DNA from: Jiangella gansuensis DSM 44835
Lineage (GTDB): Bacteria > Actinomycetota > Actinomycetes > Jiangellales > Jiangellaceae
DNA: 64,000 nucleotides
Assembly (NCBI RefSeq): GCF_000515395.1
Contig: NZ_KI911782.1
Location: 1,775,090 to 1,839,089 of the forward strand
Direction of reading: 5' to 3'
Below, piece after piece: positions 1 through 64,000 of the stretch. Made by a program: the position numbers and the translations under genes. The stretch's first letter is position 1, and every line of letters starts with the position of its first letter. The notes under the pieces were generated by a model. The model made no database searches. It was not told where the DNA came from and saw nothing but the letters and a program-made list of their open reading frames with translations.

Positions 1-212
1 TCATCGGCATTGGTCGTGAATAGCTGGAAAGAGCGTTTCGGGGCTTAGGCACCGGGCCGCGGTGAATGGGCGGTCGATGGCGTCGGGGTCAAATTCACCA
101 AGTACGAGACACGTCCTCGGAGCGGCTGTAGGTTCATGATCACGCTCCGCGGGCCAATGCACATCTGATGGCTGCGGAGGAGCCCGCCATGTAAATGCCA
201 AGAGGAGAAGGC

Positions 213-1736
213 ATGCCTGCAACACCTGTTATGCGCCGGCGCCGCGCAGCGACAACGCTGCTCGCCGCTGGGCTTGCCCCCGTCTTCGCTGTGGGCGCGT
301 GGCTGACGCCCGCCGCAGCGGCCGAGGGCGATGAATCGCGCGCTGGCGCGCGGTTCCTGGATGGCGTGGTCCTGGGCACTGACCTGGACCAGATCGCCGA
401 GCTGGCCGGGGTCGAGGTCGAGAACCTCGGCGACCCCGAGCCGGTCACCGAGGCCAACCCGCTGGATGTCACCCTGCTCGACTCCATCAACATCGACATC
501 GAGGGTGGCGTTCAGCTTCCGCTGAGCGACATCATCGAGCTCGGCGCGGTCAACCAGTGGGCAACCGCTGAGGACGGGGCCACCTCCCACGCGGCCACCG
601 GTGCGGTGGCCGACAACGGCGGCGTGGGGACCGGCGTGGACGCCGGCTTCCCGGGTAACGCCACGTTCGACCTGACCGACCTTCTGGGCGAGGGCCTCAC
701 CGACCTCATCGCCGACGTCGAGCTCGAGCTCGGCGCCGTGTCGTCCGAGGCTCATCTGCAGCCGGTGGGCGACGACTTCGAGGTCGTCCGCGATTACGAG
801 ATCGCCGGTGGCCGCCTGGTCATCACCGTGCCGCTGCTGTCGGGCCTGAACCTGGAGCTCGGCGACGACGCCGCCGTCTGGATCGAGAACGGCTCCATCG
901 TCATCGACCTCGACGCCGTGTTCGAGAGCCTGAACGACCTGCCGCCGAACAGTGAGCTGATCGGCCCGGGCCTGTTCAACATCCTCGACAGCCTGCTCGC
1001 CGAGCTGCTCGGTGAGCTGGGCTCGGGGCTGGGCGACCTGCTGGGCAACCTGGGTCTTGACGGCCTGCTCGACGGCCTGGGCGAGGCCCTGGCCGACATC
1101 CTGTCGGTCAAGGTGAACGTCCAGCCGGACATCGCTGAGACCACCGCGGCCACTCCGGCTACGGCGCGCGTCGCCAACGACGTCCAGGCGGCGTCCACGT
1201 CCGAGACCTACAGCGTCGCGGCCGTGCAGGTCACCCTGCTGGGCGGCCTGGACAACGGCGGCGTCGAGCTGACGCTGGCCGAGTCGCACGTCGGCCCGAA
1301 CACGCTCGACGAGGGCCAGGAGACCGAGGTCGACGGCACCGAGACCGAGGTCGACGGCGTTGAGGTTGACGGCGTGGAGGTTGACGGCGTCGAGGTTGAC
1401 GGCGTCGAGGTTGACGGCACCGAGGTTGACGGCGTTGAGGTCGACGGCGTTGAGGTCGATGGCACCGAGGTCGATGGCACCGAGGTCGACGGCACCGAGG
1501 TCGACGGCACCGAGGTCGACGGCACCGAGGTCGATGGCACCGAGGTCGACGGCACCGAGGTCGACGGCACGGAGACCGACGGCACCGAGACCGACGGCAC
1601 GGAGACCGACGGTGAGGAGCTGCCCGACACCGGTGCTGGCTCCAGCCAGCTCCTGATCCTGGGCCTGGGCCTGATGTTCGCCGGTGGGATCGCGGCCTAC
1701 GCCGTGACCCGTCGTCGTGGCCTCGTGCAGGAGTAA
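213..1736 (+). CDS. LPXTG-anchored choice-of-anchor G-like surface protein with 5-residue repeats
   Basis: This is a cell-wall-anchored surface protein of 507 aa. An N-terminal signal peptide (basic MRRRRAA-type start, then a hydrophobic stretch ending near AAAAEG) leads into an acidic region resembling choice-of-anchor G family proteins. About 19 tandem (T/V)E(V/T)DG units follow, then an LPDTG sortase motif, a hydrophobic helix and an RRRG tail. Sortase would couple it to peptidoglycan; no sortase gene is in the window. I chose ATG 213 over the in-frame ATG 195 because AGGAG at 203-207 is correctly spaced only for 213. The repeats probably act as a stalk. Ligand or function is unknown. Confidence 0.85.
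   Translation: MPATPVMRRRRAATTLLAAGLAPVFAVGAWLTPAAAAEGDESRAGARFLDGVVLGTDLDQIAELAGVEVENLGDPEPVTEANPLDVTLLDSINIDIEGGVQLPLSDIIELGAVNQWATAEDGATSHAATGAVADNGGVGTGVDAGFPGNATFDLTDLLGEGLTDLIADVELELGAVSSEAHLQPVGDDFEVVRDYEIAGGRLVITVPLLSGLNLELGDDAAVWIENGSIVIDLDAVFESLNDLPPNSELIGPGLFNILDSLLAELLGELGSGLGDLLGNLGLDGLLDGLGEALADILSVKVNVQPDIAETTAATPATARVANDVQAASTSETYSVAAVQVTLLGGLDNGGVELTLAESHVGPNTLDEGQETEVDGTETEVDGVEVDGVEVDGVEVDGVEVDGTEVDGVEVDGVEVDGTEVDGTEVDGTEVDGTEVDGTEVDGTEVDGTEVDGTETDGTETDGTETDGEELPDTGAGSSQLLILGLGLMFAGGIAAYAVTRRRGLVQE
1323..1613 (+). repeat. 15-bp tandem repeat coding (T/V)E(V/T)DG stalk units
   Basis: About 19 units of a 15-bp repeat (consensus GAGGTCGACGGCACC) lie in frame inside the LPXTG protein gene. 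The first unit is separated from the rest by two codons. Units fall into blocks: VEVDG early, TEVDG in the middle and three TETDG units at the end. Near-identical DNA units make this a likely site of copy-number change between strains. Confidence 0.9.
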
Positions 1737-1786
1737 TACCGCGTAACACCACTGCACCACCAGCATCACGGTTCGGTGGTCGATCA

Positions 1787-1826
1787 CCGGTGGGTCCGCG
1801 TCCATACCAGGGCGCGGACCCACCGG
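1787..1826 (+). terminator. Hairpin terminator after the surface protein gene
   Basis: A perfect 14-bp inverted repeat (CCGGTGGGTCCGCG and its complement) encloses a 12-nt loop about 50 bp after the stop codon of the surface protein. There is no U-tract, as is usual in high-GC actinobacteria. It probably ends the surface protein transcript before the DUF5819 gene. Confidence 0.75.
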
Positions 1827-2000
1827 ATCGGCGTTTCCGGACCACAGCCGCGGCGCTCCAGCCGCGAGGCCGCGGACTGACGCGAGACTGCGGTCCAGCC
1901 GCGGCATCGCGGCACACGGAGCAGGACCTGACGCCACGGCCGGTCAGGCGGTCGGCCGGGCTACCGAGCACACACAGTGCACTCTCGAGGGCAGGGCAGG

Positions 2001-2732
2001 ATGCAGGACACACGACGACCGGTGTGGATCAAGGTGGTCGCCGGCATGCTGGGCGGTCTCTTGTGCGCCCATCTACTGGCGACGGCGGTGTTCGTCGGCC
2101 CGGCGAACGCCGCGAAGGAGACGCTGGGCTCCTCGCTCACGTCGTACATGCAGCCGTTCTTCCAGCAGGAGTGGAGCCTCTTCGCTCCGACTCCCATCAG
2201 CGTCGAGTACTCGCTGCAGGTGCGCGGCTGGTACGACGCCGACACCCCGGCCGACTGGGTGGACGCCACCGCGGTGGAGGTCGAAGGCAACATCCTGCAC
2301 AGCCTGGCGCCGTCGCGCGCGGGCATCGTCACCCGCAGGCTGGCCGGCAACATGCGCAAGCAGCACCGCCTCGTCACCGCGGAGGAGCGGACCGTCCTCG
2401 CGGGTGACTATCACGAGAACGCGTGGGCTCGGATGAAGGAACGGATGCTGGCCTCCGACGACCACAGCTCCGACGCCCGCATCTCCTACGTCCTGCGGCT
2501 GGACCGCGCGATGGCGGCCTATGCGACGCAGTTCGCGTGGGCGTGGTGGGGGCGCGACGCCGGCATCGAGTACGTCGAGTTCAAGATCGTGGAGACCCGG
2601 GCGCCGCGGTTCGACAACCGCGCTGACGACCCCACCATCACCACCCGTGAGTTCGGCCGCCGGCCGCTCTACCAATACGACGGCCAGGACACCGAGGCCT
2701 TCGCCGACGCGATCGGCAGGTTCCGCTCATGA
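2001..2732 (+). CDS. DUF5819 family protein, copy 1
   Basis: This 243-aa DUF5819 protein has a single N-terminal membrane segment (about residues 8-28) and an extracytoplasmic remainder. The family hallmark FFQQEWSLFAPTP is present at about residues 53-65. ATG 2001 is preferred over GTG 1977 because purine-rich AGGG lies just upstream and the membrane helix then begins at the usual distance. Its stop overlaps the start of the HTTM gene (ATGA), so the two are co-translated. The biochemical role is unknown. The pair recalls SdpA/SdpB of Bacillus, in which an HTTM protein works with a small membrane-anchored partner; that link is my inference. Confidence 0.8.
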   Translation: MQDTRRPVWIKVVAGMLGGLLCAHLLATAVFVGPANAAKETLGSSLTSYMQPFFQQEWSLFAPTPISVEYSLQVRGWYDADTPADWVDATAVEVEGNILHSLAPSRAGIVTRRLAGNMRKQHRLVTAEERTVLAGDYHENAWARMKERMLASDDHSSDARISYVLRLDRAMAAYATQFAWAWWGRDAGIEYVEFKIVETRAPRFDNRADDPTITTREFGRRPLYQYDGQDTEAFADAIGRFRS

Positions 2733-3790
2733 TCGGGCCGGCCGTCGACCGAGCACTCGACGCCGCCGCCGGCCAGGTCGCCCGCGGTGAGGAGTGGCTG
2801 CTGGGGGCGAAGCGGGCGACGTACGGCGTCGCGGCCGTGCGGGTCATCTTCGGGCTGGCGGCCGTATGGTTCCTGCTGGCCAACTGGAGCAATCGGCACT
2901 ACCTGTGGGGCGACGCCGGCCAGTGGATGTCGCCGCTGGCGCGCAACGGCGGCTTCGGCTGGCCGTTCACGCTGTTCGACGGCGGCGGCAGCCAGATCGA
3001 GGTGACGCTCAAGCTGCTGTTGGTGCTGGCCCTGGCAGTCGCGCTCACGTTGGGCTGGCGCACCCGGGTCGTCGCGCCGCTGCTTCTCGTCTGCTGGGTG
3101 AGCCTGATCGAGTCGAACCCGCTCTACGGCGACCAGAGCGACAACATCTTCCGCATCCTGCTCATCTATCTGTGCTTCGCCGACCTGTCCGGACGGTGGT
3201 CGCTCGACGCCCGCCGCCGGGCGCGGCGCGCTGCCGGCACCGGGCGCCGGCTGTTGCCGTCGTCGGTCGCCCTCCCGGCCCGCGCCCAGCGCAACGTGGG
3301 GCTGTTCGGCACTTTGGTGCACAATTTCGCCGTTCTGGCGGTCGCCGCGCAGATCTGCATCATCTATGTGGCCTCGGCGCTGTACAAGGTGCAGGGCGAG
3401 TACTGGCAGGACGGCACGGCGGTGTACTACCCGATGCAGGTGGGGCAGTACCGGCCGTGGCCGTGGCTGAACGACCTGCTGTCGGCGAACCCGTTCGGGG
3501 TGCTCGTCGTCTCGTACTTCTCGGTCTTCATCCAGCTGTTCTTCCCGCTGATGCTGCTGCGCCGCTCCACCCGCGTGGTCGCCCTGCTCGGCGTCATCGC
3601 CATGCACATGGGGATCGCGGTGATCATGGGGCTGCCGTTCTTCTCGCTGTTCATCATGGCCGGCGACCAGATCTTCATCCGCGACTCCACATACGCGGCC
3701 GTCGCGGGCCGGTTCCGGACCTGGCGAGACGACCGGCGACGACGACGGCGGCCCGCTCCGGTGCCGGACAAGGTGCCCGCCCTCCAATGA
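2729..3790 (+). CDS. HTTM domain membrane protein, copy 1
   Basis: This is a 353-aa polytopic membrane protein of the HTTM (horizontally transferred transmembrane) superfamily, which includes vitamin K-dependent gamma-carboxylase and SdpB. Several hydrophobic helices are visible, with conserved stretches DNIFRILLIYLCFADLSGRW and KVQGEYWQDG typical of the bacterial HTTM core. The start ATG overlaps the stop of the DUF5819 gene. A basic, low-complexity cytoplasmic tail ends the protein. A second DUF5819-HTTM pair follows directly. Substrate unknown; the family is known or suspected to modify or process peptides and proteins at the membrane. Confidence 0.82.
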   Translation: MIGPAVDRALDAAAGQVARGEEWLLGAKRATYGVAAVRVIFGLAAVWFLLANWSNRHYLWGDAGQWMSPLARNGGFGWPFTLFDGGGSQIEVTLKLLLVLALAVALTLGWRTRVVAPLLLVCWVSLIESNPLYGDQSDNIFRILLIYLCFADLSGRWSLDARRRARRAAGTGRRLLPSSVALPARAQRNVGLFGTLVHNFAVLAVAAQICIIYVASALYKVQGEYWQDGTAVYYPMQVGQYRPWPWLNDLLSANPFGVLVVSYFSVFIQLFFPLMLLRRSTRVVALLGVIAMHMGIAVIMGLPFFSLFIMAGDQIFIRDSTYAAVAGRFRTWRDDRRRRRRPAPVPDKVPALQ

Positions 3791-3839
3791 TCATCAACGA
3801 TCGGCGGCACCGGAGCGCCGTCAACGGTTGATGATCAAT
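3786..3839. repeat. ATGATCAT-type palindromic repeat between the two HTTM modules
   Basis: An imperfect inverted repeat is framed by ATGATCATCAAC on the left and GTTGATGATCAAT on the right, with an inner GGCGGC/GCGCCG stem. The first 16 bases (ATGATCATCAACGATC) recur exactly at 45605-45620, and a related palindrome occurs at 47496-47553. It lies between the stop of HTTM copy 1 and the start of DUF5819 copy 2, so it may also attenuate or terminate transcription between the two modules. Confidence 0.7.
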
Positions 3840-3862
3840 GGAGAAGGGTTAGCCTGGCGGCC

Positions 3863-4612
3863 GTGTCGAGAGTCAACCCACCGCCGATCGCCAAGGGGGT
3901 CGCGTTCTTCCTCGTGGGCGTGGTGGCCATCCATGTCGCCGTCACGTTCCTGTGGAACGCGCCGGACAACCCGATCAAGGAGTCCGTCAGCGGTGAGGTC
4001 TCCGGGTACATGCGGCCGTTCTTCCAGCAGAACTGGAGCCTGTTCGCCCCGAACCCGGTGAACGCCGAGGACGAACTGCTGGTGCGCGCTCAGGTGACCG
4101 ATCCGCAGACCGGCGAGGTCCGCACCACGGACTGGGAGCGCCCGACCCTCATGGAGTGGACGCTCGTGCACCACGGCCCGGCACCGTCCAGGGCCAGCCG
4201 CATCACCTCCAACCTGCACCGGCGCGTCAACAGCGCATGGAATGATCTGAGCGACCAGCAGCAGGAGATCATGGCCGCCGACTACTTGGACATGGAGGAC
4301 TGGGAGCCGCTGGCCGACGACCTCGTCGACGCCCAGGGCGGCGAGACGTCGTCACGGGTGGCCAACATGGTCCGCGCCGACCGGGTCGCCACCGGTTACG
4401 CCACCCAGTTCGCCCGTGCCAGGTGGGGCGAGGACGTGGTGGCGGTGCAGTTCCAGCTGCGTCGCACACCGGTGCCGCGGTGGGACGAACGCCATGACCC
4501 GCCGGAGAACCCGTCGTTCACCACCCGCGAGTTCGGCTGGCGGCCGGTCCTGGTCGACGAGCACCAGGACGAGGACGCCTTCGCCGACGTCCTGCAGGGG
4601 CTCGACTCGTGA
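3863..4612 (+). CDS. DUF5819 family protein, copy 2
   Basis: A 249-aa paralogue of the protein at 2001-2732, sharing FFQQNWSLFAPNP, the TGYATQFARARWG-like block and a TTREFGWRP-type C-terminal motif. One N-terminal membrane segment (about residues 10-32) anchors a soluble extracytoplasmic domain. The start is GTG 3863; no strong Shine-Dalgarno is placed for it, so a few codons of uncertainty remain. The stop overlaps the GTG start of the next HTTM gene. The two copies are clearly diverged in sequence, so the duplication is not recent. Confidence 0.8.
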   Translation: MSRVNPPPIAKGVAFFLVGVVAIHVAVTFLWNAPDNPIKESVSGEVSGYMRPFFQQNWSLFAPNPVNAEDELLVRAQVTDPQTGEVRTTDWERPTLMEWTLVHHGPAPSRASRITSNLHRRVNSAWNDLSDQQQEIMAADYLDMEDWEPLADDLVDAQGGETSSRVANMVRADRVATGYATQFARARWGEDVVAVQFQLRRTPVPRWDERHDPPENPSFTTREFGWRPVLVDEHQDEDAFADVLQGLDS

Positions 4613-5685
4613 TCGGCGAGGCGATCGGGTACGTCAGCCGTGGCCTCGGCCGGACCGTCGACGCCGGCGAGCAGTGGTTGTTCAACGGCAAGAAGGCCAC
4701 CTACGGCCTGGCGACGATGCGCATCCTGCTCGGCGTGGCGGTACTCGGCTCGCTGACGGTGAACTTCGCCGACCGGCATTATGTCTGGGGCCCCGGGGCG
4801 CGCTGGCTGACACCGTGGCTGACCATCGACGAGTACGGGTTCCCGTTCACCGCCGTGTTCAGCGAGAGCGATTCCGCCACCGTCTTCACCCTGAAGTACC
4901 TGGTGATGGCCGCGCTCGCGGCGGCGTTCACGCTGGGGTGGCGCACCCGGATCGTCACGCCGCTGCTGTTGATCGCGGTGGCCAGCCTGATGCGGCTGAA
5001 CCCGCTGGGCGACGACGCCGGCGACAACATCGTGCGCATCATGCTGCTCTACCTGTGCTTCGCCGACGTGTCCGGACGGTGGTCGCTCGACGCCCGTCGC
5101 CGGGCGCGCCCTGGCCGCCGGCCGCTGGTCGCCACCCCGGAGTGGGTCGGCGTGCTGTTCCACAACGTGGCGCTGATCGCGGTCGCCGCACAGATCTTCA
5201 TCGTCTACATGACGTCGGGGCTGTCGAAGGTCCAGGGCAGCATGTGGCAGGAGGGCGTCGGGGTCTACTACCCGTTGCAGATCGACCAGTACGCGGCGTG
5301 GCCCGGCCTCAACGAACTGGTCTACTCGAGCGGGTTCTTCGTCACCGTCGCCAGCTATGTGACGGTGTTCGTCCAGGTCCTCTTCCCGCTGCTGCTGATG
5401 CGTCGCGGCACTCGGGTGCTGGCGCTGCTGGCCGTCTTCGCCATGCACGTGGGCATCGCGGTCACGATGGCGCTGCCGTGGTTCTCGCTGGCGATGATCG
5501 CCTCCGACGCCGTGTTCATCCGCGACGACACGTACCGGTCGCTGATCCGCTGGGTACGCCGGTCCCGACGACGTCCACCCGCGGCACCCGAGCCGGAGGG
5601 CGCCGACGGAGAACCGCTGCCGGCCGTGTCAGCCGAGCCCCACCGAGACCCTGCTGGCTTCCCGTCACGACCTGACCTCCCGTAA
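4609..5685 (+). CDS. HTTM domain membrane protein, copy 2
   Basis: A 358-aa HTTM-family polytopic membrane protein, paralogous to 2729-3790. Both share GWRTR, DDAGDNIVRIMLLYLCFAD-like and QGSMWQEG-like blocks and the order of membrane helices. It starts at a GTG that overlaps the TGA of DUF5819 copy 2. The C-terminal 35 or so residues are hydrophilic and rich in Pro, Arg and Glu. It ends the four-gene run; the facing gene is a glycosyltransferase on the other strand. Function inferred only at superfamily level. Confidence 0.82.
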   Translation: MIGEAIGYVSRGLGRTVDAGEQWLFNGKKATYGLATMRILLGVAVLGSLTVNFADRHYVWGPGARWLTPWLTIDEYGFPFTAVFSESDSATVFTLKYLVMAALAAAFTLGWRTRIVTPLLLIAVASLMRLNPLGDDAGDNIVRIMLLYLCFADVSGRWSLDARRRARPGRRPLVATPEWVGVLFHNVALIAVAAQIFIVYMTSGLSKVQGSMWQEGVGVYYPLQIDQYAAWPGLNELVYSSGFFVTVASYVTVFVQVLFPLLLMRRGTRVLALLAVFAMHVGIAVTMALPWFSLAMIASDAVFIRDDTYRSLIRWVRRSRRRPPAAPEPEGADGEPLPAVSAEPHRDPAGFPSRPDLP

Positions 5686-5800
5686 CGCGGCGGGAGCCGA
5701 TTCCGGCGTCGCGCGGTACTGGAGACCACGACGTCACCAGAGGCCAGCAGGCAGCCGGACCTCGGGGAACCAGGGGACAGCCCCGGGAGAAGCGGTTCCC

Positions 5801-7090
5801 TCAGAGGTCGCCGCGGACGCGCCGCCACGCCTGCTGTACCGCGGCCGGGCGCTCGGCCAGGACGTTGCCGTCGATGGCGGGAGCCGGCCGGGGCCGCGGC
5901 GGCCGGGGGTCGGCGACGGCGGCGGTGTACACCTTCTCGGTCTCGCGGGCGACGGCCGTCCAGACGAACTCGCGCGAGATGCGCTGGTGGGCGGCGCGGA
6001 CGAGGCGCTGCGACAATCCGGGCTCGTCCAGCAGGCGCAGCGCCGCGGCGGCCAGGTCGCCGGGGTCGCGGGGCGGCACCAACAGGCCGGTGACGTCGTG
6101 CTCGACGACCTCGCGCAGGCCGCCGCTGTCGCCGGCGATGACCGGGGTGCCGGCGGCGCAGGCCTCCAGCGCCACGATGCCGAACGGCTCGTACGAGCTG
6201 GGCACCAGTGCGACGTCGGCGGTACCGAACAGGGAAGCCAGTTCGGGTTGGTCGAGCCGGCCCGCGAACTGGACGACGTGGTCGATCTGCAGCCGCTGGG
6301 CCAGCCGGCGCAGGTTGACCTCCTGGCTGCCGGCACCGGCCAGCACCAGGCGGGCGTCGTGGTGGCGCTGCCGGACCAGCGCCAGCGCCTCGATGCAGAC
6401 GTCGACGCCCTTCTCCCACTCCAGCCGGCCTCCGAAGACCATCAACGGCGTCTTCGGCGGGATGCCGAAGCGCTCGCGGGTGGCGCGGCGGGCCTCGGCG
6501 GTGGTGCGCCACGCCGGCTGGTCCACGGCGTTGAGGATGACGGTGAGGTCTTCCGGCGCGACGTCGAAGGCGGCCGCGGCCTCGACCCGCATGGCTTCGG
6601 AGCAGACGATGGTGCGGGTGGCCTCGGCGACCAGCCAGGCCTCGATGTCGTGGCGGGCCCGCGACAGTGGCGTGGACAGCCAGCCGTCCCACAGTCCGGC
6701 CTCGGTGGCGTGCACGGTGGCGACCAGCGGGGCGTCGATGGCGCGGGCGATGTTGATGCCGGCGTGTGCGTCGACCCAGTCGTGGGCGTGCACGACGTCC
6801 GGCACCCATTCGCGGGTGAGCCGGTGCGCCGCGCGCATCATGCTGGTGTTGAGCGAGAGCACCCACGGCACGAGGTCCTCACCTCGTTCACCGGCGGGCG
6901 GGTCCGGCTGCGCGCGCAGCACCCTGACGCCGTTGTCGTCGTGTTCCTCGGGCAGGTCGGGATGCGACTGGGTGACGACGGCGACATCGTGGCCGTCGGC
7001 GATCAGGCCCTCGGTCAGACGATGGACGTGACGCCCCAGGCCGCCGTAGATCACGGGCGGGTACTCCCACGACACGACAAGTATCCGCAT
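5801..7090 (-). CDS. GT4 family glycosyltransferase
   Basis: This 429-aa cytosolic GT-B enzyme belongs to glycosyltransferase family 4. The N-terminal domain opens with the sugar-acceptor glycine loop WEYPPVIYGGLGRHVH (residues 8-23). The C-terminal nucleotide-sugar domain carries FGGRLEWEKG and the EPFGIVALE retaining-GT signature, followed by AGDSGGLREVV. The layout matches actinobacterial glycogen synthase-like (GlgM-type) enzymes, but the donor and acceptor cannot be fixed from sequence. In other actinobacteria such genes sit near etfBA, as here. It is transcribed divergently from etfB across a 238-bp gap. Confidence 0.85.
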   Translation of the reverse strand: MRILVVSWEYPPVIYGGLGRHVHRLTEGLIADGHDVAVVTQSHPDLPEEHDDNGVRVLRAQPDPPAGERGEDLVPWVLSLNTSMMRAAHRLTREWVPDVVHAHDWVDAHAGINIARAIDAPLVATVHATEAGLWDGWLSTPLSRARHDIEAWLVAEATRTIVCSEAMRVEAAAAFDVAPEDLTVILNAVDQPAWRTTAEARRATRERFGIPPKTPLMVFGGRLEWEKGVDVCIEALALVRQRHHDARLVLAGAGSQEVNLRRLAQRLQIDHVVQFAGRLDQPELASLFGTADVALVPSSYEPFGIVALEACAAGTPVIAGDSGGLREVVEHDVTGLLVPPRDPGDLAAAALRLLDEPGLSQRLVRAAHQRISREFVWTAVARETEKVYTAAVADPRPPRPRPAPAIDGNVLAERPAAVQQAWRRVRGDL

Positions 7091-7317
7091 CGCGCGATGA
7101 TCTCACAGGAGGCCCCTTGATCGGGACCGAGTGAAGGCGCGGGATCGGGGTATATCGCGCGCTTCGGCCCTGTGACGTGTCGCACGTCCGGCCCCCTTGG
7201 CGCTCCGGTTACCAGCGGGTAACATCGGCGGCATCGAGGTCCGGCACCCTGGTGTCGGCTAGCCTCGCGACGGGTGCCACGCTGTCACCGTCGATCCGTG
7301 CCCCGCAGGAGGAGGTC

Positions 7318-7332
7318 GTGACCCGGCCATGA
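7318..7332 (+). promoter_or_regulatory. Possible 4-codon leader ORF coupling translation of etfB
   Basis: AGGAGGAGG at 7307-7315 is well placed for GTG 7318, not for the etfB ATG at 7329, which lies 13 nt further on. GTG ACC CGG CCA TGA (Val-Thr-Arg-Pro-stop) overlaps the etfB start as ATGA. Ribosomes may load on the minimal ORF and reinitiate at etfB. This is a reading of the sequence, not a demonstrated leader peptide. Confidence 0.35.
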
Positions 7333-8114
7333 AGATCGTCGTACTGGTGAAACACGTTCCGGACGCCACCGCGGACCGGACATTCGACCCGGCGGACAAC
7401 ACCACCGATCGCACGGGAGTCGACGGCCTGCTGTCCGAGCTGGACGAGTACGCCGTCGAGGAAGCTCTCAAGATCGTCGACGCAGGTGACGCCGTCGAGG
7501 TCGTCGCGCTGACCATGGGCCCAGAGGGGGCGGCCGACGCGGTGAAGAAGGCGCTGCAGATGGGTGCCACGTCCGGCGTCCACGTCGTCGACGACGCCCT
7601 GCACGGTTCCGATGCGCTGGCCACGGCCCAGGTGCTCGCCGCCGCGGTACGCAAGGTCGGCGACGTCGACCTGGTGCTGACGGGCATGGCGTCGACGGAC
7701 GGCGGCATGAGCGTGGTGCCGGCGATGCTCGCCGAGTACCTTGACCTCCCGCACGTCGGGTTCGTCGGTGAGGTGACGGCGTCGGAGTCCTCCGTCACCT
7801 GCCGGCGCGACGGCGAGGTCGCGTCCGAGACCGTCGAGGCCGCGCTGCCGGCCATCGTGTCGGTGACCGACCAGATCAACGAGCCGCGGTACCCGTCGTT
7901 CAAGGGCATCATGGCGGCGAAGAAGAAGCCGGTCGAGACGTGGTCGCTGGCCGACCTCGGTGTCGACGCCGGCGCCGTCGGCCTGGACGCCGCTCTGTCC
8001 GTGGTGCGCGAGGTGGCCAAGAGGCCGGAGCGCACTCAGGGCGAGGTCGTCACCGACGACGGTGACGGCGGCGTCAAGCTCGCCGAGTTCCTGGCCGCGC
8101 GGAAGTTCGTCTGA
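7329..8114 (+). CDS. etfB: Electron transfer flavoprotein beta subunit
   Basis: The 261-aa small subunit of the heterodimeric electron transfer flavoprotein, which takes electrons from acyl-CoA and related dehydrogenases and passes them to the respiratory chain. The start MKIVVLVKHVPD is the classical EtfB N-terminus; ALTMGPEGAADAVKKAL and VLTGMASTDGGMSVVPAMLA (residues ~115-135) are conserved AMP/FAD-site blocks. The end is full length. etfA follows 13 bp downstream, so both are made from one transcript. The ATG overlaps the stop of a putative minimal leader ORF. Confidence 0.96.
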   Translation: MKIVVLVKHVPDATADRTFDPADNTTDRTGVDGLLSELDEYAVEEALKIVDAGDAVEVVALTMGPEGAADAVKKALQMGATSGVHVVDDALHGSDALATAQVLAAAVRKVGDVDLVLTGMASTDGGMSVVPAMLAEYLDLPHVGFVGEVTASESSVTCRRDGEVASETVEAALPAIVSVTDQINEPRYPSFKGIMAAKKKPVETWSLADLGVDAGAVGLDAALSVVREVAKRPERTQGEVVTDDGDGGVKLAEFLAARKFV

Positions 8115-8127
8115 GGGGGTCGTGACC

Positions 8128-9087
8128 ATGGGTGAGGTTCTCGTTCTCGTCGACCACGTCGACGGTGCGGTACGCAAGACGACCACCGAGCTGCTGACGC
8201 TCGCGCGGCGGGTCGGCGAGCCGGCCGCGGTGTTCCTCGGCTCCGGCTACGACGACGCCGCCCGCGAGGTGCTGGCGTCCTACGGCGCGGCCAAGGTGTA
8301 CGTCGCCGACGCCCCGGAGCTGGAGGAGTTCCTCGTGGCTCCGAAGGCGGAGGCGCTGGCTCAGGTGGCGACGGCGTCGGGCGCGGCGGCCGTCCTGGTG
8401 ACGTCCACCCCGGACGGCAAGGAGGTCGCCGCCCGGCTGGCGGTGAAACTCGGCTCCGGGGTCATCACCGACGCTGTCGATGTCGACGTGGTCGATTCCG
8501 TGGTGACGACCACGCAGTCCGTGTTCGCCGGCGGGTACACCGTCACGGCCCAGGTGCCGTCCGGCACCGCGATCGTCGCGGTCAAGCCGAACTCGGCCAC
8601 GCCCGAGCAGTCCCCCGCGGCGGCGACGGAGGAGAAGGTCGCGGTCACGGTGTCGGATTCCGCGCGCCGCGCCCGCATCGTCCAGCGGTCGCCGCGAGCG
8701 GCCACCGGCCGGCCGGAGCTCGCGGAGGCTGCCATCGTCGTGTCCGGCGGGCGCGGCACCGGCGGCGACTTCGGGCCGGTCGAGGCGCTGGCCGATGCGC
8801 TGGGCGCCGCGGTCGGCGCGTCGCGCGCCGCTGTCGACTCGGGGTGGTACCCGCACGCCTACCAGGTCGGGCAGACCGGCAAGACGGTCTCGCCGCAGCT
8901 GTACCTCGCGGCCGGCATCTCCGGCGCCATCCAGCACCGGGCCGGCATGCAGACGTCCAAGACGATCGTCGTGGTGAACAAGGACGCCGAGGCGCCCATC
9001 TTCGCCATGGCCGACTTCGGCGTCGTCGGCGACCTGCACACCATCCTGCCGCAGGCCACCGCCGAGATCGAGAAGCGCAAGTCCTGA
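8128..9087 (+). CDS. etfA: Electron transfer flavoprotein alpha subunit
   Basis: The 319-aa FAD-binding subunit of electron transfer flavoprotein. The C-terminal FAD domain is intact: [10 protein letters not shown], then [35 protein letters not shown] and the final [15 protein letters not shown] block. ATG 8128 was chosen because GAGGGGGT at 8113-8120 lies 7 nt upstream and the protein then begins [10 protein letters not shown] as in homologues; upstream in-frame sequence belongs to the end of etfB in another frame. It ends the etf operon and is followed by a 74-bp palindromic repeat. Confidence 0.96.
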
Positions 9088-9128
9088 CCTCGACCGACCC
9101 GGCCGCCCGGCTCCGCCGCCACCCTCCA

Positions 9129-9202
9129 CGTTGATCTTGGAGCAACCGCAGAAATGCGGGGCGAAATGCCCGATTGATTCCGCAGGTTCTCCAAGATCAA
9201 CG
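9129..9202. repeat. 74-bp palindromic repeat, copy 1 (GTTGATCTTGGA ends)
   Basis: Perfect 13-bp terminal inverted repeats (CGTTGATCTTGGA and TCCAAGATCAACG) bound a 74-bp element between etfA and the cysteine desulfurase gene. The reverse complement of 41291-41364 has exactly the same length and, by eye, about 80% identity, including GGGCGAAATG and GATTCCGC in the interior. It encodes no protein. It looks like a REP or MITE-type dispersed element and may also terminate etfBA. Confidence 0.85.
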
Positions 9203-9246
9203 CGGGTTCGGTCGACCGACCCGGGCCGACGTAGACTGGTGCGGTC

Positions 9247-10461
9247 ATGTCTGAGCGCCGGGTGTACCTCGATCACGCGGCGACGGCTCCCGTCCTTCCC
9301 GAGGTCATCGACGTCGTCGCCGCGGCCATGGCGACCCTCGGCAATCCGTCGTCGCTGCACGCGTCCGGCCGGCTGACGCGGAAGCTGGTCGAAGAGTCGC
9401 GCGAGTCGGTCGCCGCCAACCTGGGCGCGCGGCCCAGCGAAGTCGTGTTCACCTCCGGCGGCACCGAGGCCGACAACCTAGCGGTCAAGGGCATCTTCTG
9501 GGCCCGTCGCGCGGCCGACCCGCGTCGCGTGCGCATCCTCGCCTCCGCCGTCGAGCACCACGCGGTCATGGATCCGGTGCATTGGCTCGCCGCCGAGCAG
9601 GGTGCCAAGGTGGAGTGGCTGCCGGTCGACCACGCCGGCCGGCTCGACACCGAGGCGCTGCGGCACACGCTCCGCCAGGACCCGGAGTCGGTCGCGCTCA
9701 TCACCGTCATGTGGGCCAACAACGAGGTCGGCACGCTGCAGCCGGTCGGTGAGGTCGTCGGCATCGCCCGCCAGCACGGCATCCCGGTGCATTCCGACGC
9801 CGTCCAGGCGATCGGCCAGGTGCCCGTGCGTTTCGGCGAGTCCGGCCTGGATGCCATGACGGTGTCCGGGCACAAGGCCGGCGGCCCGGTCGGCGTCGGC
9901 GCCCTGCTGGCCCGGCGCGAGCTCGACCTGGTGCCGCTGACGCACGGCGGCGGTCAGGAGCGCGAGGTGCGCTCCGGCACCCTCGACGCGCCCGCCGCGG
10001 CCGGGCTGGCCGCCGCCCTGCGCGCCGCCGTCGCCGACGTCCCCGGTCACGCCGCGGAGCTGGCCCGGCTGCGCGACCGGCTGGTCGACGGCATCCGGCG
10101 CGAGGTCCCGGACGCCATCCGCAACGGCGACCCGGCGCACCTGCTGCCCGGGCACGCCCACTTCTCCTTCCCCGGCTGCGAGGGCGACTCCCTGCTGCTC
10201 CTGCTGGACGCGGCGGGCATCGACTGCTCCACCGGCAGCGCCTGCACGGCCGGGGTCCCGGAACCGTCGCACGTGCTGCTCGCGATGGGCTCCGACCCGG
10301 CGCTGGCCCGCGGTTCGCTGCGGTTCACGCTCGGGCGCACCTCCACACCCGACGACGTCGACGCGCTGGTCCGCGCCATCGGGCCGGTGGTGGAGCGGGC
10401 CCGGGCCGCCGGCGTCGTCAACGTATCCACCAGCTCAACCAGCTCGACCAGGGGGAACTGA
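9247..10461 (+). CDS. Cysteine desulfurase (NifS/IscS family)
   Basis: This 404-aa PLP enzyme removes sulfur from L-cysteine as a persulfide. The PLP lysine is K210 in SGHKAGG, the PLP phosphate region is TSGGTEADN (69-77), [10 protein letters not shown] (182-191) holds the cofactor aspartate, and the catalytic Cys is C333 in STGSACTAG on the mobile loop. mnmA begins 2 nt after its stop, so its sulfur most likely feeds tRNA 2-thiouridine formation, and possibly Fe-S assembly. The C-terminus has a short Ser/Thr-rich tail. Confidence 0.93.
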
Positions 10462-10463
10462 CC

Positions 10464-11570
10464 ATGCGTGTGCTCGCGGCGATGTCCGGGGGAGTGGACT
10501 CCGCGGTGGCGGCGGCCCGCCTCGTCGACGCCGGTCACGACGTCACCGGGGTGCACCTCGCCCTGTCGTCGAACCCGCAGTCGTTCCGCAGCGGCGCGCG
10601 CGGATGCTGCACGATCGAGGACTCCCGCGACGCCCGGCGCGCCGCCGACGTGCTCGGCATCCCGTTCTACGTGTGGGATCTCGCCGAGCGGTTCCGCGCC
10701 GACGTCGTCGAGGACTTCGTCGCCGAGTACGCTGCCGGCCGCACCCCCAACCCGTGCCTGCGGTGCAACGAGAAGATCAAGTTCGCGGCGGTGCTCGACC
10801 GGGCGATGGCGCTGGGCTTCGACGCGGTCGGCACCGGCCACTACGCGCGGGTGGTCGACGGCCCGTCCGGCCGGGAGCTGCACCGGGCGGTCGACCCCGG
10901 CAAGGACCAGTCGTACGTGCTCGGCGTGCTCACCGAGCAGCAGCTCGCGCACGCCGTCTTCCCGCTCGGCGACACCGTGAAGTCCGAGGTGCGCGACGAG
11001 GCCGAGCGGCGCGGCCTGGCGGTGGCCCGCAAGCCCGACAGCCACGACATCTGCTTCATCGCCGACGGCGACACCGCCGGCTTCCTGCGCGGCCGCCTCG
11101 GCGACGCCCCGGGCGAGGTGGTCGACGCCGACGGCGCCGTCGTCGGGTCGCACGACGGCACCTACGGGTTCACCATCGGCCAGCGCAAGGGCCTGCGCAT
11201 CGGCACCCCGGCCGCCGACGGCAAGCCGCGCTACGTCCTCGACATCTCGCCCGTCGACCGCCGCGTCACCGTGGGGCCGCGGGAGGCACTGGCCGTCGGC
11301 GCGCTCACCGGGGTGTCGCCGCGCTGGTGCGGCCCGGCACCGGCCGGTGAGCTGCGCTGCGAGGCGCAGTTCCGGGCGCACGGCGAGCCGGTACCGGCGA
11401 CGGCGACGGTCAGCGATGACGACGGTGCCCGCGGTATCCTCGATGTCCGGTTCGCCGAGCCGCAGGAGGGCGTCGCACCCGGCCAGGCGATCGTCCTCTA
11501 CGACGGCACCCGGGTCATCGGCTCGGCCACCATCGACACCACCCGGCCGGTCGTGACCTCCCCCGCCTGA
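10464..11570 (+). CDS. mnmA: tRNA 2-thiouridine(34) synthase MnmA
   Basis: A 368-aa ATP-pyrophosphatase that thiolates U34 of Lys, Glu and Gln tRNAs. The PP-loop SGGVDS is at residues 8-13. The nucleophilic Cys is C101 in NPCLRCN and the persulfide-carrying Cys is C197 in HDICFI. GIGQRKG-like block [11 protein letters not shown] and the C-terminal beta-barrel domain are present. It starts two bases after the cysteine desulfurase stop, an arrangement that provides the sulfur donor next to the enzyme. Confidence 0.96.
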
Positions 11571-11609
11571 GTGGGTACAGCACCTCACGGTGCCCACGAA
11601 GGAGGGAAC

Positions 11610-12260
11610 ATGACCACACCGACGACCGGGATCGCCATCGAGCGCGACCTCGCGCTGCGGGTCGCCGCCGACCGGCTGGCCGCGGAGTTCGACCGCATCG
11701 GGCGGGAGACCATCGAACGCTTCCTCGACAGCAGCTACGAGCACGTCGCCGACGGCGCCCGCATCGAGACGTTCCTGCCGCTGATGGCCGAGCGGTTCGC
11801 CCGGCAGCGGTTGCGCGCGTTGGCCCGCGTCGAGCACGAGCACGACCACGGCACCCCGACCGTCCTGTTCGTCTGCCCCGACAACGCCGCCCGGTCGCTG
11901 ATGGCCCTCGCCCTCGTCGAGCACCTCGCGGGTGACGGTGCCGTCGCCTGGTCCGCTGGTGCCCGGCCCGCTCCCGGCATCGACCCGGCGGTGGTGGAGG
12001 CGATGGCCGAGCGGGGGATCGACCTGTCCGAGGAGTTCCCGAAGCCGTGGACCGACGAGATCGTCGACGCCGCGGACGTCGTCGTCACCATGGGCGGCGC
12101 GTCGTGCCCGGTCAGGCGCGGCGCACGGCACGAGAGCTGGCCGGTCTGGGTTCCGGACGGCGAGCTGTCGATCGACGCCGCCCGCCGGGTCCGGGACGAG
12201 CTCGAGGAGAGGATCCGCGACCTGCTCGCGCGCCTCGGCGTCCGGGACGTCAGCGCGTGA
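11610..12260 (+). CDS. ArsC-like low-molecular-weight phosphatase family protein
   Basis: A 216-aa protein with an N-terminal three-helix region (residues ~8-75) and a C-terminal LMW-PTPase/arsenate reductase fold. The P-loop is FVCPDNAARS with C89 and R95 (CX5R). Actinobacterial arsenate-mycothiol transferases usually have MGCGDxCP; here it is MGGASCP, so the first Cys of that motif is replaced and C166 is kept. No ars operon genes are nearby. ATG 11610 is set by the AAGGAGGG just upstream. Arsenate reductase or another phosphatase activity are both possible. The 3' end overlaps the convergent hydrolase gene by 11 bp. Confidence 0.75.
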   Translation: MTTPTTGIAIERDLALRVAADRLAAEFDRIGRETIERFLDSSYEHVADGARIETFLPLMAERFARQRLRALARVEHEHDHGTPTVLFVCPDNAARSLMALALVEHLAGDGAVAWSAGARPAPGIDPAVVEAMAERGIDLSEEFPKPWTDEIVDAADVVVTMGGASCPVRRGARHESWPVWVPDGELSIDAARRVRDELEERIRDLLARLGVRDVSA

Positions 12261-13158
12261 CGTAGTCGACGACCACCTCCACCACGTCCGGGTCGCGCAG
12301 AATGCGCTGGTGGCCGAGGCCCTCGGTGCTGGCGAGTTCCGCCTCCGGCCAGGTGGCGGCGAGCCGGGCGCCGTCGTCGTAGGGGACTTCCTTGTCCTCG
12401 CGGTCGTGCACCACGAGCGTCGGCGGCAGCTCCGCACGCTGGGCCAGCCCGACGATGTCGAAGTCGGCGACCGGGCGGCCCGCCAGCCGCCGCAGCCGCG
12501 ACATCAAGGCTGCGCGCGTCCGCTCACCGAAGCCGAGCATCCGGCCCAGCACGGCGATGTTGCCGGACAGGTCGGTGCTCGGCGCGACCATGACCACTTT
12601 GCTGGCGGGCAGTCCGTCGAGCAGTGCGACGGCGGTCGCCGCGCAACCGAACGAATGGGCGACGACGGCGTCGGGCTTGCCGTGCTTGCCCGCGGCGGCG
12701 GAAAGTGCCTCGACGAACTCGGTGCCGGTGGCACGTCCGCGGCCGAGCGTGCCGGGATCGGAGTCGCCGTGGCTGGGTGCGTCGAGGGCGATCACTCGCC
12801 GGTTCGCGGCGACCAGTGGCTCGACGAACGCGCCGAGCTGCCCGCGCCACCCGCCCCATCCGTGCACGAGGTAGACCGGCGGGCCGAACCCCCACGTCTC
12901 GACGGCCACCCGGCGTCCGTCGGACAGCGTGAGAGTGGAGCGCTCGCCCGGCCGGGGCCGCTCGTCGCGACGGCGGCCGGCGCCGGTGGGGAGGGTGCAC
13001 CAGATGCGGGCCGCCCAACGCGCGGCCAGGTCCGGTGCCACCCGGTCGAGGCTCCGGAATGCCAGCCTGGTGAGGGCGAGTCGGGCGGCCTGCGTGGCGG
13101 GCGGGTGAGCGGTAGCAGTACGAACGGTCGTGCGATTCTGCGGCGAGGTCGTGGCCAT
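12250..13158 (-). CDS. Alpha/beta hydrolase
   Basis: A 302-aa alpha/beta-hydrolase. The oxyanion-hole loop is YLVHGWGGWRGQ (96-107), the nucleophile is S169 in AHSFG, and the acid/base residues are likely the Asp in HDREDKEVP and His in GLGHQRIL near the C-terminus. It lies 24 bp downstream of a TetR gene on the same strand, so the two are probably co-transcribed and the regulator controls it. Its first codons contain a 13-bp match to the TetR operator. Substrate unknown; esterase or lipase-like activity is likely. Confidence 0.82.
   Translation of the reverse strand: MATTSPQNRTTVRTATAHPPATQAARLALTRLAFRSLDRVAPDLAARWAARIWCTLPTGAGRRRDERPRPGERSTLTLSDGRRVAVETWGFGPPVYLVHGWGGWRGQLGAFVEPLVAANRRVIALDAPSHGDSDPGTLGRGRATGTEFVEALSAAAGKHGKPDAVVAHSFGCAATAVALLDGLPASKVVMVAPSTDLSGNIAVLGRMLGFGERTRAALMSRLRRLAGRPVADFDIVGLAQRAELPPTLVVHDREDKEVPYDDGARLAATWPEAELASTEGLGHQRILRDPDVVEVVVDYVTR
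13120..13133. promoter_or_regulatory. Second TetR-operator-like half site inside hydrolase N-terminus
   Basis: Read on the minus strand, GCACGACCGTTCG occurs about 25 nt after the hydrolase start codon. The same 13-mer forms the left part of the palindrome upstream of the adjacent tetR gene. It lacks the full right arm. It could be a weaker auxiliary site or a chance match. Confidence 0.3.
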
Positions 13159-13182
13159 GTGGGTCCTCCGTGCGGTGCGTGA

Positions 13183-13812
13183 TCAGGAAGCGCTCTGCGC
13201 TGGGCTGCCGGTTGAGTCGGTGCGACGGGGGCGGGCGGCATCGATCAGTGCCTCGAACGCGTGCCGGGCCCGCGTCTCGGCCAGCTCGTCCTCGAGCAGC
13301 CGGTGAGCGTGGTAGAAGGCGAGCATCACGCCGTCGAGGTCGGCGGCGAACTGGACCGGGTCGGCGTCGGCGCGGAAATGGCCCTCCGCGATGCCGGAGC
13401 CGAACATGCGCGCGATCGCGTCGTAGAGGTCGCGGTGGTCGCGGACCAGCTGGTCGCGCACCGGGCCGTCCTGCTCGTCGAGTTCGGTGGCGGCCTTGAC
13501 GAACAGGCAGCCGCCGGGCTGGCGGGTCGCGCCGCACACGATCCACCGCTCGAACAACTCGCGGACGCGGGGTTCGCCGCGCGGTGCGGCGAGGGCCGGC
13601 CGGATGACGCTGTCGATGAAATCGGCGCGGGCCTGCCGCAACACCTCGAGCTGCAGCACCTCCTTGGACCGGAAGTGCGCGAAGAGACCGCTCTTGGACA
13701 TGCCGGTGGCCGCGGCGAGGTGCCCGATGGTGAGACCGCCCAGCCCGACGCGATAGGCCGTCTCCACCCCGTGGTGGAGGATGGCCTGCCGGGTCTCGGC
13801 ACCCTTGGTCAT
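13183..13812 (-). CDS. TetR family transcriptional regulator
   Basis: A 209-aa one-component repressor. The N-terminal helix-turn-helix reads GGLTIGHLAAATGMSKSGLFAHF (about residues 24-46), typical of TetR; the C-terminal ligand domain resembles TetR_C of the YcdC/FadR-like group (RELFERWIVCGATRQPGGCLF). ATG 13812 is chosen because a consensus palindromic operator lies just upstream and residues before it are not family-like. The gene precedes the alpha/beta hydrolase by 24 bp, suggesting an autoregulated two-gene operon. Confidence 0.88.
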   Translation of the reverse strand: MTKGAETRQAILHHGVETAYRVGLGGLTIGHLAAATGMSKSGLFAHFRSKEVLQLEVLRQARADFIDSVIRPALAAPRGEPRVRELFERWIVCGATRQPGGCLFVKAATELDEQDGPVRDQLVRDHRDLYDAIARMFGSGIAEGHFRADADPVQFAADLDGVMLAFYHAHRLLEDELAETRARHAFEALIDAARPRRTDSTGSPAQSAS

Positions 13813-13828
13813 GTCCGCAAAAATAGCA

Positions 13829-13842
13829 CGACCGTTCGGTCG
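13829..13842. promoter_or_regulatory. TetR-type operator palindrome CGACCG-TT-CGGTCG
   Basis: A 6-bp inverted repeat around a 2-bp centre lies 17 bp upstream of the tetR start codon in an AT-rich patch. Its sequence matches the ACGACCGN(2)CGGTCGT-style sites bound by many TetR repressors, so autorepression is likely. Confidence 0.6.
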
Positions 13843-13876
13843 GCTCAACGGCAGGGCCGCGGCGCCGGTGCGCGAG

Positions 13877-14590
13877 TCACGAGATGCTGACGCCCAGCGC
13901 GGAACCGACCGCGTACGTGACCGCCATGGTGAGCAGCCCGACGACGACGGCGCGGGTCGCGGCCCGCGTGCGGTGGGCCTGACCGAGCCGGGCACCGACG
14001 TAGCCGGTCAGGGCCAGCGCCAGCACCACCGTCACCATGGTGACCGGGACCCGCGCGGTCGCCGGCGGCAGGACGATCGCCAGCAACGGCAGCACCGCGC
14101 CCAGCGCGAACGACACGAACGACGAGAACGCGGCCACCCAGGGGCTGGTCTGCTCGTCCACGTCGATGCCCAGCTCGACCTCGGCGTGCGCGGCCAGCGC
14201 GTCCTCACGGGTGAGTTCCTCGGCGACCTGGGCCGCCAGCTGCGGCGTCAGCCCCTTCCGCTCGTAGAAATCAGCCAGCTCCGCCAGTTCCTGCGACGGC
14301 ATGGTCTCCAGTTCCCAGCGTTCCTTCGCCAGCGCGGCCCGTTCGGTGTCACGCTGGGCGCTGACGGAGGTGTACTCGCCGCCGGCCATGGAGAACGCGC
14401 CCGCGACCAGGCCGGCCAGCCCCGTCACCAGGAGCCAGGTGCGGTCGGTGGTCGCGCCGGCCACGCCGACGACCAGTCCGGCAGTGGAGATGATGCCGTC
14501 GTTGGCCCCGAGGATGCCGGCTCGCAGCCAGTTGAGCCTCCCGGCCAGCCGCTGGTCGTGCTGCTCACCGGTGTGCGGGGCGTCGCTCAT
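13877..14590 (-). CDS. VIT1/CCC1 family membrane transporter
   Basis: A 237-aa membrane protein of the VIT1/CCC1 iron/manganese transporter family. The signature LRAGILGANDGIISTAGLVVG forms the first membrane helix (residues ~20-40), followed by MAGGEYTSVSAQRD at the end of helix 2, a cytosolic helical region (ELTREDALAAHAEVELGID) with acidic residues that bind metal in homologues, and three C-terminal helices. ATG 14590 gives the usual N-terminus. It is monocistronic by spacing, about 65 bp upstream of tetR on the same strand. Confidence 0.88.
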   Translation of the reverse strand: MSDAPHTGEQHDQRLAGRLNWLRAGILGANDGIISTAGLVVGVAGATTDRTWLLVTGLAGLVAGAFSMAGGEYTSVSAQRDTERAALAKERWELETMPSQELAELADFYERKGLTPQLAAQVAEELTREDALAAHAEVELGIDVDEQTSPWVAAFSSFVSFALGAVLPLLAIVLPPATARVPVTMVTVVLALALTGYVGARLGQAHRTRAATRAVVVGLLTMAVTYAVGSALGVSIS

Positions 14591-14736
14591 GCCCCGCAGC
14601 GTAATGCCCGGGCACAAGCGTCGCCCGATGACCAGCGGCTCTTCACCGAACGCTCGACACCCGGCAACCTGGGTGGGCAACGGTCACCACCAGCGCCGGC
14701 GGCACGCGTCGAGCCGGCCCGAACCGAGGAGGACCC

Positions 14737-15759
14737 ATGCCCCTGGTGAGATCGATGCGCCGGCGCGGTGCCGGCCGAGCCATGGTCGCTGCCGCAGCCG
14801 TCCTGCTGGCCGCCGGCCCGGCCTGGGTGGCGGCCGGCGCGGCGTCCGACGGGTCACCTGCCGCGACCGGCGACGCATCCGCCGCCCGCCAGGCCGGCAG
14901 GCCCGCCAGCCCGGTTCTGGCCGCGGTCGAGAACCTCGACCGGTCCGCCACGTGGACCGTCGTGAACGAGCTGTCGTTGGAGTTCGAGACCCATCACCCG
15001 CAGGGGCTGGCCCGCGTCGGTGACAAGCTGTACCTGTCCAGCGTCGAGGTCATCGAGCCGCCCGTGCGCTACCCGGAGCCCGTCGACGGCTACGACCGCA
15101 GCCCGGGGCGGGGCGTGGGTCACCTGTTCGAGCTGGACCTGACCGGGCGCCTGCTGCGGCACGTCACCCTCGGCGAGGGCACCATGTACCACCCGGGCGG
15201 CATCGACTTCGACGGCCGCGATCTGTGGGTCCCGGTCGCGGAGTACCGGCCGAACTCACGCTCGATCGTCTACGCCGTCGACCCGCGGACGCTGCGGGCG
15301 CGGCCGGCGTTCCGCTCGGACGACCACGTGGGCGGGGTCGTCCGCGACGCCGACACCGGCCACGTGCACGGGGTCTCCTGGGGTTCGCGCCGGTTCTACA
15401 CCTGGACCGCCCGCGGGCAGGTGCTGGACCGCGTCGACAACGAGAGCCACTACGTCGACTTCCAGGACTGCGCGGCCGTCGGTGCCGGTAGCGCGGTGTG
15501 CACCGGCCTGGTCGAGTACCGCAACCCTGACGGTGTCCGCTTCGACCTCGGCGGCATCGCCGTCGTCGACCTGCGCGAGGGCACCGTCGGCCACGAGGTC
15601 CCGGTGACGACGGTGTCGGCGAACCGGCACGTCGTCACCCGCAACCCCGTGCACCTCGAGGTCGACGGAGACGTCCTGCGGATGTGGGCGGCGCCCGACG
15701 ACGGCGGCGAGCCCGGCGGGACGACGCTCATGGTGCTGGAGACCTCAGCCGAGTCCTGA
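14737..15759 (+). CDS. Secreted DUF6454 family protein
   Basis: A 340-aa exported protein with a long, basic then hydrophobic signal peptide (about residues 1-35, ending near AAGAASDG). The mature part has beta-propeller-like features: ETHHPQGLARVGDKLYLSS, GRGVGHLFELDL, YHPGGIDFDGRDLWVP and HGVSWGSRRFY, matching DUF6454. No enzymatic role is known. ATG 14737 follows GAGGAGG with good spacing. Its 3' end overlaps the convergent ABC permease gene by 15 bp. Confidence 0.8.
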   Translation: MPLVRSMRRRGAGRAMVAAAAVLLAAGPAWVAAGAASDGSPAATGDASAARQAGRPASPVLAAVENLDRSATWTVVNELSLEFETHHPQGLARVGDKLYLSSVEVIEPPVRYPEPVDGYDRSPGRGVGHLFELDLTGRLLRHVTLGEGTMYHPGGIDFDGRDLWVPVAEYRPNSRSIVYAVDPRTLRARPAFRSDDHVGGVVRDADTGHVHGVSWGSRRFYTWTARGQVLDRVDNESHYVDFQDCAAVGAGSAVCTGLVEYRNPDGVRFDLGGIAVVDLREGTVGHEVPVTTVSANRHVVTRNPVHLEVDGDVLRMWAAPDDGGEPGGTTLMVLETSAES

Positions 15760-16563
15760 GCGCACGAACGCGTCGGTCACCCGGCGCTGAGCGACGACGT
15801 AGGCGGCCACCACGGGCGCGGCGACGAGCGTGGTGGCCGCCATCAACGGGCCCCACGCCGTGCCCTGCTCGGTCTCGAAGATCCGCAGCCCGACCTGGAC
15901 GGTGGCCCGCGACGTCCCGCTGGTCGCCAGCAGCGGCCAGAGGTACTCGTTCCAGGTCTGGATGAACACGACGATGCCGACGGCGGTGACGACCGGCCGC
16001 AGGTTGGGCAGCACGATGCGTAGCAGGATCAGCCGGTCCGGGGCGCCGGCCAGTCGGGCGGATTCGATGAGCTCGGCCGGGAACCCCGCGAGGTGCTGGC
16101 GCAGCAGGAAGATCGCCAGCGCCGACGATGCGAGCTGCGGCAGCACCAGGCCCGCGTAGGAGTCGAGCAGGCCCAGCCGCGAGACCAGGAGATAGTGCGG
16201 CACGACGAGCGCCTGCTGCGGCACCAGCGCGGTGCCGATCAGGGCGGCGAACGCGAAGCGTCGGGCGCGCAACCGGTACTGCGTGAGTGCCCACGCCGCC
16301 AGCGTCGCGACCGTCACCTGTCCGAGCGCCACGGCCGCGGACATGATCGCGGTGTTGGCGATCAACCGTACGACCGGCATCGACTCGATAGCGCCGCGGT
16401 AATGATCCAGGGTCGGCGCGGCGGCGAACGGGTTGACGTCGTACAGCACCGCGGTCGGCTTGACCGACGTGACCACCGCCCAGACAACGGGGAAGGCGAC
16501 GGCGACGGCGACGAGCATCAGGGGCAGATGCGCGGCGAACCGCAGCGCGCGACGCCGGCTCAT
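15745..16563 (-). CDS. Carbohydrate ABC transporter permease (MalG type)
   Basis: A 272-aa inner-membrane permease with about six helices. The EAA loop AELIESARLAGAPDRLILLRIVLP (around residues 180-204) marks it as an ABC importer permease, and its order and N-terminus match the MalG/UgpE class. The start ATG overlaps the stop of the partner permease gene (ATGA). It is the last gene of the MBL hydrolase-binding protein-permease-permease operon. No ATPase gene is present, so a shared MsiK-type ATPase elsewhere is inferred. Confidence 0.9.
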   Translation of the reverse strand: MSRRRALRFAAHLPLMLVAVAVAFPVVWAVVTSVKPTAVLYDVNPFAAAPTLDHYRGAIESMPVVRLIANTAIMSAAVALGQVTVATLAAWALTQYRLRARRFAFAALIGTALVPQQALVVPHYLLVSRLGLLDSYAGLVLPQLASSALAIFLLRQHLAGFPAELIESARLAGAPDRLILLRIVLPNLRPVVTAVGIVVFIQTWNEYLWPLLATSGTSRATVQVGLRIFETEQGTAWGPLMAATTLVAAPVVAAYVVAQRRVTDAFVRSGLG

Positions 16564-17420
16564 CGCGTCGCTCGCAGCCGAAGGGCGACGACGGCGCCGA
16601 AGCCGACGGTGATCAGCACCGACAGGGCCGCCGCCGGACCGCCGTCGAAGAAGCTGAACGCCTGCTGGTAGAGCAGGTAGTAGACGTTCGACGTGGCGCC
16701 GGCCGGTCCGCCCTGCGTCAGGACGTCGATGACGCCGAACGTCCAGGGCCCGGCGAACACCACCGTCGCGAACACGACGACTGTCGTCACCGGCCGCAGC
16801 AGCGGCAGCACGATGTGACGCAGCAGCCGCCACTCGCCGGCCCGGTCCAGCCGGGCGGCGTCCATGACGTCGGCGTCGATCGTGGCGAGCCCTGCGGTGA
16901 AGAGGATGAAGCTGAGGCCGAACACTTTCCAGCCGCTCACCACGGTCACCGCGGCGAAGGCGGTGGCCGGCTCGGTCAGCCAGGCGACCGGTCCGAGGCC
17001 GAGCAACGCGAGCGGCTCGTCGGTGATGCCGAGCACCGGGTTGAGGAGCCACTCCCACATCACCGCCCCCACCGCCGGCGGGATGAGCACCGGAAGGAAG
17101 AACACCGTCCGGTAGAAGCCGGTCAGCGGGCCGCCGAGCCGCCACACCGCGACCGCGGCGACCAGCGGGGCCAGCACCGACAGCGGCAGGATCGCGACCA
17201 TGTAGCCGACGGTGTTCCACAGCGCCCGGCCCGCGCCGGGGCTGGTCAGGACCTCGCCGTAGTTGGCCAGCCCGGTCCACGCCGGCGGTCGCGTGGTGAG
17301 GTTGAAGTCGAACAGGCTGAGGAGCATGACCGCGACGAGCGGGCCGTACACGGTGAGCCCGACGGCCAGCATGGCCGGGGCCAGGTACGGCCCCGGCCGG
17401 GCGCGGGTGGCGGCGGTCAT
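16560..17420 (-). CDS. Carbohydrate ABC transporter permease (MalF type)
   Basis: A 286-aa permease with six predicted membrane helices; the EAA-type loop is ATIDADVMDAARLDRAGEWRLLRHIVLPLLRP. It matches the MalF/UgpA class, which pairs with the MalG-class permease encoded next. Its start overlaps the stop of the solute-binding protein gene by four bases, and its own stop overlaps the following permease start, indicating tight translational coupling. Confidence 0.9.
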   Translation of the reverse strand: MTAATRARPGPYLAPAMLAVGLTVYGPLVAVMLLSLFDFNLTTRPPAWTGLANYGEVLTSPGAGRALWNTVGYMVAILPLSVLAPLVAAVAVWRLGGPLTGFYRTVFFLPVLIPPAVGAVMWEWLLNPVLGITDEPLALLGLGPVAWLTEPATAFAAVTVVSGWKVFGLSFILFTAGLATIDADVMDAARLDRAGEWRLLRHIVLPLLRPVTTVVVFATVVFAGPWTFGVIDVLTQGGPAGATSNVYYLLYQQAFSFFDGGPAAALSVLITVGFGAVVALRLRATR

Positions 17421-18721
17421 GATCCGAGCAGCTCCCGCATCTGCTCCGCGACGGTGCGCAGGGTCGGCTCGACCTGCGCACCGGACATCATGATGGGCGC
17501 GACCGCCTGGTCCTGCATGAGCTCCAGCGCCTGCTGGCCCTGCTGGCCCGGGAGCACCTGGTACGGCACCAGCGAGTCCAACTGCTCGACGGTCGGCAGC
17601 AGCCGGTCGTCCTGGGCGAAGAACTCACCGAGGTACTCCGGGTCGTCGATCAGCGCGGGACGCAGCGGCAGGTAGCCGATCACCGAGGCCAGGACGGTGA
17701 ACCCGCGCTCGCCCGTCAGGAACCTCACGAACTCCCAGGCCGCGCGCTGCTTCTCGGGGTCGTCGGAGAAGACGAACAGGCCGGCACCGGACACCGTCGG
17801 TGCGACGTCGTGTCCATCGAACGCGGGCAGACCCGCCGTCTCCAGCTCGAAGACACCCTCGGACGCGGCCGCGAACCCGCCGAGCAGAGCCGTGCTGGAG
17901 ACCAGCATGCCCAGGTGCCCGGCCTCGAACATGGCCACGGCCTCGGCCTCGCCGACCTGAGGCTGCAAGCCGTCCGCGCTCAACTCGCCCAGCATGCCCA
18001 GCGCCTCGACGGCGGCCGGCTGGTCCAACTGCAGCGAGTCGTCGTCGCCGAGCAGGCGTCCGCCGTTGGAGTTGATCAGCGACTGGGTGAGGAAGTCGGA
18101 CTTGGCCTCACCGGCCGCGTCGACGTAGACGCCCTGGGCGCCGGTGGCGACGATGGCCGCTGCGGCGTCACGGACCTCGGTCCACGTGGCCGGTGGCTGT
18201 TGCGGGTCGAGCCCGGCGGCGGTGAAGAGGTCCGCGTTGATGAACAGCGTCGGCGTCGAGACGCTGTACGGGATGCCGGCCAGCTCGCCGTCTCGGCGGC
18301 CCAGCTCGACCGAGGCCGGGTACATCCCGTCCAGGTGCGCCTCCAGTTCGCCGGCCGGCGCGATCTCCTCCAACGGCACGTACGGCAGGTTCTCCAGCAG
18401 GAAGCCGAACTTGCTCCAGCCGATCTGGGCGACGTCCGGCGGGTTCCCCGCCGCAGCCTGCGCATGGACGCTGCTGTGAATCTCGCCGGCCGGCGTGCCC
18501 TTGGGCTCGATGCGGATGTCCGGGTGCTCGGCTTCGAACTCGTCGATGAGCTGCTGGGTGCCCTCCCCGCCGAGGCCCTCCGTCCCGTAGTTGTACGACT
18601 CGAACACGATGGTGACGGGCTCGCCGTCGCCGGACGCGGGTGCGCCGTCGGATCCTGCGGTGCCGCAGGCAGCGGCGACGAGGCCGGTGGCGAGCACGAT
18701 GCCGATCAGGGTGGTGCGCAT
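17417..18721 (-). CDS. Carbohydrate ABC transporter substrate-binding lipoprotein
   Basis: A 434-aa extracellular solute-binding protein family 1 member. The lipobox is VAAC (lipidated Cys ~20), then a low-complexity GSDGAPASGDGE linker. Family landmarks are YNYGTEGLGGEGTQQLIDEFEAEHPDI, the GIPYSVSTPTLFINADLF hinge and the AAWEFVRFLTGERG block. The substrate is probably a sugar or oligosaccharide, but glycerol-phosphate-type ligands are possible. It starts one base after the stop of the MBL hydrolase gene. Confidence 0.92.
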   Translation of the reverse strand: MRTTLIGIVLATGLVAAACGTAGSDGAPASGDGEPVTIVFESYNYGTEGLGGEGTQQLIDEFEAEHPDIRIEPKGTPAGEIHSSVHAQAAAGNPPDVAQIGWSKFGFLLENLPYVPLEEIAPAGELEAHLDGMYPASVELGRRDGELAGIPYSVSTPTLFINADLFTAAGLDPQQPPATWTEVRDAAAAIVATGAQGVYVDAAGEAKSDFLTQSLINSNGGRLLGDDDSLQLDQPAAVEALGMLGELSADGLQPQVGEAEAVAMFEAGHLGMLVSSTALLGGFAAASEGVFELETAGLPAFDGHDVAPTVSGAGLFVFSDDPEKQRAAWEFVRFLTGERGFTVLASVIGYLPLRPALIDDPEYLGEFFAQDDRLLPTVEQLDSLVPYQVLPGQQGQQALELMQDQAVAPIMMSGAQVEPTLRTVAEQMRELLGS

Positions 18722-18722
18722 G

Positions 18723-19583
18723 TCAGGACTCCTGGAGGTCGGATGCGTGGAACGTGTGGTCGGGGACGGCGACGTCGATGCGTCCGGCGAAATGCCGTGC
18801 GGCCCGGCCGGACTGTGCCTCCAGCCAGCCGGGAGTGGTGTGGGCCCAGTGGGTGAGCAGCAGCGCCGACGCACCGTGGCGGGTGGCGAGCTGACCCGCT
18901 TCGGTGGCGCTGAGATGTCCGTGGCCGGTACGGTCCGGCTCCTCGAGCGTCGCCTCGCAGACCAGCAGGTCGACACCGCCGGCCAGCCGCTCGAACGCCG
19001 GCGTCGCCATCGTGTCGCCGGTGTAGGCGAGTGACCGCGTTCCGGACGTGACACGAAAGCCGCAGCACGGCCGCCGGTGCCGCATCGACACCGGCTCCAC
19101 CGTCGCCGCGCCCACCGTGACCGGCCGGCCGGGCTCGTACTCGACGACGTCGAACACCTCGCGGAACACGTGGTCGGTCGGGTGGTCGCCGGGTCCGTCG
19201 GCGTCCAGCGGGAACAGCTCGTTGAAGTGGCGCAGCGTCCGCGCTGCCCCCGCCGGCACGTACAGCGGCAGCTTGGCCGGCGGCAGCTCGCCCTGGGTCA
19301 GCGCTTTGCCCAGGACGAGCAGGTCGAGGCAGTGGTCTGTGTGCATGTGGCTGACGAAGACGGCCGACAGCTCCGCCGCCCGCGCCGCGGCCTTCGCAGC
19401 CACCCCCGGGCCGCAGTCGAGCAGGATGTCGCCGTCGGGCAGGTGCACGAGATAGCCGGAGCTGGGCCAGCCGGGCTCCGGCATGCCGGCGCGGCAGCCG
19501 AGGACGGTGAGGCGCAGGCCCGCGTCATGGGAACGGTCGTGTGGGTTGGTCGTCACGCGGACGAACGTAGGTAGCGCCGGCAT
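18723..19583 (-). CDS. MBL-fold metallo-hydrolase
   Basis: A 286-aa metallo-beta-lactamase fold enzyme. The zinc motif HMHTDH (about residues 79-84) is intact; LDCGPG precedes it, and further metal ligands are the Asp in AYTGDTM and His in LTHWAHT. The overall pattern resembles the ribonuclease Z/PhnP-like phosphodiesterase group. The start may be ATG 19583 or GTG 19556; neither has a clear Shine-Dalgarno. It heads the sugar ABC operon, so it may act on the imported compound, perhaps a phosphodiester or lactone (inference). Confidence 0.82.
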   Translation of the reverse strand: MPALPTFVRVTTNPHDRSHDAGLRLTVLGCRAGMPEPGWPSSGYLVHLPDGDILLDCGPGVAAKAAARAAELSAVFVSHMHTDHCLDLLVLGKALTQGELPPAKLPLYVPAGAARTLRHFNELFPLDADGPGDHPTDHVFREVFDVVEYEPGRPVTVGAATVEPVSMRHRRPCCGFRVTSGTRSLAYTGDTMATPAFERLAGGVDLLVCEATLEEPDRTGHGHLSATEAGQLATRHGASALLLTHWAHTTPGWLEAQSGRAARHFAGRIDVAVPDHTFHASDLQES

Positions 19584-19622
19584 GAACGATCTGACCGAAC
19601 GTCGACCAGCGCCTGAACGATC
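19583..19622. promoter_or_regulatory. Direct repeats TGAACGATC, 31 bp apart, in the LysR divergent region
   Basis: The 9-mer TGAACGATC occurs at 19583-19591 and 19614-19622, spaced by 31 bp (about three helical turns), between the MBL-ABC operon and the divergent lysR gene. Sites on one face of the helix are expected for a LysR tetramer. The pairing is suggestive only. Confidence 0.4.
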
Positions 19623-19714
19623 GTGCCGGCTTCGGCGAGGATCGTCCCGCGGCCGTTCACGATGACCGTCCGGGCGTCTAGAGTCGGCCCTGCCGAACGT
19701 GAGGGATGTCGCCG

Positions 19715-20584
19715 ATGGACCCCAGAATGAGCTGGCTGACCTCGTTCATCGCCGTCGCCGAAGAGCTCCACTTCGGCCGGGCGGCCGATCGGCTGCACCT
19801 CAGCACCTCGGCGGTGAGCCGGCACGTGCGCCTGCTGGAGGAGGAGTTCGGTGCGCCGCTGTTCGAACGGACCAGCCGGTCGGTCCTGCTGACCGCCGAC
19901 GGCCGGCGAGTGTACGGCGAGATCGCGGTACCGGTGGCAGCGCTGCGTGAGGCGTTCGGCCGGGACCGCGCGGGGGTCATGCTGTGCGTCGCGTACGTCA
20001 GCGCGCCCGGAGAGCGGATGGTCCCGGCCGCGGCGGCCCGGTTCGGCGCCGACCCGCTCGGCCTGCCGCTGCGGCTGCTGCCCGCCAGCTCCAGCGAGCA
20101 GCGAACGGCGCTGGTGGACGGGCGCGTCGACCTCGGCATCCAGTGGGTGCTGCCCGGCGCGCCGGTACCGCCGGACCTGGAGATGACGCCGATCCGCGAC
20201 GAGCCGCTCACCGTCGCGCTGCCGGCCGGCCACCGGTTCGCCTCCAGCACCTCGCTGCGCCTCGGCGATCTGGCCGACGAGGACTGGCTGATGGCGGTCG
20301 ACTCCTCGGACCTGGCGCTGCGGCAGGGGTTCGTCGCCGCCTGCCAGCGGGCCGGCTTCCTGCCCCGCGTGCGCGGCGAGGCGACCGGCTTCAAAGCCCA
20401 GCTCAGCCTGGTCGCGGCCGGCCGCGGGGTGTGCTTCGCCCCGGCCGTGGCCCAGGATTCCGGTGGGTTTCCGGTCGCGTTCGTCCGGATCCACGACCTG
20501 TCGGTGAACCTGGTCGCCATGACCCGGCCGGCACCGGACCGTCATCTGCGCCGCTTCATCGAGTTGCTGCGCGCGGTCGCGTGA
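19715..20584 (+). CDS. LysR family transcriptional regulator
   Basis: A 289-aa LysR regulator. The winged HTH spans residues ~5-62 (FIAVAEELHFGRAADRLHLSTSAVSRHVRLLEEEFGAPLFER), followed by a periplasmic-binding-like effector domain with the usual DEPLTVALPAGHRFA segment. ATG 19715 has GAGGG 9 nt upstream; in-frame ATG 19706 abuts that purine tract and is less likely. It faces the MBL-sugar ABC operon, so it probably controls it in response to the imported substrate. Confidence 0.88.
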   Translation: MDPRMSWLTSFIAVAEELHFGRAADRLHLSTSAVSRHVRLLEEEFGAPLFERTSRSVLLTADGRRVYGEIAVPVAALREAFGRDRAGVMLCVAYVSAPGERMVPAAAARFGADPLGLPLRLLPASSSEQRTALVDGRVDLGIQWVLPGAPVPPDLEMTPIRDEPLTVALPAGHRFASSTSLRLGDLADEDWLMAVDSSDLALRQGFVAACQRAGFLPRVRGEATGFKAQLSLVAAGRGVCFAPAVAQDSGGFPVAFVRIHDLSVNLVAMTRPAPDRHLRRFIELLRAVA

Positions 20585-20652
20585 CGGAGGCGCCGTCGCG
20601 TGGCGGGACACGCGGCCGGTCCTGGGGCGGGTCGTCGCCTAGAGTCGGCGGC

Positions 20653-21663
20653 GTGGCATTTCCATGGGCATCCGCGACGGCGACCGGCATCGGCTCCCTG
20701 CCGTACGACGACCGCGACGAGGCCGCCCGCGTCGTCGTCGGCGAGCTGCCGGACCTCCCGCACCTGCCGGAGCTTCCCGAGCGGGGAGCCGGCGCCGACC
20801 TCGTCGGCCGGGCCGCGACGCTCCTGGTCGACCTGCACGTCGACCTCCAGCCGTCCGGGTGGCGGCTGATCGACCGGCCGGGCGCGGACGAGCGGCGCGC
20901 CGCGTCCCTGCTCGGCGCCGACCTCGATGCGCTCGAGATCGCCGCCTACGGTTACGAGGGGCCGCTGAAGGTGCAGGTGGCGGGGCCATTGACGCTCGCC
21001 GCGACGGTCGAGCTCAACCGCGGCGGGCGGGCCGTGGGCGACTACGGGGCCCGCCGTGACCTCGCCGAGTCGCTGGCCGAGGGCGTGCGCGCGCACGTGG
21101 CCGACGTGGCCCGGCGGGTGCCCGGTGCCACGGTGGTGCTGCAGCTCGACGAACCGGGGCTGCCGGCGGTGCTGGCGGGTTCCATCCCGACCGTCAGCGG
21201 GTTCGGCCGGCTGCGCGCGGTCGATGCCGTCGAGGCGGAGACTCTGCTGGGGACGGTGATCGGTGCTGCCGGTGCTCCCGTCGTCGTGCACAGCTGCGCC
21301 GCCGACGCCCCGGTCGGGCTGCTGCACGGGGCCGGCGCCGTCGCCGTATCCCTCGACGTGGACCGGCTGGGGGGTGGCGTTCTCGAGCAGCTCGCCGCGG
21401 CCGTTGACGCGGGGTTGGCGCTGTGGCCCGGCGTCGTGCCGGCGCTGCCGCCGTCGACGCCACCGTCGGACCGTGAACTGGCCCAACGCGTCGTCGGGCT
21501 CTGGCGGCGCCTGGACCAAGACCCGGCCGCGATGGCCGCGCGCACCGTCGTGACCCCGACCTGCGGCCTGGCCGGAGCCGGCCCCGGCTGGGCGCGGCGC
21601 GCCTACGTCCTGGCCCGCACCACCGCGCGAGCCTTCGCCGACGTCGCCGCCGGGAGCGGATGA
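20653..21663 (+). CDS. Cobalamin-independent methionine synthase-like protein
   Basis: A 336-aa TIM-barrel protein of the MetE C-terminal-like family. It begins ATGIGSLPYDD, as in actinobacterial homologues that lie upstream of ligA. Features include VQVAGPLTLAA, VVLQLDEPGLPAVLAG, a zinc-type PVVVHSCA (His and Cys) and TPTCGLAGAG (Cys near the C-terminus). The short length means it lacks the N-terminal domain of MetE, so it is more like the methylcobalamin-free core enzymes that use an unknown methyl donor. The start is GTG 20653; no strong Shine-Dalgarno is visible. Confidence 0.8.
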   Translation: MAFPWASATATGIGSLPYDDRDEAARVVVGELPDLPHLPELPERGAGADLVGRAATLLVDLHVDLQPSGWRLIDRPGADERRAASLLGADLDALEIAAYGYEGPLKVQVAGPLTLAATVELNRGGRAVGDYGARRDLAESLAEGVRAHVADVARRVPGATVVLQLDEPGLPAVLAGSIPTVSGFGRLRAVDAVEAETLLGTVIGAAGAPVVVHSCAADAPVGLLHGAGAVAVSLDVDRLGGGVLEQLAAAVDAGLALWPGVVPALPPSTPPSDRELAQRVVGLWRRLDQDPAAMAARTVVTPTCGLAGAGPGWARRAYVLARTTARAFADVAAGSG

Positions 21664-21731
21664 GCGCACCGGTCACGATGTCGCACCGATGCGACGGCGA
21701 AGATGCTGCGGCCGCAGGCACGCACCCGTGA

Positions 21732-21749
21732 TGTGCCATCCGTGGCACA
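21732..21749. promoter_or_regulatory. Operator-like palindrome TGTGCCA-N4-TGGCACA
   Basis: A perfect 7-bp inverted repeat with a 4-bp spacer lies directly in front of the DUF433/DUF5615 genes. Antitoxins of this type bind such palindromes at their own promoters. It survives although both genes are frameshifted. Confidence 0.5.
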
Positions 21750-21757
21750 CTGGAGGT

Positions 21758-21990
21758 GTGAACGGTTTTGATCGAATCACCATCGAACAGGCAAGACGGG
21801 TGGCCAACCCTGCATCCGCGGGCACCGCTTCACCGTCGAACACCTGCTTCGGCTGATTGGCGCGGGCTGGTCGCTGGAGCAGGTCCAAGAGGAATTCCCG
21901 TTCATCGAGGCGGCGGACGTCCAACAGGCCATCGCCTACGCCTCGTTCTCCGTGCGTGAGTGCCACTTGCCGGTGACGCAGTCTGCATGA
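21758..21990 (+). pseudogene. Frameshifted DUF433 antitoxin
   Basis: The first 13 codons (GTG 21758) encode VNGFDRITIEQAR; the rest of a DUF433 domain (GGQPCIRGHRFTVEHLL, then GWSLEQVQEEFPFIEAADVQ) continues in another frame from about 21799 to the TGA at 21988-21990. A single missing base near 21795-21800 would restore one reading frame. DUF433 proteins are small helical DNA-binding antitoxins paired with DUF5615 PIN-like toxins, which is exactly what follows. Either a decaying gene or a sequencing error; the partner is also frameshifted, which favours decay. The DNA is less GC-rich than its neighbours. Confidence 0.75.
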
Positions 21991-22384
21991 AGGTCCTGCT
22001 GGACGAGAACATCTCCCATCGGCTGTGCCCCTATTTGAAGGCCCGGGCCACGACGCCGTTCACGTCAGCGAGATCGGGCTGGCCAGCACGGACGACAGCA
22101 TCATCGTCGCCCGGGCCGCGGCTGATGACCGGACCGTCGTGTCGTGTGATCATGATTTCGTCCAGCTCCTCTATGCGTCCGGTGGCACCAAACCGTCACT
22201 TCTGCTGACGCGCAAGGTGGACACTTTGACGTCGACGGAGCTCGCCGAGCTCGTCCTGGCTGCCCTCTCACGCGAGCTCATGGATTTCTTGGATGCCGGG
22301 GTGATCGCGACGCTCACCCCGGATCGTGTCCGAGTTCGTCCATCGCCGCTCAGACCGACCACGAGCAGCGTTCACAAGAAATGA
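21987..22384 (+). pseudogene. Frameshifted DUF5615 PIN-like toxin
   Basis: ATG 21987 overlaps the antitoxin stop (ATGA) and encodes MKVLLDENISHRL, the classic N-terminus of DUF5615 PIN-like nucleases with the first catalytic Asp. The rest (VPLFEGPGHDAVHVSEIGLA, then AADDRTVVSCDHDFVQLL with the next acidic residues) is in another frame from about 22025. One missing base at that point would rejoin them. The C-terminus (LTPDRVRVRPSPL) is complete to a stop at 22384. In its present state the gene cannot make an intact toxin. Confidence 0.75.
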
Positions 22385-24673
<2,289 letters not shown>

Positions 24674-24691
24674 TCAGGCGGCACGGGGTCC

Positions 24692-24736
24692 GGACACGCG
24701 CGAAGGGCCCGGCAGAAGCCGAACCCTTCGTGTCCA
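24692..24736 (+). terminator. Hairpin terminator after ligA
   Basis: GGACAC...CGAAGGG pairs with CCCTTCG...GTGTCC, with an inner CGGC-AGAA-GCCG stem-loop. The structure begins 19 bp after the ligA stop and can also serve the convergent small ORF at 24828-24944. It closely resembles the hairpin at 51877-51902 in layout. Confidence 0.65.
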
Positions 24737-24827
24737 GAAGACTCGTTCGCCGCCGTCGTGGGCGCCGGGCGAGCTGCTCGCTGGATTACCGGAGACCGAA
24801 GAGACCTCGGCCGGGGTGTCGCGGGCG

Positions 24828-24944
24828 TCAGGCCCGGGACAGGAACCGACCGGTGACGGCCGCGTAGGCCTGGACCCGCAGTCTCGCGAGGTACCAGCCG
24901 ATGTGCAGCCGATTGAGGTGTCTCCGACCGTGATCACGACTCAT
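24828..24944 (-). CDS. Putative 38-residue basic protein
   Basis: A short ORF coding MSRDHGRRHLNRLHIGWYLA-type sequence, very basic (about nine Arg plus Lys/His) with one amphipathic helix. A Shine-Dalgarno-like AAAGAGG lies 5 nt before the ATG, and a strong hairpin lies just upstream. I do not recognise a family. A similar arrangement (tiny minus-strand ORF between hairpins) occurs at 51923-52072. Could be a small membrane-associated or nucleic-acid-binding peptide, or not expressed. Confidence 0.4.
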   Translation of the reverse strand: MSRDHGRRHLNRLHIGWYLARLRVQAYAAVTGRFLSRA

Positions 24945-25289
24945 GGGGGTCCTCTTTCGCTACCTTCGAGGTTCCGGCGAGCCGTCACACGACCACTCGG
25001 GAACCTGACGACGTGCCGGTGCCCCGAGTGGGACTCCAGTATTGAGTTGTGCCTCCATGATCGTTCCGGCCGCGACAGCGGTCAAGGGCTTCGCCCGTAT
25101 GCGTGTTATACCCCGTTCGACCTGGTAGTTCACTGCGTCGAAGGTTCGGCCCAGCGGAACCTCCGCTCGTGATCGGCACCGAGCCGCGCCCTTGGTGGGA
25201 ACCCGGCGGTCTGTCGATCACCGTGGGTTGTCCACAGCCCGGCGGCAGGCAGTAGCGGGTTATCGGTGCCGCGGGTTACGGTCGCCGGC
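24945..25289. other. 345-bp non-coding stretch with a 9-bp hairpin
   Basis: No credible gene. A perfect 9-bp inverted repeat (CCACTCGGG at 24993-25001, CCCGAGTGG at 25023-25031) and a 7-bp one (AGGTTCC/GGAACCT) overlap upstream of the 38-residue ORF, giving a structured leader on the minus strand. The right part should carry the promoter of the RecQ-like helicase, but no consensus boxes stand out. Confidence 0.4.
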
Positions 25290-27401
25290 ATGGACCTACG
25301 CGACGAGGCCGAGGCGCTGCTGCGGCGCCTGGTCGGTTCCGACACGGCCGAGTTCCGCGACGGGCAGTGGGACGCGGTGCGCGACCTCGTCGAACACCGG
25401 CGCCGGGTGCTGGTGGTCCAGCGCACCGGCTGGGGCAAGTCGGCGGTGTACTTCGTCGCCACCGGGCTGCAGCGCGCCCGCGGCGCGGGCCCGACGGTCA
25501 TCGTCTCGCCGCTGCTGGCGCTGATGCGCGACCAAGTGGCCGCGGCCGGCCGGGCCGGCGTCCGCGCCGTCACCATCAACTCCGCCAACGCCGAGGAATG
25601 GGGCGACATCAGCAAGGCGCTGGCCGACGACGCGGTCGACGTGCTCCTGGTCAGCCCCGAACGGCTCAACAACCCCCGCTTCCGCGAGGAACAGTTGCCG
25701 GCGCTCGCGGCCAGTGCCGGCCTGGTGGTGGTCGACGAGGCGCACTGCATCTCCGACTGGGGCCACGACTTCCGGCCCGACTACCGACGCATCCGCGACC
25801 TGCTGGCCACGCTGCCGGCCGGCACCCCGGTGCTGGCCACCACGGCCACGGCCAACGCCCGCGTGGTGGCCGACGTCGCCGAGCAGTTGGGCAGCGGGGG
25901 AGCGGAGGTCACCACCATCCGTGGCTCACTGGCCCGCGAGAGCCTGCGGCTGGGCGTCCTCGCCCTCGACGACGCCGAGCATCGGCTGGCCTGGCTCACC
26001 GCGCACCTGGGTGAGCTGCCCGGCAGCGGCATCGTCTACGCGCTGACCGTGTCGGCGGCCGAGGACACCGCGGCACTGTTGCGCGAGGCCGGGCACCGGG
26101 TCATCGCCTACACCGGCCGTACCGACCCGGCCGACCGAGTCGAGGCCGAACGTGCCCTGCTGAACAACGAGGTCAAAGCGCTGGTGGCCACTAGCGCGCT
26201 GGGCATGGGCTTCGACAAACCCGACCTCGGCTTCGTGGTGCACCTCGGCGCACCGTCGTCGCCGGTCGCCTACTACCAGCAGGTCGGCCGCGCCGGCCGG
26301 GCCACCGAACGCGCCGACGTCCTGCTGCTCCCGGCGGCCGAGGACCAAGCCATCTGGCAGTACTTCGCCACCGTCTCGATGCCGCGGCAGGAGCAGGCGG
26401 CGGCGGTCATCCGGGCGCTGTCCGCGGCCGGCGACGCCATGTCCACCGCGGCGCTGGAGACGGTGGTCGACGTCCGGCGTACCCGGCTGGAGCTGCTTCT
26501 CAAGGTGCTCGACGTCGACGGCGCGGTGCAGCGTGTCCGCGGCGGCTGGCAGGCCACCGGGCAGGACTGGGTGTACGACGCCGAGCGGTACCAGCGGGTG
26601 GCCGCGGCTCGCGACGCCGAGGCCCGCTCCATGCTCGCGTACCAGCGCGGCGAGCAGTGCCGCATGTCGTTCCTGCAGGCCGCCCTCGACGACCCCAGCG
26701 CCGCGCCGTGCGGGCGGTGCGACGTCTGCGCCGGGCCCTGGTACACCGACGACGTTCCGGCCACGGCGCGAGCGGCGGCGCGCACCACACTCGCCCGGTC
26801 CGGGGTGCTGCTGGAGCCGCGGGTGCAGTGGCCGTCCGGAATGGGCCGGCTGGGCATCGACGTGAAGGGCAAGATCGGCCCGGCCGAGAAGCTCGAACCC
26901 GGCCGGGTGGTCGCGCGGCTCACCGACCTCGGTTGGGGTCAGCGGCTGCGGTCGCTGCTCGACGGCCCGGACGCGCCGGCACCCGACGCCCTGCTGGCCG
27001 CCTGCGTCGACGTGCTGCGCGAGTGGCAGTGGGACCGCCGGCCGCAGGCCGTGCTCACCGTGCCGTCGCGGCGGCACCCGCAACTGGTCGGCTCGGTGGG
27101 CCGGCACCTCGCGAGTGTCGGGCGGCTGGTCGACCTCGGCGAGCTGGAGCCGGCCGATGCCGATGCCGGCAGCGGTGGTGAATCCGGCGGCAACAGCGCG
27201 TTCCGGCTGGCCTCGGTCTGGAACGGCTGGCGGGTCGGGCCGGCCGCGCGCGAGTCGCTGGCGGAGCTGGGCCCGGAGCCGGTGGTGCTGCTGGTCGACG
27301 ACGTCGCCGACTCTCGCTGGACTCTCACCGTCGCCGGCCGTGAGGTGCGCCTCGCCGGCGCCGCCCAGGTGTTGCCGTTCGCGCTGGCGTCAGTGGGCTG
27401 A
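25290..27401 (+). CDS. RecQ-like (RqlH type) helicase with C-terminal PRTase-like domain
   Basis: A 703-aa SF2 3'-5' DNA helicase. Walker A is TGWGKS (K50), motif II is DEAH at 149-152 followed by CISDWGHDFRPDYR, and motif VI is QVGRAGR. A zinc cluster C...CGRCDVCAG lies around residues 456-490. The C-terminus replaces the HRDC domain with a region ending VVLLVDDVADSRWTLTVAG (about residues 664-682), which resembles a phosphoribosyltransferase PRPP loop; this domain order matches the RqlH subgroup. ATG 25290 gives the normal start MDLRDEAEALL. Role: DNA repair or recombination; PRTase function unknown. Confidence 0.87.
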   Translation: MDLRDEAEALLRRLVGSDTAEFRDGQWDAVRDLVEHRRRVLVVQRTGWGKSAVYFVATGLQRARGAGPTVIVSPLLALMRDQVAAAGRAGVRAVTINSANAEEWGDISKALADDAVDVLLVSPERLNNPRFREEQLPALAASAGLVVVDEAHCISDWGHDFRPDYRRIRDLLATLPAGTPVLATTATANARVVADVAEQLGSGGAEVTTIRGSLARESLRLGVLALDDAEHRLAWLTAHLGELPGSGIVYALTVSAAEDTAALLREAGHRVIAYTGRTDPADRVEAERALLNNEVKALVATSALGMGFDKPDLGFVVHLGAPSSPVAYYQQVGRAGRATERADVLLLPAAEDQAIWQYFATVSMPRQEQAAAVIRALSAAGDAMSTAALETVVDVRRTRLELLLKVLDVDGAVQRVRGGWQATGQDWVYDAERYQRVAAARDAEARSMLAYQRGEQCRMSFLQAALDDPSAAPCGRCDVCAGPWYTDDVPATARAAARTTLARSGVLLEPRVQWPSGMGRLGIDVKGKIGPAEKLEPGRVVARLTDLGWGQRLRSLLDGPDAPAPDALLAACVDVLREWQWDRRPQAVLTVPSRRHPQLVGSVGRHLASVGRLVDLGELEPADADAGSGGESGGNSAFRLASVWNGWRVGPAARESLAELGPEPVVLLVDDVADSRWTLTVAGREVRLAGAAQVLPFALASVG

Positions 27402-28103
27402 GCCCGCCGCGGAAGCGCCGTCGGTCCTCGAGGGCGCGGGGGAGCCGGCCGGTGCGTTGCGGCGGCGGATCACCTGTGCGAGGTCCACCAGATGCACCAG
27501 CCGGGCCAGCTCGGAGTCGAGGATGCTCGGGCCGCCGTCCCGGCCGAACACGATGAGCTGGTCGGTGTCGGCCACCGGTACCCCGACGGCCACCACGTCC
27601 TGCCAGGCGGTGGGCGCGTCTGCGCCGGTGACGATCCGGCCCGCCTCCGCCATGGGCAGCCACGGCGCGTCGTAGCCGTCCTCCTCCGGGGCCCCGCCGC
27701 TGGCACGCAGCACCGTCAGCGTCGACCCGTTCTGCGGCAGCAGCAGCGCCCAACCGGAGCGGAAGATGCCCGGCACCAGGTCGACGAGGATCTCCTCGGC
27801 CCGGCTCGGCTCGTCGGTCATCGCCTCGACCGCCTCCAGATCGCGGTGCAGGCCCGCGCCCTGGCTGTAGCGGCCGATGAACTCGACCGTCACGTCCGGC
27901 ACCGTGCGGCACGCCGTGACCAGGGAGTCGGGCAGTCGTCCGCCGGGCAGGTCCACGAGGAAGTCGTCGACGACGTACCCGTCGCCACGGTGCTCGACGA
28001 CGTCCACCCCGACGATGTCACCGCCGGCCGCGCCCACCGCCGACGCGACCGCGCCGAGTGAGCCGGGACGGTCCGGAACCACGACACGCAGGAGAAACGA
28101 CAC
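27390..28103 (-). CDS. ACT domain-containing protein
   Basis: A 237-aa protein beginning with an ACT domain (VSFLLRVVVPDRPGSLGAVASAVGAAGGDIVGVDV, residues 1-35), which usually binds amino acids. The middle and C-terminal parts look like a degenerate GAF-like sensor (ILVDLVPGIFRSGWALLLPQN, then GRIVTGADAPTAWQDVVAVGVPV). GTG 28103 places the ACT strand at the N-terminus; an upstream in-frame GTG at 28130 is possible. The 3' end overlaps the helicase gene by 12 bp. Ligand and role are unknown. Confidence 0.72.
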   Translation of the reverse strand: MSFLLRVVVPDRPGSLGAVASAVGAAGGDIVGVDVVEHRGDGYVVDDFLVDLPGGRLPDSLVTACRTVPDVTVEFIGRYSQGAGLHRDLEAVEAMTDEPSRAEEILVDLVPGIFRSGWALLLPQNGSTLTVLRASGGAPEEDGYDAPWLPMAEAGRIVTGADAPTAWQDVVAVGVPVADTDQLIVFGRDGGPSILDSELARLVHLVDLAQVIRRRNAPAGSPAPSRTDGASAAGSAH

Positions 28104-28149
28104 CAGGACAGGGTGGCACAGAACTGTCACGCGCAGGTTGCCGCGTGGG

Positions 28150-28803
28150 TCAATGCTCGGCGCGCAGCCAGGCGAGCACGGCCAGGACGCGGCGGTGGTC
28201 GTCGTCGGACGGCGGGAGGTCGAGCTTGGTGAGGATCGAGGAGATGTGCTTCTCGACCGCGCCCTGCGTCACCACCAGGAGCCGGGCGATCGCGACGTTG
28301 GTGCGACCCTCGGCCATCAGGCCCAGCACCTCTCGCTCCCGCGCGGTCAGTGTCTCCAGCGGGTCGCGGCGGCGGCGGGCGAACAGCTGCGCCACCACCT
28401 CCGGGTCGAGCACGGTGCCGCCGGAGGCGACCCGCTCCAGGGCGTCGGACAGGTCCGCCAGCGCGGACACGCGGTCCTTGAGCAGGTAGCCGACCCCGCC
28501 GGCGCCGTCGGCGAGCAGGTCGCCGGCGTAGGACTCCTCGACGTACTGCGACAGCACCAACACCCCGGTGCCGGGGACGGAGGCCCGGGCGGCCAGCGCG
28601 GCACGTAGCCCTTCGTCGGTGAAGGTCGGCGGCATCCGGACGTCGACGATGGCGACGTCGGGCCGGTGCTCGGCCACCGACTTGACCAGCGCATCGCCGT
28701 CGCCGACCGCGTCGACGACCTCGGCGCCCGCCTCACCCAACAGGCGGACGAGGCCTTCTCGCAGCAGCAGGGAATCCTCAGCCAGAACGACGCGCACCCG
28801 CAT
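28150..28803 (-). CDS. NarL/FixJ family response regulator (orphan)
   Basis: A 217-aa two-component response regulator. The receiver domain has the acidic pocket E9/D10, phospho-acceptor D54 in VDVRMPP, and K109 in YLLKD. A LuxR-type HTH follows (LTAREREVLGLMAEGRTNVAIARLL, then VEKHISSILTKLDL). No kinase is adjacent. The two HisKA_3 kinases at 33008-35502, which lack a regulator, belong to the class that phosphorylates NarL-type regulators, so they are candidate partners (inference). Confidence 0.9.
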   Translation of the reverse strand: MRVRVVLAEDSLLLREGLVRLLGEAGAEVVDAVGDGDALVKSVAEHRPDVAIVDVRMPPTFTDEGLRAALAARASVPGTGVLVLSQYVEESYAGDLLADGAGGVGYLLKDRVSALADLSDALERVASGGTVLDPEVVAQLFARRRRDPLETLTAREREVLGLMAEGRTNVAIARLLVVTQGAVEKHISSILTKLDLPPSDDDHRRVLAVLAWLRAEH

Positions 28804-28842
28804 AGCTTGCCAGGTCGCCCGGCCCGCACCGACGTGGCCGTC

Positions 28843-29442
28843 TCAGGAGGCGGGCTGGGCGGCGTCGCCGGTGGCCGTCGTGGTGCCGAACTCGCCGGCC
28901 CTGGCCTCGACGGACTCGACCAGCTTCAGGTCGGCCTGGGTGTGCAGGATGGCCGCCTCGACCGTGAGAGTCGCCAGCGTTCCCGACTGCTGGCCGCGGC
29001 GGCTGGCCCGCAACAGTTGCAGGTCGGTCTGCCGGGCCTCGTGCTCGACGCGGCAGACCGCGCGGATGGCTTCTGGCCCGCGGTGGGCGGCGGCGAGCAC
29101 CTTCAGCAGGAAGTCGTCTCGGTAGCCCGACGCGCGCGCGGTCGGCTTGGCCAGCCACTGGTCCAGGTCGCTGCGTCCGGCGGAGGTGATGAGGTACACG
29201 GTCCGGTCCGGGCGGGACTCCTGCGGCACCGTGTGAGAGCTGACCATGTTGTCGCGGTGCAGCCGGTCGAGGATCTGGTAGACGTGCCCGATGTTCAGGC
29301 CGCCCCACTGCGGCCCGACGGCCTTCTCGAAGTTGGCCTTGAGCTCGTACCCGTAGCTCGGCCCCTCGGCCAGTAGGGCGAGAACAGCATGCTGAAGCGG
29401 CACTCTCACACTGTACGGGCGATCTGCGCCTTTATACGGCAT
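28843..29442 (-). CDS. PadR family transcriptional regulator
   Basis: A 199-aa PadR regulator. The winged HTH reads PLQHAVLALLAEGPSYGYELKANFE (residues ~14-38) with the GGLNIGHVYQILDRLHRDN recognition region, followed by a C-terminal helical dimerisation domain (vir_C type). The start is uncertain: ATG 29442 is used, but GTG 29403 would begin VPLQHAVL as homologues do, and TATAAA at about 29427-29432 (minus strand) could be a -10 box for a shorter or leaderless message. Target unknown. Confidence 0.85.
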   Translation of the reverse strand: MPYKGADRPYSVRVPLQHAVLALLAEGPSYGYELKANFEKAVGPQWGGLNIGHVYQILDRLHRDNMVSSHTVPQESRPDRTVYLITSAGRSDLDQWLAKPTARASGYRDDFLLKVLAAAHRGPEAIRAVCRVEHEARQTDLQLLRASRRGQQSGTLATLTVEAAILHTQADLKLVESVEARAGEFGTTTATGDAAQPAS

Positions 29443-29626
29443 TCGTCAGGCGTGATCGAAGGTCGCGCACATTGTCATGCGGGTAGGCGCGAGTAGCCGG
29501 ACTCTGGGTGCGTGAGCGTGCTCGCGAGTTCGCCGGGTCGATCGCGCCCCGTCACGTGTTCGCCGTCCGTCGGCCACCTCCGATTGATCCGATATGTCCT
29601 GCCCAGCACTGTCACCGGAGGTCCGC

Positions 29627-31594
29627 ATGTCCGAGTCCCGCCCGTCGTCGTCCCCGGGAGAGGGTCCTGTGCCGGAAACGGCCGCGCCGGGGGTGCGTGT
29701 TCGTCGTGCCGACGGGCGTGGTGTCGCCCGACGTCGTCTCCTTCAAGGTGCGCTGGCGGCGCCCGCGGCGATCGCCGTGCCCGGTATCGTCGCGGCGTCG
29801 ACCGGCACGACCACAGGTACCGCGCACGCCGCGCCGGTGATCCCTCCGCGGCCCGGGACCTTCGACCCGGAGAGCCCGCGCTTCGCCATCGCCGTCGTCC
29901 CCGACACCCAGTACCTCTTCGACGAGGACCGCTCCGACCCCGAACCGCTGGCGGCGACCTTCCGCTATCTCGCCGAGCAGCGCGGCGTGGCCAACGTGGC
30001 GTTCATGACCCACCTCGGCGACGTCACCGAGCACGGCACCGAGGACGAGATCCGCCTGGCCGGCCGGACGTTCGAAGTACTGGACGGAGTGATGCCGTAC
30101 AGCGTGCTGGCCGGCAACCACGACGTCCCAGGGTCCACCGACGACCAGCGCGGCGACACCCCGTACCTGCGGGAGTTCGGTCCGTCCCGGTTCGGTGGCT
30201 CCGACACGTTCGGCGGTGCGTCGCCGGACGGCTACAACAGCTTCCACGTGATCCGGGCCGGTGCCCGCGAGTGGCTGGTGCTGGCGCTGGACTGGCGGGT
30301 GTCCGACGCCGGCCTGGCCTGGGCGCAAGGAGTGCTCGACGACCACCCGGCGCTGCCTGCCGTGGTCACCACCCACGACCTCGCGGCCGCCGGCGGCGAC
30401 GGCGTGGCCGAACTGTCCGGTCACGGCAGGCGGCTGTGGGACGGGCTCATCCGCGGCAACGACCAGGTCTTCCTCGCTCTCGGCGGGCACTACTGGCCTC
30501 CTGGCCGCACGGTGCTGACGAACGACGCCGGGCACGACGTCCACGTGCACATCACCAACTACCAGGACCGCTACTACGGCGGTGCCGGGATGATCCGGCT
30601 CTACCAGTTCGACCTGGTGCGCCGGACCGTCGACGTCGAGACGTTCGCGCCGTGGTTCCTGACCCGCGAGGCAGGGGAGCGCCCGCCGCTGGGCGCCGAG
30701 GTGATCGAGCTGACCGGCGACACCGACCGGTTCAGCCTCCCGCTGGACCCGGCCGTCCGGTTCGCCGGCTTCGCGCCGGAGCCGGCGCCGCCGTCGCGGC
30801 CGCCGACACGGGTGATCGGGCGAGACACCGTCGCCTACTGGCGGTTCGACACGCTGGGCCTGCGCGGCCGGGTGAGCGAGGGCGCCGTCGTCACCGACGG
30901 GTCCGTCGCCAAGGACCTCACCCGCAACGGCAACGACCTGGTGGTCCGGCGGCTGCACGACAGCGCCGCCGACGTGCTCACCCGGTCGCTGGACCACCAC
31001 GCCGGGGCGCCGGCACACGCCAGCCTCCGGTTCGACGGCGGACAGTCGCCCAACCGCGGCGCCATCCTGGAGGCCGTCGCCGACGCCCCCGTCAACGCGG
31101 AGAAGTTCCTCGGCGGCTACACGATCGAGCTGTTCGTGAAACTGCCCGAGCCGTTCGTCGGCAACCACGCCTTCATGGGCATCCTCAGCTGGCAGGGCCG
31201 TGCCGGCGACGCCGGGAAGACCGCCGGTTACTCGCCGCTGGAGCCGACCTGCAGCATCAACGTCTCGGGGGAGCGGTTCCTGCAGTACGTCCTCTACCCG
31301 CACGTGCAGGACGCGTCGCCGACGTCGTGGAGCCACGCGCTGCCGGTGGGCCGCTGGTTCCACGTCGCGGTGGTCAACGACGGCGAACGCACGGTCATGT
31401 GGGTCGAGGGGTCGCCGATCTCCCGGAACCCCAGCCAGCCGGCGCACGGCATCGCGACGCTCGGACGGCCGTTCACCCTCGGCGCCACCGGCTGGGACCT
31501 CGGGTTCGGGCAGGGCTTCTACGGTTTCCTCGGCGACGTGCGAATCAGCGGCCGGGCCCTGGAACCGGCGGAATTCCTGACGCCGTTCGGCTGA
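29627..31594 (+). CDS. Secreted metallophosphoesterase with LamG-like domain
   Basis: A 655-aa exported protein. A Tat-type leader (ARRRLLQGAL at ~34-43, then an Ala-rich hydrophobic stretch to ~residue 68) precedes a calcineurin-like phosphoesterase: VVPDTQY (D93), HLGDVTEHG (D132), LAGNHDV (N164, H165), later THD and GGHYWP. From about residue 420 a concanavalin/LamG-like domain follows (YWRFDTLGLRG, SLRFDGGQ, YTIELFVKLP). ATG 29627 follows GGAGG by 5 nt. It probably hydrolyses phosphoesters outside the cell, with the LamG part binding a polymer. Confidence 0.88.
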   Translation: MSESRPSSSPGEGPVPETAAPGVRVRRADGRGVARRRLLQGALAAPAAIAVPGIVAASTGTTTGTAHAAPVIPPRPGTFDPESPRFAIAVVPDTQYLFDEDRSDPEPLAATFRYLAEQRGVANVAFMTHLGDVTEHGTEDEIRLAGRTFEVLDGVMPYSVLAGNHDVPGSTDDQRGDTPYLREFGPSRFGGSDTFGGASPDGYNSFHVIRAGAREWLVLALDWRVSDAGLAWAQGVLDDHPALPAVVTTHDLAAAGGDGVAELSGHGRRLWDGLIRGNDQVFLALGGHYWPPGRTVLTNDAGHDVHVHITNYQDRYYGGAGMIRLYQFDLVRRTVDVETFAPWFLTREAGERPPLGAEVIELTGDTDRFSLPLDPAVRFAGFAPEPAPPSRPPTRVIGRDTVAYWRFDTLGLRGRVSEGAVVTDGSVAKDLTRNGNDLVVRRLHDSAADVLTRSLDHHAGAPAHASLRFDGGQSPNRGAILEAVADAPVNAEKFLGGYTIELFVKLPEPFVGNHAFMGILSWQGRAGDAGKTAGYSPLEPTCSINVSGERFLQYVLYPHVQDASPTSWSHALPVGRWFHVAVVNDGERTVMWVEGSPISRNPSQPAHGIATLGRPFTLGATGWDLGFGQGFYGFLGDVRISGRALEPAEFLTPFG

Positions 31595-31725
31595 ACCGGC
31601 CGTCGCCACTGGTTCGCGGCCCGAGGGCGTTGACCTGGACTGACGCAGGCAGCTGCGGATGGATAGCCGCCATTTGTACGGCTGCCGACAAGACAGTGGA
31701 CACCTCCATCGGTCACCATGGGGGC

Positions 31726-32883
31726 GTGGCGGACCCGACAGATCATGCGGCGGCCCGGCGCAGCGCACCTGCCAGACGCGCTCGCCGGGTCGTTGCTCTG
31801 CTGGCCGCCCTCGCCGTCCTGACGCTGGTCGGAGTCCTGGTCGTCCCGGTCGCGCTGCCGAATCTGGCGGCCGCCATGGAGCGCAATCCGCTCATCCCGG
31901 TTCTGGTGGCGGCGTGCTGGGTGCTGGCGACCATGTCGTCCATCACCGGCAAGCGGGTCATCGCCGCCGGCCACCTCGACTGGACCGCCACCGCTTCGGC
32001 GCACATCGGCGGCACGGTGGCCAACCGCGTGGTGCCGGCAGGAGTTGGCGCGGCGGGCGTCTTCGTCGCCGCCCTGCACCGCGGCGGCGCCTCCACGACG
32101 GTGGCGGCCGGGGTGGTCGCGCTGTGGGCGGGCGCCGGTGGGCTGGCACACGGCAGCGGACTGCTTCTGGGCGCGGCCTGGCTGCGCGAGGGTTGGTACG
32201 GCGTGCTCACGGTCTGCGTTGCTGCGGCCGCGCTCGCCATCGCGGTCCGGCTCCTCGCGCCGCGGGTGATCGTCGCCGTCCGCGCGAGCCGGTGGGCTCG
32301 CCGCCGGGCAGCGCGCCGGTTCGCCCGCGGCGCCCTGCGGTCGCGGCGGTGGAGCGTGGCGCCCGGCGGCCGGATCGACCAGGCACGGACTGCCGGGCGT
32401 GACTTGCTCGCGGCGGTCCGGGCCCGGCCGGTGCTCGCGCTGACGGCGGTGGCCGCTCAACTGGCGGCGACGCTGTGCCTGGCGGCCGGGTTCGCGACGG
32501 CGGCGTCCGGCCTCGGTGTGCCGGTGAGCCTCGGCGTCGGGATGGCCGCCTACCTGGCCGGGACCGCGATGGCCGCGGCCATGCCCACTCCGGCCGGCAT
32601 CGGGTCGACGGAGGCCGCCCTGGTGGGAGCGCTGATGCTGGCGGGGTCCGGCGTCGGCGAGGCGCTGCCGGCCGTGCTGCTGTTCCGGGCGGTGGTGCTG
32701 CTGGCGCCTGTCGTGACGGCGACGCTGATGGGCGCGGCCTGGCTGGCACGCCGGGCGGTGCGGCGTCTCGCCACGGCGGGAAGCTCGGGTACCGCGGTGG
32801 TCCCCGGGGCCGCTCCCGGCCTCGGTCCCGAGATCGGCGGGGGTCCGTACGGCCGCTCCGCGGTGCCGAGCCGCGACGTGTGA
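31726..32883 (+). CDS. Lysylphosphatidylglycerol synthase TM-like (UPF0104) membrane protein
   Basis: A 385-aa polytopic membrane protein with about eight hydrophobic helices, matching the LPG-synthase transmembrane region family (PF03706). Family landmarks: GKRVIAAGHLDWTATASAHIGGTVANRVVPAGVGAAGV and, near the C-terminus, MPTPAGIGSTEAALVGALMLAG. There is no cytosolic aminoacyltransferase domain, so it is a stand-alone flippase-like or glycolipid-related protein. The start is GTG 31726. The C-terminal 35 residues are a Gly/Pro-rich tail. Confidence 0.82.
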   Translation: MADPTDHAAARRSAPARRARRVVALLAALAVLTLVGVLVVPVALPNLAAAMERNPLIPVLVAACWVLATMSSITGKRVIAAGHLDWTATASAHIGGTVANRVVPAGVGAAGVFVAALHRGGASTTVAAGVVALWAGAGGLAHGSGLLLGAAWLREGWYGVLTVCVAAAALAIAVRLLAPRVIVAVRASRWARRRAARRFARGALRSRRWSVAPGGRIDQARTAGRDLLAAVRARPVLALTAVAAQLAATLCLAAGFATAASGLGVPVSLGVGMAAYLAGTAMAAAMPTPAGIGSTEAALVGALMLAGSGVGEALPAVLLFRAVVLLAPVVTATLMGAAWLARRAVRRLATAGSSGTAVVPGAAPGLGPEIGGGPYGRSAVPSRDV

Positions 32884-33007
32884 CGTGTGTTCTGAGCTGC
32901 AAAGCCGGTTGACACCATGCTGCTGAACTGCGACACCGCGGCGGTTGCTGGATGGGGCAGCCCGTGGTGACCAGGAATCCGCAGTCATCGGCCGGCCGTC
33001 CGCCGGC

Positions 33008-34219
33008 TCACGAAGCCGCGAGGGGCAACTCCGCGCTCACCGTGGTCCCGTCGCCGGGTGGGCTGGCGATGTCGAGCCGGCCGTCCACACCGGCCAGCCG
33101 GTCGGCCAGTCCGGCCAGGCCGTGGCCCTTGCCGAGGTGGGCGCCGCCGCGGCCGTCGTCGGTGACCTGGACGTGCACGCTGTCACCGACCCGCACGACG
33201 GAGACCGCGCACTGGGTGGCGTCGCTGTGCTTGGCGACGTTGGTCAGTGCCTCGGTGACGACGAAGTAGGCCGCGTTCTCGATCGGCGTGGGCAGCCGGT
33301 CGACGGCCACGTCCAGGGTGGTGGGGACGGGGCAGCGGGCACTCGCCGCGGCCAGGGCGGCGGCCAGGCCGCGGTCGGTGAGGATGGGCGGCGCGATGCC
33401 GCGGGACACCGCCCGCAGCTCCGCCAGGGCCTCCTTCGTCTGCAGGACGGCACCCTCGAGCAGCGGCTTCGCGGTCTGCGGGTCCTCGTCGAAGCGTCGC
33501 TGGGCCGACTCGAGGTCCATGGTGAGGCGCACCAGGCGTTGTTGCGGGCCGTCGTGGATGTCGCGCTCGACCCGGCGCAGCGTGTCCGCCTCGGCCTGCA
33601 CCACCGACTCACGGCTGCGGCTCAGCTCCTCCGCCCGCGCCCGCAGCGCCGCCGTCTCGTTCGTCAGCAGCCCCCACACCAGCGACGACTCCAGCGCGGC
33701 CACCCCACGCAGGATGTGCGCCAGCACCAGCGGCAGGCCCCGGAAACCGCCGCCGCCGGCCACCAGCCAGGCCAGCGCGATCAGCAGGGAGATGCCGATG
33801 GAGAACGCCAGCCACGTCACGGTGACCGACCAGGTGAACACCCGCACCGGCAGGATCAGCACGCAGAAGCCCAGGTCGCGCCACGACTGCCGGTCACGCA
33901 GGTGCTTCAGCACCCGGCCGCTCTGCTCGGCCGAGGCGTAATGGACCGGCCCGACCTCGCGCTTCTCCATCCAGCCGACCCGGGTGCGCTCGAGCGCGCT
34001 GAACCGGCGGGCCAGCAGCAGCGTCCCGGCCAGGATCGCGACGCCGACGAAGGCGAGGACGGCCAGTCCGACACCGAGCGCCAGCCCGACGATCATGACG
34101 ACGAAGGCGGCGATGGCGATCGGCAGCCCGGGCAACAGGTAGCCGAGGTCGCGGCCGATCTGCCGCCAGGAGGCCGACGGGCGGCCCGGGTCGGTGGCGG
34201 GCTCGTGGTCGACGGTCAC
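33008..34219 (-). CDS. Sensor histidine kinase (HisKA_3), copy B
   Basis: A 403-aa membrane histidine kinase. The N-terminal half has four hydrophobic helices (two near residues 25-70, two near 110-165). The HisKA_3 phospho-acceptor is H222 in ERDIHDGPQQRL; the ATPase has EALTNVAKHS, DDGRGGA and GHGLAGLADRL. The GTG start overlaps the stop of the upstream kinase (GTGA). The C-terminal half is almost identical to that paralogue, with a 130-bp block of complete DNA identity (33054-33183). No response regulator is adjacent. Confidence 0.92.
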   Translation of the reverse strand: MTVDHEPATDPGRPSASWRQIGRDLGYLLPGLPIAIAAFVVMIVGLALGVGLAVLAFVGVAILAGTLLLARRFSALERTRVGWMEKREVGPVHYASAEQSGRVLKHLRDRQSWRDLGFCVLILPVRVFTWSVTVTWLAFSIGISLLIALAWLVAGGGGFRGLPLVLAHILRGVAALESSLVWGLLTNETAALRARAEELSRSRESVVQAEADTLRRVERDIHDGPQQRLVRLTMDLESAQRRFDEDPQTAKPLLEGAVLQTKEALAELRAVSRGIAPPILTDRGLAAALAAASARCPVPTTLDVAVDRLPTPIENAAYFVVTEALTNVAKHSDATQCAVSVVRVGDSVHVQVTDDGRGGAHLGKGHGLAGLADRLAGVDGRLDIASPPGDGTTVSAELPLAAS

Positions 34220-35502
34220 GTCGTGCTCGTCGCCGGGATGGGCAGGTCGGCGCTGATGGTGGTGCCGCCACCGGGTGGGCTGGCGATGTCGAGCCGGCCG
34301 TCCACACCGGCCAGCCGGTCGGCCAGTCCGGCCAGGCCGTGGCCCTTGCCGAGGTGGGCGCCGCCGCGGCCGTCGTCGGTGACCTGGACGTGCACGCTGT
34401 TGCCGACCCGGAGCACCGAGACGTGGCACCGTGCGGCGTCGCTGTGTTTGGCGACGTTGGTCAGTGCCTCGGTGACGACGAAGTAGGCCGCGTTCTCCAG
34501 GGCGGTGGGCAGCCGGTCGACGGCCACGTCGAGGGTGGTGGGGACGGGGCAGCGGGCGGTGGCCGCGGCCAGGGCGGCGGCCAGGCCGCGGTCGGTGAGG
34601 ATGGGCGGCGCGATGCCGCGGGACACCGCCCGCAGCTCGGCGAGCGCCTCCTTGGTCTGCATGACAGCGCCTTCGAGCAGGGGGCGAGCCGTGTCGGGAT
34701 CCTCGTCGAAGCGCCGCTGGGCCGACTCGAGGTCCATGGTGAGGCGCACCAGGCGTTGTTGCGGGCCGTCGTGGATGTCGCGCTCGACCCGGCGCAACGT
34801 GTCCGCCTCGGCCTGCACGACGGCCTCGCGGCTGCGGCTCAACTCGTCCGTGCGGGCCCGCAGGGCGGCCGTCTCGTTGGTGAGCATGCCCCACACCAGC
34901 GACGACTCCGTCACGGCCAGCGCACGCAGCACGTACGGCAGGGTGGACAGGAAGACGAGGCCGATGGTGGTGGTCAGCGCGACGTCGGCGAGCCGGCCGT
35001 CGCCCATACCGATCAACTCGGCCAGGGTTTCGTTGTCGGCGTCGTTGCGCGGAAGCGACCATTCCCACAGCACGTAGGTGGTTCCGCCGAGCGCGGCAGC
35101 GGCCCAGGCGATGGTCATGGACCAGGTGAAGCACCGGATCGGCAGGATGAGGATGCCGAAGCCCCACTCGCGCCAGGCCAGTGGGTCGCGCAGGTAGCCG
35201 AAGAGCCGCCCGAGGCCGCTGCCCGTCGGCGAGCGGTGGTGGGCGGGGCCGACCGGGCGTCCCTCCATGGCGGCGACCCTGGCCCGCTCGGCGATGGCGA
35301 AGCCGCGTGCGGCGGCGAACATCGTGATCCACACGATGAGGCCCAGGAACGCCAGCACGAACAGGCCCGCGCCGAGCGCGAACCCGGTGACCATGACGGT
35401 GAAGGAGGCGATGGCGATGGGGAGGCCCGGCAGGAGGTAGCCGAGGTCGCGGGGGACCTGTCGCCAGCCGGCTCGGGGCCGGTCCGTAGATGGCGTGTTC
35501 AT
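34216..35502 (-). CDS. Sensor histidine kinase (HisKA_3), copy A
   Basis: A 428-aa paralogue of the kinase at 33008-34219. H244 in ERDIHDGPQQRL is the phospho-acceptor, with the same ATPase boxes. The membrane-spanning sensor half is clearly more diverged (an extra segment LPRNDADNETLAELIGMGDG between helices), so the two probably sense different signals or form heterodimers. Its start overlaps the stop of the acyltransferase-like gene (ATGA) and its stop overlaps the next kinase. Confidence 0.92.
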   Translation of the reverse strand: MNTPSTDRPRAGWRQVPRDLGYLLPGLPIAIASFTVMVTGFALGAGLFVLAFLGLIVWITMFAAARGFAIAERARVAAMEGRPVGPAHHRSPTGSGLGRLFGYLRDPLAWREWGFGILILPIRCFTWSMTIAWAAAALGGTTYVLWEWSLPRNDADNETLAELIGMGDGRLADVALTTTIGLVFLSTLPYVLRALAVTESSLVWGMLTNETAALRARTDELSRSREAVVQAEADTLRRVERDIHDGPQQRLVRLTMDLESAQRRFDEDPDTARPLLEGAVMQTKEALAELRAVSRGIAPPILTDRGLAAALAAATARCPVPTTLDVAVDRLPTALENAAYFVVTEALTNVAKHSDAARCHVSVLRVGNSVHVQVTDDGRGGAHLGKGHGLAGLADRLAGVDGRLDIASPPGGGTTISADLPIPATSTT

Positions 35503-36668
35503 GCCTCCACCTTTCCTGTTGCAGTGAGCGTAGACGAGCCGGTCACCTGGTGACTTGGGAGTGGGGTTGTCCCCACCGCGAGCCGTTCGATCCGGCCGGT
35601 GACGTGCACCAGCGCGGCGAGCACGACCCCGGCGGCCAGCAGCCGCCACGGTGCGTCGTCGTACCAGGCGGCGCTGAACGGCGGCGGTGGCCGGTAGCCC
35701 AGTCGGGTCGACACGCCGGCGACGGCGACGGCCGCCGGCAAGTGCCACAGATAGACGGCCGGCAGCCGGCGCGACAGCCAGGTCAGTCCACGCCGGACGG
35801 TGAACGGCGCGGCCCACCGCCGGATCAGCGGCCGGGCGGCGAGCGCCAGACCCACCAGGCCGGCGGTCGCCGCCAGCAGCAGTCCCGCCGACGGGACCGG
35901 GCTGACCGCGCGGTCGCTCGCGGCGAGCGCACCCACGGCCAGGGTCACCGCGACGGCGGCCCCGCCGGCCACGGCCAGACCCAGCGCGGCACGCGTGCGC
36001 AGCCGGTCCAGCCCGCCGGAACCGGCCAGCATCCCGGCCTGATGGGCGACGACCCACCCAGCGAGGACACCGATGCCGCCCAACGTGTCGGCGAACCGGC
36101 CAGCCGTCTCGCCGAGTTGGCCGGCGGTCTCGCCGAACCTGGCGACGGTGCCGAACCGGACGACGTCGACGGCGACGGCCACCGCCGCCAGCCCCACGAT
36201 CTCGAGGCCGCGCCAGCGGCGGTGCAGCTGACGCAGTGCCGGCGCCATGGCGGCGGTGAGCAGCAGCGCCGCCGGGGCCCACAGCAGCCGGCCGGCACCG
36301 TCGACGACGGGCAGGGCGACCGCGGCGAACGGCACCGCGACGACGATGAGCCGGCGGGCCTGCCCGAGGAGGCGCCGCCGCCCGCTGCCGTCGTGCCACC
36401 CGCCGGATGCTCCGGCGGCGGGGCTGCCGGCCGCGGCATGTGCTCCGGCTGCGGCGAACGCGAGCGGCGCGGTGAGCGTGATCGTCGTCGCGTCGGCCGC
36501 GACGGGGGCGGCGCCGTCCACCGACAACGCCCGCAGCCAGTGCAGGGCGACCAGGACGGCGACGGCCGAGACGGCGAGCACCTCGGCGAAGGCGTCCCGC
36601 GCCGGGGCGGCCGGATCCGCGCCGGGCAGGGTGGCCGCCGGGCCGGTCGACTTCGCGGAGGTGCGCAC
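35499..36668 (-). CDS. Acyltransferase-3-like polytopic membrane protein
   Basis: A 389-aa Ala/Val-rich membrane protein with about ten helices. The segment LPAVYLWHLPAAVAVAGV resembles the last conserved helix of acyltransferase family 3, and an early helix has VLVALHWLRALS where the family has a catalytic His. The match is weak, so it may be a degenerate or non-catalytic member. It begins the operon with the two histidine kinases (four-base overlap), suggesting a role in sensing or in envelope modification controlled by them. The start is GTG 36668. Confidence 0.6.
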   Translation of the reverse strand: MRTSAKSTGPAATLPGADPAAPARDAFAEVLAVSAVAVLVALHWLRALSVDGAAPVAADATTITLTAPLAFAAAGAHAAAGSPAAGASGGWHDGSGRRRLLGQARRLIVVAVPFAAVALPVVDGAGRLLWAPAALLLTAAMAPALRQLHRRWRGLEIVGLAAVAVAVDVVRFGTVARFGETAGQLGETAGRFADTLGGIGVLAGWVVAHQAGMLAGSGGLDRLRTRAALGLAVAGGAAVAVTLAVGALAASDRAVSPVPSAGLLLAATAGLVGLALAARPLIRRWAAPFTVRRGLTWLSRRLPAVYLWHLPAAVAVAGVSTRLGYRPPPPFSAAWYDDAPWRLLAAGVVLAALVHVTGRIERLAVGTTPLPSHQVTGSSTLTATGKVEA

Positions 36669-36723
36669 GTTCCACAGCCTGGTCAGCCGAGGCGCGCCGC
36701 ACAGCAGGGCCGACCGGACAGTT

Positions 36724-36747
36724 CATGGTGGGGATATCCCCACCATG
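36724..36747. promoter_or_regulatory. Perfect 24-bp palindrome upstream of the kinase operon
   Basis: CATGGTGGGGAT followed by its exact reverse complement forms a 24-bp palindrome with no spacer, 56 bp upstream of the acyltransferase-kinase operon and about 155 bp upstream of gatC. This is the size and symmetry expected for a dimeric regulator site controlling the leftward operon. Confidence 0.65.
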
Positions 36748-36903
36748 GACGCGGCGGCCGCGGAAGTCGGCGGACGGGGCGGCCGGCCGGGGCATAGCCT
36801 GGCGTAGGATCGCGGGGTCGTCCGGCGTGGCCGGCACGTCGGCGCGCAGGGTCGCGTCGCGCGGCCGCCGCACAGCTCCGACCACGGAGGAGTACCGCCC
36901 ATC

Positions 36904-37199
36904 ATGCCCTCGATCAGCCGCGAGGAAGCCGCGCACCTGGCGCGGCTGGCTCGCCTCGATCTCGCTCCCGACGAGCTCGACCATCTGGCCGGCCAGCTCG
37001 ACCAGATCCTCGGCGCGGTGGCACAGGTGACCGAGGTCGCGGCCGACGACATCCCGCCCACGTCGCACGCTCTCCCGCTGACCAACGTGTTCCGCGAGGA
37101 CGAGCCGCGCCCGTGCCTGTCCGCCGACGCCGCACTGGCCGGCGCCCCGGCCGCGGAAGACGGCCGGTTCCGGGTGCCGCAGATCCTGGGGGAGGAAGC

Positions 37200-37203
<4 letters not shown>
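36904..37203 (+). CDS. gatC: Aspartyl/glutamyl-tRNA amidotransferase subunit C
   Basis: The 99-aa small subunit of the GatCAB amidotransferase, which converts Glu-tRNA(Gln) and Asp-tRNA(Asn) into Gln- and Asn-tRNA. It wraps around GatA and stabilises the complex. The N-terminal [20 protein letters not shown] and the [23 protein letters not shown] segment are family hallmarks. Its stop overlaps the gatA start (ATGA). Confidence 0.96.
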
Positions 37204-38755
<1,552 letters not shown>

Positions 38756-38759
<4 letters not shown>

Positions 38760-38974
38760 ACGTCAAGTACCTGGCCAAGTTCGGTGGCAGCGCGCTCGGG
38801 GCAGCCGGTGCCATGCGCAGCCTCACCAAGGCACGCCGCGAGAACGACAAGCTGCGCATGATCGACGCCGTTCTCAGCGTCCTCTCCGTCGCCGTCACCA
38901 TCGCGATCGTGGTGCGTGAGCTGCGCGAGGAACAGGGCAAGAACTCCCGCGCGATCGACCTCGAGGACCACTAG
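38756..38974 (+). CDS. Small membrane protein between gatA and gatB
   Basis: A 72-aa protein with a basic N-terminal half ([17 protein letters not shown]), one hydrophobic helix ([18 protein letters not shown], ~residues 39-56) and an acidic tail. Its GTG start overlaps the gatA TGA and gatB starts on the very next base after its stop, so it sits fully inside the gat operon. I do not recognise a domain. It may tether or modulate GatCAB, or simply be a conserved hitchhiker. Confidence 0.75.
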
Positions 38975-40474
38975 ATGACCGTCGCCACCGCCCTCCCGAC
39001 CTTCGACGAGGCCATCGCCACGTTCGAGCCCGTCATGGGCATGGAGGTCCACGTCGAGCTGGGCACCGCCACCAAGATGTTCTGCGGCTGCTCGACGCAG
39101 TTCGGCGCCGAGCCGAACTCGCAGGTGTGCCCCGTCTGTCTCGGCCTGCCCGGCTCGCTGCCCGTGGTGAACCGGGTGGCCGTCGAGTCCGCCATCCGCA
39201 TCGGGCTGGCGCTGAACTGCAGCATCGCCGAATGGTGCCGGTTCGCCCGGAAGAACTACTTCTACCCGGACATGCCGAAGAACTACCAGGTCTCCCAGTA
39301 CGACGAGCCGATCGCGTTCGACGGCTGGCTGGACGTCACGGCCGAGGGCGAGACGCATCGCATCGGCATCGAGCGCGCGCACATGGAGGAGGACACCGGC
39401 AAGTCGCTGCACGTCGGCGGCGTCACCGGGCGCATCCACGGTGCCAGCCACTCGCTGCTCGACTACAACCGCTCCGGCATCCCGCTGATCGAGATCGTCA
39501 CCAAGCCGATCGAGGTCCCGCCGGCGGTCGCACCCGCCGTCGCCCGCGCGTACGTCACCGAGTTGCGTGAACTGATCAAGGCGCTCGGTGTCTCCGAGGC
39601 CCGCATGGAGCTGGGCCAGCTGCGCTGCGACGCCAACGTGTCGCTGCGCCGGCCGGGCGACCCGTACGGCACCCGCACCGAGACGAAGAACGTCAACTCG
39701 CTGCGGTCGGTCGAGCGGGCGGTCACCTACGAGATCCGCCGCCAGGCATCGGTGCTGGGTGACGGCGGCGTCATCATTCAGGAAACCCGGCACTGGCACG
39801 AGGACACCGGCGAGACCACCTCGGGCCGGGTCAAGGAGGAAGCCGAGGACTACCGGTACTTCCCCGAGCCCGATCTGGTGCCGGTGGCGCCGTCCCGGGA
39901 GTGGGTCGAGCAACTGCGCGAGACCCTGCCGGAGCCGCCGGCCGCCCGCCGGGCACGGCTGCAGGCCGAGTGGGGCTTCACCGACCTGGAGATGCGCGAC
40001 GTCGTCAACGCGGGCGCGCTCGTGCTGGTCGCGGCCACCGTCGAGGCGGGCGCGTCCGCGGGCGGCGCCAAGAAGTGGTGGCTCGGTGAGATCGCCCGGG
40101 TGGCCAACGAACGCGGCGTCGCGATCGAGGAAGCCGGCATCGCGCCGGCCGACGTCGCCCGGGTCGAGGCGCTGGTGGCAGAGGGCTCGCTGAACGACAA
40201 GCTGGCCCGCCAGGTGGTCGAGGGCGTCCTGGCCGGCGAGGGCGGGCCGGACGCCGTCGTCGAGGCGCGCGGCCTCGTGCTGGTCAACGACGACGCCGCG
40301 CTCGGTGCCGCCGTCGACGACGCCATCGCCGCGCAGCCGGACGTCGCGGAGAAGATCCGCGGCGGCAACCTCGGCGCCGTCGGTGCGCTGATCGGTGCGG
40401 TCATGAAGACCACCCGCGGCCAGGCCGACGCCAAACGTGCCCGCGAGCTCATCCTGGAGCGGCTCTCCTCCTGA
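38975..40474 (+). CDS. gatB: Aspartyl/glutamyl-tRNA amidotransferase subunit B
   Basis: The 499-aa kinase-like subunit that activates the tRNA-bound Glu or Asp and carries the ammonia tunnel. Features: [33 protein letters not shown], the zinc Cys residues, [19 protein letters not shown], and a C-terminal GatB/YqeY tail domain ([21 protein letters not shown]). The ATG directly follows the stop of the small ORF. It completes the gat operon. Confidence 0.97.
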
Positions 40475-40497
40475 CCCGTGGGAAATGATCACGTTCG

Positions 40498-40557
40498 GCA
40501 TGGGTGCTCCCGCTCCACCAGGAATGCTTGCCTCCTGAGGCGGGAGAACGCATAGTG
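40498..40557. repeat. GCGTTCTCCCGC-type palindromic repeat, copy 1
   Basis: An imperfect inverted repeat (GGTGCTCCCGC on the left, GGCGGGAGAACGC on the right, ending ATAGTG) between gatB and the M50 peptidase. It aligns with the reverse complement of 45629-45690, including the loop (CCACCAGGAATGCTTGCC against CCACCAGGGATGTTGGCG). The right arm supplies the GGGAG used as Shine-Dalgarno of the peptidase gene. Confidence 0.7.
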
Positions 40558-41286
40558 ACCGGCTCCGTCGACGGCGTCCGCGACTGGTTCGCCGAGGTCC
40601 GGGTCGACGAGACCGTCGCCACCTTGCCGTCGGCGACGGTGCTCGGCTTCGCACTCGCCGGGGTGGCGGTCGCGGTCTACGGCCCGACCTGGCGGTTCGC
40701 CGGCTACCCGGTCACCATCGTGCACGAGCTGGGCCACGTCGTCGCCGCGATGACCGCCGGCTTCCGGCTGCGCGGGGTGACGGTGCGTGGCGACCTGTCC
40801 GGTGCCACGAACTTCTGGTCGCACAGCGTCCCCGGCACCCTGTGGACCATGTGGTGGGGCTACCCGGCGCCCGCGGTGGTCGGCTGGGCGCTGGTCTGGG
40901 CCGCCACCCACGGCTGGTCCCGCCTGGCGTTGGCGGTACTGGTCGCGTGCCTGGCGCTGGTGTTCCTGCTGTCGCGCAGCTGGCTCACCGTCGCCGTGGT
41001 GCTGACGACGGGGGTGGCGTTCGGCCTGGTCGGGTGGTACGGGTCGGCCTGGCTGTGCACGGTGGTGGTGTTCGCGTTCGCGTGGCTGCTGACGGTGGGA
41101 GCCGTGCGGGGGCTGTGGGCGGTGGTGCGGGCGCACACCAGCGGCCGCGGCGTCGAGATGTCCGACGCATACCTCATGGCACAGCGGACGGTGCTGCCCG
41201 GCGGCCTGTGGCTGTTCACGTTCGCCCTGGTCATCGGGGCGTGCGCGTGGTTCAACGTGATGTCGGTGGTCGACGCCGTGTCGTGA
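40555..41286 (+). CDS. M50 family metallopeptidase, membrane-embedded
   Basis: A 243-aa polytopic membrane protein with the zinc-protease motif HELGH at residues 57-61 inside a helix (GYPVTIVHELGHVVAAMTAGF), as in site-2 protease-like M50B enzymes of actinobacteria. About six further hydrophobic helices follow. An obvious second LDG-type motif is not seen, so catalytic competence is likely but not certain. GTG 40555 is used; the upstream GGGAG lies within a palindromic repeat. Substrate unknown. Confidence 0.82.
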   Translation: MTGSVDGVRDWFAEVRVDETVATLPSATVLGFALAGVAVAVYGPTWRFAGYPVTIVHELGHVVAAMTAGFRLRGVTVRGDLSGATNFWSHSVPGTLWTMWWGYPAPAVVGWALVWAATHGWSRLALAVLVACLALVFLLSRSWLTVAVVLTTGVAFGLVGWYGSAWLCTVVVFAFAWLLTVGAVRGLWAVVRAHTSGRGVEMSDAYLMAQRTVLPGGLWLFTFALVIGACAWFNVMSVVDAVS

Positions 41287-41290
41287 TCCG

Positions 41291-41364
41291 CGTTGATCTT
41301 GGACTTCTGGCGGAATCTATCGGACATTTCGCCCTACGATTGCGCCGTTGCTCCAAGATCAACG
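41291..41364. repeat. 74-bp palindromic repeat, copy 2 (inverted relative to copy 1)
   Basis: CGTTGATCTTGGA and TCCAAGATCAACG bound a 74-bp element right after the M50 peptidase stop. It is the inverted counterpart of 9129-9202. Its terminal arms are identical and the interior agrees at most positions. The element lies directly upstream of the monooxygenase start and is open in that reading frame, which can mislead start-codon choice. Confidence 0.85.
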
Positions 41365-41376
41365 CTGGTGGGATGG

Positions 41377-42468
41377 ATGGCGCGAGCTTCCGTCGTTGTT
41401 GGCCATGACGTGGACGTGGATGTCGTTGTGATCGGGGCCGGGCAGGCGGGGCTCTCCACGGCCTACCACCTGCGGCGGCTGGGCGTGGACTTCGTCGTGC
41501 TCGACGGTGCGTCCCGGCCGGGCGGCGCGTGGACCGAGCGGCCGCCGACCCTCACGATGGCCAAGGTGCACGGCGTGTTCGACCTGCCCGGCGCGACCAT
41601 GTCGCCGTCGTCGCCGTCTGCGCCAGCCTCGGACGTCGTCGGGCAGCACTACGCGGAGTACGAGCGGCGCTTCGAGCTGCCGGTCCTGCGACCGGTCCCG
41701 GTGCTGGCTGTCCGGTCGGCGGGGGAGCGGCTGGACGTGTCGACGCCGGCCGGCACCTGGCTGGCGCGGGCCGTCGTGAACGCGACCGGTACCTGGACCC
41801 GTCCGTACTGGCCGTCGTATCCGGGCGCGTCGAGTTTCGCCGGCCGGCAGTTGCACTCCGCATCGTACCGGGGACCGTCGCCGTTCACGGGCCGGCGGGT
41901 CGTCGTCGTCGGCGGCGGCAACTCGGCCACGCACATCCTCTCCGAACTCGGCGACGTCGCGGCCGAGGTCACCTGGGTGACCCGCCGGCCGCCGGAGTTC
42001 CGCGACGGCGAGTTCACCGAGGACGTCGGCCGCTCCGTGATCGCCGAGGTCGACGCCCGCGTCCGGGCCGGCCTGCCACCGCGCAGCGTTGTCAGCGTCA
42101 CCGGCCTCGCCTACACGACGGTGGTCCGCGAGGCGCTGGCCAAGGGTGTGCTGAACCGGCGGCCCATGTTCACAGTGATCCGGCCGGACGGCGTCGTGTT
42201 CGCCGACGGCACGGTGATCGCGGCCGACGACATCATCTGGGCGACCGGGTTCCGGCCGGCACTGGGACACCTGGCACCGCTCGGGCTGCGTGAACCGGGT
42301 GGCGGGATCCGGATGGACGGCACCCGGGTCGTCGCCGACCCCCGCGTCCACCTCGTCGGCTACGGCCCGTCCGCCAGCACCGTCGGCGCCAACCGGGCCG
42401 GCCGGGCGGCGGCACGGGAGCTCAGGCGGTTCCTGGGCGAACCGTCGTTGCTCGCCTCGGCCAGCTGA
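41377..42468 (+). CDS. FAD-dependent NAD(P)-binding monooxygenase-like protein
   Basis: A 363-aa two-dinucleotide-fold flavoprotein. The FAD site is VVVIGAGQAG (residues ~17-25), with YHLRRLG and RPGGAW following; the NADPH site is VVVVGGGNSATHI (~176-188), and DDIIWATGFRP closes the FAD domain. It resembles ArsO/CzcO-type flavin monooxygenases rather than Baeyer-Villiger enzymes, as the long fingerprint is absent. ATG 41377 is used; GTG 41410 is also possible. Substrate unknown. Confidence 0.82.
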   Translation: MARASVVVGHDVDVDVVVIGAGQAGLSTAYHLRRLGVDFVVLDGASRPGGAWTERPPTLTMAKVHGVFDLPGATMSPSSPSAPASDVVGQHYAEYERRFELPVLRPVPVLAVRSAGERLDVSTPAGTWLARAVVNATGTWTRPYWPSYPGASSFAGRQLHSASYRGPSPFTGRRVVVVGGGNSATHILSELGDVAAEVTWVTRRPPEFRDGEFTEDVGRSVIAEVDARVRAGLPPRSVVSVTGLAYTTVVREALAKGVLNRRPMFTVIRPDGVVFADGTVIAADDIIWATGFRPALGHLAPLGLREPGGGIRMDGTRVVADPRVHLVGYGPSASTVGANRAGRAAARELRRFLGEPSLLASAS

Positions 42469-42497
42469 CAGCGCGCCGGCGTGCTTGACTTGGCGTC

Positions 42498-43340
42498 GTG
42501 CGCTACGGACTGAAGCTGAGCCAGCTAGCACCCCTCGACGAGTTCCGCGCCGTCTGGCGGGTCGCCGACGACGCCGGGTTCGACCACTGCTGGAACATGG
42601 ACCATTTCGCCACCATCGGCGACGACGCGGCCGGCGACATCTTCGACGCCTGGACCATGCTGGCCGCGATGGCCGAGTCGACCACCAGGGTGCGGATCGG
42701 GTGCATGGTCACCGGTAACACGTACCGCCACCCCGGCGTCCTCGCCAAGATCGCCACCACAGTCGACCATCTGTCCGGCGGACGGCTGGAGTTCGGGCTC
42801 GGCGCCGCCTGGGCCGAGAACGAGCACACCATGCTCGGCCTGCAGTTCGGCACCGTGGGGGAGCGGCTGGACCGGCTGGAGGAAGCGTGCCAGCTGATCA
42901 GGTCGCTGTGGACGCAGCCGCGCACCACCTTCGAGGGCCGGCACTATCAGCTGCACGACGCCGTCGCCGAGCCGAAACCCGTCCAGCGCCCGCACCCGCC
43001 CGTCTGGATCGGCGGCAGCGGCCGCAAGCGGACCCTCCGGATCGCGGCGCAGTACGCCGACGCCTGGAACGCCACCGGCGTCTCGGCGGCCGAGTTCGCC
43101 GACCTCTCCGGCGTCCTCGACCAGCACTGCGCCGACGTCGGCCGCGACCCCGCCACCATCCGCCGCACCGTCCAACTGCGGCTGCCCGCCGCGGCCGACG
43201 ACCTGCTGTCCCAGGTCGAGGAGTACGCCCGCGCCGGCGTCGACGACATCGTCCTCGTCACGCACCCCGGCACCGCCGAGGCCGACGCGTCCCGAGCCGC
43301 CGAGCTACTGCCCCGCCTGCGCGAGATCGGCCCCGGATGA
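42498..43340 (+). CDS. LLM class F420-dependent oxidoreductase
   Basis: A 280-aa luciferase-like monooxygenase fold (TIM barrel), of the actinobacterial F420-binding type. Landmarks: GFDHCWNMDHF, TTRVRIGCMVTGNTYRHP, KIATTVDHLSGGRLEFGLGAAW and RPHPPVWIGGSGRKRTLRIAAQYADAW. The start is GTG 42498. It overlaps the following AraC gene by four bases, so it probably forms an autoregulated pair. Substrate unknown. Confidence 0.88.
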   Translation: MRYGLKLSQLAPLDEFRAVWRVADDAGFDHCWNMDHFATIGDDAAGDIFDAWTMLAAMAESTTRVRIGCMVTGNTYRHPGVLAKIATTVDHLSGGRLEFGLGAAWAENEHTMLGLQFGTVGERLDRLEEACQLIRSLWTQPRTTFEGRHYQLHDAVAEPKPVQRPHPPVWIGGSGRKRTLRIAAQYADAWNATGVSAAEFADLSGVLDQHCADVGRDPATIRRTVQLRLPAAADDLLSQVEEYARAGVDDIVLVTHPGTAEADASRAAELLPRLREIGPG

Positions 43341-44170
43341 CCGCATCTGCGCCGTGGAGCCCGGCCGGCCTCTCCGACGTCGTCCTCCTGGACGGACCAG
43401 CGCAGAGCTACCGAGGCAACGTTCACCGCGAGCTGAAGGTCATGGTGACCGACCAGCCGTACGAGATCACCCGGCGCGACGCGACCCACCTCGTCCCCGC
43501 GGGCGCGCTCGTCGCGTTGCACGCCGACGAGGCACACTCCGGCCGGCCTACCGAGTCGCCGCCCGGACGGTGGCGCATCATCTGCGTCCCGCCGGCCGTC
43601 GTGGCGGAGGCCGCGGGTGGTTCGGGGCTACGGTTCGATCCGCCGGTCGTCGACGATGCCGGGCTCGCCGGGCTGTTCGCGGCGGTCTTCGACCTGATGA
43701 CGCAGCCGGTGCCGGCCGGCGAACGGCGTCAGGCGCTGGTCGAGCTGGTGGCGGCGTTGGTACCGCACTCCAGCGACGACCTCATGGGGTCAGGAGATGC
43801 GGGACCGGCCGATGCCGCCGTCGACAAGCTGAGGCTGCACCTGGAGCAGAACCGGTCCCGCAACGTGTCACTCGACGAACTCGCGGACCTGGTCGGCATG
43901 AGCAAGTACCGGATGGTACGTGCCTGCACCGCCCGCTTCGGCGCCGCGCCGCATGCGCTGCACCTGCAGTTGCGGCTCGACCTGGCACGCGAGCTCATCC
44001 GTCGCGGCCACCCGCTGGTGGACGTCGCGCTGGTCACCGGCTTCCACGACCAGCCGCACTTCGGCCGGACGTTCGCACGCGCCTACGGGCAGACACCGTC
44101 GCAGTACCGGGCGGCGTGGTCCGGCGACGACGCCCCCAAGCGGGCCGTCGACGTCAGCGAACCACTTTGA
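43337..44170 (+). CDS. AraC family transcriptional regulator
   Basis: A 277-aa regulator with an N-terminal cupin-like sensing domain (AraC_binding; HLVPAGALVALHADEAH) and a C-terminal double HTH (VSLDELADLVGMSKYRMVRACTARFG, then DVALVTGFHDQPHFGRTFARAYGQTPSQYR). The ATG overlaps the stop of the LLM oxidoreductase gene. The 3' end overlaps the convergent reductase gene by 17 bp. Effector unknown. Confidence 0.9.
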   Translation: MTASAPWSPAGLSDVVLLDGPAQSYRGNVHRELKVMVTDQPYEITRRDATHLVPAGALVALHADEAHSGRPTESPPGRWRIICVPPAVVAEAAGGSGLRFDPPVVDDAGLAGLFAAVFDLMTQPVPAGERRQALVELVAALVPHSSDDLMGSGDAGPADAAVDKLRLHLEQNRSRNVSLDELADLVGMSKYRMVRACTARFGAAPHALHLQLRLDLARELIRRGHPLVDVALVTGFHDQPHFGRTFARAYGQTPSQYRAAWSGDDAPKRAVDVSEPL

Positions 44171-44834
44171 TGTTGAACCTGGGGCTGCCCACCGCACCCC
44201 ACAGCCGCAGCCAGAACGCCACATACATTTCCGCGCCCCGCGCCGTCGCGATGTCACCGAGATCGATCACGTCGGTGTGCCCGAAGCTACGCAGCAGTTC
44301 CGTGACGCGGGCCTTCGCGTCGGCGTCGTCGCCGGACACGAACACGGAGTGGTCGCCGCCGGCCAGCTGAGCGGGGTTCGCCATCAACGACGCGTTCATC
44401 GTGTTCAACGTCTTGACCACATGCGCCGTCGGATGGGCCCGCTGGATCCGCTCGGCAAGCGAGTCGTCGTCCTTGACGAAGAGCGTCGGCGCCGCGCCGG
44501 CGGAGAAGTCGAGCGGGTTGGAGATGTCGACGATCGTCTTGCCGGACAGATTCTCCGCACCGGCCGAGGCCAGGACGTCGAGCGCGGTCGCGCCGTTGCC
44601 GGCGAGCACCACGAACTCGTCCGCCGCCTCCGCCGCGTCGGCGAAGGTGCCCAGCCGAAGGTTCGAGTGCGAATCGAGCCAGACCGAGAACGGCGCGCCG
44701 CTGGCGTCCGGGTCGGTCCGCACCTTGGTGGCATCCGGGTCCCTGGTCCCGACGACGACGTCATGACCCAGCTCGCCGAGCCGCCCAGCGATGGCCCGGC
44801 CGACCATCCCGGTGCCGAGAACCGCACATGGCAT
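44154..44834 (-). CDS. NADPH-dependent F420 reductase-like protein
   Basis: A 226-aa Rossmann protein. The N-terminus MPCAVLGTGMVGRAIAGRL holds the GxGxxG loop and GTRDPDATK an NADP-type Arg; VKTLNTMNASLM is typical of the F420:NADPH oxidoreductase-like/YrfP group. Many relatives do not use F420, so the cofactor partner is uncertain. ATG 44834 has AAGGA about 10 nt upstream. An F420-type oxidoreductase and AraC gene lie next to it on the other strand. Confidence 0.8.
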   Translation of the reverse strand: MPCAVLGTGMVGRAIAGRLGELGHDVVVGTRDPDATKVRTDPDASGAPFSVWLDSHSNLRLGTFADAAEAADEFVVLAGNGATALDVLASAGAENLSGKTIVDISNPLDFSAGAAPTLFVKDDDSLAERIQRAHPTAHVVKTLNTMNASLMANPAQLAGGDHSVFVSGDDADAKARVTELLRSFGHTDVIDLGDIATARGAEMYVAFWLRLWGAVGSPRFNIKVVR

Positions 44835-45008
44835 GTGATCGATGTCCTTCCCTGAGGTGTCAGGTCGAATCTTCACCGGCCGTGGGCAGGCTGTCTTGTA
44901 AGAACTTGCCTGAGCTGGCGTGGAATGGTGCCGGAGAGGCGCTGGGCCGCGGCGGAACCGCGGCGGCGCGGGTACGGTGGATCACACGCATTGTGGGAGG
45001 TGAGCGCC

Positions 45009-45401
45009 GTGAGCGCCTTCACCGTGGAGTTCGACAACAGTCCCGGCCGGCTGGCCGCCCTGTGCGAGCTGATGGCTGAGCGCGGCATCAACCTGGTCAT
45101 TTGCGGCGTCACCCACGGCGACACCGGCACCGTCGCGTTCATCGCCGACGACGAAGCCGCCGCCCGGTCCGCCCTCCAGGACGCCGACCTTGCCGCCACC
45201 GAACGACCAGCGCTCACCGTGCGGCTGAAGAACACCCCCGGTGCCGGCGCCCAACTCTTCCGCCGGCTCGCCGACGCCGGCGTGAACGTCGACGTGTTCC
45301 TGCCCATTCACGTCGCCGACACGCAGTTCATGGCCGTGCTCTGCGTCGACGACATCGAGACGGCCCGCACGGCGTTGGGCACCCAGATCGTGTCGCGGTG
45401 A
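45009..45401 (+). CDS. Tandem ACT domain protein
   Basis: A 130-aa protein made almost wholly of two ACT-like modules: VSAFTVEFDNSPGRLAALCELMAERGINL (residues 1-29) and ALTVRLKNTPGAGAQLFRRLADAGVNVDVFLP (~62-93). Such stand-alone ACT proteins bind amino acids and act as small regulators. GTG 45009 is set by GGGAGGTG 6 nt upstream. Neighbours give no pathway hint. Confidence 0.82.
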   Translation: MSAFTVEFDNSPGRLAALCELMAERGINLVICGVTHGDTGTVAFIADDEAAARSALQDADLAATERPALTVRLKNTPGAGAQLFRRLADAGVNVDVFLPIHVADTQFMAVLCVDDIETARTALGTQIVSR

Positions 45402-45891
45402 CGCGGTTCGGGAGCTCGGTGCGTGCGCGGCACGGGAGCAGTGACCTTCCGCAGCGGCTTGGCCATGCATCGCGCGTCGCGGTGCGCGTCGTGAAGCTCG
45501 CGGCGTCGGATACCGCCCAGGCGAATACCCTCGGGTGCGAGCTCCGACGACGCTAGACGTGGAGGTCATGGGGTAGTGGAGGCGGACGTGGACGTCCGGC
45601 AGCCATGATCATCAACGATCCGGCACATCACTAGGCGTTCTCCCGCTGCACCACGCCAACATCCCTGGTGGTGCGGGAGAACGCCCAGTGTCGTCCGCGA
45701 CTTCCCCTGATGACGACCGCCGCGGCGGCCGGCCCATCGCGCAAACTCGTGGCCGTCACGATTGGTGATCTGTTGCCACCTACAGAGGGTGACAGGAACG
45801 TTTCGCCGAGTCCGATGCGCCGTCCGGCAGCCGCGTCATAAGATCATCGGCTCGGTTCTGCACGGACGACAGCCGCTGGGAGACGCACGGA
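45402..45891. other. 490-bp intergenic region with two palindromic repeats
   Basis: No convincing gene. It holds the ATGATCATCAACGATC 16-mer at 45605-45620 (shared with 3787-3802) and the complete GCGTTCTCCCGC palindrome at 45629-45690. The remaining right part should carry the promoter for the lipoprotein gene; I see no clear -35/-10 pair. Confidence 0.5.
45629..45690. repeat. GCGTTCTCCCGC-type palindromic repeat, copy 2
   Basis: A 62-bp inverted repeat: CACTAGGCGTTCTCCCGC at the left and GCGGGAGAACGCCCAGTG at the right, with CACCA/TGGTG inner arms. It is the better-preserved relative of 40498-40557 and lies in the opposite orientation. About 18 of 20 outer stem bases pair. Confidence 0.8.
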
Positions 45892-46533
45892 ATGACGCGA
45901 CGAGTACGGTCGGTCCTCGCCTCGGCGATGGCTGTGGTGGTGATGATGGCTGCCGGGTGCGGCGGCACCGACGAACCCGCCGACGACGAGACGTCCTCGG
46001 TCCCGGTATCGACGGAGCCCGCGCTGACCGCCCCGCCCACGGTCACGCCGGAGGAACAGGCAGAAGCCGAGATCCTCGCAACCTTCGAAGACCTCATCGC
46101 CTCATGGGACGAGTTCAAGGCGAACGCAAGCGATTACGACACCTTCGAAGGTTGGAACGTAGCGCTGGTCGAGCAATGGCCTGTCGAGAGAAGTGCCAGT
46201 GCGGATCTGGCCAATTGGATTGCCTACTGGAAGGCGTCAGCGATCGAGCAGATCGGATACGCGGACGTCGCTAGGCATGACGTGACGAGCTTACGCATGG
46301 ATGTCTCAGATTCAGGAGTGCACGACGCAGAATCATGGGCCTGTCTTGACATGAGCGCGTTAACGTACGTCTCATACGACGGAGAGGCGGCGGAAATTCC
46401 TGTGGCGCCGGCTCTGCACCAAACCTGGGACATGGTCTGGGTCTATTCGCCCGTTGCTGAGCCGGACTTCGGAATAGAGGCGCCCGGCTGGTACCTGCAG
46501 AAGATCACAGTCTCAATAGATGAACCATGTTAA
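45892..46533 (+). CDS. Putative lipoprotein of unknown function
   Basis: A 213-aa exported protein with a type II signal peptide ending in MAAGCGG (lipid Cys ~24), then an acidic and Thr/Pro-rich linker. The mature part is soluble, mixed alpha/beta, with no domain I recognise (EILATFEDLIASWDEFKANA). From about 46050 the DNA is markedly less GC-rich than flanks, and two TTA codons occur, both unusual here. The next gene overlaps its stop, so the two form a pair often seen in actinobacterial accessory regions. Confidence 0.7.
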   Translation: MTRRVRSVLASAMAVVVMMAAGCGGTDEPADDETSSVPVSTEPALTAPPTVTPEEQAEAEILATFEDLIASWDEFKANASDYDTFEGWNVALVEQWPVERSASADLANWIAYWKASAIEQIGYADVARHDVTSLRMDVSDSGVHDAESWACLDMSALTYVSYDGEAAEIPVAPALHQTWDMVWVYSPVAEPDFGIEAPGWYLQKITVSIDEPC

Positions 46534-47483
46534 GAGCGCGCGTGACTCTAGGGCTGTTTTGGCTGCCCGTGCTGCTACTTATGGAGGCAACAGCGTCGGG
46601 GGCGGAGATCTCCTGCCCGCCCGGGACCTCTTGGAACGGTGGTTTCTGTCAAGAGAATGAGGTTCCTGACAGTGACATCGATAGCGGGTGTAGCCAGAAC
46701 CATCCGACCCTTTCCAATATCCCGTGCAGTATTGGTGAGTACCAATATAGTGCTGCACAAGACAGTTTCCTTCGTCCGCTTCGCCCGACCGAGAACGAGC
46801 GCTACCGGCCACCCGAGGGTGACCTCAGTCATCTGGGCCACTGGACGGGACCTGCCAATCAAGGTTGGATATTTGAGTGGCGCAAGCTTGCTGCCGTCTG
46901 GGGCGCCGGCACATACGCATGGGGTGCGTATGGGTTGATGTGGCTGGCCGACGCGCCTGGCACCGACCAACCGGTGGTCGACCCGGAGGCGGTCGCGCAG
47001 TCGATCCTCGACGGCATGGAACGCCGGCCGGTCGAGATCGGGATGGCGCCGGCTCCGCTCGACGCCGACTCGGACAGCATGGGCCTGGTCGGCGCGCCGG
47101 TGTGGATGTGGGTGGCCGATGCCGGGCCGACCACCTGGGGGCCGTTGGAGGAGTCCGCCACCGTCGGTGGCGTCACCGTGACCGTCACGGCGAGGGTCGA
47201 GCACGTCCGCTGGAGCATGGGCGACGGCGCCGAGATCACCTGCACCACCCCGGGTGAGCCGTACCGGACCAGCTACGGGGTCCGCGACTCACCGAGCTGC
47301 GGCCACCGGTACGAACGCACCAGCCGCGGCCAGCCGGGTACCGCCTACGAGGTCAGCGCCACCACCACGTGGACAGCGCAGTGGAGCGCCTCGACCGGCG
47401 TCTCCGGCGCGCTGGACGCCGGTTCGCTCACGTCGACGGCCCATGTGCGCATCGGTGAGCGTCAGGTGATCGAAGTCGGCTGA
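46527..47483 (+). CDS. Secreted protein of unknown function
   Basis: A 318-aa protein with a signal peptide (MLRARVTLGLFWLPVLLLME, cleaved near ASGAE). A Cys-rich segment (residues ~29-66) is followed by a region with GLVGAPVWMWVADAGPTTWGP and beta-strands (VTVTVTARVEHVRWSMGDG) that resemble a PKD-like or immunoglobulin-like fold. Codon 2 is TTA. The first ~135 codons are lower in GC than the rest, so the gene seems mosaic. It overlaps the lipoprotein gene; function unknown. Confidence 0.7.
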   Translation: MLRARVTLGLFWLPVLLLMEATASGAEISCPPGTSWNGGFCQENEVPDSDIDSGCSQNHPTLSNIPCSIGEYQYSAAQDSFLRPLRPTENERYRPPEGDLSHLGHWTGPANQGWIFEWRKLAAVWGAGTYAWGAYGLMWLADAPGTDQPVVDPEAVAQSILDGMERRPVEIGMAPAPLDADSDSMGLVGAPVWMWVADAGPTTWGPLEESATVGGVTVTVTARVEHVRWSMGDGAEITCTTPGEPYRTSYGVRDSPSCGHRYERTSRGQPGTAYEVSATTTWTAQWSASTGVSGALDAGSLTSTAHVRIGERQVIEVG

Positions 47484-47495
47484 CGGCGCCGTCGC

Positions 47496-47553
47496 CCCAT
47501 GATCATCCAGAGTTGACCCGGTCAGGGCCGGGTGAAGTCTGGATGATCATGGG
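47496..47553. repeat. ATGATCATCC palindrome, probable bidirectional terminator
   Basis: A 58-bp near-perfect hairpin: CCCATGATCATCCAGA pairs with its exact complement, followed by an inner CCCGG/CCGGG stem around a 5-nt loop. It lies between two convergent genes, starting 13 bp after the stop of the secreted protein gene, so it may terminate transcription from both sides. Its core relates it to the ATGATCAT repeats at 3786 and 45605. Confidence 0.75.
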
Positions 47554-47586
47554 AGCCACGCCGAGCCACGCCGAGCCACCCCACCC

Positions 47587-48399
47587 TCACTGCCGGATGC
47601 CGGTCACCAGGACACTTCCGGCGCTGGAGAACGCCCTGATCTCGTGCCGGGCTCCGGACACGGTCGGCACCTCCACTCGGGCGTCGCCGATGCTGGAGTC
47701 GGTCTCCACGTCGTAGCGGACGTCGTCGGGGACCTCCACGGTGACGTCGCCGGCGCTGGACTCGGCGTCGAGCGACGTCGGCGCGCTGGTCGCGGAGACG
47801 TACACCGGTCCGGCGCTCGACGTGGCCTTGACCACGGACCCGTCCACGCCGTTCAGGTCGACTGAGCCGGCCGCCGAGTGGGCGGTGATCGGTCCGTGAT
47901 GGTCGGTCACCTGCACGTCGCCCGCGCTGGATTCCAGTACTGCCTCCGCGTGCAACCCCGACACCGACAGGGTTCCCGCCGACACCTCCGCCACGACGAC
48001 GGCGTCGGCCGGCACGGTGATCGTCACGTCGGACTGGCACCACAGGCCCAGGAACACGCCGGAGTCGCAGCCGCCGGTCACCGTCAACGTCGACCCGCTC
48101 ACAGCGTCCTCGATGCCGCCGTCGCGCATCCACCCCGACCGCGCCGAGAAGCCCAGGCTCGTCTCGCCGTTCTGCGACCCGACGATCTGGACCCGCCCCG
48201 ACGCCACCGTCACCTCGACCCGGGTGATGGATTCGGACAAGGTGACGGTTTCGCTGGAGTGGGTGACCCAGTACAGGGCGGTCAGGCCCGCGAACCCGAC
48301 GGCGACGACAGCAGCCACCGACAGGCCGCGTCGCACCGGCCGGCCGACCGCACGTTCGACAGCTCGCCGGATCGGTCTCGCCCCTGCGTCGTTGACCAT
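47587..48399 (-). CDS. DUF4097 family beta-strand repeat protein
   Basis: A 270-aa membrane-anchored protein: a basic N-terminus, one hydrophobic helix (LSVAAVVAVGFAGLTALYWV, ~26-45), then an extracytoplasmic right-handed beta-helix made of repeated SSAGDVxV/SAAGSVxL turns (ESSAGDVQV, HSAAGSVDL, SSAGPVYV, ESSAGDVTV, SSIGDARV, SSAGSVLV). This pattern is typical of DUF4097. In other bacteria such proteins act in envelope stress, but no partner is seen here. Confidence 0.85.
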   Translation of the reverse strand: MVNDAGARPIRRAVERAVGRPVRRGLSVAAVVAVGFAGLTALYWVTHSSETVTLSESITRVEVTVASGRVQIVGSQNGETSLGFSARSGWMRDGGIEDAVSGSTLTVTGGCDSGVFLGLWCQSDVTITVPADAVVVAEVSAGTLSVSGLHAEAVLESSAGDVQVTDHHGPITAHSAAGSVDLNGVDGSVVKATSSAGPVYVSATSAPTSLDAESSAGDVTVEVPDDVRYDVETDSSIGDARVEVPTVSGARHEIRAFSSAGSVLVTGIRQ

Positions 48400-48553
48400 G
48401 CCGCCTACGTTAGGTCCGGACGCCCGTCCCGCGGTTCCGACTCGATGACGAACGCCCCCTGATTCCGCGACCAGGGTCCACCCTGACCCCGGACGCCCGA
48501 AGCGCGCCCGCCCAGGCCGCGACCGCCGGCCCAGACCCCGACCGCCGCCCCGG

Positions 48554-49711
48554 CTACGGCGACAGTGTCAGCCGGAGGATCCTGTCGTCACCGGCCTGCG
48601 GTTCGCCGCGCCCGTCGGTGTTGTTGGTCAGCACCCACAGGGTCCCGTCGGGGGCGACGACGACGTCCCGCAGCCGCCCGTAGTCCTCCACGAACGCCAC
48701 CGGAGTGCCGGCCGTGCCATCGACGTACGGCACCTGCCACAGCCGCTCGCCACGCAGTGCGGCGACGAAGAAGGTGTCGCGGACGTAGGCCAGCCCGCTC
48801 GGCGACGCCTCGGAGGTGGGGCGCCATTCGACGACGGGGTCGACGTACTCGTCGCCGTCCGCGATCCCCTCCACGAACGGCCAGCCGTAGTTCGCGCCGG
48901 GCTCGATGCGGTTGAGTTCGTCGGCGGCGCGGTCGCCGAACTCGGACGCCCACAGTTGGCCGTCGTCGTCGAAGGTGAGGCCTTCGATGTTTCGGTGGCC
49001 GTATGACCAGACCGGGGAGCCGGGGAAGGGGTTGTCGGGCGGCACCTCACCGGCTGGGGTGATGCGCAGGACCTTGCCGCCGAGGCTCTCGAGGTCCTGG
49101 GCGTCGTCGGGGTTGCCGCTCTCTCCGGTGGCGACGTAGAGCATGCCGTCGGGTCCGAAGGCGAGCCGGCCGCCGTCGTGCCTGGTGCCGGCGGGGATGC
49201 CGTCGAGCACGACCTCGAACGGCCCGAGCGCGCCGTCGGCGTAGGTGGTGCGTTGCACGACGTTCTGCGAACCCATGGTCGCGTACACGTACAGCGTGGT
49301 CGGCGACGCCGGGTCGAACGCGATACCCAGCAGGCCGCCCTCGCCTTCGCCGTCGACGCCGGGGACGGGCCCCACCGGGGTGACCGAACCGGTGTCGTCG
49401 ACCAGCACGATGGTGCCTTCGTCGCGTTGTGTCACCAGCGCGCTGCCGTCGGGCAGGAACGCGATGCTCCACGGCGCGTCCAGGCCCGTGACGATCTCTT
49501 CGACGGCGGTCGGGCTGACCGGGCCCGGGTCGGGGACCGGCGACGACGGCGGCGGCGGGCTACCGGTGTCCAGCGACGGAGACGGCGACGACGTCGACGG
49601 GGACGGCGACTCCGACCCCTCCGGCCCGCCGGATTCGCCCTCGTCGGTCCCGCCGCAGGCGGCCAGGACGGCGACGGCGGAGACCGTGACGAGTGCTCGT
49701 CGGGCGGACAT
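48554..49711 (-). CDS. PQQ-dependent sugar dehydrogenase-like lipoprotein
   Basis: A 385-aa lipoprotein (lipobox VLAACGG, Cys ~19) with a Ser/Pro linker and a six-bladed beta-propeller of the soluble aldose/glucose dehydrogenase family: GLDAPWSIAFLPDG, GEGEGGLLGIAFDP, TRHDGGRLAFGPDGMLYVATGE, SYGHRNIEGLTF, GANYGWPFVEG. The catalytic His is expected in the HDGGRL strand region. It probably oxidises sugars at the cell surface with PQQ. ATG 49711 is in the correct context. Confidence 0.88.
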   Translation of the reverse strand: MSARRALVTVSAVAVLAACGGTDEGESGGPEGSESPSPSTSSPSPSLDTGSPPPPSSPVPDPGPVSPTAVEEIVTGLDAPWSIAFLPDGSALVTQRDEGTIVLVDDTGSVTPVGPVPGVDGEGEGGLLGIAFDPASPTTLYVYATMGSQNVVQRTTYADGALGPFEVVLDGIPAGTRHDGGRLAFGPDGMLYVATGESGNPDDAQDLESLGGKVLRITPAGEVPPDNPFPGSPVWSYGHRNIEGLTFDDDGQLWASEFGDRAADELNRIEPGANYGWPFVEGIADGDEYVDPVVEWRPTSEASPSGLAYVRDTFFVAALRGERLWQVPYVDGTAGTPVAFVEDYGRLRDVVVAPDGTLWVLTNNTDGRGEPQAGDDRILRLTLSP

Positions 49712-49751
49712 CGCTCCATCGTGACACGGCACGAACGGTAGGTTCGAGAGC

Positions 49752-50723
49752 ATGGTGGACGTACTCATCCCGTACCCGGCGCAGTCGCTCGCGCTGCCCC
49801 CCGGCCTCGACGTACACACGTGGGTCGGCGAGTCGACAACCACGTCCGGGCCCGAACTCCTGACCAGCGCCGACACCACCGGCATCCCGGCGCAGGACGT
49901 CCTGGACCGGGTCGAGTTCTACGTCATCCCGTACGGCTTCGCGCCGCCGGCCACCAACCTGATCGAGCGGATGCCGAAGCTGCGCGCCGTCCAGACGCTG
50001 ACCGCCGGCTACGAGCACGTCCTGCCGCACCTGCGCGACGGCCTGACCTTGTGCAACGCGCGGGGCGTGCACGACGCGAGCACCGCCGAGCTGGCCGTGA
50101 CACTCACGTTGGCGTCGCTGCGTGGCATCCCGGAGTTCGTGCGTGCGGCACCGTCGGGCGAGTGGTTGCAGGCGTGGTATGAGTCGCTGGCCGACAAGAC
50201 GGTGCTGGTGGTCGGCTACGGTGCGATCGGGCGGGCCATCGAGGCGCGGCTGCGGCCGTTCGAGTGCGACGTGCTGGCGGTCGCGCGCACCGCGCGGGAG
50301 GGCGTCGCCGGGTTCGAGTCGTTGCCGGGCCTGCTCGGCCGGGCCGACGTCGTGATCCTGATCTGCCCGCTGACCGACGAGACCCGCGGCATGGTCGACG
50401 CGCGGTTCCTGGCCGCGATGCGCGACGGTGCGCTGCTGGTGAACGTGGCGCGCGGGCCGATCGTTCGGACGGACGCGCTGGTCGAGGAGGTGCGCGCGGG
50501 CCGGCTGCGCGCCGCCATGGACGTCACCGACCCGGAGCCGCTTCCGCCGGGACATCCGCTGTGGACGTTGCCGGGCGCACTGATCTCGCCGCACGTGGGC
50601 GGGCTGTCGTCGGCGTTCCACCCGCGGGCCAAACGGCTCGTCCAGTCGCAATTGACCCGGCTCGCGGCCGGCGAGCCGCTGGCGAACGTCGTCGTCGGCG
50701 ATCCTGTCGGTGGTGAGGCGTAG
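49752..50723 (+). CDS. D-isomer-specific 2-hydroxyacid dehydrogenase family protein
   Basis: A 323-aa NAD(P)-dependent dehydrogenase of the 2-hydroxyacid family. The cofactor loop is VVGYGAIGRAIEARL (~153-167); the catalytic Arg lies in VNVARGPIV, the Glu in TDPEPLP and the His in ISPHVGG. The usual TTE motif precedes. It could reduce or oxidise glyoxylate-, hydroxypyruvate- or phosphoglycerate-type substrates; the exact substrate is not fixed by sequence. Confidence 0.9.
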   Translation: MVDVLIPYPAQSLALPPGLDVHTWVGESTTTSGPELLTSADTTGIPAQDVLDRVEFYVIPYGFAPPATNLIERMPKLRAVQTLTAGYEHVLPHLRDGLTLCNARGVHDASTAELAVTLTLASLRGIPEFVRAAPSGEWLQAWYESLADKTVLVVGYGAIGRAIEARLRPFECDVLAVARTAREGVAGFESLPGLLGRADVVILICPLTDETRGMVDARFLAAMRDGALLVNVARGPIVRTDALVEEVRAGRLRAAMDVTDPEPLPPGHPLWTLPGALISPHVGGLSSAFHPRAKRLVQSQLTRLAAGEPLANVVVGDPVGGEA

Positions 50724-50773
50724 CGTGACCTCCTGACAGCATCGAGGCTGCGCACCACGGGAGGCTGCCCGCC

Positions 50774-51865
50774 ATGAACGACGTCCTACTCGCCGTCGGT
50801 ACCAAGAAGGGTCTGTGGCTGCTGCGCAGTGCAGACCGGCGGACGTGGTCGGTCGACGGCCCGCACTTCTTCATGAACTCGGTGGCCGCCTGCGCCATCG
50901 ACACCCGGGGCGGTCGCACCCGGCTGCTGGTCGGGGCCAGCAGCTCGCACTGGGGGCCGGGGGTGTCCTGGTCCGACGACCTCGGCGCCGGCTGGACCGA
51001 GGCGCACGACGGCAGCGGCATCCGGTTCCCACCGGGCGCCGACGCGTCGGTCGAGGCGGTCTGGCAGTTGCGGCCCGACACCACCGACCGCCCGGGTGTC
51101 GTGTGGGCTGGGTCGCAGCCGTCGGCGCTGTGGCGTTCAGACGACAACGGTGAGACGTTCTCGTTGGTGGAATCGTTGTGGAACCATCCGCATCGGCCCA
51201 CGTGGGAGCCGGGCTTCGGCGGTCAGGCCATCCACACGGTGCTGCCGCATCCGAGGGACGACCAGCGGGTTCTGGTGGCCATGTCCACCGGCGGCGTCTA
51301 CGTCACCGATGACGCCGGGGCCAGCTGGAACCCGTCGAACACCGGTATCCGCGCCGACTTCCTGCCCGGCGACTCGCCCGAGTACGGCCAGTGCGTGCAC
51401 AAGGTGTCCAGGGACCCAACGGATCCGAACCGGCTCTACGCACAGAACCACGGCGGCGTCTACCGCTCCGCCGACGGTGGCTCCACGTGGGATTCGATCG
51501 CCGACGGGCTGCCCGCCGACTTCGGGTTCCCCGTCGTGGCGCATCCGCACCGCGCCGGCACCGCGTGGGTGGCACCGCTGGTGGCCGACGCTGAACGGAT
51601 ACCGCCGCGGGGGCAGTTGCAGATCTGGCGCACCGATGACGCCGGCGACACCTGGGCCCGTTCGGTCGACGGCCTGCCCGACGACTTCTACGGTGTCGTG
51701 CTGCGCGACGCGATGACCGCCGACGACGTCGACGGTGCCGTCGGCGTGTATGTCGGCACCCGCGACGGGTCGGTGTACGCCAGCGCCGACGAAGGGGAGA
51801 GCTGGACCGAAGTGATCCGGCACCTGCCCGACGTGCTCTGTGTGCGGGCGGCCGTCCTGCCGTAG
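50774..51865 (+). CDS. BNR/Asp-box repeat (sialidase-fold) protein
   Basis: A 363-aa beta-propeller protein without a signal peptide. Asp-box motifs repeat: SDDLGAGW, SDDNGETF, TDDAGASW, SADGGSTW, TDDAGDTW and SADEGESW (S-x-D-x-G-x-T-W). This fold occurs in sialidases and in many non-enzymatic propellers; the sialidase catalytic residues are not evident, so enzymatic activity should not be assumed. It may be cytosolic. A hairpin terminator follows at 51877. Confidence 0.82.
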   Translation: MNDVLLAVGTKKGLWLLRSADRRTWSVDGPHFFMNSVAACAIDTRGGRTRLLVGASSSHWGPGVSWSDDLGAGWTEAHDGSGIRFPPGADASVEAVWQLRPDTTDRPGVVWAGSQPSALWRSDDNGETFSLVESLWNHPHRPTWEPGFGGQAIHTVLPHPRDDQRVLVAMSTGGVYVTDDAGASWNPSNTGIRADFLPGDSPEYGQCVHKVSRDPTDPNRLYAQNHGGVYRSADGGSTWDSIADGLPADFGFPVVAHPHRAGTAWVAPLVADAERIPPRGQLQIWRTDDAGDTWARSVDGLPDDFYGVVLRDAMTADDVDGAVGVYVGTRDGSVYASADEGESWTEVIRHLPDVLCVRAAVLP

Positions 51866-51876
51866 GTGGACGCACG

Positions 51877-51902
51877 ACGGGGCCGACCGAAGCCGACCCC
51901 GT
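51877..51902 (+). terminator. Hairpin terminator after the BNR protein gene
   Basis: ACGGGG pairs with CCCCGT around an inner CCG/GCCG stem with a CGAA loop, 11 bp after the stop at 51865. No U-tract. Its layout (CCGAxxGAAGCCGAcCCC) resembles the ligA terminator at 24692. Confidence 0.55.
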
Positions 51903-51922
51903 TCGCTCCCTGCGGCTCGACC

Positions 51923-52072
51923 TCAGCCGAGCTGATGCAGGGCAACACCCAGAATCGAGGAGATCACCACCGCCGACGGCCAAAGATCCCGCAGGATCTG
52001 GCCGATGATCTCGGTGTGCTCACGCAGCTCTCGTAGCCTGCGTAGCGTTCCTCGCCTGTCGTTGTGGTTCAC
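51923..52072 (-). CDS. Putative 49-residue single-helix protein
   Basis: A 49-aa ORF: an Arg-rich N-terminal half (NDRRGTLRRLRELREHTEII) and a hydrophobic C-terminal helix (WPSAVVISSILGVALHQLG). The GTG start has GGGAGGAG just upstream at proper spacing, which argues for translation. No family recognised; it could be a small membrane-bound peptide. It lies between terminator hairpins with a structured upstream region. Confidence 0.5.
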   Translation of the reverse strand: MNHNDRRGTLRRLRELREHTEIIGQILRDLWPSAVVISSILGVALHQLG

Positions 52073-52264
52073 TCGGGCTCCTCCCAAGTTCTGAGGCCAC
52101 CGAGGGAACCGCGCTAACAGTCCGCCTGGTAGCCCGTCTCCGGACTACGTCGGGCGGATCCCGATGTAGTTAGCCTTTTAGCTTGACATCGGGACAGTCG
52201 CGCCGTCAACGGGGTAATCTGGTATCGGTCGGAGAAGGTGCGCTAACACCGATGATCCCGGCTG

Positions 52265-52302
52265 GGCCTCGGCGCGTTCTGTTGTGGTTCCGCGCCGGGG
52301 CC
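52265..52302 (-). terminator. Hairpin terminator at the end of the glycosidase-transporter operon
   Basis: GGCCTCGGCGCG pairs with CGCGCCGGGGCC (one G-U type mismatch) around a 14-nt loop, 55 bp past the stop of the leftward glycosidase gene. It probably ends the eight-gene transcript that starts at about 61340. Confidence 0.65.
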
Positions 52303-52357
52303 TCTCACGTCAAGGGGCGGACGCCGGCTCGCTGCCCAGCACCCCTGCCGGACGCGC

Positions 52358-54508
52358 CTACGTGACCGGCTGGTCGAGGGTTACCCGCAGGGGGCCAAGG
52401 CCTGGTGCGGCCGCGACCTGCGCGCCGTCCACCGTCACCCGCAATCCGTCCGGCTGGGAGAACGTCACGTCGACGCGTCGCCCGCCCACCCGCACACCGC
52501 TCAGAGCGAACTCCGTCAGCCCGATGTCCAGCGGGTCGACGATGAGGCCGCCAGCCTCGTCGATCTCGAGCCCGGCGACGTGCCGGACGATGAGGTCGAT
52601 GACGTAGGAGTGCAGGTAGTCGACTTCATCGCTGATCGGTTCGCCGGTGGAGCTGTCGTAGTGCTCGACGAGGTACGGGGTGCGGCCGTCGCGGTGGCGG
52701 AAGTGAAGCAGCGCGTAGGAACGCAGCAGCCGGCCGAACTCGGCGTCGTAGCGGTGCCCGAAGCGCCGGCTCGTCTCGGCGACGCCGTCGATGACGACGC
52801 TGTTGGTGTACGGCCAGGTGGGTCCGTTCCAGGAGCAGCCGTTGCGGCCTTTGACGTAGACACCGCGCCAGGAGCCCGTGGGGCTGTACACGGGGCAGTC
52901 CGGCGCCACGGACGGTAGCGGCGCGCCGGTGTCGAAGAGCGCGAGCGCGGCCTCCAACCCCGGCAGATGTGACTCGTCCACCAGGCCCGCCCAGTACGGG
53001 TAGAAGCCGACGACGTTTCGGACCATGGCCTTCTGGTCGGTCCGGTGGTGCAGGTCGTAGAAGAACCCGGTGTCGTCATCCCACTGTTTCGCCAGCACCT
53101 CGCCGGCGACGGCGTCGGCGAGAGCGTCGAACTCGTCGGAGCCACCCTGCCCCAGCAGCCGCGCCAGCCCGGCCACGCCGCGGGCGTTGCGGTAGTGGTA
53201 GACGGCCCGGTCGACCCTCTTCAGCGGGGTGTAGCCGGACCGGTCGCGGGGGTCGTCCGGATACGGGTGGAAGGCCCAGTAACTGGGCTGGTACTCCTTG
53301 CCGGTGAGGATGTGTTCGGACTCGATGGGCAGTTCGTCGCCGCCCGTGGCCAGCAGCCTGCGCTCGCCACGGAGCTGCGAGGCCAGTGACTCCAGCATCG
53401 GTGCCGCGTCCGGGAGGTCGCGGTGGACCAGCGCGAACTGGTAGCTCGCCCAGCCGAGGAAGTTCGCGTAAGCATGGAACTGCGCACCGACCGTGCGGCT
53501 GCGGTACAGCCCATCGGGATCCTGGGCCGCGCGGAGCGTCCGCCATAGCCCGGTGCCGAGCGACGAATCGGGGTGCCAGCGAATATCGAGCAGATGCATC
53601 GGGCTGGACAGCGGGATCAGCTTGCTGAACTCCCAGCCGATCGGCTCCCACGGCTGTTTGGTCATCTTGTGGGCACGGCCCTCGTAGAACAGCGGCCCGT
53701 TGAGCCCACCGAAGCGCGGCACCGCGAGGTTGTGCCGGAGCAGGAACCACCGGTACGCCCACACCCGGTCGAGGACTGGGTCGCTGCTGGTGAACGTCGG
53801 AGCGTGGTCGAACCACTCCTGATACTCGCGCACCTGCCGCTCGACGACGCCACCGACGGCGACGGCAGCGCTGCCCGTGCTGTCCGCACCGTCTGCGCCG
53901 CCCGCGCTGGGCCGGCCATCGCCCCCGGCGATCGCGTCCAGCCGCTGCTCCAGGTCCGCCGGAGCGTCGGTCTCGGCCAGCCCGAGCGCCGCCGCCACGA
54001 CGAACTCGATCCGCCGGCCCGGCGGGACCACCAATCCGGTCCACAGCAACGGCTCCGATGCTCGCACCGCCGCCATCACCGTGAAGCCGTGCCGTTCGAC
54101 GAACCGCGAGCCGGACCCGTCGGCGCCGATCCACGACGAGTCGACGGTCAGCCGGAGCGTCACCGGCTCCGGGCCGTCGTTGACCCAGACCTGCCGCGAT
54201 ACCGCGCAGTCGGACCAGGTGACGAACTTGTCCTCGGTGAACTCCACGCCGCTGGCCGACGACGCCCGGACCGACAGGTGGCTGGGCCGCCAGTCCGCCT
54301 CCCAGGGAGCCGGCAGCTCCACCCCGGTGACGGTGAAGAGCATGGGGATGTTCAGCTTGTGCACCAGGTCGATGGCGCCGACGAAGCCCGGCCGAGGCTC
54401 CAGGTAGTCGGCCCAGAGCCGGGCGCCCGTGGGGCCGAGCAGGAACGTGCCCGGCCGGGTGCGCAGACCTCGTCGGCCGGTGGCGAGGACGTCGTCGATC
54501 GACTCCAC
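52358..54508 (-). CDS. MGH1/GH63-like glycoside hydrolase
   Basis: A 716-aa (alpha/alpha)6-toroid glycosidase-like protein. N-terminal beta-rich domain (TFLLGPTGARLWADYLEPR, VFVNDGP-type strands) is followed by the barrel: AYRWFLLRHNLAVPRFGGLNGPLFYEGR, TGLWRTLRAAQDPDGLYRSRTVG, and GRNGCSWNGPTWPYTNSVVIDG, resembling GH63 and the MGH1-like domain. A His-rich loop KGRNGCSWNGPTWPY probably lines the active site. GTG 54508 starts 8 nt after the aldolase stop. No signal peptide, so it acts inside the cell on an imported glycoside. Confidence 0.8.
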   Translation of the reverse strand: MESIDDVLATGRRGLRTRPGTFLLGPTGARLWADYLEPRPGFVGAIDLVHKLNIPMLFTVTGVELPAPWEADWRPSHLSVRASSASGVEFTEDKFVTWSDCAVSRQVWVNDGPEPVTLRLTVDSSWIGADGSGSRFVERHGFTVMAAVRASEPLLWTGLVVPPGRRIEFVVAAALGLAETDAPADLEQRLDAIAGGDGRPSAGGADGADSTGSAAVAVGGVVERQVREYQEWFDHAPTFTSSDPVLDRVWAYRWFLLRHNLAVPRFGGLNGPLFYEGRAHKMTKQPWEPIGWEFSKLIPLSSPMHLLDIRWHPDSSLGTGLWRTLRAAQDPDGLYRSRTVGAQFHAYANFLGWASYQFALVHRDLPDAAPMLESLASQLRGERRLLATGGDELPIESEHILTGKEYQPSYWAFHPYPDDPRDRSGYTPLKRVDRAVYHYRNARGVAGLARLLGQGGSDEFDALADAVAGEVLAKQWDDDTGFFYDLHHRTDQKAMVRNVVGFYPYWAGLVDESHLPGLEAALALFDTGAPLPSVAPDCPVYSPTGSWRGVYVKGRNGCSWNGPTWPYTNSVVIDGVAETSRRFGHRYDAEFGRLLRSYALLHFRHRDGRTPYLVEHYDSSTGEPISDEVDYLHSYVIDLIVRHVAGLEIDEAGGLIVDPLDIGLTEFALSGVRVGGRRVDVTFSQPDGLRVTVDGAQVAAAPGLGPLRVTLDQPVT

Positions 54509-54515
54509 GGTGTGG

Positions 54516-55307
54516 TCAGGTCCGGGCGGTGTCGGTGCCGCGGGCGGTGCGGAGGTGCGCGGCCGCTGCCTGCTCCAGATGAACGAGATCGGAGCTGACG
54601 GTGGCGAACGTGAACCCCTGGCCCAGCCGGCGATGTGCGGTGGCACCGTCGGGGCTGTGGATTCCGGCCGCGATGCCGGCCGCCTCCGCTGCCGCGACGA
54701 CCTTCAGCGCGGCCTCGTCGAGCGCGTCGGCAAGCGCGGGGTCGGTGGACGACGCTCCGCCCAACGCGAGGGTTAGATCGGATGGCCCGACGTAGACGCC
54801 GTCGAGACCAGGGGTAGCGGCGATGGCCTCGACGTTGTCGAGTGCGGTCAGTGTCTCGATCATCACCGCACAGAGCACGTGTGCGTTGGCCTGCGCGGGA
54901 GCCGGCCCGATGCGAAGTCCGGCGCGCATCGGGCCGTAGCTGCGGCCGCCTTCGGGTGGATAGCGGCAGGCGCGCACCGCCGCGGCGGCGTCATCCGCGG
55001 TGTCCACGAGCGGCACGATGACGCCGTGCGCCCCGGCATCGAGCGCTTGGCCGATGTAGGTGAGGTCGTTGGCGGGGACACGCACCAGGCCGGCGCTGCG
55101 GCCGCCGGCTTCGATGGCCATCAGCGCGGCCAACCAGCCCTTGTAGTCGAGCAGGCCGTGCTGGGCATCGATGCCGACGTAGTCGTAGCCGAGGCGGGCG
55201 ATCCGCTCGGTGCCGACCGGGTTGTCCAACGCGATCCAGTACCCGATCGAGCGTTCCCGGCGGCGGATCCGTGCGACGGCGTCGAATGCGGCGGTGGTGT
55301 CTCCCAC
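54516..55307 (-). CDS. HpcH/HpaI family aldolase
   Basis: A 263-aa class II pyruvate-type aldolase. Landmarks: WIALDNPVGTERIARLGYDYVGIDAQHGLLD (catalytic Asp-His region), RVPANDLTYIGQALDAGAHGVIVPLVDTADDA (Arg), ALCAVMIETLTAL (metal Glu) and GLDGVYVGPSDLTLALG (metal Asp). It likely cleaves a 2-keto-3-deoxy sugar acid into pyruvate and an aldehyde. The GTG start has GGAGAC just upstream. It is the seventh gene of the leftward operon, followed by the glycosidase. Confidence 0.88.
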   Translation of the reverse strand: MGDTTAAFDAVARIRRRERSIGYWIALDNPVGTERIARLGYDYVGIDAQHGLLDYKGWLAALMAIEAGGRSAGLVRVPANDLTYIGQALDAGAHGVIVPLVDTADDAAAAVRACRYPPEGGRSYGPMRAGLRIGPAPAQANAHVLCAVMIETLTALDNVEAIAATPGLDGVYVGPSDLTLALGGASSTDPALADALDEAALKVVAAAEAAGIAAGIHSPDGATAHRRLGQGFTFATVSSDLVHLEQAAAAHLRTARGTDTART

Positions 55308-55321
55308 GGTGTCTCCTACTC

Positions 55322-56269
55322 TCAGCGGTTGTACGCAGGCATCGGTCCGCGCAACTCTCGGCCGACGTCGTCACAGCGTTCGACGATGTCATCGGGCAGC
55401 GGCCCGCGCGCCAGTGCCTCGAGGTTGGCCGCCAGGTGTGCTGGCCGGGACGCCCCGATCAGCACCGAGCCGACCGCGGGCCGGGAGGCCAGCCAGCGCA
55501 GCGCCAGTTCCGGTAGCCCGATGCCGGCGTCGGCCGCGATGGCCGACAAGGAGCCGACCGCCGCGAACATCCGCTCGTCCCAGTACCGCTGCCGGTACAT
55601 CGGCGACAGCTTCGAGGTGGCGAACCGGCCCTCCGCCGGTGCCGCCTCGAACGTGTACCGGCCGGACAGCAGCCCGCCGCCGAGCGGGTTGTAGACCATC
55701 GTCTCAATGCCGGTGGCCTGCGCGAACGCGATGTACTCATCGTCGATGCGGCGCGCGACCAGGTTGTACAGCTGCTGGGCGACGACGGGACCGGGCAACC
55801 CGGCCGCGGCGAACAGGTGGCGCAGTTCGGCGATCTGCCAGGCGGCGAAGTTGGAGACGCCGACCCGCCCGACCAGCCCGGCCACTACCAGCTCCGCGAG
55901 TGCCTCGACCGTCTCGGCGAACGGCGTCACCGGGTCGGGCTGGTGCAGGTAGAACAGGTCGACCCGGTCGAGCCGCAGCCGCTTCAGGCTGCCCTCCAGA
56001 CAGGACCGCAGCGCTGGCGCCGACAACGGTGCGGCGCCGCCGGCGTCCGGGTGCGGGATGCCGGCCTTGGTGGCGACGGAGAACGCCCCGGGCCGGTCGG
56101 CCAGCAGCGCGCCGAGCATCTCCTCCGTCGCGCCGCCGGCGTAGCCGTTGGCGGTGTCGAGCTCGGTGACGCCGGCGTCGCGGGCCAGGTCGAGCATGCC
56201 GGCGGCGGCGCCACGGTCGACGGTGTCGCCGAAGGTCATGGTGCCCAGGACGGGGCGGGGATCGGTCAC
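55322..56269 (-). CDS. Aldo/keto reductase
   Basis: A 315-aa TIM-barrel NAD(P)H oxidoreductase. The catalytic tetrad is visible: D in ELDTANGY, Y in NGYAGGATEE, K in VATKAG and H in FYLHQPDP. VLIGASRPAHLAANLEAL closes the cofactor site. It may oxidise or reduce a sugar or aldehyde intermediate of the pathway. The GTG start overlaps the stop of the second ABC ATPase. Confidence 0.88.
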   Translation of the reverse strand: MTDPRPVLGTMTFGDTVDRGAAAGMLDLARDAGVTELDTANGYAGGATEEMLGALLADRPGAFSVATKAGIPHPDAGGAAPLSAPALRSCLEGSLKRLRLDRVDLFYLHQPDPVTPFAETVEALAELVVAGLVGRVGVSNFAAWQIAELRHLFAAAGLPGPVVAQQLYNLVARRIDDEYIAFAQATGIETMVYNPLGGGLLSGRYTFEAAPAEGRFATSKLSPMYRQRYWDERMFAAVGSLSAIAADAGIGLPELALRWLASRPAVGSVLIGASRPAHLAANLEALARGPLPDDIVERCDDVGRELRGPMPAYNR

Positions 56270-57105
56270 GAGGCTGCTCCGGGGGCGGATGCCGTGGCGA
56301 ACAGCCGCGGCTTGCGGCCGGTGATCAGCGCGGGGTCGAGGGCGGCACGACGCAACTGCTGCGTGTACTCGTGCTGGGGCCGATTCAGGACCTGTTCGGT
56401 GGGCCCGTGTTCGACGAACCTGCCGCGGGACATGACGGCGACCTCCTGACTGATCTCGCGGACGACCCCGAGGTTGTGCGAGATGAACAGGTACGCGATG
56501 CCTTCGGCCTCCTGCAACTCGCGCAGCAGGTCGAGCACCTGCGCCTGCACGGAGACGTCGAGCGCGCTGGTGGCCTCGTCGCAGATGAGGATCTTCGGCC
56601 GGCTGGCCAGTGCTCGGGCGATGCCGATGCGCTGGCGTTGCCCGCCGGAGAACTCCGGCGGACGCCGGTCGGCGTGCTCCTGCTTCAGCCCGACCCGGGA
56701 GAGCAGTTCGATGGCCCGCCGGCGGCGTTCGGCCCGGTCGGACACGCCGCGCATCCGCAGCGGCTCGGCGACGATGGCGGCCGCGGTCAGGTGCGGATCG
56801 AGGGAGCCATAAGGATCCTGGAAGATCATCTGGATGTCGCCGCGAATCGGCCGCAGCTCGCGCTCACCGAGGGTGGCGAGGTCACGGCCGGCGTAGCGGA
56901 TGGAACCGGCTACCGGTGTTTCCAACCGCACCAAGGTCCGGGCCAGGGTGGACTTGCCGCATCCGGACTCGCCGACGACGGCCAGGGTGCGGCCGGCCGC
57001 AAGGTCGAAGCCGATGCCGTCGACCACCCGGTTGCGGTGGCCGTCGACGACGAAATCGACGGTGAGATCGCGCACCGCCAACAATGGGACCGTCATACTG
57101 TTCAT
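56266..57105 (-). CDS. Oligopeptide/dipeptide-type ABC transporter ATPase (DppF type)
   Basis: A 279-aa ATP-binding subunit. Walker A GESGCGKST (45-53), ABC signature FSGGQRQRIGIARAL, Walker B LICDEATSALD and a C-terminal oligopeptide-transporter tail (FVEHGPTEQVLNRPQHEYTQ). ATG 57105 has GAAGGGG 8 nt upstream. It forms the cytosolic ATPase pair with the gene just upstream and energises import. Its stop overlaps the aldo/keto reductase start. Confidence 0.92.
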   Translation of the reverse strand: MNSMTVPLLAVRDLTVDFVVDGHRNRVVDGIGFDLAAGRTLAVVGESGCGKSTLARTLVRLETPVAGSIRYAGRDLATLGERELRPIRGDIQMIFQDPYGSLDPHLTAAAIVAEPLRMRGVSDRAERRRRAIELLSRVGLKQEHADRRPPEFSGGQRQRIGIARALASRPKILICDEATSALDVSVQAQVLDLLRELQEAEGIAYLFISHNLGVVREISQEVAVMSRGRFVEHGPTEQVLNRPQHEYTQQLRRAALDPALITGRKPRLFATASAPGAAS

Positions 57106-57108
57106 CGC

Positions 57109-57912
57109 TTACGCCCCTTCGGTCCAGGCGCCCAGCCGGGGGACAGCGTCGAGCAGCCGGCGCGTGTAGTCCTGTTGAGGCTCGTCGACGACGGCCTCCA
57201 CCTCGCCGCTCTCGACGAACCGGCCGTCGCGCATGACGTGCACCCGGTCGCTGACGAGGCGGGCGACCCCGATGTCGTGAGTGATCATGAGGATGCCGGC
57301 GGAGGTGCGGTCCTGCAGATCCATGAGCAGGTCCAGGATGCCGGCCTGGACGGTGACGTCCAGTGCGCTGGTGGGCTCGTCGGCCACCAAGAGCTGCGGG
57401 TCGATGGCCAGCGCCATCGCGATGAGCACCCGCTGCAACATGCCGCCGGACAACTGGTGCGGGTAGGCGTCGAGCCGGCGGCGCGGGTCGGTGATGCGAA
57501 CCGCGTCGAGCAGTTCGGTGGCGCGGTCGCGCCGGGCGCGGCGCGAGAGTCCCGGCTCGCTGCGGCTCAGTACCTCGCCGAGCTGCCGGCCCACCGTCGA
57601 CACCGGGCTGAGTGCGGTCATCGGGTCCTGCGGGATCATAGCGATGGTGCGTCCGCGCAGCGTGGCCGCCTCACGCGGCCGGGCCACCACGTCCACACCG
57701 TCAAGCAGGCACCGGCCGGACACCACCGCCAGCCGCTGCGGCAGCAGCGCCTGCACCGCCATGGCCGTGGTGGACTTGCCGCTGCCGGACTCGCCGATCA
57801 GCGTCACCGTCTCGGACCGGTCGACGGTGAAGGAGACTCCGTCGACCGCTCGGACGACCCCGGCGGCGGTCATGAGCTCCACCTGCAGGTTCTGCACGTC
57901 GAGCAGGGTCAT
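57109..57912 (-). CDS. Oligopeptide/dipeptide-type ABC transporter ATPase (DppD type)
   Basis: A 267-aa ATPase with Walker A GESGSGKST (40-48), signature QLSGGMLQRVLIAMAL and Walker B LLVADEPTSALD. DppD and DppF genes are 3 bp apart. The ATG overlaps the stop of the permease gene. Together with two permeases and a family-5 binding protein it makes a complete importer. Confidence 0.92.
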   Translation of the reverse strand: MTLLDVQNLQVELMTAAGVVRAVDGVSFTVDRSETVTLIGESGSGKSTTAMAVQALLPQRLAVVSGRCLLDGVDVVARPREAATLRGRTIAMIPQDPMTALSPVSTVGRQLGEVLSRSEPGLSRRARRDRATELLDAVRITDPRRRLDAYPHQLSGGMLQRVLIAMALAIDPQLLVADEPTSALDVTVQAGILDLLMDLQDRTSAGILMITHDIGVARLVSDRVHVMRDGRFVESGEVEAVVDEPQQDYTRRLLDAVPRLGAWTEGA

Positions 57913-58817
57913 GCGGACGCTCCCTTCGTGCCCTTCGACCGCGACACCCGGTCGCGCAGGCCGTCGCCGAGGAGGTTGACTCCGACAACCAGCAGCACGA
58001 TGACCAGACCGGTCAGCGTGACCAGCCACCACGAGGTGGTGATGTAGCCCTGGCCGTCGGCGATGATGCGCCCCCAGGTCGGGTGCGGCCGCTCCACACC
58101 CGCGCCGAGGAAGCTCAGCGCGCTCTCCAACAGCACCGCCTGCGCCAGGAGCAGCAGCATGACGACTACCACCTGGTTGACGATGTTCGGCACGACATGC
58201 CGGACCAGGACGGCCGCGCGGCGTAGACCGAGCACCCGGGCCGCGGCAACATACGGTTTCTCCCGCTCGACCAGCACCATGGCGCGGGTCAGCCGGGCCG
58301 GCTCGGGCCATTGCGCGAACGCGATGACCAGCGTGATCACCGTGATCGACGGACCGAAGAGCGCGACCACCAGCAGCAGCAGGAGCAGCAACGGCACGGA
58401 CATCTGCGCCTCGAGCAGCCGGGAGACGACGGCGTCGACCCACCGCCCGTAGTACCCGGCTGCCGCACCGGCGACGACGCCGACGACCCCGGACACCAGG
58501 ACCGCGAGCACGCCGATGGTCAACGACACCTGGCCGCCGTGCAGGACGCGAGAGAGCAGGTCGCGGCCGAGTTGGTCGGTGCCGAAGAGGTGGCCGTCGG
58601 TGAACGGCGGCAGGCGCCGCTGGGAGAGGTCCTGCTCGAGCGGGTCGGGGAGCGGCAGCACGTTGGCCAGCAGGATCGGCACCACGACGATGCCGGCCAG
58701 CAGCGCGCCCAGGACGATCTTCAGCCGGCTGGCGCGCCGCCGTAGTGCCGCGGCCGAGCCTTTGAGCCGGTCGGCCGTCACGGCACTCGGCCGGGCGGCC
58801 TGCATCTGGGACGTCAT
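57909..58817 (-). CDS. ABC transporter permease (DppC type)
   Basis: A 302-aa permease with an N-terminal OppC_N-type helix (LKIVLGALLAGIVVVPILLANVLP) and five further helices. The EAA loop is KPYVAAARVLGLRRAAVLVRHVVPNIVNQ. GTDQLGRDLLSRVLHGG is the hallmark of the DppC/OppC class. It overlaps both flanking genes by four bases. Confidence 0.92.
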   Translation of the reverse strand: MTSQMQAARPSAVTADRLKGSAAALRRRASRLKIVLGALLAGIVVVPILLANVLPLPDPLEQDLSQRRLPPFTDGHLFGTDQLGRDLLSRVLHGGQVSLTIGVLAVLVSGVVGVVAGAAAGYYGRWVDAVVSRLLEAQMSVPLLLLLLLVVALFGPSITVITLVIAFAQWPEPARLTRAMVLVEREKPYVAAARVLGLRRAAVLVRHVVPNIVNQVVVVMLLLLAQAVLLESALSFLGAGVERPHPTWGRIIADGQGYITTSWWLVTLTGLVIVLLVVGVNLLGDGLRDRVSRSKGTKGASA

Positions 58818-59749
58818 CGCGACACCGCCTTTCCGACACGCACGCGCGGATCGAACAGTGGGTACAGCAGGTCGACGAGCAGTTGCACGCCGATGGCCAG
58901 CAGGCTGGTCACCAGCACGGTGGCCTGGATGAGCGGGTAGTCGCGGGTCTCCAGGGCCCGCACCACCAGCGATCCGATGCCCGGCCAGGCGAACACCACC
59001 TCGACCACGACCACCCCGTTGAGCATGGCTGCGAACCGGGTGCCCAGCGCGGTGAGCACCGGAATGGACGAGTTGGTGAAGGCGTACCGCCAGGTCAGTG
59101 CTCGTTCTCCGGTACCGCGGGACCGCGCCACCGTGACGTATGGCGCGGCGAGGTTGGTGGCCATCTCGCGGTGCACCAGCCGTGAGATCAGCGCGACCTG
59201 CAGCAGGGCGATGGTGACCGCTGGTAGCACCAGGGCCGGCCACGTGGTGAATCCGGACGCCGGGAAGATGGGAACCACCACGGACAGCAGCGTCAACAGC
59301 ATGATGCCGGTCCAGAACTCCGGCATGGACTGCCCGGCGATGGTGCCGATGTTGGCGCCGAGATCCCAGCCGGTGTTGGCCCGCCGGGCGGTGAAGACCC
59401 CGAGCGGGATGGCGATCAGCGCCGTCAGCAGAATCGCGGAACCGGCCAGGGTGATGGTGTAGGGCAGCCGGTCGAGGACGACGTCGAGCGCCGGCTCGCG
59501 GAACGAGTACGACAGGCCCAGGTCGCCCTGGAGCAGTCCGGTGATGAAGTGCCAGTACTGCTGTGGAACGGAATCGACCAGCCCCATCTCTTCCCGGATG
59601 GCCTGCAGGTCAGCCGTCGTGGCCGTCGGGCCGCCCACGGCGGCCGCCGGATCACCGGGTGCGAGTCGGACCAGGACGAACACGGTCGAGACGATGAGGA
59701 AGACGGTGAGCAGGCTCTGCGCGACGCGGAGCGCAAGGTATCGGGCCAC
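58814..59749 (-). CDS. ABC transporter permease (DppB type)
   Basis: A 311-aa permease opening MARYLALRVAQSLLTVFLIVS, the DppB/OppB N-terminus, with a periplasmic loop GLLQGDLGLSYSFREP and EAA loop APYVTVARSRGTGERALTWRYAF. It forms the membrane channel with the DppC-type subunit. The start is GTG 59749, 3 bp after the binding-protein stop. Confidence 0.92.
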   Translation of the reverse strand: MARYLALRVAQSLLTVFLIVSTVFVLVRLAPGDPAAAVGGPTATTADLQAIREEMGLVDSVPQQYWHFITGLLQGDLGLSYSFREPALDVVLDRLPYTITLAGSAILLTALIAIPLGVFTARRANTGWDLGANIGTIAGQSMPEFWTGIMLLTLLSVVVPIFPASGFTTWPALVLPAVTIALLQVALISRLVHREMATNLAAPYVTVARSRGTGERALTWRYAFTNSSIPVLTALGTRFAAMLNGVVVVEVVFAWPGIGSLVVRALETRDYPLIQATVLVTSLLAIGVQLLVDLLYPLFDPRVRVGKAVSR

Positions 59750-59752
59750 GGG

Positions 59753-61336
59753 TCAGCCCTCCTCGAGCCGCACGGCGGCGAGGTCGTAGGAGTTGATGGG
59801 CAGCAGGTCCAGGCCGCTGGCCGTGTCGCGGTGAGCCAGCAGCACGTCCTGGGTGAATGCCCACATGGCCGGCCAGAGATCCCAGATGGAGCGCTGGACA
59901 TCCTCGAGCAGCACCGCGCGCCGCTGATCGTCGGTCTCCGCGGCGGCCGCGGTGATGCCGCCGGCGATGTCGTCGTAGACGAAGCCCATGAACGCGTCGC
60001 CGGTGGCCTCCATCTGCGGCGTGCCGGCGAACAGGCCCTGCAGGCTGGTCAGCGCCAACCCGGTCTGGTTGCCGTAGCCGTTGCCGATGATGTCGAAGTC
60101 GCCGCCGCGGCCCTGCCGCCAGGTGGGGAGGTCGCCGCCGGGCTCGAACTGGCGCAGGTGCACCCGCACGCCGATGTCGCCGAGCATCTGGGCGACCGCC
60201 TCCATGACGTAGGCGTCGGAGGCGAACTCCCCGGACTCCCAGATGATGGTCAGTTCGAGGTCGTCGACGCCTTCGGCGTCCAGCATCTGCCTGGCTCGGC
60301 GCGGATCGAACTCGAAGCTCCCGACCTCGACCGCGCCGTCCAGGCTGAGCGGGACCACGCCGTTCGTCGGCGTGACGCTGTCGAGCAGGACGTCGCGCAC
60401 GATGCTCTGGCCGTCGATGGCGAGACTCAACGCCTGCCGGACCGCTGGGCGGGAGAGCGGGTGCTCCGGCGGCTTGCGGAAGTTGTAGAAGAGCTGCACC
60501 AGACGGGTGCCCTCGGCCTGCAGGAGGTTGATGCCGGGCAGCCCGTCCAGTTGCTCGGCGGAGTCCGGAGAGATGGAGTCGATGATGTCCACCTCGCCGC
60601 CGCGCAGCGCGAGGACCCGGCTGGTCTCCTCGGGCAGGAAGCGGATACGGACCCGTTCCACCCCGGGTGCCGGCCCCCAGTAGTCGGGGTTGGCCCGCAG
60701 CGTGTAGTCGCCGGTGCCTCGGTTCGCCTCGGTGACCAGATAGGGGCCGGAGCCGACGCCGTCGGACAACTCCTCGGGCAGGTTTGCCGCGGCTGGGCTG
60801 ATGAGGATGTTGCTCATCAGCGAGTCGAGGCCCACCAACGGGCGCTCGGTGACGAGGTCGAACGTCGCCTCGTCGATCTGTTCGACCCGGGGCCACTCCG
60901 GGAACTGGTTGCCGACGAAGGATGCGTCGACCTGCTGGTACATCTCCAGCGCCGTGGCGACGTCGGCGACGGTGACAGGCGTTCCGTCGGAGTACACGGC
61001 CTCGGGCCGCAGCCGGACCCGCCACGTGGTGGGCGAGGCGAGCTCGAAGCTCTCGGCCAGCACGGGCTCCGGCCGCAAGCCGTCGCCGATGCGGGTGAGT
61101 GCCTGCCGCACCGCTCGCTGGACGGTGACGTGCGCGTCGAACTGGTTGAGCTTGTTGTCCAGGCTGACCAGCGACCGGTTCAGCGCCAGCGTCAGGGTGC
61201 CGGCGCCGGACGTGCCGGTCGGGCCGGCGCACGCCGCGAGCACCGGGCCGAGCGCCAGGCCGGCGCCGGCCGCGAACCCGGTCCGCAGGAGATCGCGCCG
61301 GCTGATGCCGCGCCGCGACCGTCCGCTGCCGTCCAT
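59753..61336 (-). CDS. ABC transporter substrate-binding lipoprotein (family 5, Tat signal)
   Basis: A 527-aa solute-binding protein of family 5 (peptide/nickel/opine type). It has both a Tat motif (ISRRDLLRTG) and a lipobox VLAACAG (C36), so it is folded before export and lipidated. GSGPYLVTEANRGTGDYTLRANPDYWG and FLPEETSRVLALRGGEVDI are family signatures. ATG 61336 is set by GGAGG 5 nt upstream. The ligand may be an oligosaccharide or glycoside, as suggested by the catabolic enzymes downstream. Confidence 0.9.
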   Translation of the reverse strand: MDGSGRSRRGISRRDLLRTGFAAGAGLALGPVLAACAGPTGTSGAGTLTLALNRSLVSLDNKLNQFDAHVTVQRAVRQALTRIGDGLRPEPVLAESFELASPTTWRVRLRPEAVYSDGTPVTVADVATALEMYQQVDASFVGNQFPEWPRVEQIDEATFDLVTERPLVGLDSLMSNILISPAAANLPEELSDGVGSGPYLVTEANRGTGDYTLRANPDYWGPAPGVERVRIRFLPEETSRVLALRGGEVDIIDSISPDSAEQLDGLPGINLLQAEGTRLVQLFYNFRKPPEHPLSRPAVRQALSLAIDGQSIVRDVLLDSVTPTNGVVPLSLDGAVEVGSFEFDPRRARQMLDAEGVDDLELTIIWESGEFASDAYVMEAVAQMLGDIGVRVHLRQFEPGGDLPTWRQGRGGDFDIIGNGYGNQTGLALTSLQGLFAGTPQMEATGDAFMGFVYDDIAGGITAAAAETDDQRRAVLLEDVQRSIWDLWPAMWAFTQDVLLAHRDTASGLDLLPINSYDLAAVRLEEG

Positions 61337-61420
61337 CGTCACCTCCGGAAGTCCGAAAAGTCGTGCGGGTCACACTCGCACTTTTGCGCGAAACACGCAA
61401 GTAACGTACCGTTCACTCTC

Positions 61421-61449
61421 GGCCGGAAGCATCCTCGGATGCTTCGGCC
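61421..61449 (+). promoter_or_regulatory. 12-bp stem-loop in the leader of the acid-sugar kinase gene
   Basis: GGCCGGAAGCATC pairs with GATGCTTCGGCC (one bulged G) around a CTCG loop, 43-71 bp before the kinase start in the divergent 155-bp promoter region. An imperfect ACTT-GCG/CGC-AAGT repeat lies at about 61379-61401. These could be an RNA leader and an operator for the DeoR regulator encoded downstream. Confidence 0.5.
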
Positions 61450-61491
61450 AGGTGCGGGAAGGTGCCAGCTGAGCAGGAAGGGGGCCAGGTC

Positions 61492-62730
61492 ATGGCTATT
61501 CCGATGCTCCTCATCGCCGACGACTTGACCGGTGCGGCTGAGGCGGCAGCTGCCTTCCTGCCGCGCGCTGTGCGCATTCTGCCCTTCCACGAACTGCGCG
61601 CGGCGCGCGATCTCCGTGCGACGGCGTTCGACGGCCTCACGGGCGCGGCCGGCCGCGACGGGGGCACGGACGACGGCCAGGTGCTCGCCGTGGACACCGA
61701 TTCACGCTATGCCACCGCCGCCGAGGCGGCCCACCGGTGCGGCGCCGCGCTCAGCCTGCTGCCATCCGGTGGCACAGTCGTCAAGAAGATCGATTCAACG
61801 TTGCGCGGCCCATTGTCCGCTGAGGTGGCGGCGCTGCGCGGGGACGGCGTCCCGCTGGTCGTAGCGCCCGCGCTTCCGGCGTTGGCCCGGTCCGTCGTCG
61901 GGGGAGCGGTCCGGGTCGGCGGCGTGCCGCTGCAGCGCAGCGCTGCCTGGGCTGCCGAGCCGAAGCCCGCGCCGGCGACGGTGGCCGAGGCGCTGCAGCC
62001 CGCGCCGGTCGCCGTCGCCGGTCTGGACACGGTCCGTGGCGCGCCGGACGCGCTGGCAGCAGCGATGACGGAAGCAGCCGCCACCGGGTCGCTGCTGGTC
62101 TGTGACGCGGAGACAGATACCGACCTCGATCTCATCGTTCACGCCGGCACGCTGACCGGCGGGCCGGTGCGATGGGTGGGGTCGGCCGGGCTGGCCCACG
62201 CGCTGGCCCGCACGAGCCGGGCGCCGGCGGCCGGGACGACCCCGCCGGCGCCCACGGCCCGCCCGCCCGCGCTGTTCGTGGTGGGCACGGCGGTCGCGTC
62301 GGCCCGTATCCAGATCCGGCGGCTGGCCGGGTGGGCCGACACCGTCGTGGAGCTGGATCCTGCGCGGCTGGCCGATCCCGGTACAGCCGCCGAGCTGGCC
62401 GCCCGTACGGCGGGCCGGAGCGCCGTCGTCCACCTGACCGCGGCGCACGGTGTCGCCCGCTCCCCGGACGTCGTCGCGGCGCTGGCCGCCGCGGTCGCGC
62501 CGTCCACCGCCGAGCACCCAACACTGGTGCTCACCGGCGGCGAGACCGCCCGTGCCGTTCTCGCCGCCATCGGCGCCGGCGAGCTGGTGGTCCGAGCCGA
62601 GTGGGACGACGGCGTCGTCGTCAGCACGGTGCCGGACGGGCACGTCGTCGTCACCAAGCCGGGCGCCTTCGGCGATCCGGACACGCTGCTACGGGTCGCC
62701 CAGCGGCTTACGCACGAGGAGGACACATGA
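61492..62730 (+). CDS. Four-carbon acid sugar kinase family protein (DUF1537)
   Basis: A 412-aa ATP-dependent kinase. The N-terminal domain has IADDLTGAAEAAAAF (residues 8-22) and KKIDSTLRGP, the C-terminal domain TLVLTGGETARAVL and TKPGAFGDPDTL, all DUF1537 hallmarks. Characterised members phosphorylate C4 sugar acids such as D-threonate or D-erythronate at O4. pdxA2 follows with a four-base overlap, the pairing known for D-threonate catabolism. ATG 61492 is used; AAGGGGG lies about 8-14 nt upstream. Confidence 0.9.
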   Translation: MAIPMLLIADDLTGAAEAAAAFLPRAVRILPFHELRAARDLRATAFDGLTGAAGRDGGTDDGQVLAVDTDSRYATAAEAAHRCGAALSLLPSGGTVVKKIDSTLRGPLSAEVAALRGDGVPLVVAPALPALARSVVGGAVRVGGVPLQRSAAWAAEPKPAPATVAEALQPAPVAVAGLDTVRGAPDALAAAMTEAAATGSLLVCDAETDTDLDLIVHAGTLTGGPVRWVGSAGLAHALARTSRAPAAGTTPPAPTARPPALFVVGTAVASARIQIRRLAGWADTVVELDPARLADPGTAAELAARTAGRSAVVHLTAAHGVARSPDVVAALAAAVAPSTAEHPTLVLTGGETARAVLAAIGAGELVVRAEWDDGVVVSTVPDGHVVVTKPGAFGDPDTLLRVAQRLTHEEDT

Positions 62731-63728
62731 CAACACCCCTGGTCGCGGTCACCATGGGCGACGGCGCCGGAGTCGGGCCCGAGGTGGTCGTCCGGGCGCT
62801 CTCCGGGCCCGAGGTGCGCGCCCTGTGCCGGCCGGTGGTGGTCGGCGACCTCGCGCGGCTGCGCGACGCCGCCCGCATCTGCGGCGTTGACGTCGAGCTG
62901 CGGGCCGTCGCCGGGCCGGAGGATGCCACGTTCGCCGACGGCGTCATCGAGGTGATCGACCTCGGGCTGTTGCCCGCCGGCCTGCCGTACGGCGAGCTGT
63001 CCGCCGTCGCCGGCGACGCCGCCTACCAGTACGTGAAAGCCGCCAGCGAGCTCGCGGTCGCCGGCCGGGTGCAGGCCATCTGCACCGCCCCGCTGAACAA
63101 GGAGGCCCTGCACGCCGGCGGGCACCCTTACCCCGGGCACACCGAGCTGCTGGCCGAACTGTGTGGCGTCGACGAGGTCTCGATGATGCTCTCCACGCCC
63201 ACCGTGAAGGTCATCCACGTCACCACTCACATCGGGCTCGTCGACGCCATCGAGCGGATCGACGTGCCGCTGGTCGAGCGGACCATCCGGCGCGGTCACG
63301 CGACCATGGTCGGTGCCGGGATCGAGAACCCCCGTCTCGGTGTCTGCGGAATCAACCCGCACGCCGGTGAGAACGGCCTCTTCGGCCGTGGTGAAGAAGA
63401 AACCAAGATCGTCCCGGCGGTGGAGCGGGTCCGCGCCGACGGCATCGAGGCCCACGGGCCGCTGCCCGCCGACACCGCGTTCTTCCTGGCCAGCCGTGGC
63501 GACTACGACCTCATCGTGGCCATGTACCACGACCAAGGGCACGGACCGGTCAAGGTGCTCGGCCTCGAGGCGGGCGTCAACATCACTGTCGGGCTGCCGG
63601 TGATCCGCACGTCCGTTGACCACGGCACCGCCTTCGACATCGCGGGCAGCGGCGTTGCCGACGCCGGTAGCATGATCGAGGCATTGCGCCAGGCCGCCGC
63701 GCTCGCGCCGAGCCCGTCCGGACCGTAG
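62727..63728 (+). CDS. 4-hydroxythreonine-4-phosphate dehydrogenase-like PdxA2
   Basis: A 333-aa metal- and NAD-dependent dehydrogenase/decarboxylase. GDGAGVGPEVVVRAL, ICTAPLNKEALHAGG, GHTELLAELCG, CGINPHAGENGLFG and AMYHDQGHGP carry the substrate and metal-binding His residues. Coupled to a DUF1537 kinase, it fits PdxA2, which oxidises and decarboxylates a 4-phospho-threonate-type acid to dihydroxyacetone phosphate, rather than the vitamin B6 enzyme. No other pdx genes are near. Confidence 0.9.
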   Translation: MTTPLVAVTMGDGAGVGPEVVVRALSGPEVRALCRPVVVGDLARLRDAARICGVDVELRAVAGPEDATFADGVIEVIDLGLLPAGLPYGELSAVAGDAAYQYVKAASELAVAGRVQAICTAPLNKEALHAGGHPYPGHTELLAELCGVDEVSMMLSTPTVKVIHVTTHIGLVDAIERIDVPLVERTIRRGHATMVGAGIENPRLGVCGINPHAGENGLFGRGEEETKIVPAVERVRADGIEAHGPLPADTAFFLASRGDYDLIVAMYHDQGHGPVKVLGLEAGVNITVGLPVIRTSVDHGTAFDIAGSGVADAGSMIEALRQAAALAPSPSGP

Positions 63729-63741
63729 GAGTCGAGGTGGG

Positions 63742-64000
63742 ATGAGCGAGCATACGACGAGCGGGCGCTCGATCGAGCAGCGTCTGCAGCGGCTGATCGA
63801 GGCCAAGGGCCGCGACCGGCTGTCGGCGCGCGAACGCCGCAGCGCCATCGTCGATGTCGCCTGGAGCGACGGCAGGATCGAGGTCGACACGCTCGCCTCC
63901 CACTTCGGCGTGACGGCGTCCACCATCCGCCGCGACCTCGCGTTGCTGACCTCGCAGGGCAAACTCGCCCGCACCTTCGGCGGCGCCATGGCACACGCAC
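63742..64000 (+). CDS. DeoR family transcriptional regulator (partial, cut by window end)
   Basis: The first 86 codons are in the window; the gene runs off the right edge. The DeoR winged HTH is visible: SDGRIEVDTLASHFGVTASTIRRDLALLTSQGKLART with the DeoR signature RRDL. GAGGTGG lies upstream of ATG 63742. It follows pdxA2 by 13 bp and probably represses both divergent arms of the acid-sugar/transport locus in response to a phosphorylated sugar. Confidence 0.88.
   Translation, partial: MSEHTTSGRSIEQRLQRLIEAKGRDRLSARERRSAIVDVAWSDGRIEVDTLASHFGVTASTIRRDLALLTSQGKLARTFGGAMAHA

Follow-up and report, generated by a model that had tools for sequence, protein, structure and literature searches.

The 74-bp palindrome that lies between etfA and a cysteine desulfurase gene in Jiangella gansuensis is best read as the non-autonomous form of a chromosomal mobile element, with a probability of about 0.7. 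In the proposed autonomous form, two such palindromes bracket a gene for an AbiEi/EDxHD nuclease, and this nuclease would move them. The palindromes form a family with variable presence, the nuclease genes are bracketed by matching palindromes, and each nuclease clade is paired with its own palindrome type. We infer that the nuclease mobilizes the palindromes. A preliminary description of this DNA had proposed a mobile non-autonomous family, and that proposal agrees with the multiple copies, with same-site presence that varies by species, and with a longer form that carries a recurring gene.

The window, meaning the whole 64-kb stretch of DNA that was analysed, corresponds to C1:1775090-1839089 of a single-contig genome of 5,585,780 bases. 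It holds two copies of the palindrome (Table 1). Copy 1 sits between the etfA stop codon, which ends at 9087, and the cysteine desulfurase ATG at 9247; its GTTG begins 42 bp 3' of the etfA stop codon. It reads C+GTTGATCTTGGA...TCCAAGATCAAC+G, so that its perfect terminal repeats measure 13 bp, as first described, or 14 bp counting the outer C-G pair. The core and inner right arm are asymmetric, and this gives the palindrome an orientation. The alignment shows the same for the family centre (GGGCGAAATGTCCGAT), so each copy has an orientation. Copy 2 was reported as inverted and of equal length, with about 80% identity by eye; it is present at 41291, and BLAST gives 81%. The gene before it has a stop codon that ends at 41286, 4 bp away from this copy. 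Both copies fold into hairpins far stronger than shuffled sequence (z -5.9 to -8.1; copy 1, -6.2/-8.1). Three more strong palindromes of other sequences (e.g. CTCCAATGATCATCAAC and CCCATGATCATCCAGA types) occur in the window at 3782-3843, 45629-45690, and 47496-47553. Palindromes of the ATGATCATCAAC type also lie between genes in other Jiangella genomes, and therefore several palindrome families probably coexist.

Table 1. Coordinates of the palindrome copies in the window and of the proposed autonomous unit in the same genome (G000)
Feature	Position	Strand	Basis
Copy 1, 74-bp palindrome (proposed non-autonomous form)	9129..9202	+	sequence, BLAST, pattern family, fold
Copy 1, left terminal inverted repeat (CGTTGATCTTGGAG)	9129..9142	+	GTTGATCTTGGA nearly invariant in 34 aligned copies
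Copy 1, right terminal inverted repeat	9189..9202	-	nearly invariant in 34 aligned copies
Copy 1, asymmetric core and inner right arm (CGGGGCGAAATGCCCGATTGATTCCGCAGG)	9157..9186	+	conserved interior alignment columns
Copy 2, 74-bp palindrome, opposite orientation	41291..41364	-	sequence, BLAST, pattern, gene setting
Proposed autonomous unit, palindrome-gene-palindrome, ~1.23 kb (outside window)	G000:C1:3102744-3103972	gene on -	

The two copies belong to a large family. A search for the two 12-base ends spaced 30-60 bases apart found 60 occurrences in the 5.59-Mb genome, and the reversed control pattern found none, which bears out the earlier view that this is more than a chance hairpin. All but one of the listed perfect-ended copies measure exactly 72 bases end to end. 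With copy 1 as BLAST query, all 40 scored matches (of 77 candidates) are distinct sites, copy 1 included, with at least 72 of the 74 bp covered; some of these near full-length copies have imperfect ends. A covariance model built from 34 copies has at least 137 matches in this genome, a number uncontrolled for other hairpin families. Across 12 Jiangella genomes the pattern counts are 60 (this genome), 0, 55, 2, 9, 99, 56, 12, 29, 70, 1, and 23, with the control at 0 throughout. The pattern is thus present in 11 of 12 genomes, and the notion of two lone chance hairpins with no relatives gives way to a multi-copy family shared with congeners. Integron attC sites, suggested by the GTT...AAC ends, were set aside as the copies are dispersed, of near-fixed length, and outside arrays.

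Among the 34 aligned copies, each arm hardly varies over its outer 13-14 bases; in part this reflects the BLAST and pattern searches themselves, which favour copies with such ends. Copies reached through their flanks vary in this respect. The copy 1 orthologue in G004 has 0 of 24 end changes, and the G004 and G011 copies at the site of the nuclease gene have changed ends. The next dozen bases inward are subfamily-specific and often altered on both arms. Interior columns are conserved in the family alignment, in line with the conserved interior blocks noted at the outset. Three draft contigs (G003:C68, G005:C8, and G004:C3) start exactly 28 bases before a copy, which occupies 29-100; this is perhaps an assembly effect of the hairpin.

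Two copies at 3102744 and 3103899, 1.15 kb apart, drew attention because they enclose DNA that is found again in other places in the genus. The interior of this unit has one credible gene, of 308 aa on the minus strand, and no AbiEii toxin partner gene between the two palindromes. In Pfam the protein passes the cut-off for AbiEi_1, and its matches to MTES_1575 and DUF559 fall short of theirs. Among 19 aligned proteins including this one, MTES_1575 is matched by 19/19 (E <=0.01), DUF559 by 14/19, AbiEi_1 by 8/19, and DUF2726 once. PADLOC calls the protein AbiEi (E 1.9e-14), and NCBIfam has no match for it. Neither it nor any of the 19 aligned proteins matches a Pfam tyrosine-transposase. A sequence search of the PDB returned no match. 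In an AlphaFold2 model (pLDDT 87), residues 16-194 resemble the AbiEi antitoxin 6y8q (Z 12.0, rmsd 4.4, 172 residues). Residues 199-303 resemble the homing endonuclease I-Bth0305I, 3r3p (Z 11.7, rmsd 2.7, 97/97 residues), followed by Vsr, 1cw0 (Z 10.2, rmsd 2.5, 99 residues) and TnsA (Z 6.6). Foldseek gives E 2.9e-6 for AbiEi and just 0.1 for I-Bth0305I. The model thus predicts an AbiEi-like half joined to a Vsr/I-Bth0305I-like (EDxHD, DUF559/MTES_1575) nuclease half. In the cited excerpts, a Vsr-type domain is named after MTES_1575 (PMC3710099) and a DUF559 gene is assigned to EDxHD (PMC9403480). A search for plasmid, phage, or viral origin yielded one weak plasmid record and one weak phage record, no confirmed IMG/VR match, and nothing in PHROG; the best predicted viral structure matches are phage DUF559 proteins at E 1e-4 and weaker. 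The nuclease genes are under purifying selection, with a median pN/pS of 0.36 and a maximum of 0.46 (9 clade-1 and 8 clade-2 genes).

A protein search of the genus returned 26 stretches that represent 24 distinct genes. When two mismatches per end are allowed, 23 of the 24 adjoin one of two palindrome types. Clade 1 consists of nine genes in seven genomes (the gene described above and eight at 65-72% identity), all with the GATCTTGG type. Seven of the nine have palindromes on both sides and two on one side, with contigs ending there. Clade 2 consists of 12 genes at 44-55% identity, one of which, in G001, is in two pieces (55 and 35%). All 12 have the 60-61 bp GATCATGG type, on both sides in eight (one right-hand copy from a separate search) and on one side in four. 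Two degraded genes have one palindrome each, and the remaining match (L231, 35%) has none.

In all seven clade-1 genes that have a palindrome on either side, the two palindromes are nearest or nearly nearest to each other; when ranked with 120 other copies, the partner comes third at worst. By eye, both relative orientations are seen among flanking pairs. In the tree of clade-1 proteins, the two subfamilies of the 74-bp palindrome do not fall cleanly apart. Clade-1 genes occur at several unrelated sites in the genus, not at one fixed homing site. When the autonomous copies at unrelated loci in this genome and in G005 are compared (L206/L208), homology spans the unit from one palindrome to the other and extends to no more than 5 bp from their outer ends. 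In other autonomous pairs, the alignment ends short of the palindromes or overruns them by up to ~45 bp. Two insertions are common to species pairs, flank homology included. In one of these (L208/L210) both palindromes differ alike between the species, at 22 and 20 of 48 interior bases, with the ends unchanged. This parallel difference could reflect concerted change or replacement.

Copy number follows the gene loosely. Genomes with a clade-1 gene have 2, 23, 29, 56, 60, 70, and 99 copies of the 74-bp palindrome, and those without have 0, 1, 9, 12, and 55, a weak agreement (p 0.048) among 12 related genomes whose species are not independent. By eye, the number of 61-bp copies does not follow the number of clade-2 genes. 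G002, a genome in one contig, has 55 and 44 copies of the two palindromes, and a nuclease of either clade is absent there at the thresholds used (5 of 78 candidates scored in the profile search). Therefore, copies outlive the gene or do not need it. At L227, a copy of the 74-bp family (3193-3264) lies ~800 bp beyond a clade-2 gene, and both palindrome families can therefore use the same neighbourhood.

Bracketing extends beyond Jiangella. A profile of the 19 proteins, with up to five candidates scored per genome, finds relatives in at least 173 of 393 sampled genomes of the class, in at least 80 of 137 genera. Flanks were compared at 58 outside loci, 18 of an initial 19 from the profile search (L298 was left out, at a contig end) and 40 more hand-picked from its matches roughly by rank. 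The 40 were chosen without sight of their flanks, with some rows and genes near contig ends skipped, and in 3/40 the locus is truncated where its contig stops. When the two flanks of a locus are aligned locally with each other, the score is at least 20 in 41/58 and at least 16 in 49/58, in a sample that comes from fewer than 58 genomes, lies among the better matches, and is neither random nor fully independent; 9/58 score below 16. Cross-locus controls reach these scores in 4/696 and 7/696, and shifted windows at the same loci in 1/193 and 2/193. For 41/58, Fisher p is 3e-49 against the cross-locus and 3e-32 against the shifted controls. Hairpins are detected on the left in 41/58, on the right in 34/58, and on both sides in 27/58, vs 47/213 shifted windows; some matching flanks have no detected hairpin (e.g. 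L314, L315, and L337).

Palindrome similarity tracks protein identity (Mantel 0.355, for the 62 of 78 loci with a detected palindrome). None of 999 permutations is as high (maximum 0.16), and the value without pairs inside the genus is 0.165 (not permuted). In G168 and G256, exact palindrome arms occur solely beside the gene, in two copies and one copy. The palindrome there therefore goes with the gene and is not a widespread host repeat, and a palindrome of this kind does not always disperse. An in-frame stop interrupts each of the two genes, which may be dead.

Presence of the palindromes was compared site by site across the genus. At the copy 1 site, 2/12 genomes have the element, this genome and G004, and the copy lies at the same distance, 26 bp, from the anchor downstream. 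In five genomes another G+C-rich hairpin occupies the site, and the remaining five have just a short spacer. The different hairpin in the etfA-nifS spacer of five genomes of the genus (L193, L194, L198, L200, and L201) is GGCGGCCGGCTC...GGGCCGGCCGCC-like; the same spacer in Haloactinopolyspora alba (L064; the loci L064-L066 stand outside the count of 12) has, by eye, yet another hairpin. For five further sites of this genome, 42 relative sites could be read. Two hold a family copy, both at the site of the nuclease gene, where one more relative has a copy of the 61-bp type. One relative site has a short remnant, and the rest are empty or have other sequence, often other palindromes. Empty sites had been named as a check in the preliminary description. 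Presence differs between species, but no clean empty site was found at the sites compared across the genus, because the species are too divergent.

These data bear on a different order of events, in which a homing endonuclease invaded pre-existing host palindromes, doubling its target on insertion, and the palindromes spread by another route. The nearest solved fold of the nuclease half is indeed that of a homing endonuclease, and G002 is rich in palindromes with no gene found. At the site of the nuclease gene, G004 has a single family palindrome without the gene and G011 one with GATCGTGG ends, either of which could be the target before insertion. However, such a solo palindrome is equally explained by recombination between two flanking copies, and the same site in G003, G006, and G008 has no palindrome at all. 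Palindrome type changes with nuclease clade, and the exact arms in G168 and G256 occur solely beside the gene. We therefore regard the homing scenario as unlikely, and prefer an element in which palindromes and nuclease move as parts of one system.

Target duplications, another feature flagged for checking, did not emerge: none of 2-12 bp is found above permuted flanks for 119 copies and 24 of the second family. In the same set, the left flank is C-rich and the right flank G-rich. In the 74-bp family, the two nearest flanking positions pair above the permuted control (61 vs 41% and 45 vs 29%). Such flanks are what an element that inserts into palindromic C/G stems would leave. One stretch of 100 bp beside a copy in G005 is present at three places, palindrome included. 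At one locus there, G005:C4 (L050), a 94-bp direct duplication of a gene end (1301-1393 and 1590-1683) brackets the segment made of the 100 bp and the palindrome. The two repeats have 97% identity, and the bracketed segment is apparently recent. A simple cut-and-paste of 74 bp would not give this move with 100 bp of neighbour DNA. Long direct repeats around copies are in no excess (score at least 20 at 3/146, vs 12/1500 random places), and because of this the L050 duplication stays a single case. Insertions of ~0.6 to 1.4 kb with GTCCCCCTGCTGCCC / GGGCAGCAGGGGGAC ends were seen between genes at L244 (G002), L259, and L260 (G009), where several other species have a short gap; this is another mobile element.

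The nuclease might instead be a mere passenger, and the palindromes an ordinary MITE that depends on some unseen DDE or HUH transposase. A MITE would also be short, dispersed, and bounded by terminal inverted repeats, and the palindromes fit that definition. Yet the 2-12 bp duplication is at the level of the permuted controls in the 119 + 24 copies, and the nuclease is repeatedly found between or beside palindromes. The other close pair examined in this genome, 2 kb apart, encloses an ordinary gene, ROK-type sugar kinase-like by a name read from its sequence. A passenger is not expected to keep its own palindrome type across genera. On balance the passenger explanation is improbable, though likelier than the two that follow.

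The copies favour the ends of genes, as would be expected of a transcription terminator or structured RNA owned by the host, inherited vertically, and kept for ending transcription. Our own gene finder classes 59 copies of this genome as 33 tandem, 20 convergent, and 4 divergent; one more is within a gene and one could not be classed. The background, gaps of at least 100 bp, consists of 46 tandem, 11 convergent, and 20 divergent (Fisher p 0.007 for convergent, 0.006 for divergent). Where a neighbouring gene end is present, 47/53 copies lie within 60 bp of the stop codon, at a median of 24 bp. The hairpins are strong. Among the 34 copies, 87.3% of cells pair, vs 83.0% in shuffles, and two-sided changes occur in 46 cells vs 20 in shuffles. 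Covariation, also raised as a check, is thus visible in two-sided changes above shuffles, but inner-arm pairing is imperfect, with inner arms often unpaired, and is kept only in part. These changes are not read as proof of an RNA function because the aligned copies are paralogues. Whatever their origin, the copies may end transcripts, the second option of the preliminary description.

A fixed structured RNA was rejected on the partly kept inner arms and on Rfam, which has 0 matches in the window at gathering score. A host terminator is also hard to square with a copy 1 site filled in just 2/12 genomes, with a family copy in 2/42 relative sites of the five further sites, and with copies that form parts of a gene-bearing unit, and we judge it quite improbable. 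The least credible reading, that the palindromes are operators bound by the AbiEi-like half and the dispersed copies a regulon or self-DNA marks for a defence nuclease, draws on the AbiEi-antitoxin resemblance of the N-terminal half and on the 12/37 copies with a downstream gene start that lie within 60 bp of it, but gene ends are favoured over promoters (4/57 classified copies divergent; 47/53 within 60 bp of a stop), copy number runs from 0 to 99 within one genus, and the unit of this genome has one credible gene and no partner toxin gene.

Returning to the nuclease-mobilized element, a possible mechanism is as follows. The AbiEi-like half would act as the DNA reader, reading the dyad-symmetric palindrome, probably as a dimer. 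The nuclease half would cut at or near the palindrome, or else at a C-rich/G-rich target that is itself palindromic, for instance the stem of a terminator. The break would then be filled, through repair or template switching, with a copy of the palindrome, either by itself or together with the gene. Surviving copies would be those just 3' of genes, where a hairpin harms little or ends transcription. Solo palindromes may have been copied alone, or left after recombination between two flanking copies. Several of the results above weigh against this reading: the palindrome-rich G002 with no gene found at the thresholds used, 61-bp copy numbers that do not track the clade-2 genes, a clade-1 tree that does not sort the palindrome subfamilies, outside loci with poorly matching flanks or hairpins on one side only, autonomous pairs whose homology stops short of the palindromes or overruns them, the lack of a short target duplication, the 100 bp carried along in G005, the low Pfam and Foldseek scores of the nuclease half, and the imperfect inner arms.

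A broader proposal is that this element represents a class in the Actinomycetes. Such elements would use a homing-endonuclease-descended nuclease with an AbiEi-type reader, and no transposase of known chemistry, to move long palindromes by double-strand or paired-nick cutting and repair, building dispersed hairpin families behind genes; most of the common 'AbiEi/DUF559' actinobacterial proteins would be their engines. We give this proposal an even chance. If true, it would give a large group of actinobacterial AbiEi/DUF559 genes a role (flanks were checked in 58 loci), account for the families of strong hairpins that follow genes in G+C-rich genomes, and provide a nuclease able to read palindromic sites of great length. 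The element would then be of a selfish kind that has drawn little notice, and many actinobacteria may harbour it. In open-licence PMC papers we found no account of palindromes around such a nuclease.

The element shares features with several known systems. Like MITEs, the palindromes are short, dispersed, and geneless, with terminal inverted repeats; unlike MITEs, they lack a short target duplication, and the cognate gene is not a known transposase. The predicted model resembles the AbiEi antitoxin (6y8q) and Vsr (1cw0) in the folds of its two halves. It differs from AbiE in that the unit of this genome lacks the AbiEii toxin partner, and from Vsr in not being a lone mismatch-repair nuclease. 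With EDxHD homing endonucleases it shares the predicted nuclease fold. According to the cited excerpt, I-Bth0305I dimerizes on an exceptionally long target of nearly 60 bp (PMC3943268), a length near those of the palindromes here. The EDxHD homing endonucleases in the excerpts are phage-encoded and linked to group I introns (PMC3943268). In contrast, the gene here lies in the chromosome and encodes an AbiEi-like half as well, and the palindromes on its two sides belong to families dispersed in several genomes.

TIRtrons, as the cited passages describe them, are RAYT-like genes with long terminal inverted repeats (PMC3733652). Here too a gene lies between inverted repeats that in some species are dispersed as a repeat family (PMC3733652). 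The TIRtron enzyme of those passages is, as in REPtrons, an HUH tyrosine transposase. In the present element each flank is a complete palindrome that forms its own hairpin.

The closest organization is that of the REPtrons. In the passages cited, these are RAYT genes with REPs on either side; gene and repeat change in concert, and the RAYT is proposed to mobilize the REPs (PMC2817692, PMC3733652). As in that description, a gene lies between two palindromes of a family that is also dispersed between genes as non-autonomous copies, repeat and enzyme change together, copies outnumber genes, and some genomes have repeats without the gene. The same passages describe RAYT genes as always between REPs in inverted orientation (PMC2817692, PMC8266576, PMC3733652), whereas the flanking palindromes here occur, by eye, in either relative orientation. 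A REP is a palindrome of 20-40 bp with the tetranucleotide GTAG at its foot. The palindromes here mostly measure 46-76 bp, and those of the 74-bp family lack the GTAG, with GTTGATCTTGGA ends and flanks that are solely C-rich/G-rich. The enzyme is an AbiEi-like and Vsr/EDxHD nuclease and not the Y1 HUH tyrosine transposase (IS200/IS605-like) described for REPtrons. Because the enzyme differs, the element is not a REPtron by membership. The 'REP-like' label of the preliminary description therefore holds for the organization but not in the strict sense, because the gene is not an HUH tyrosine transposase. By analogy, the Jiangella palindrome-nuclease element may work like a REPtron. REP-like palindromes are tied to HUH tyrosine transposases in the literature excerpts cited; here the same organization occurs with an unrelated enzyme.
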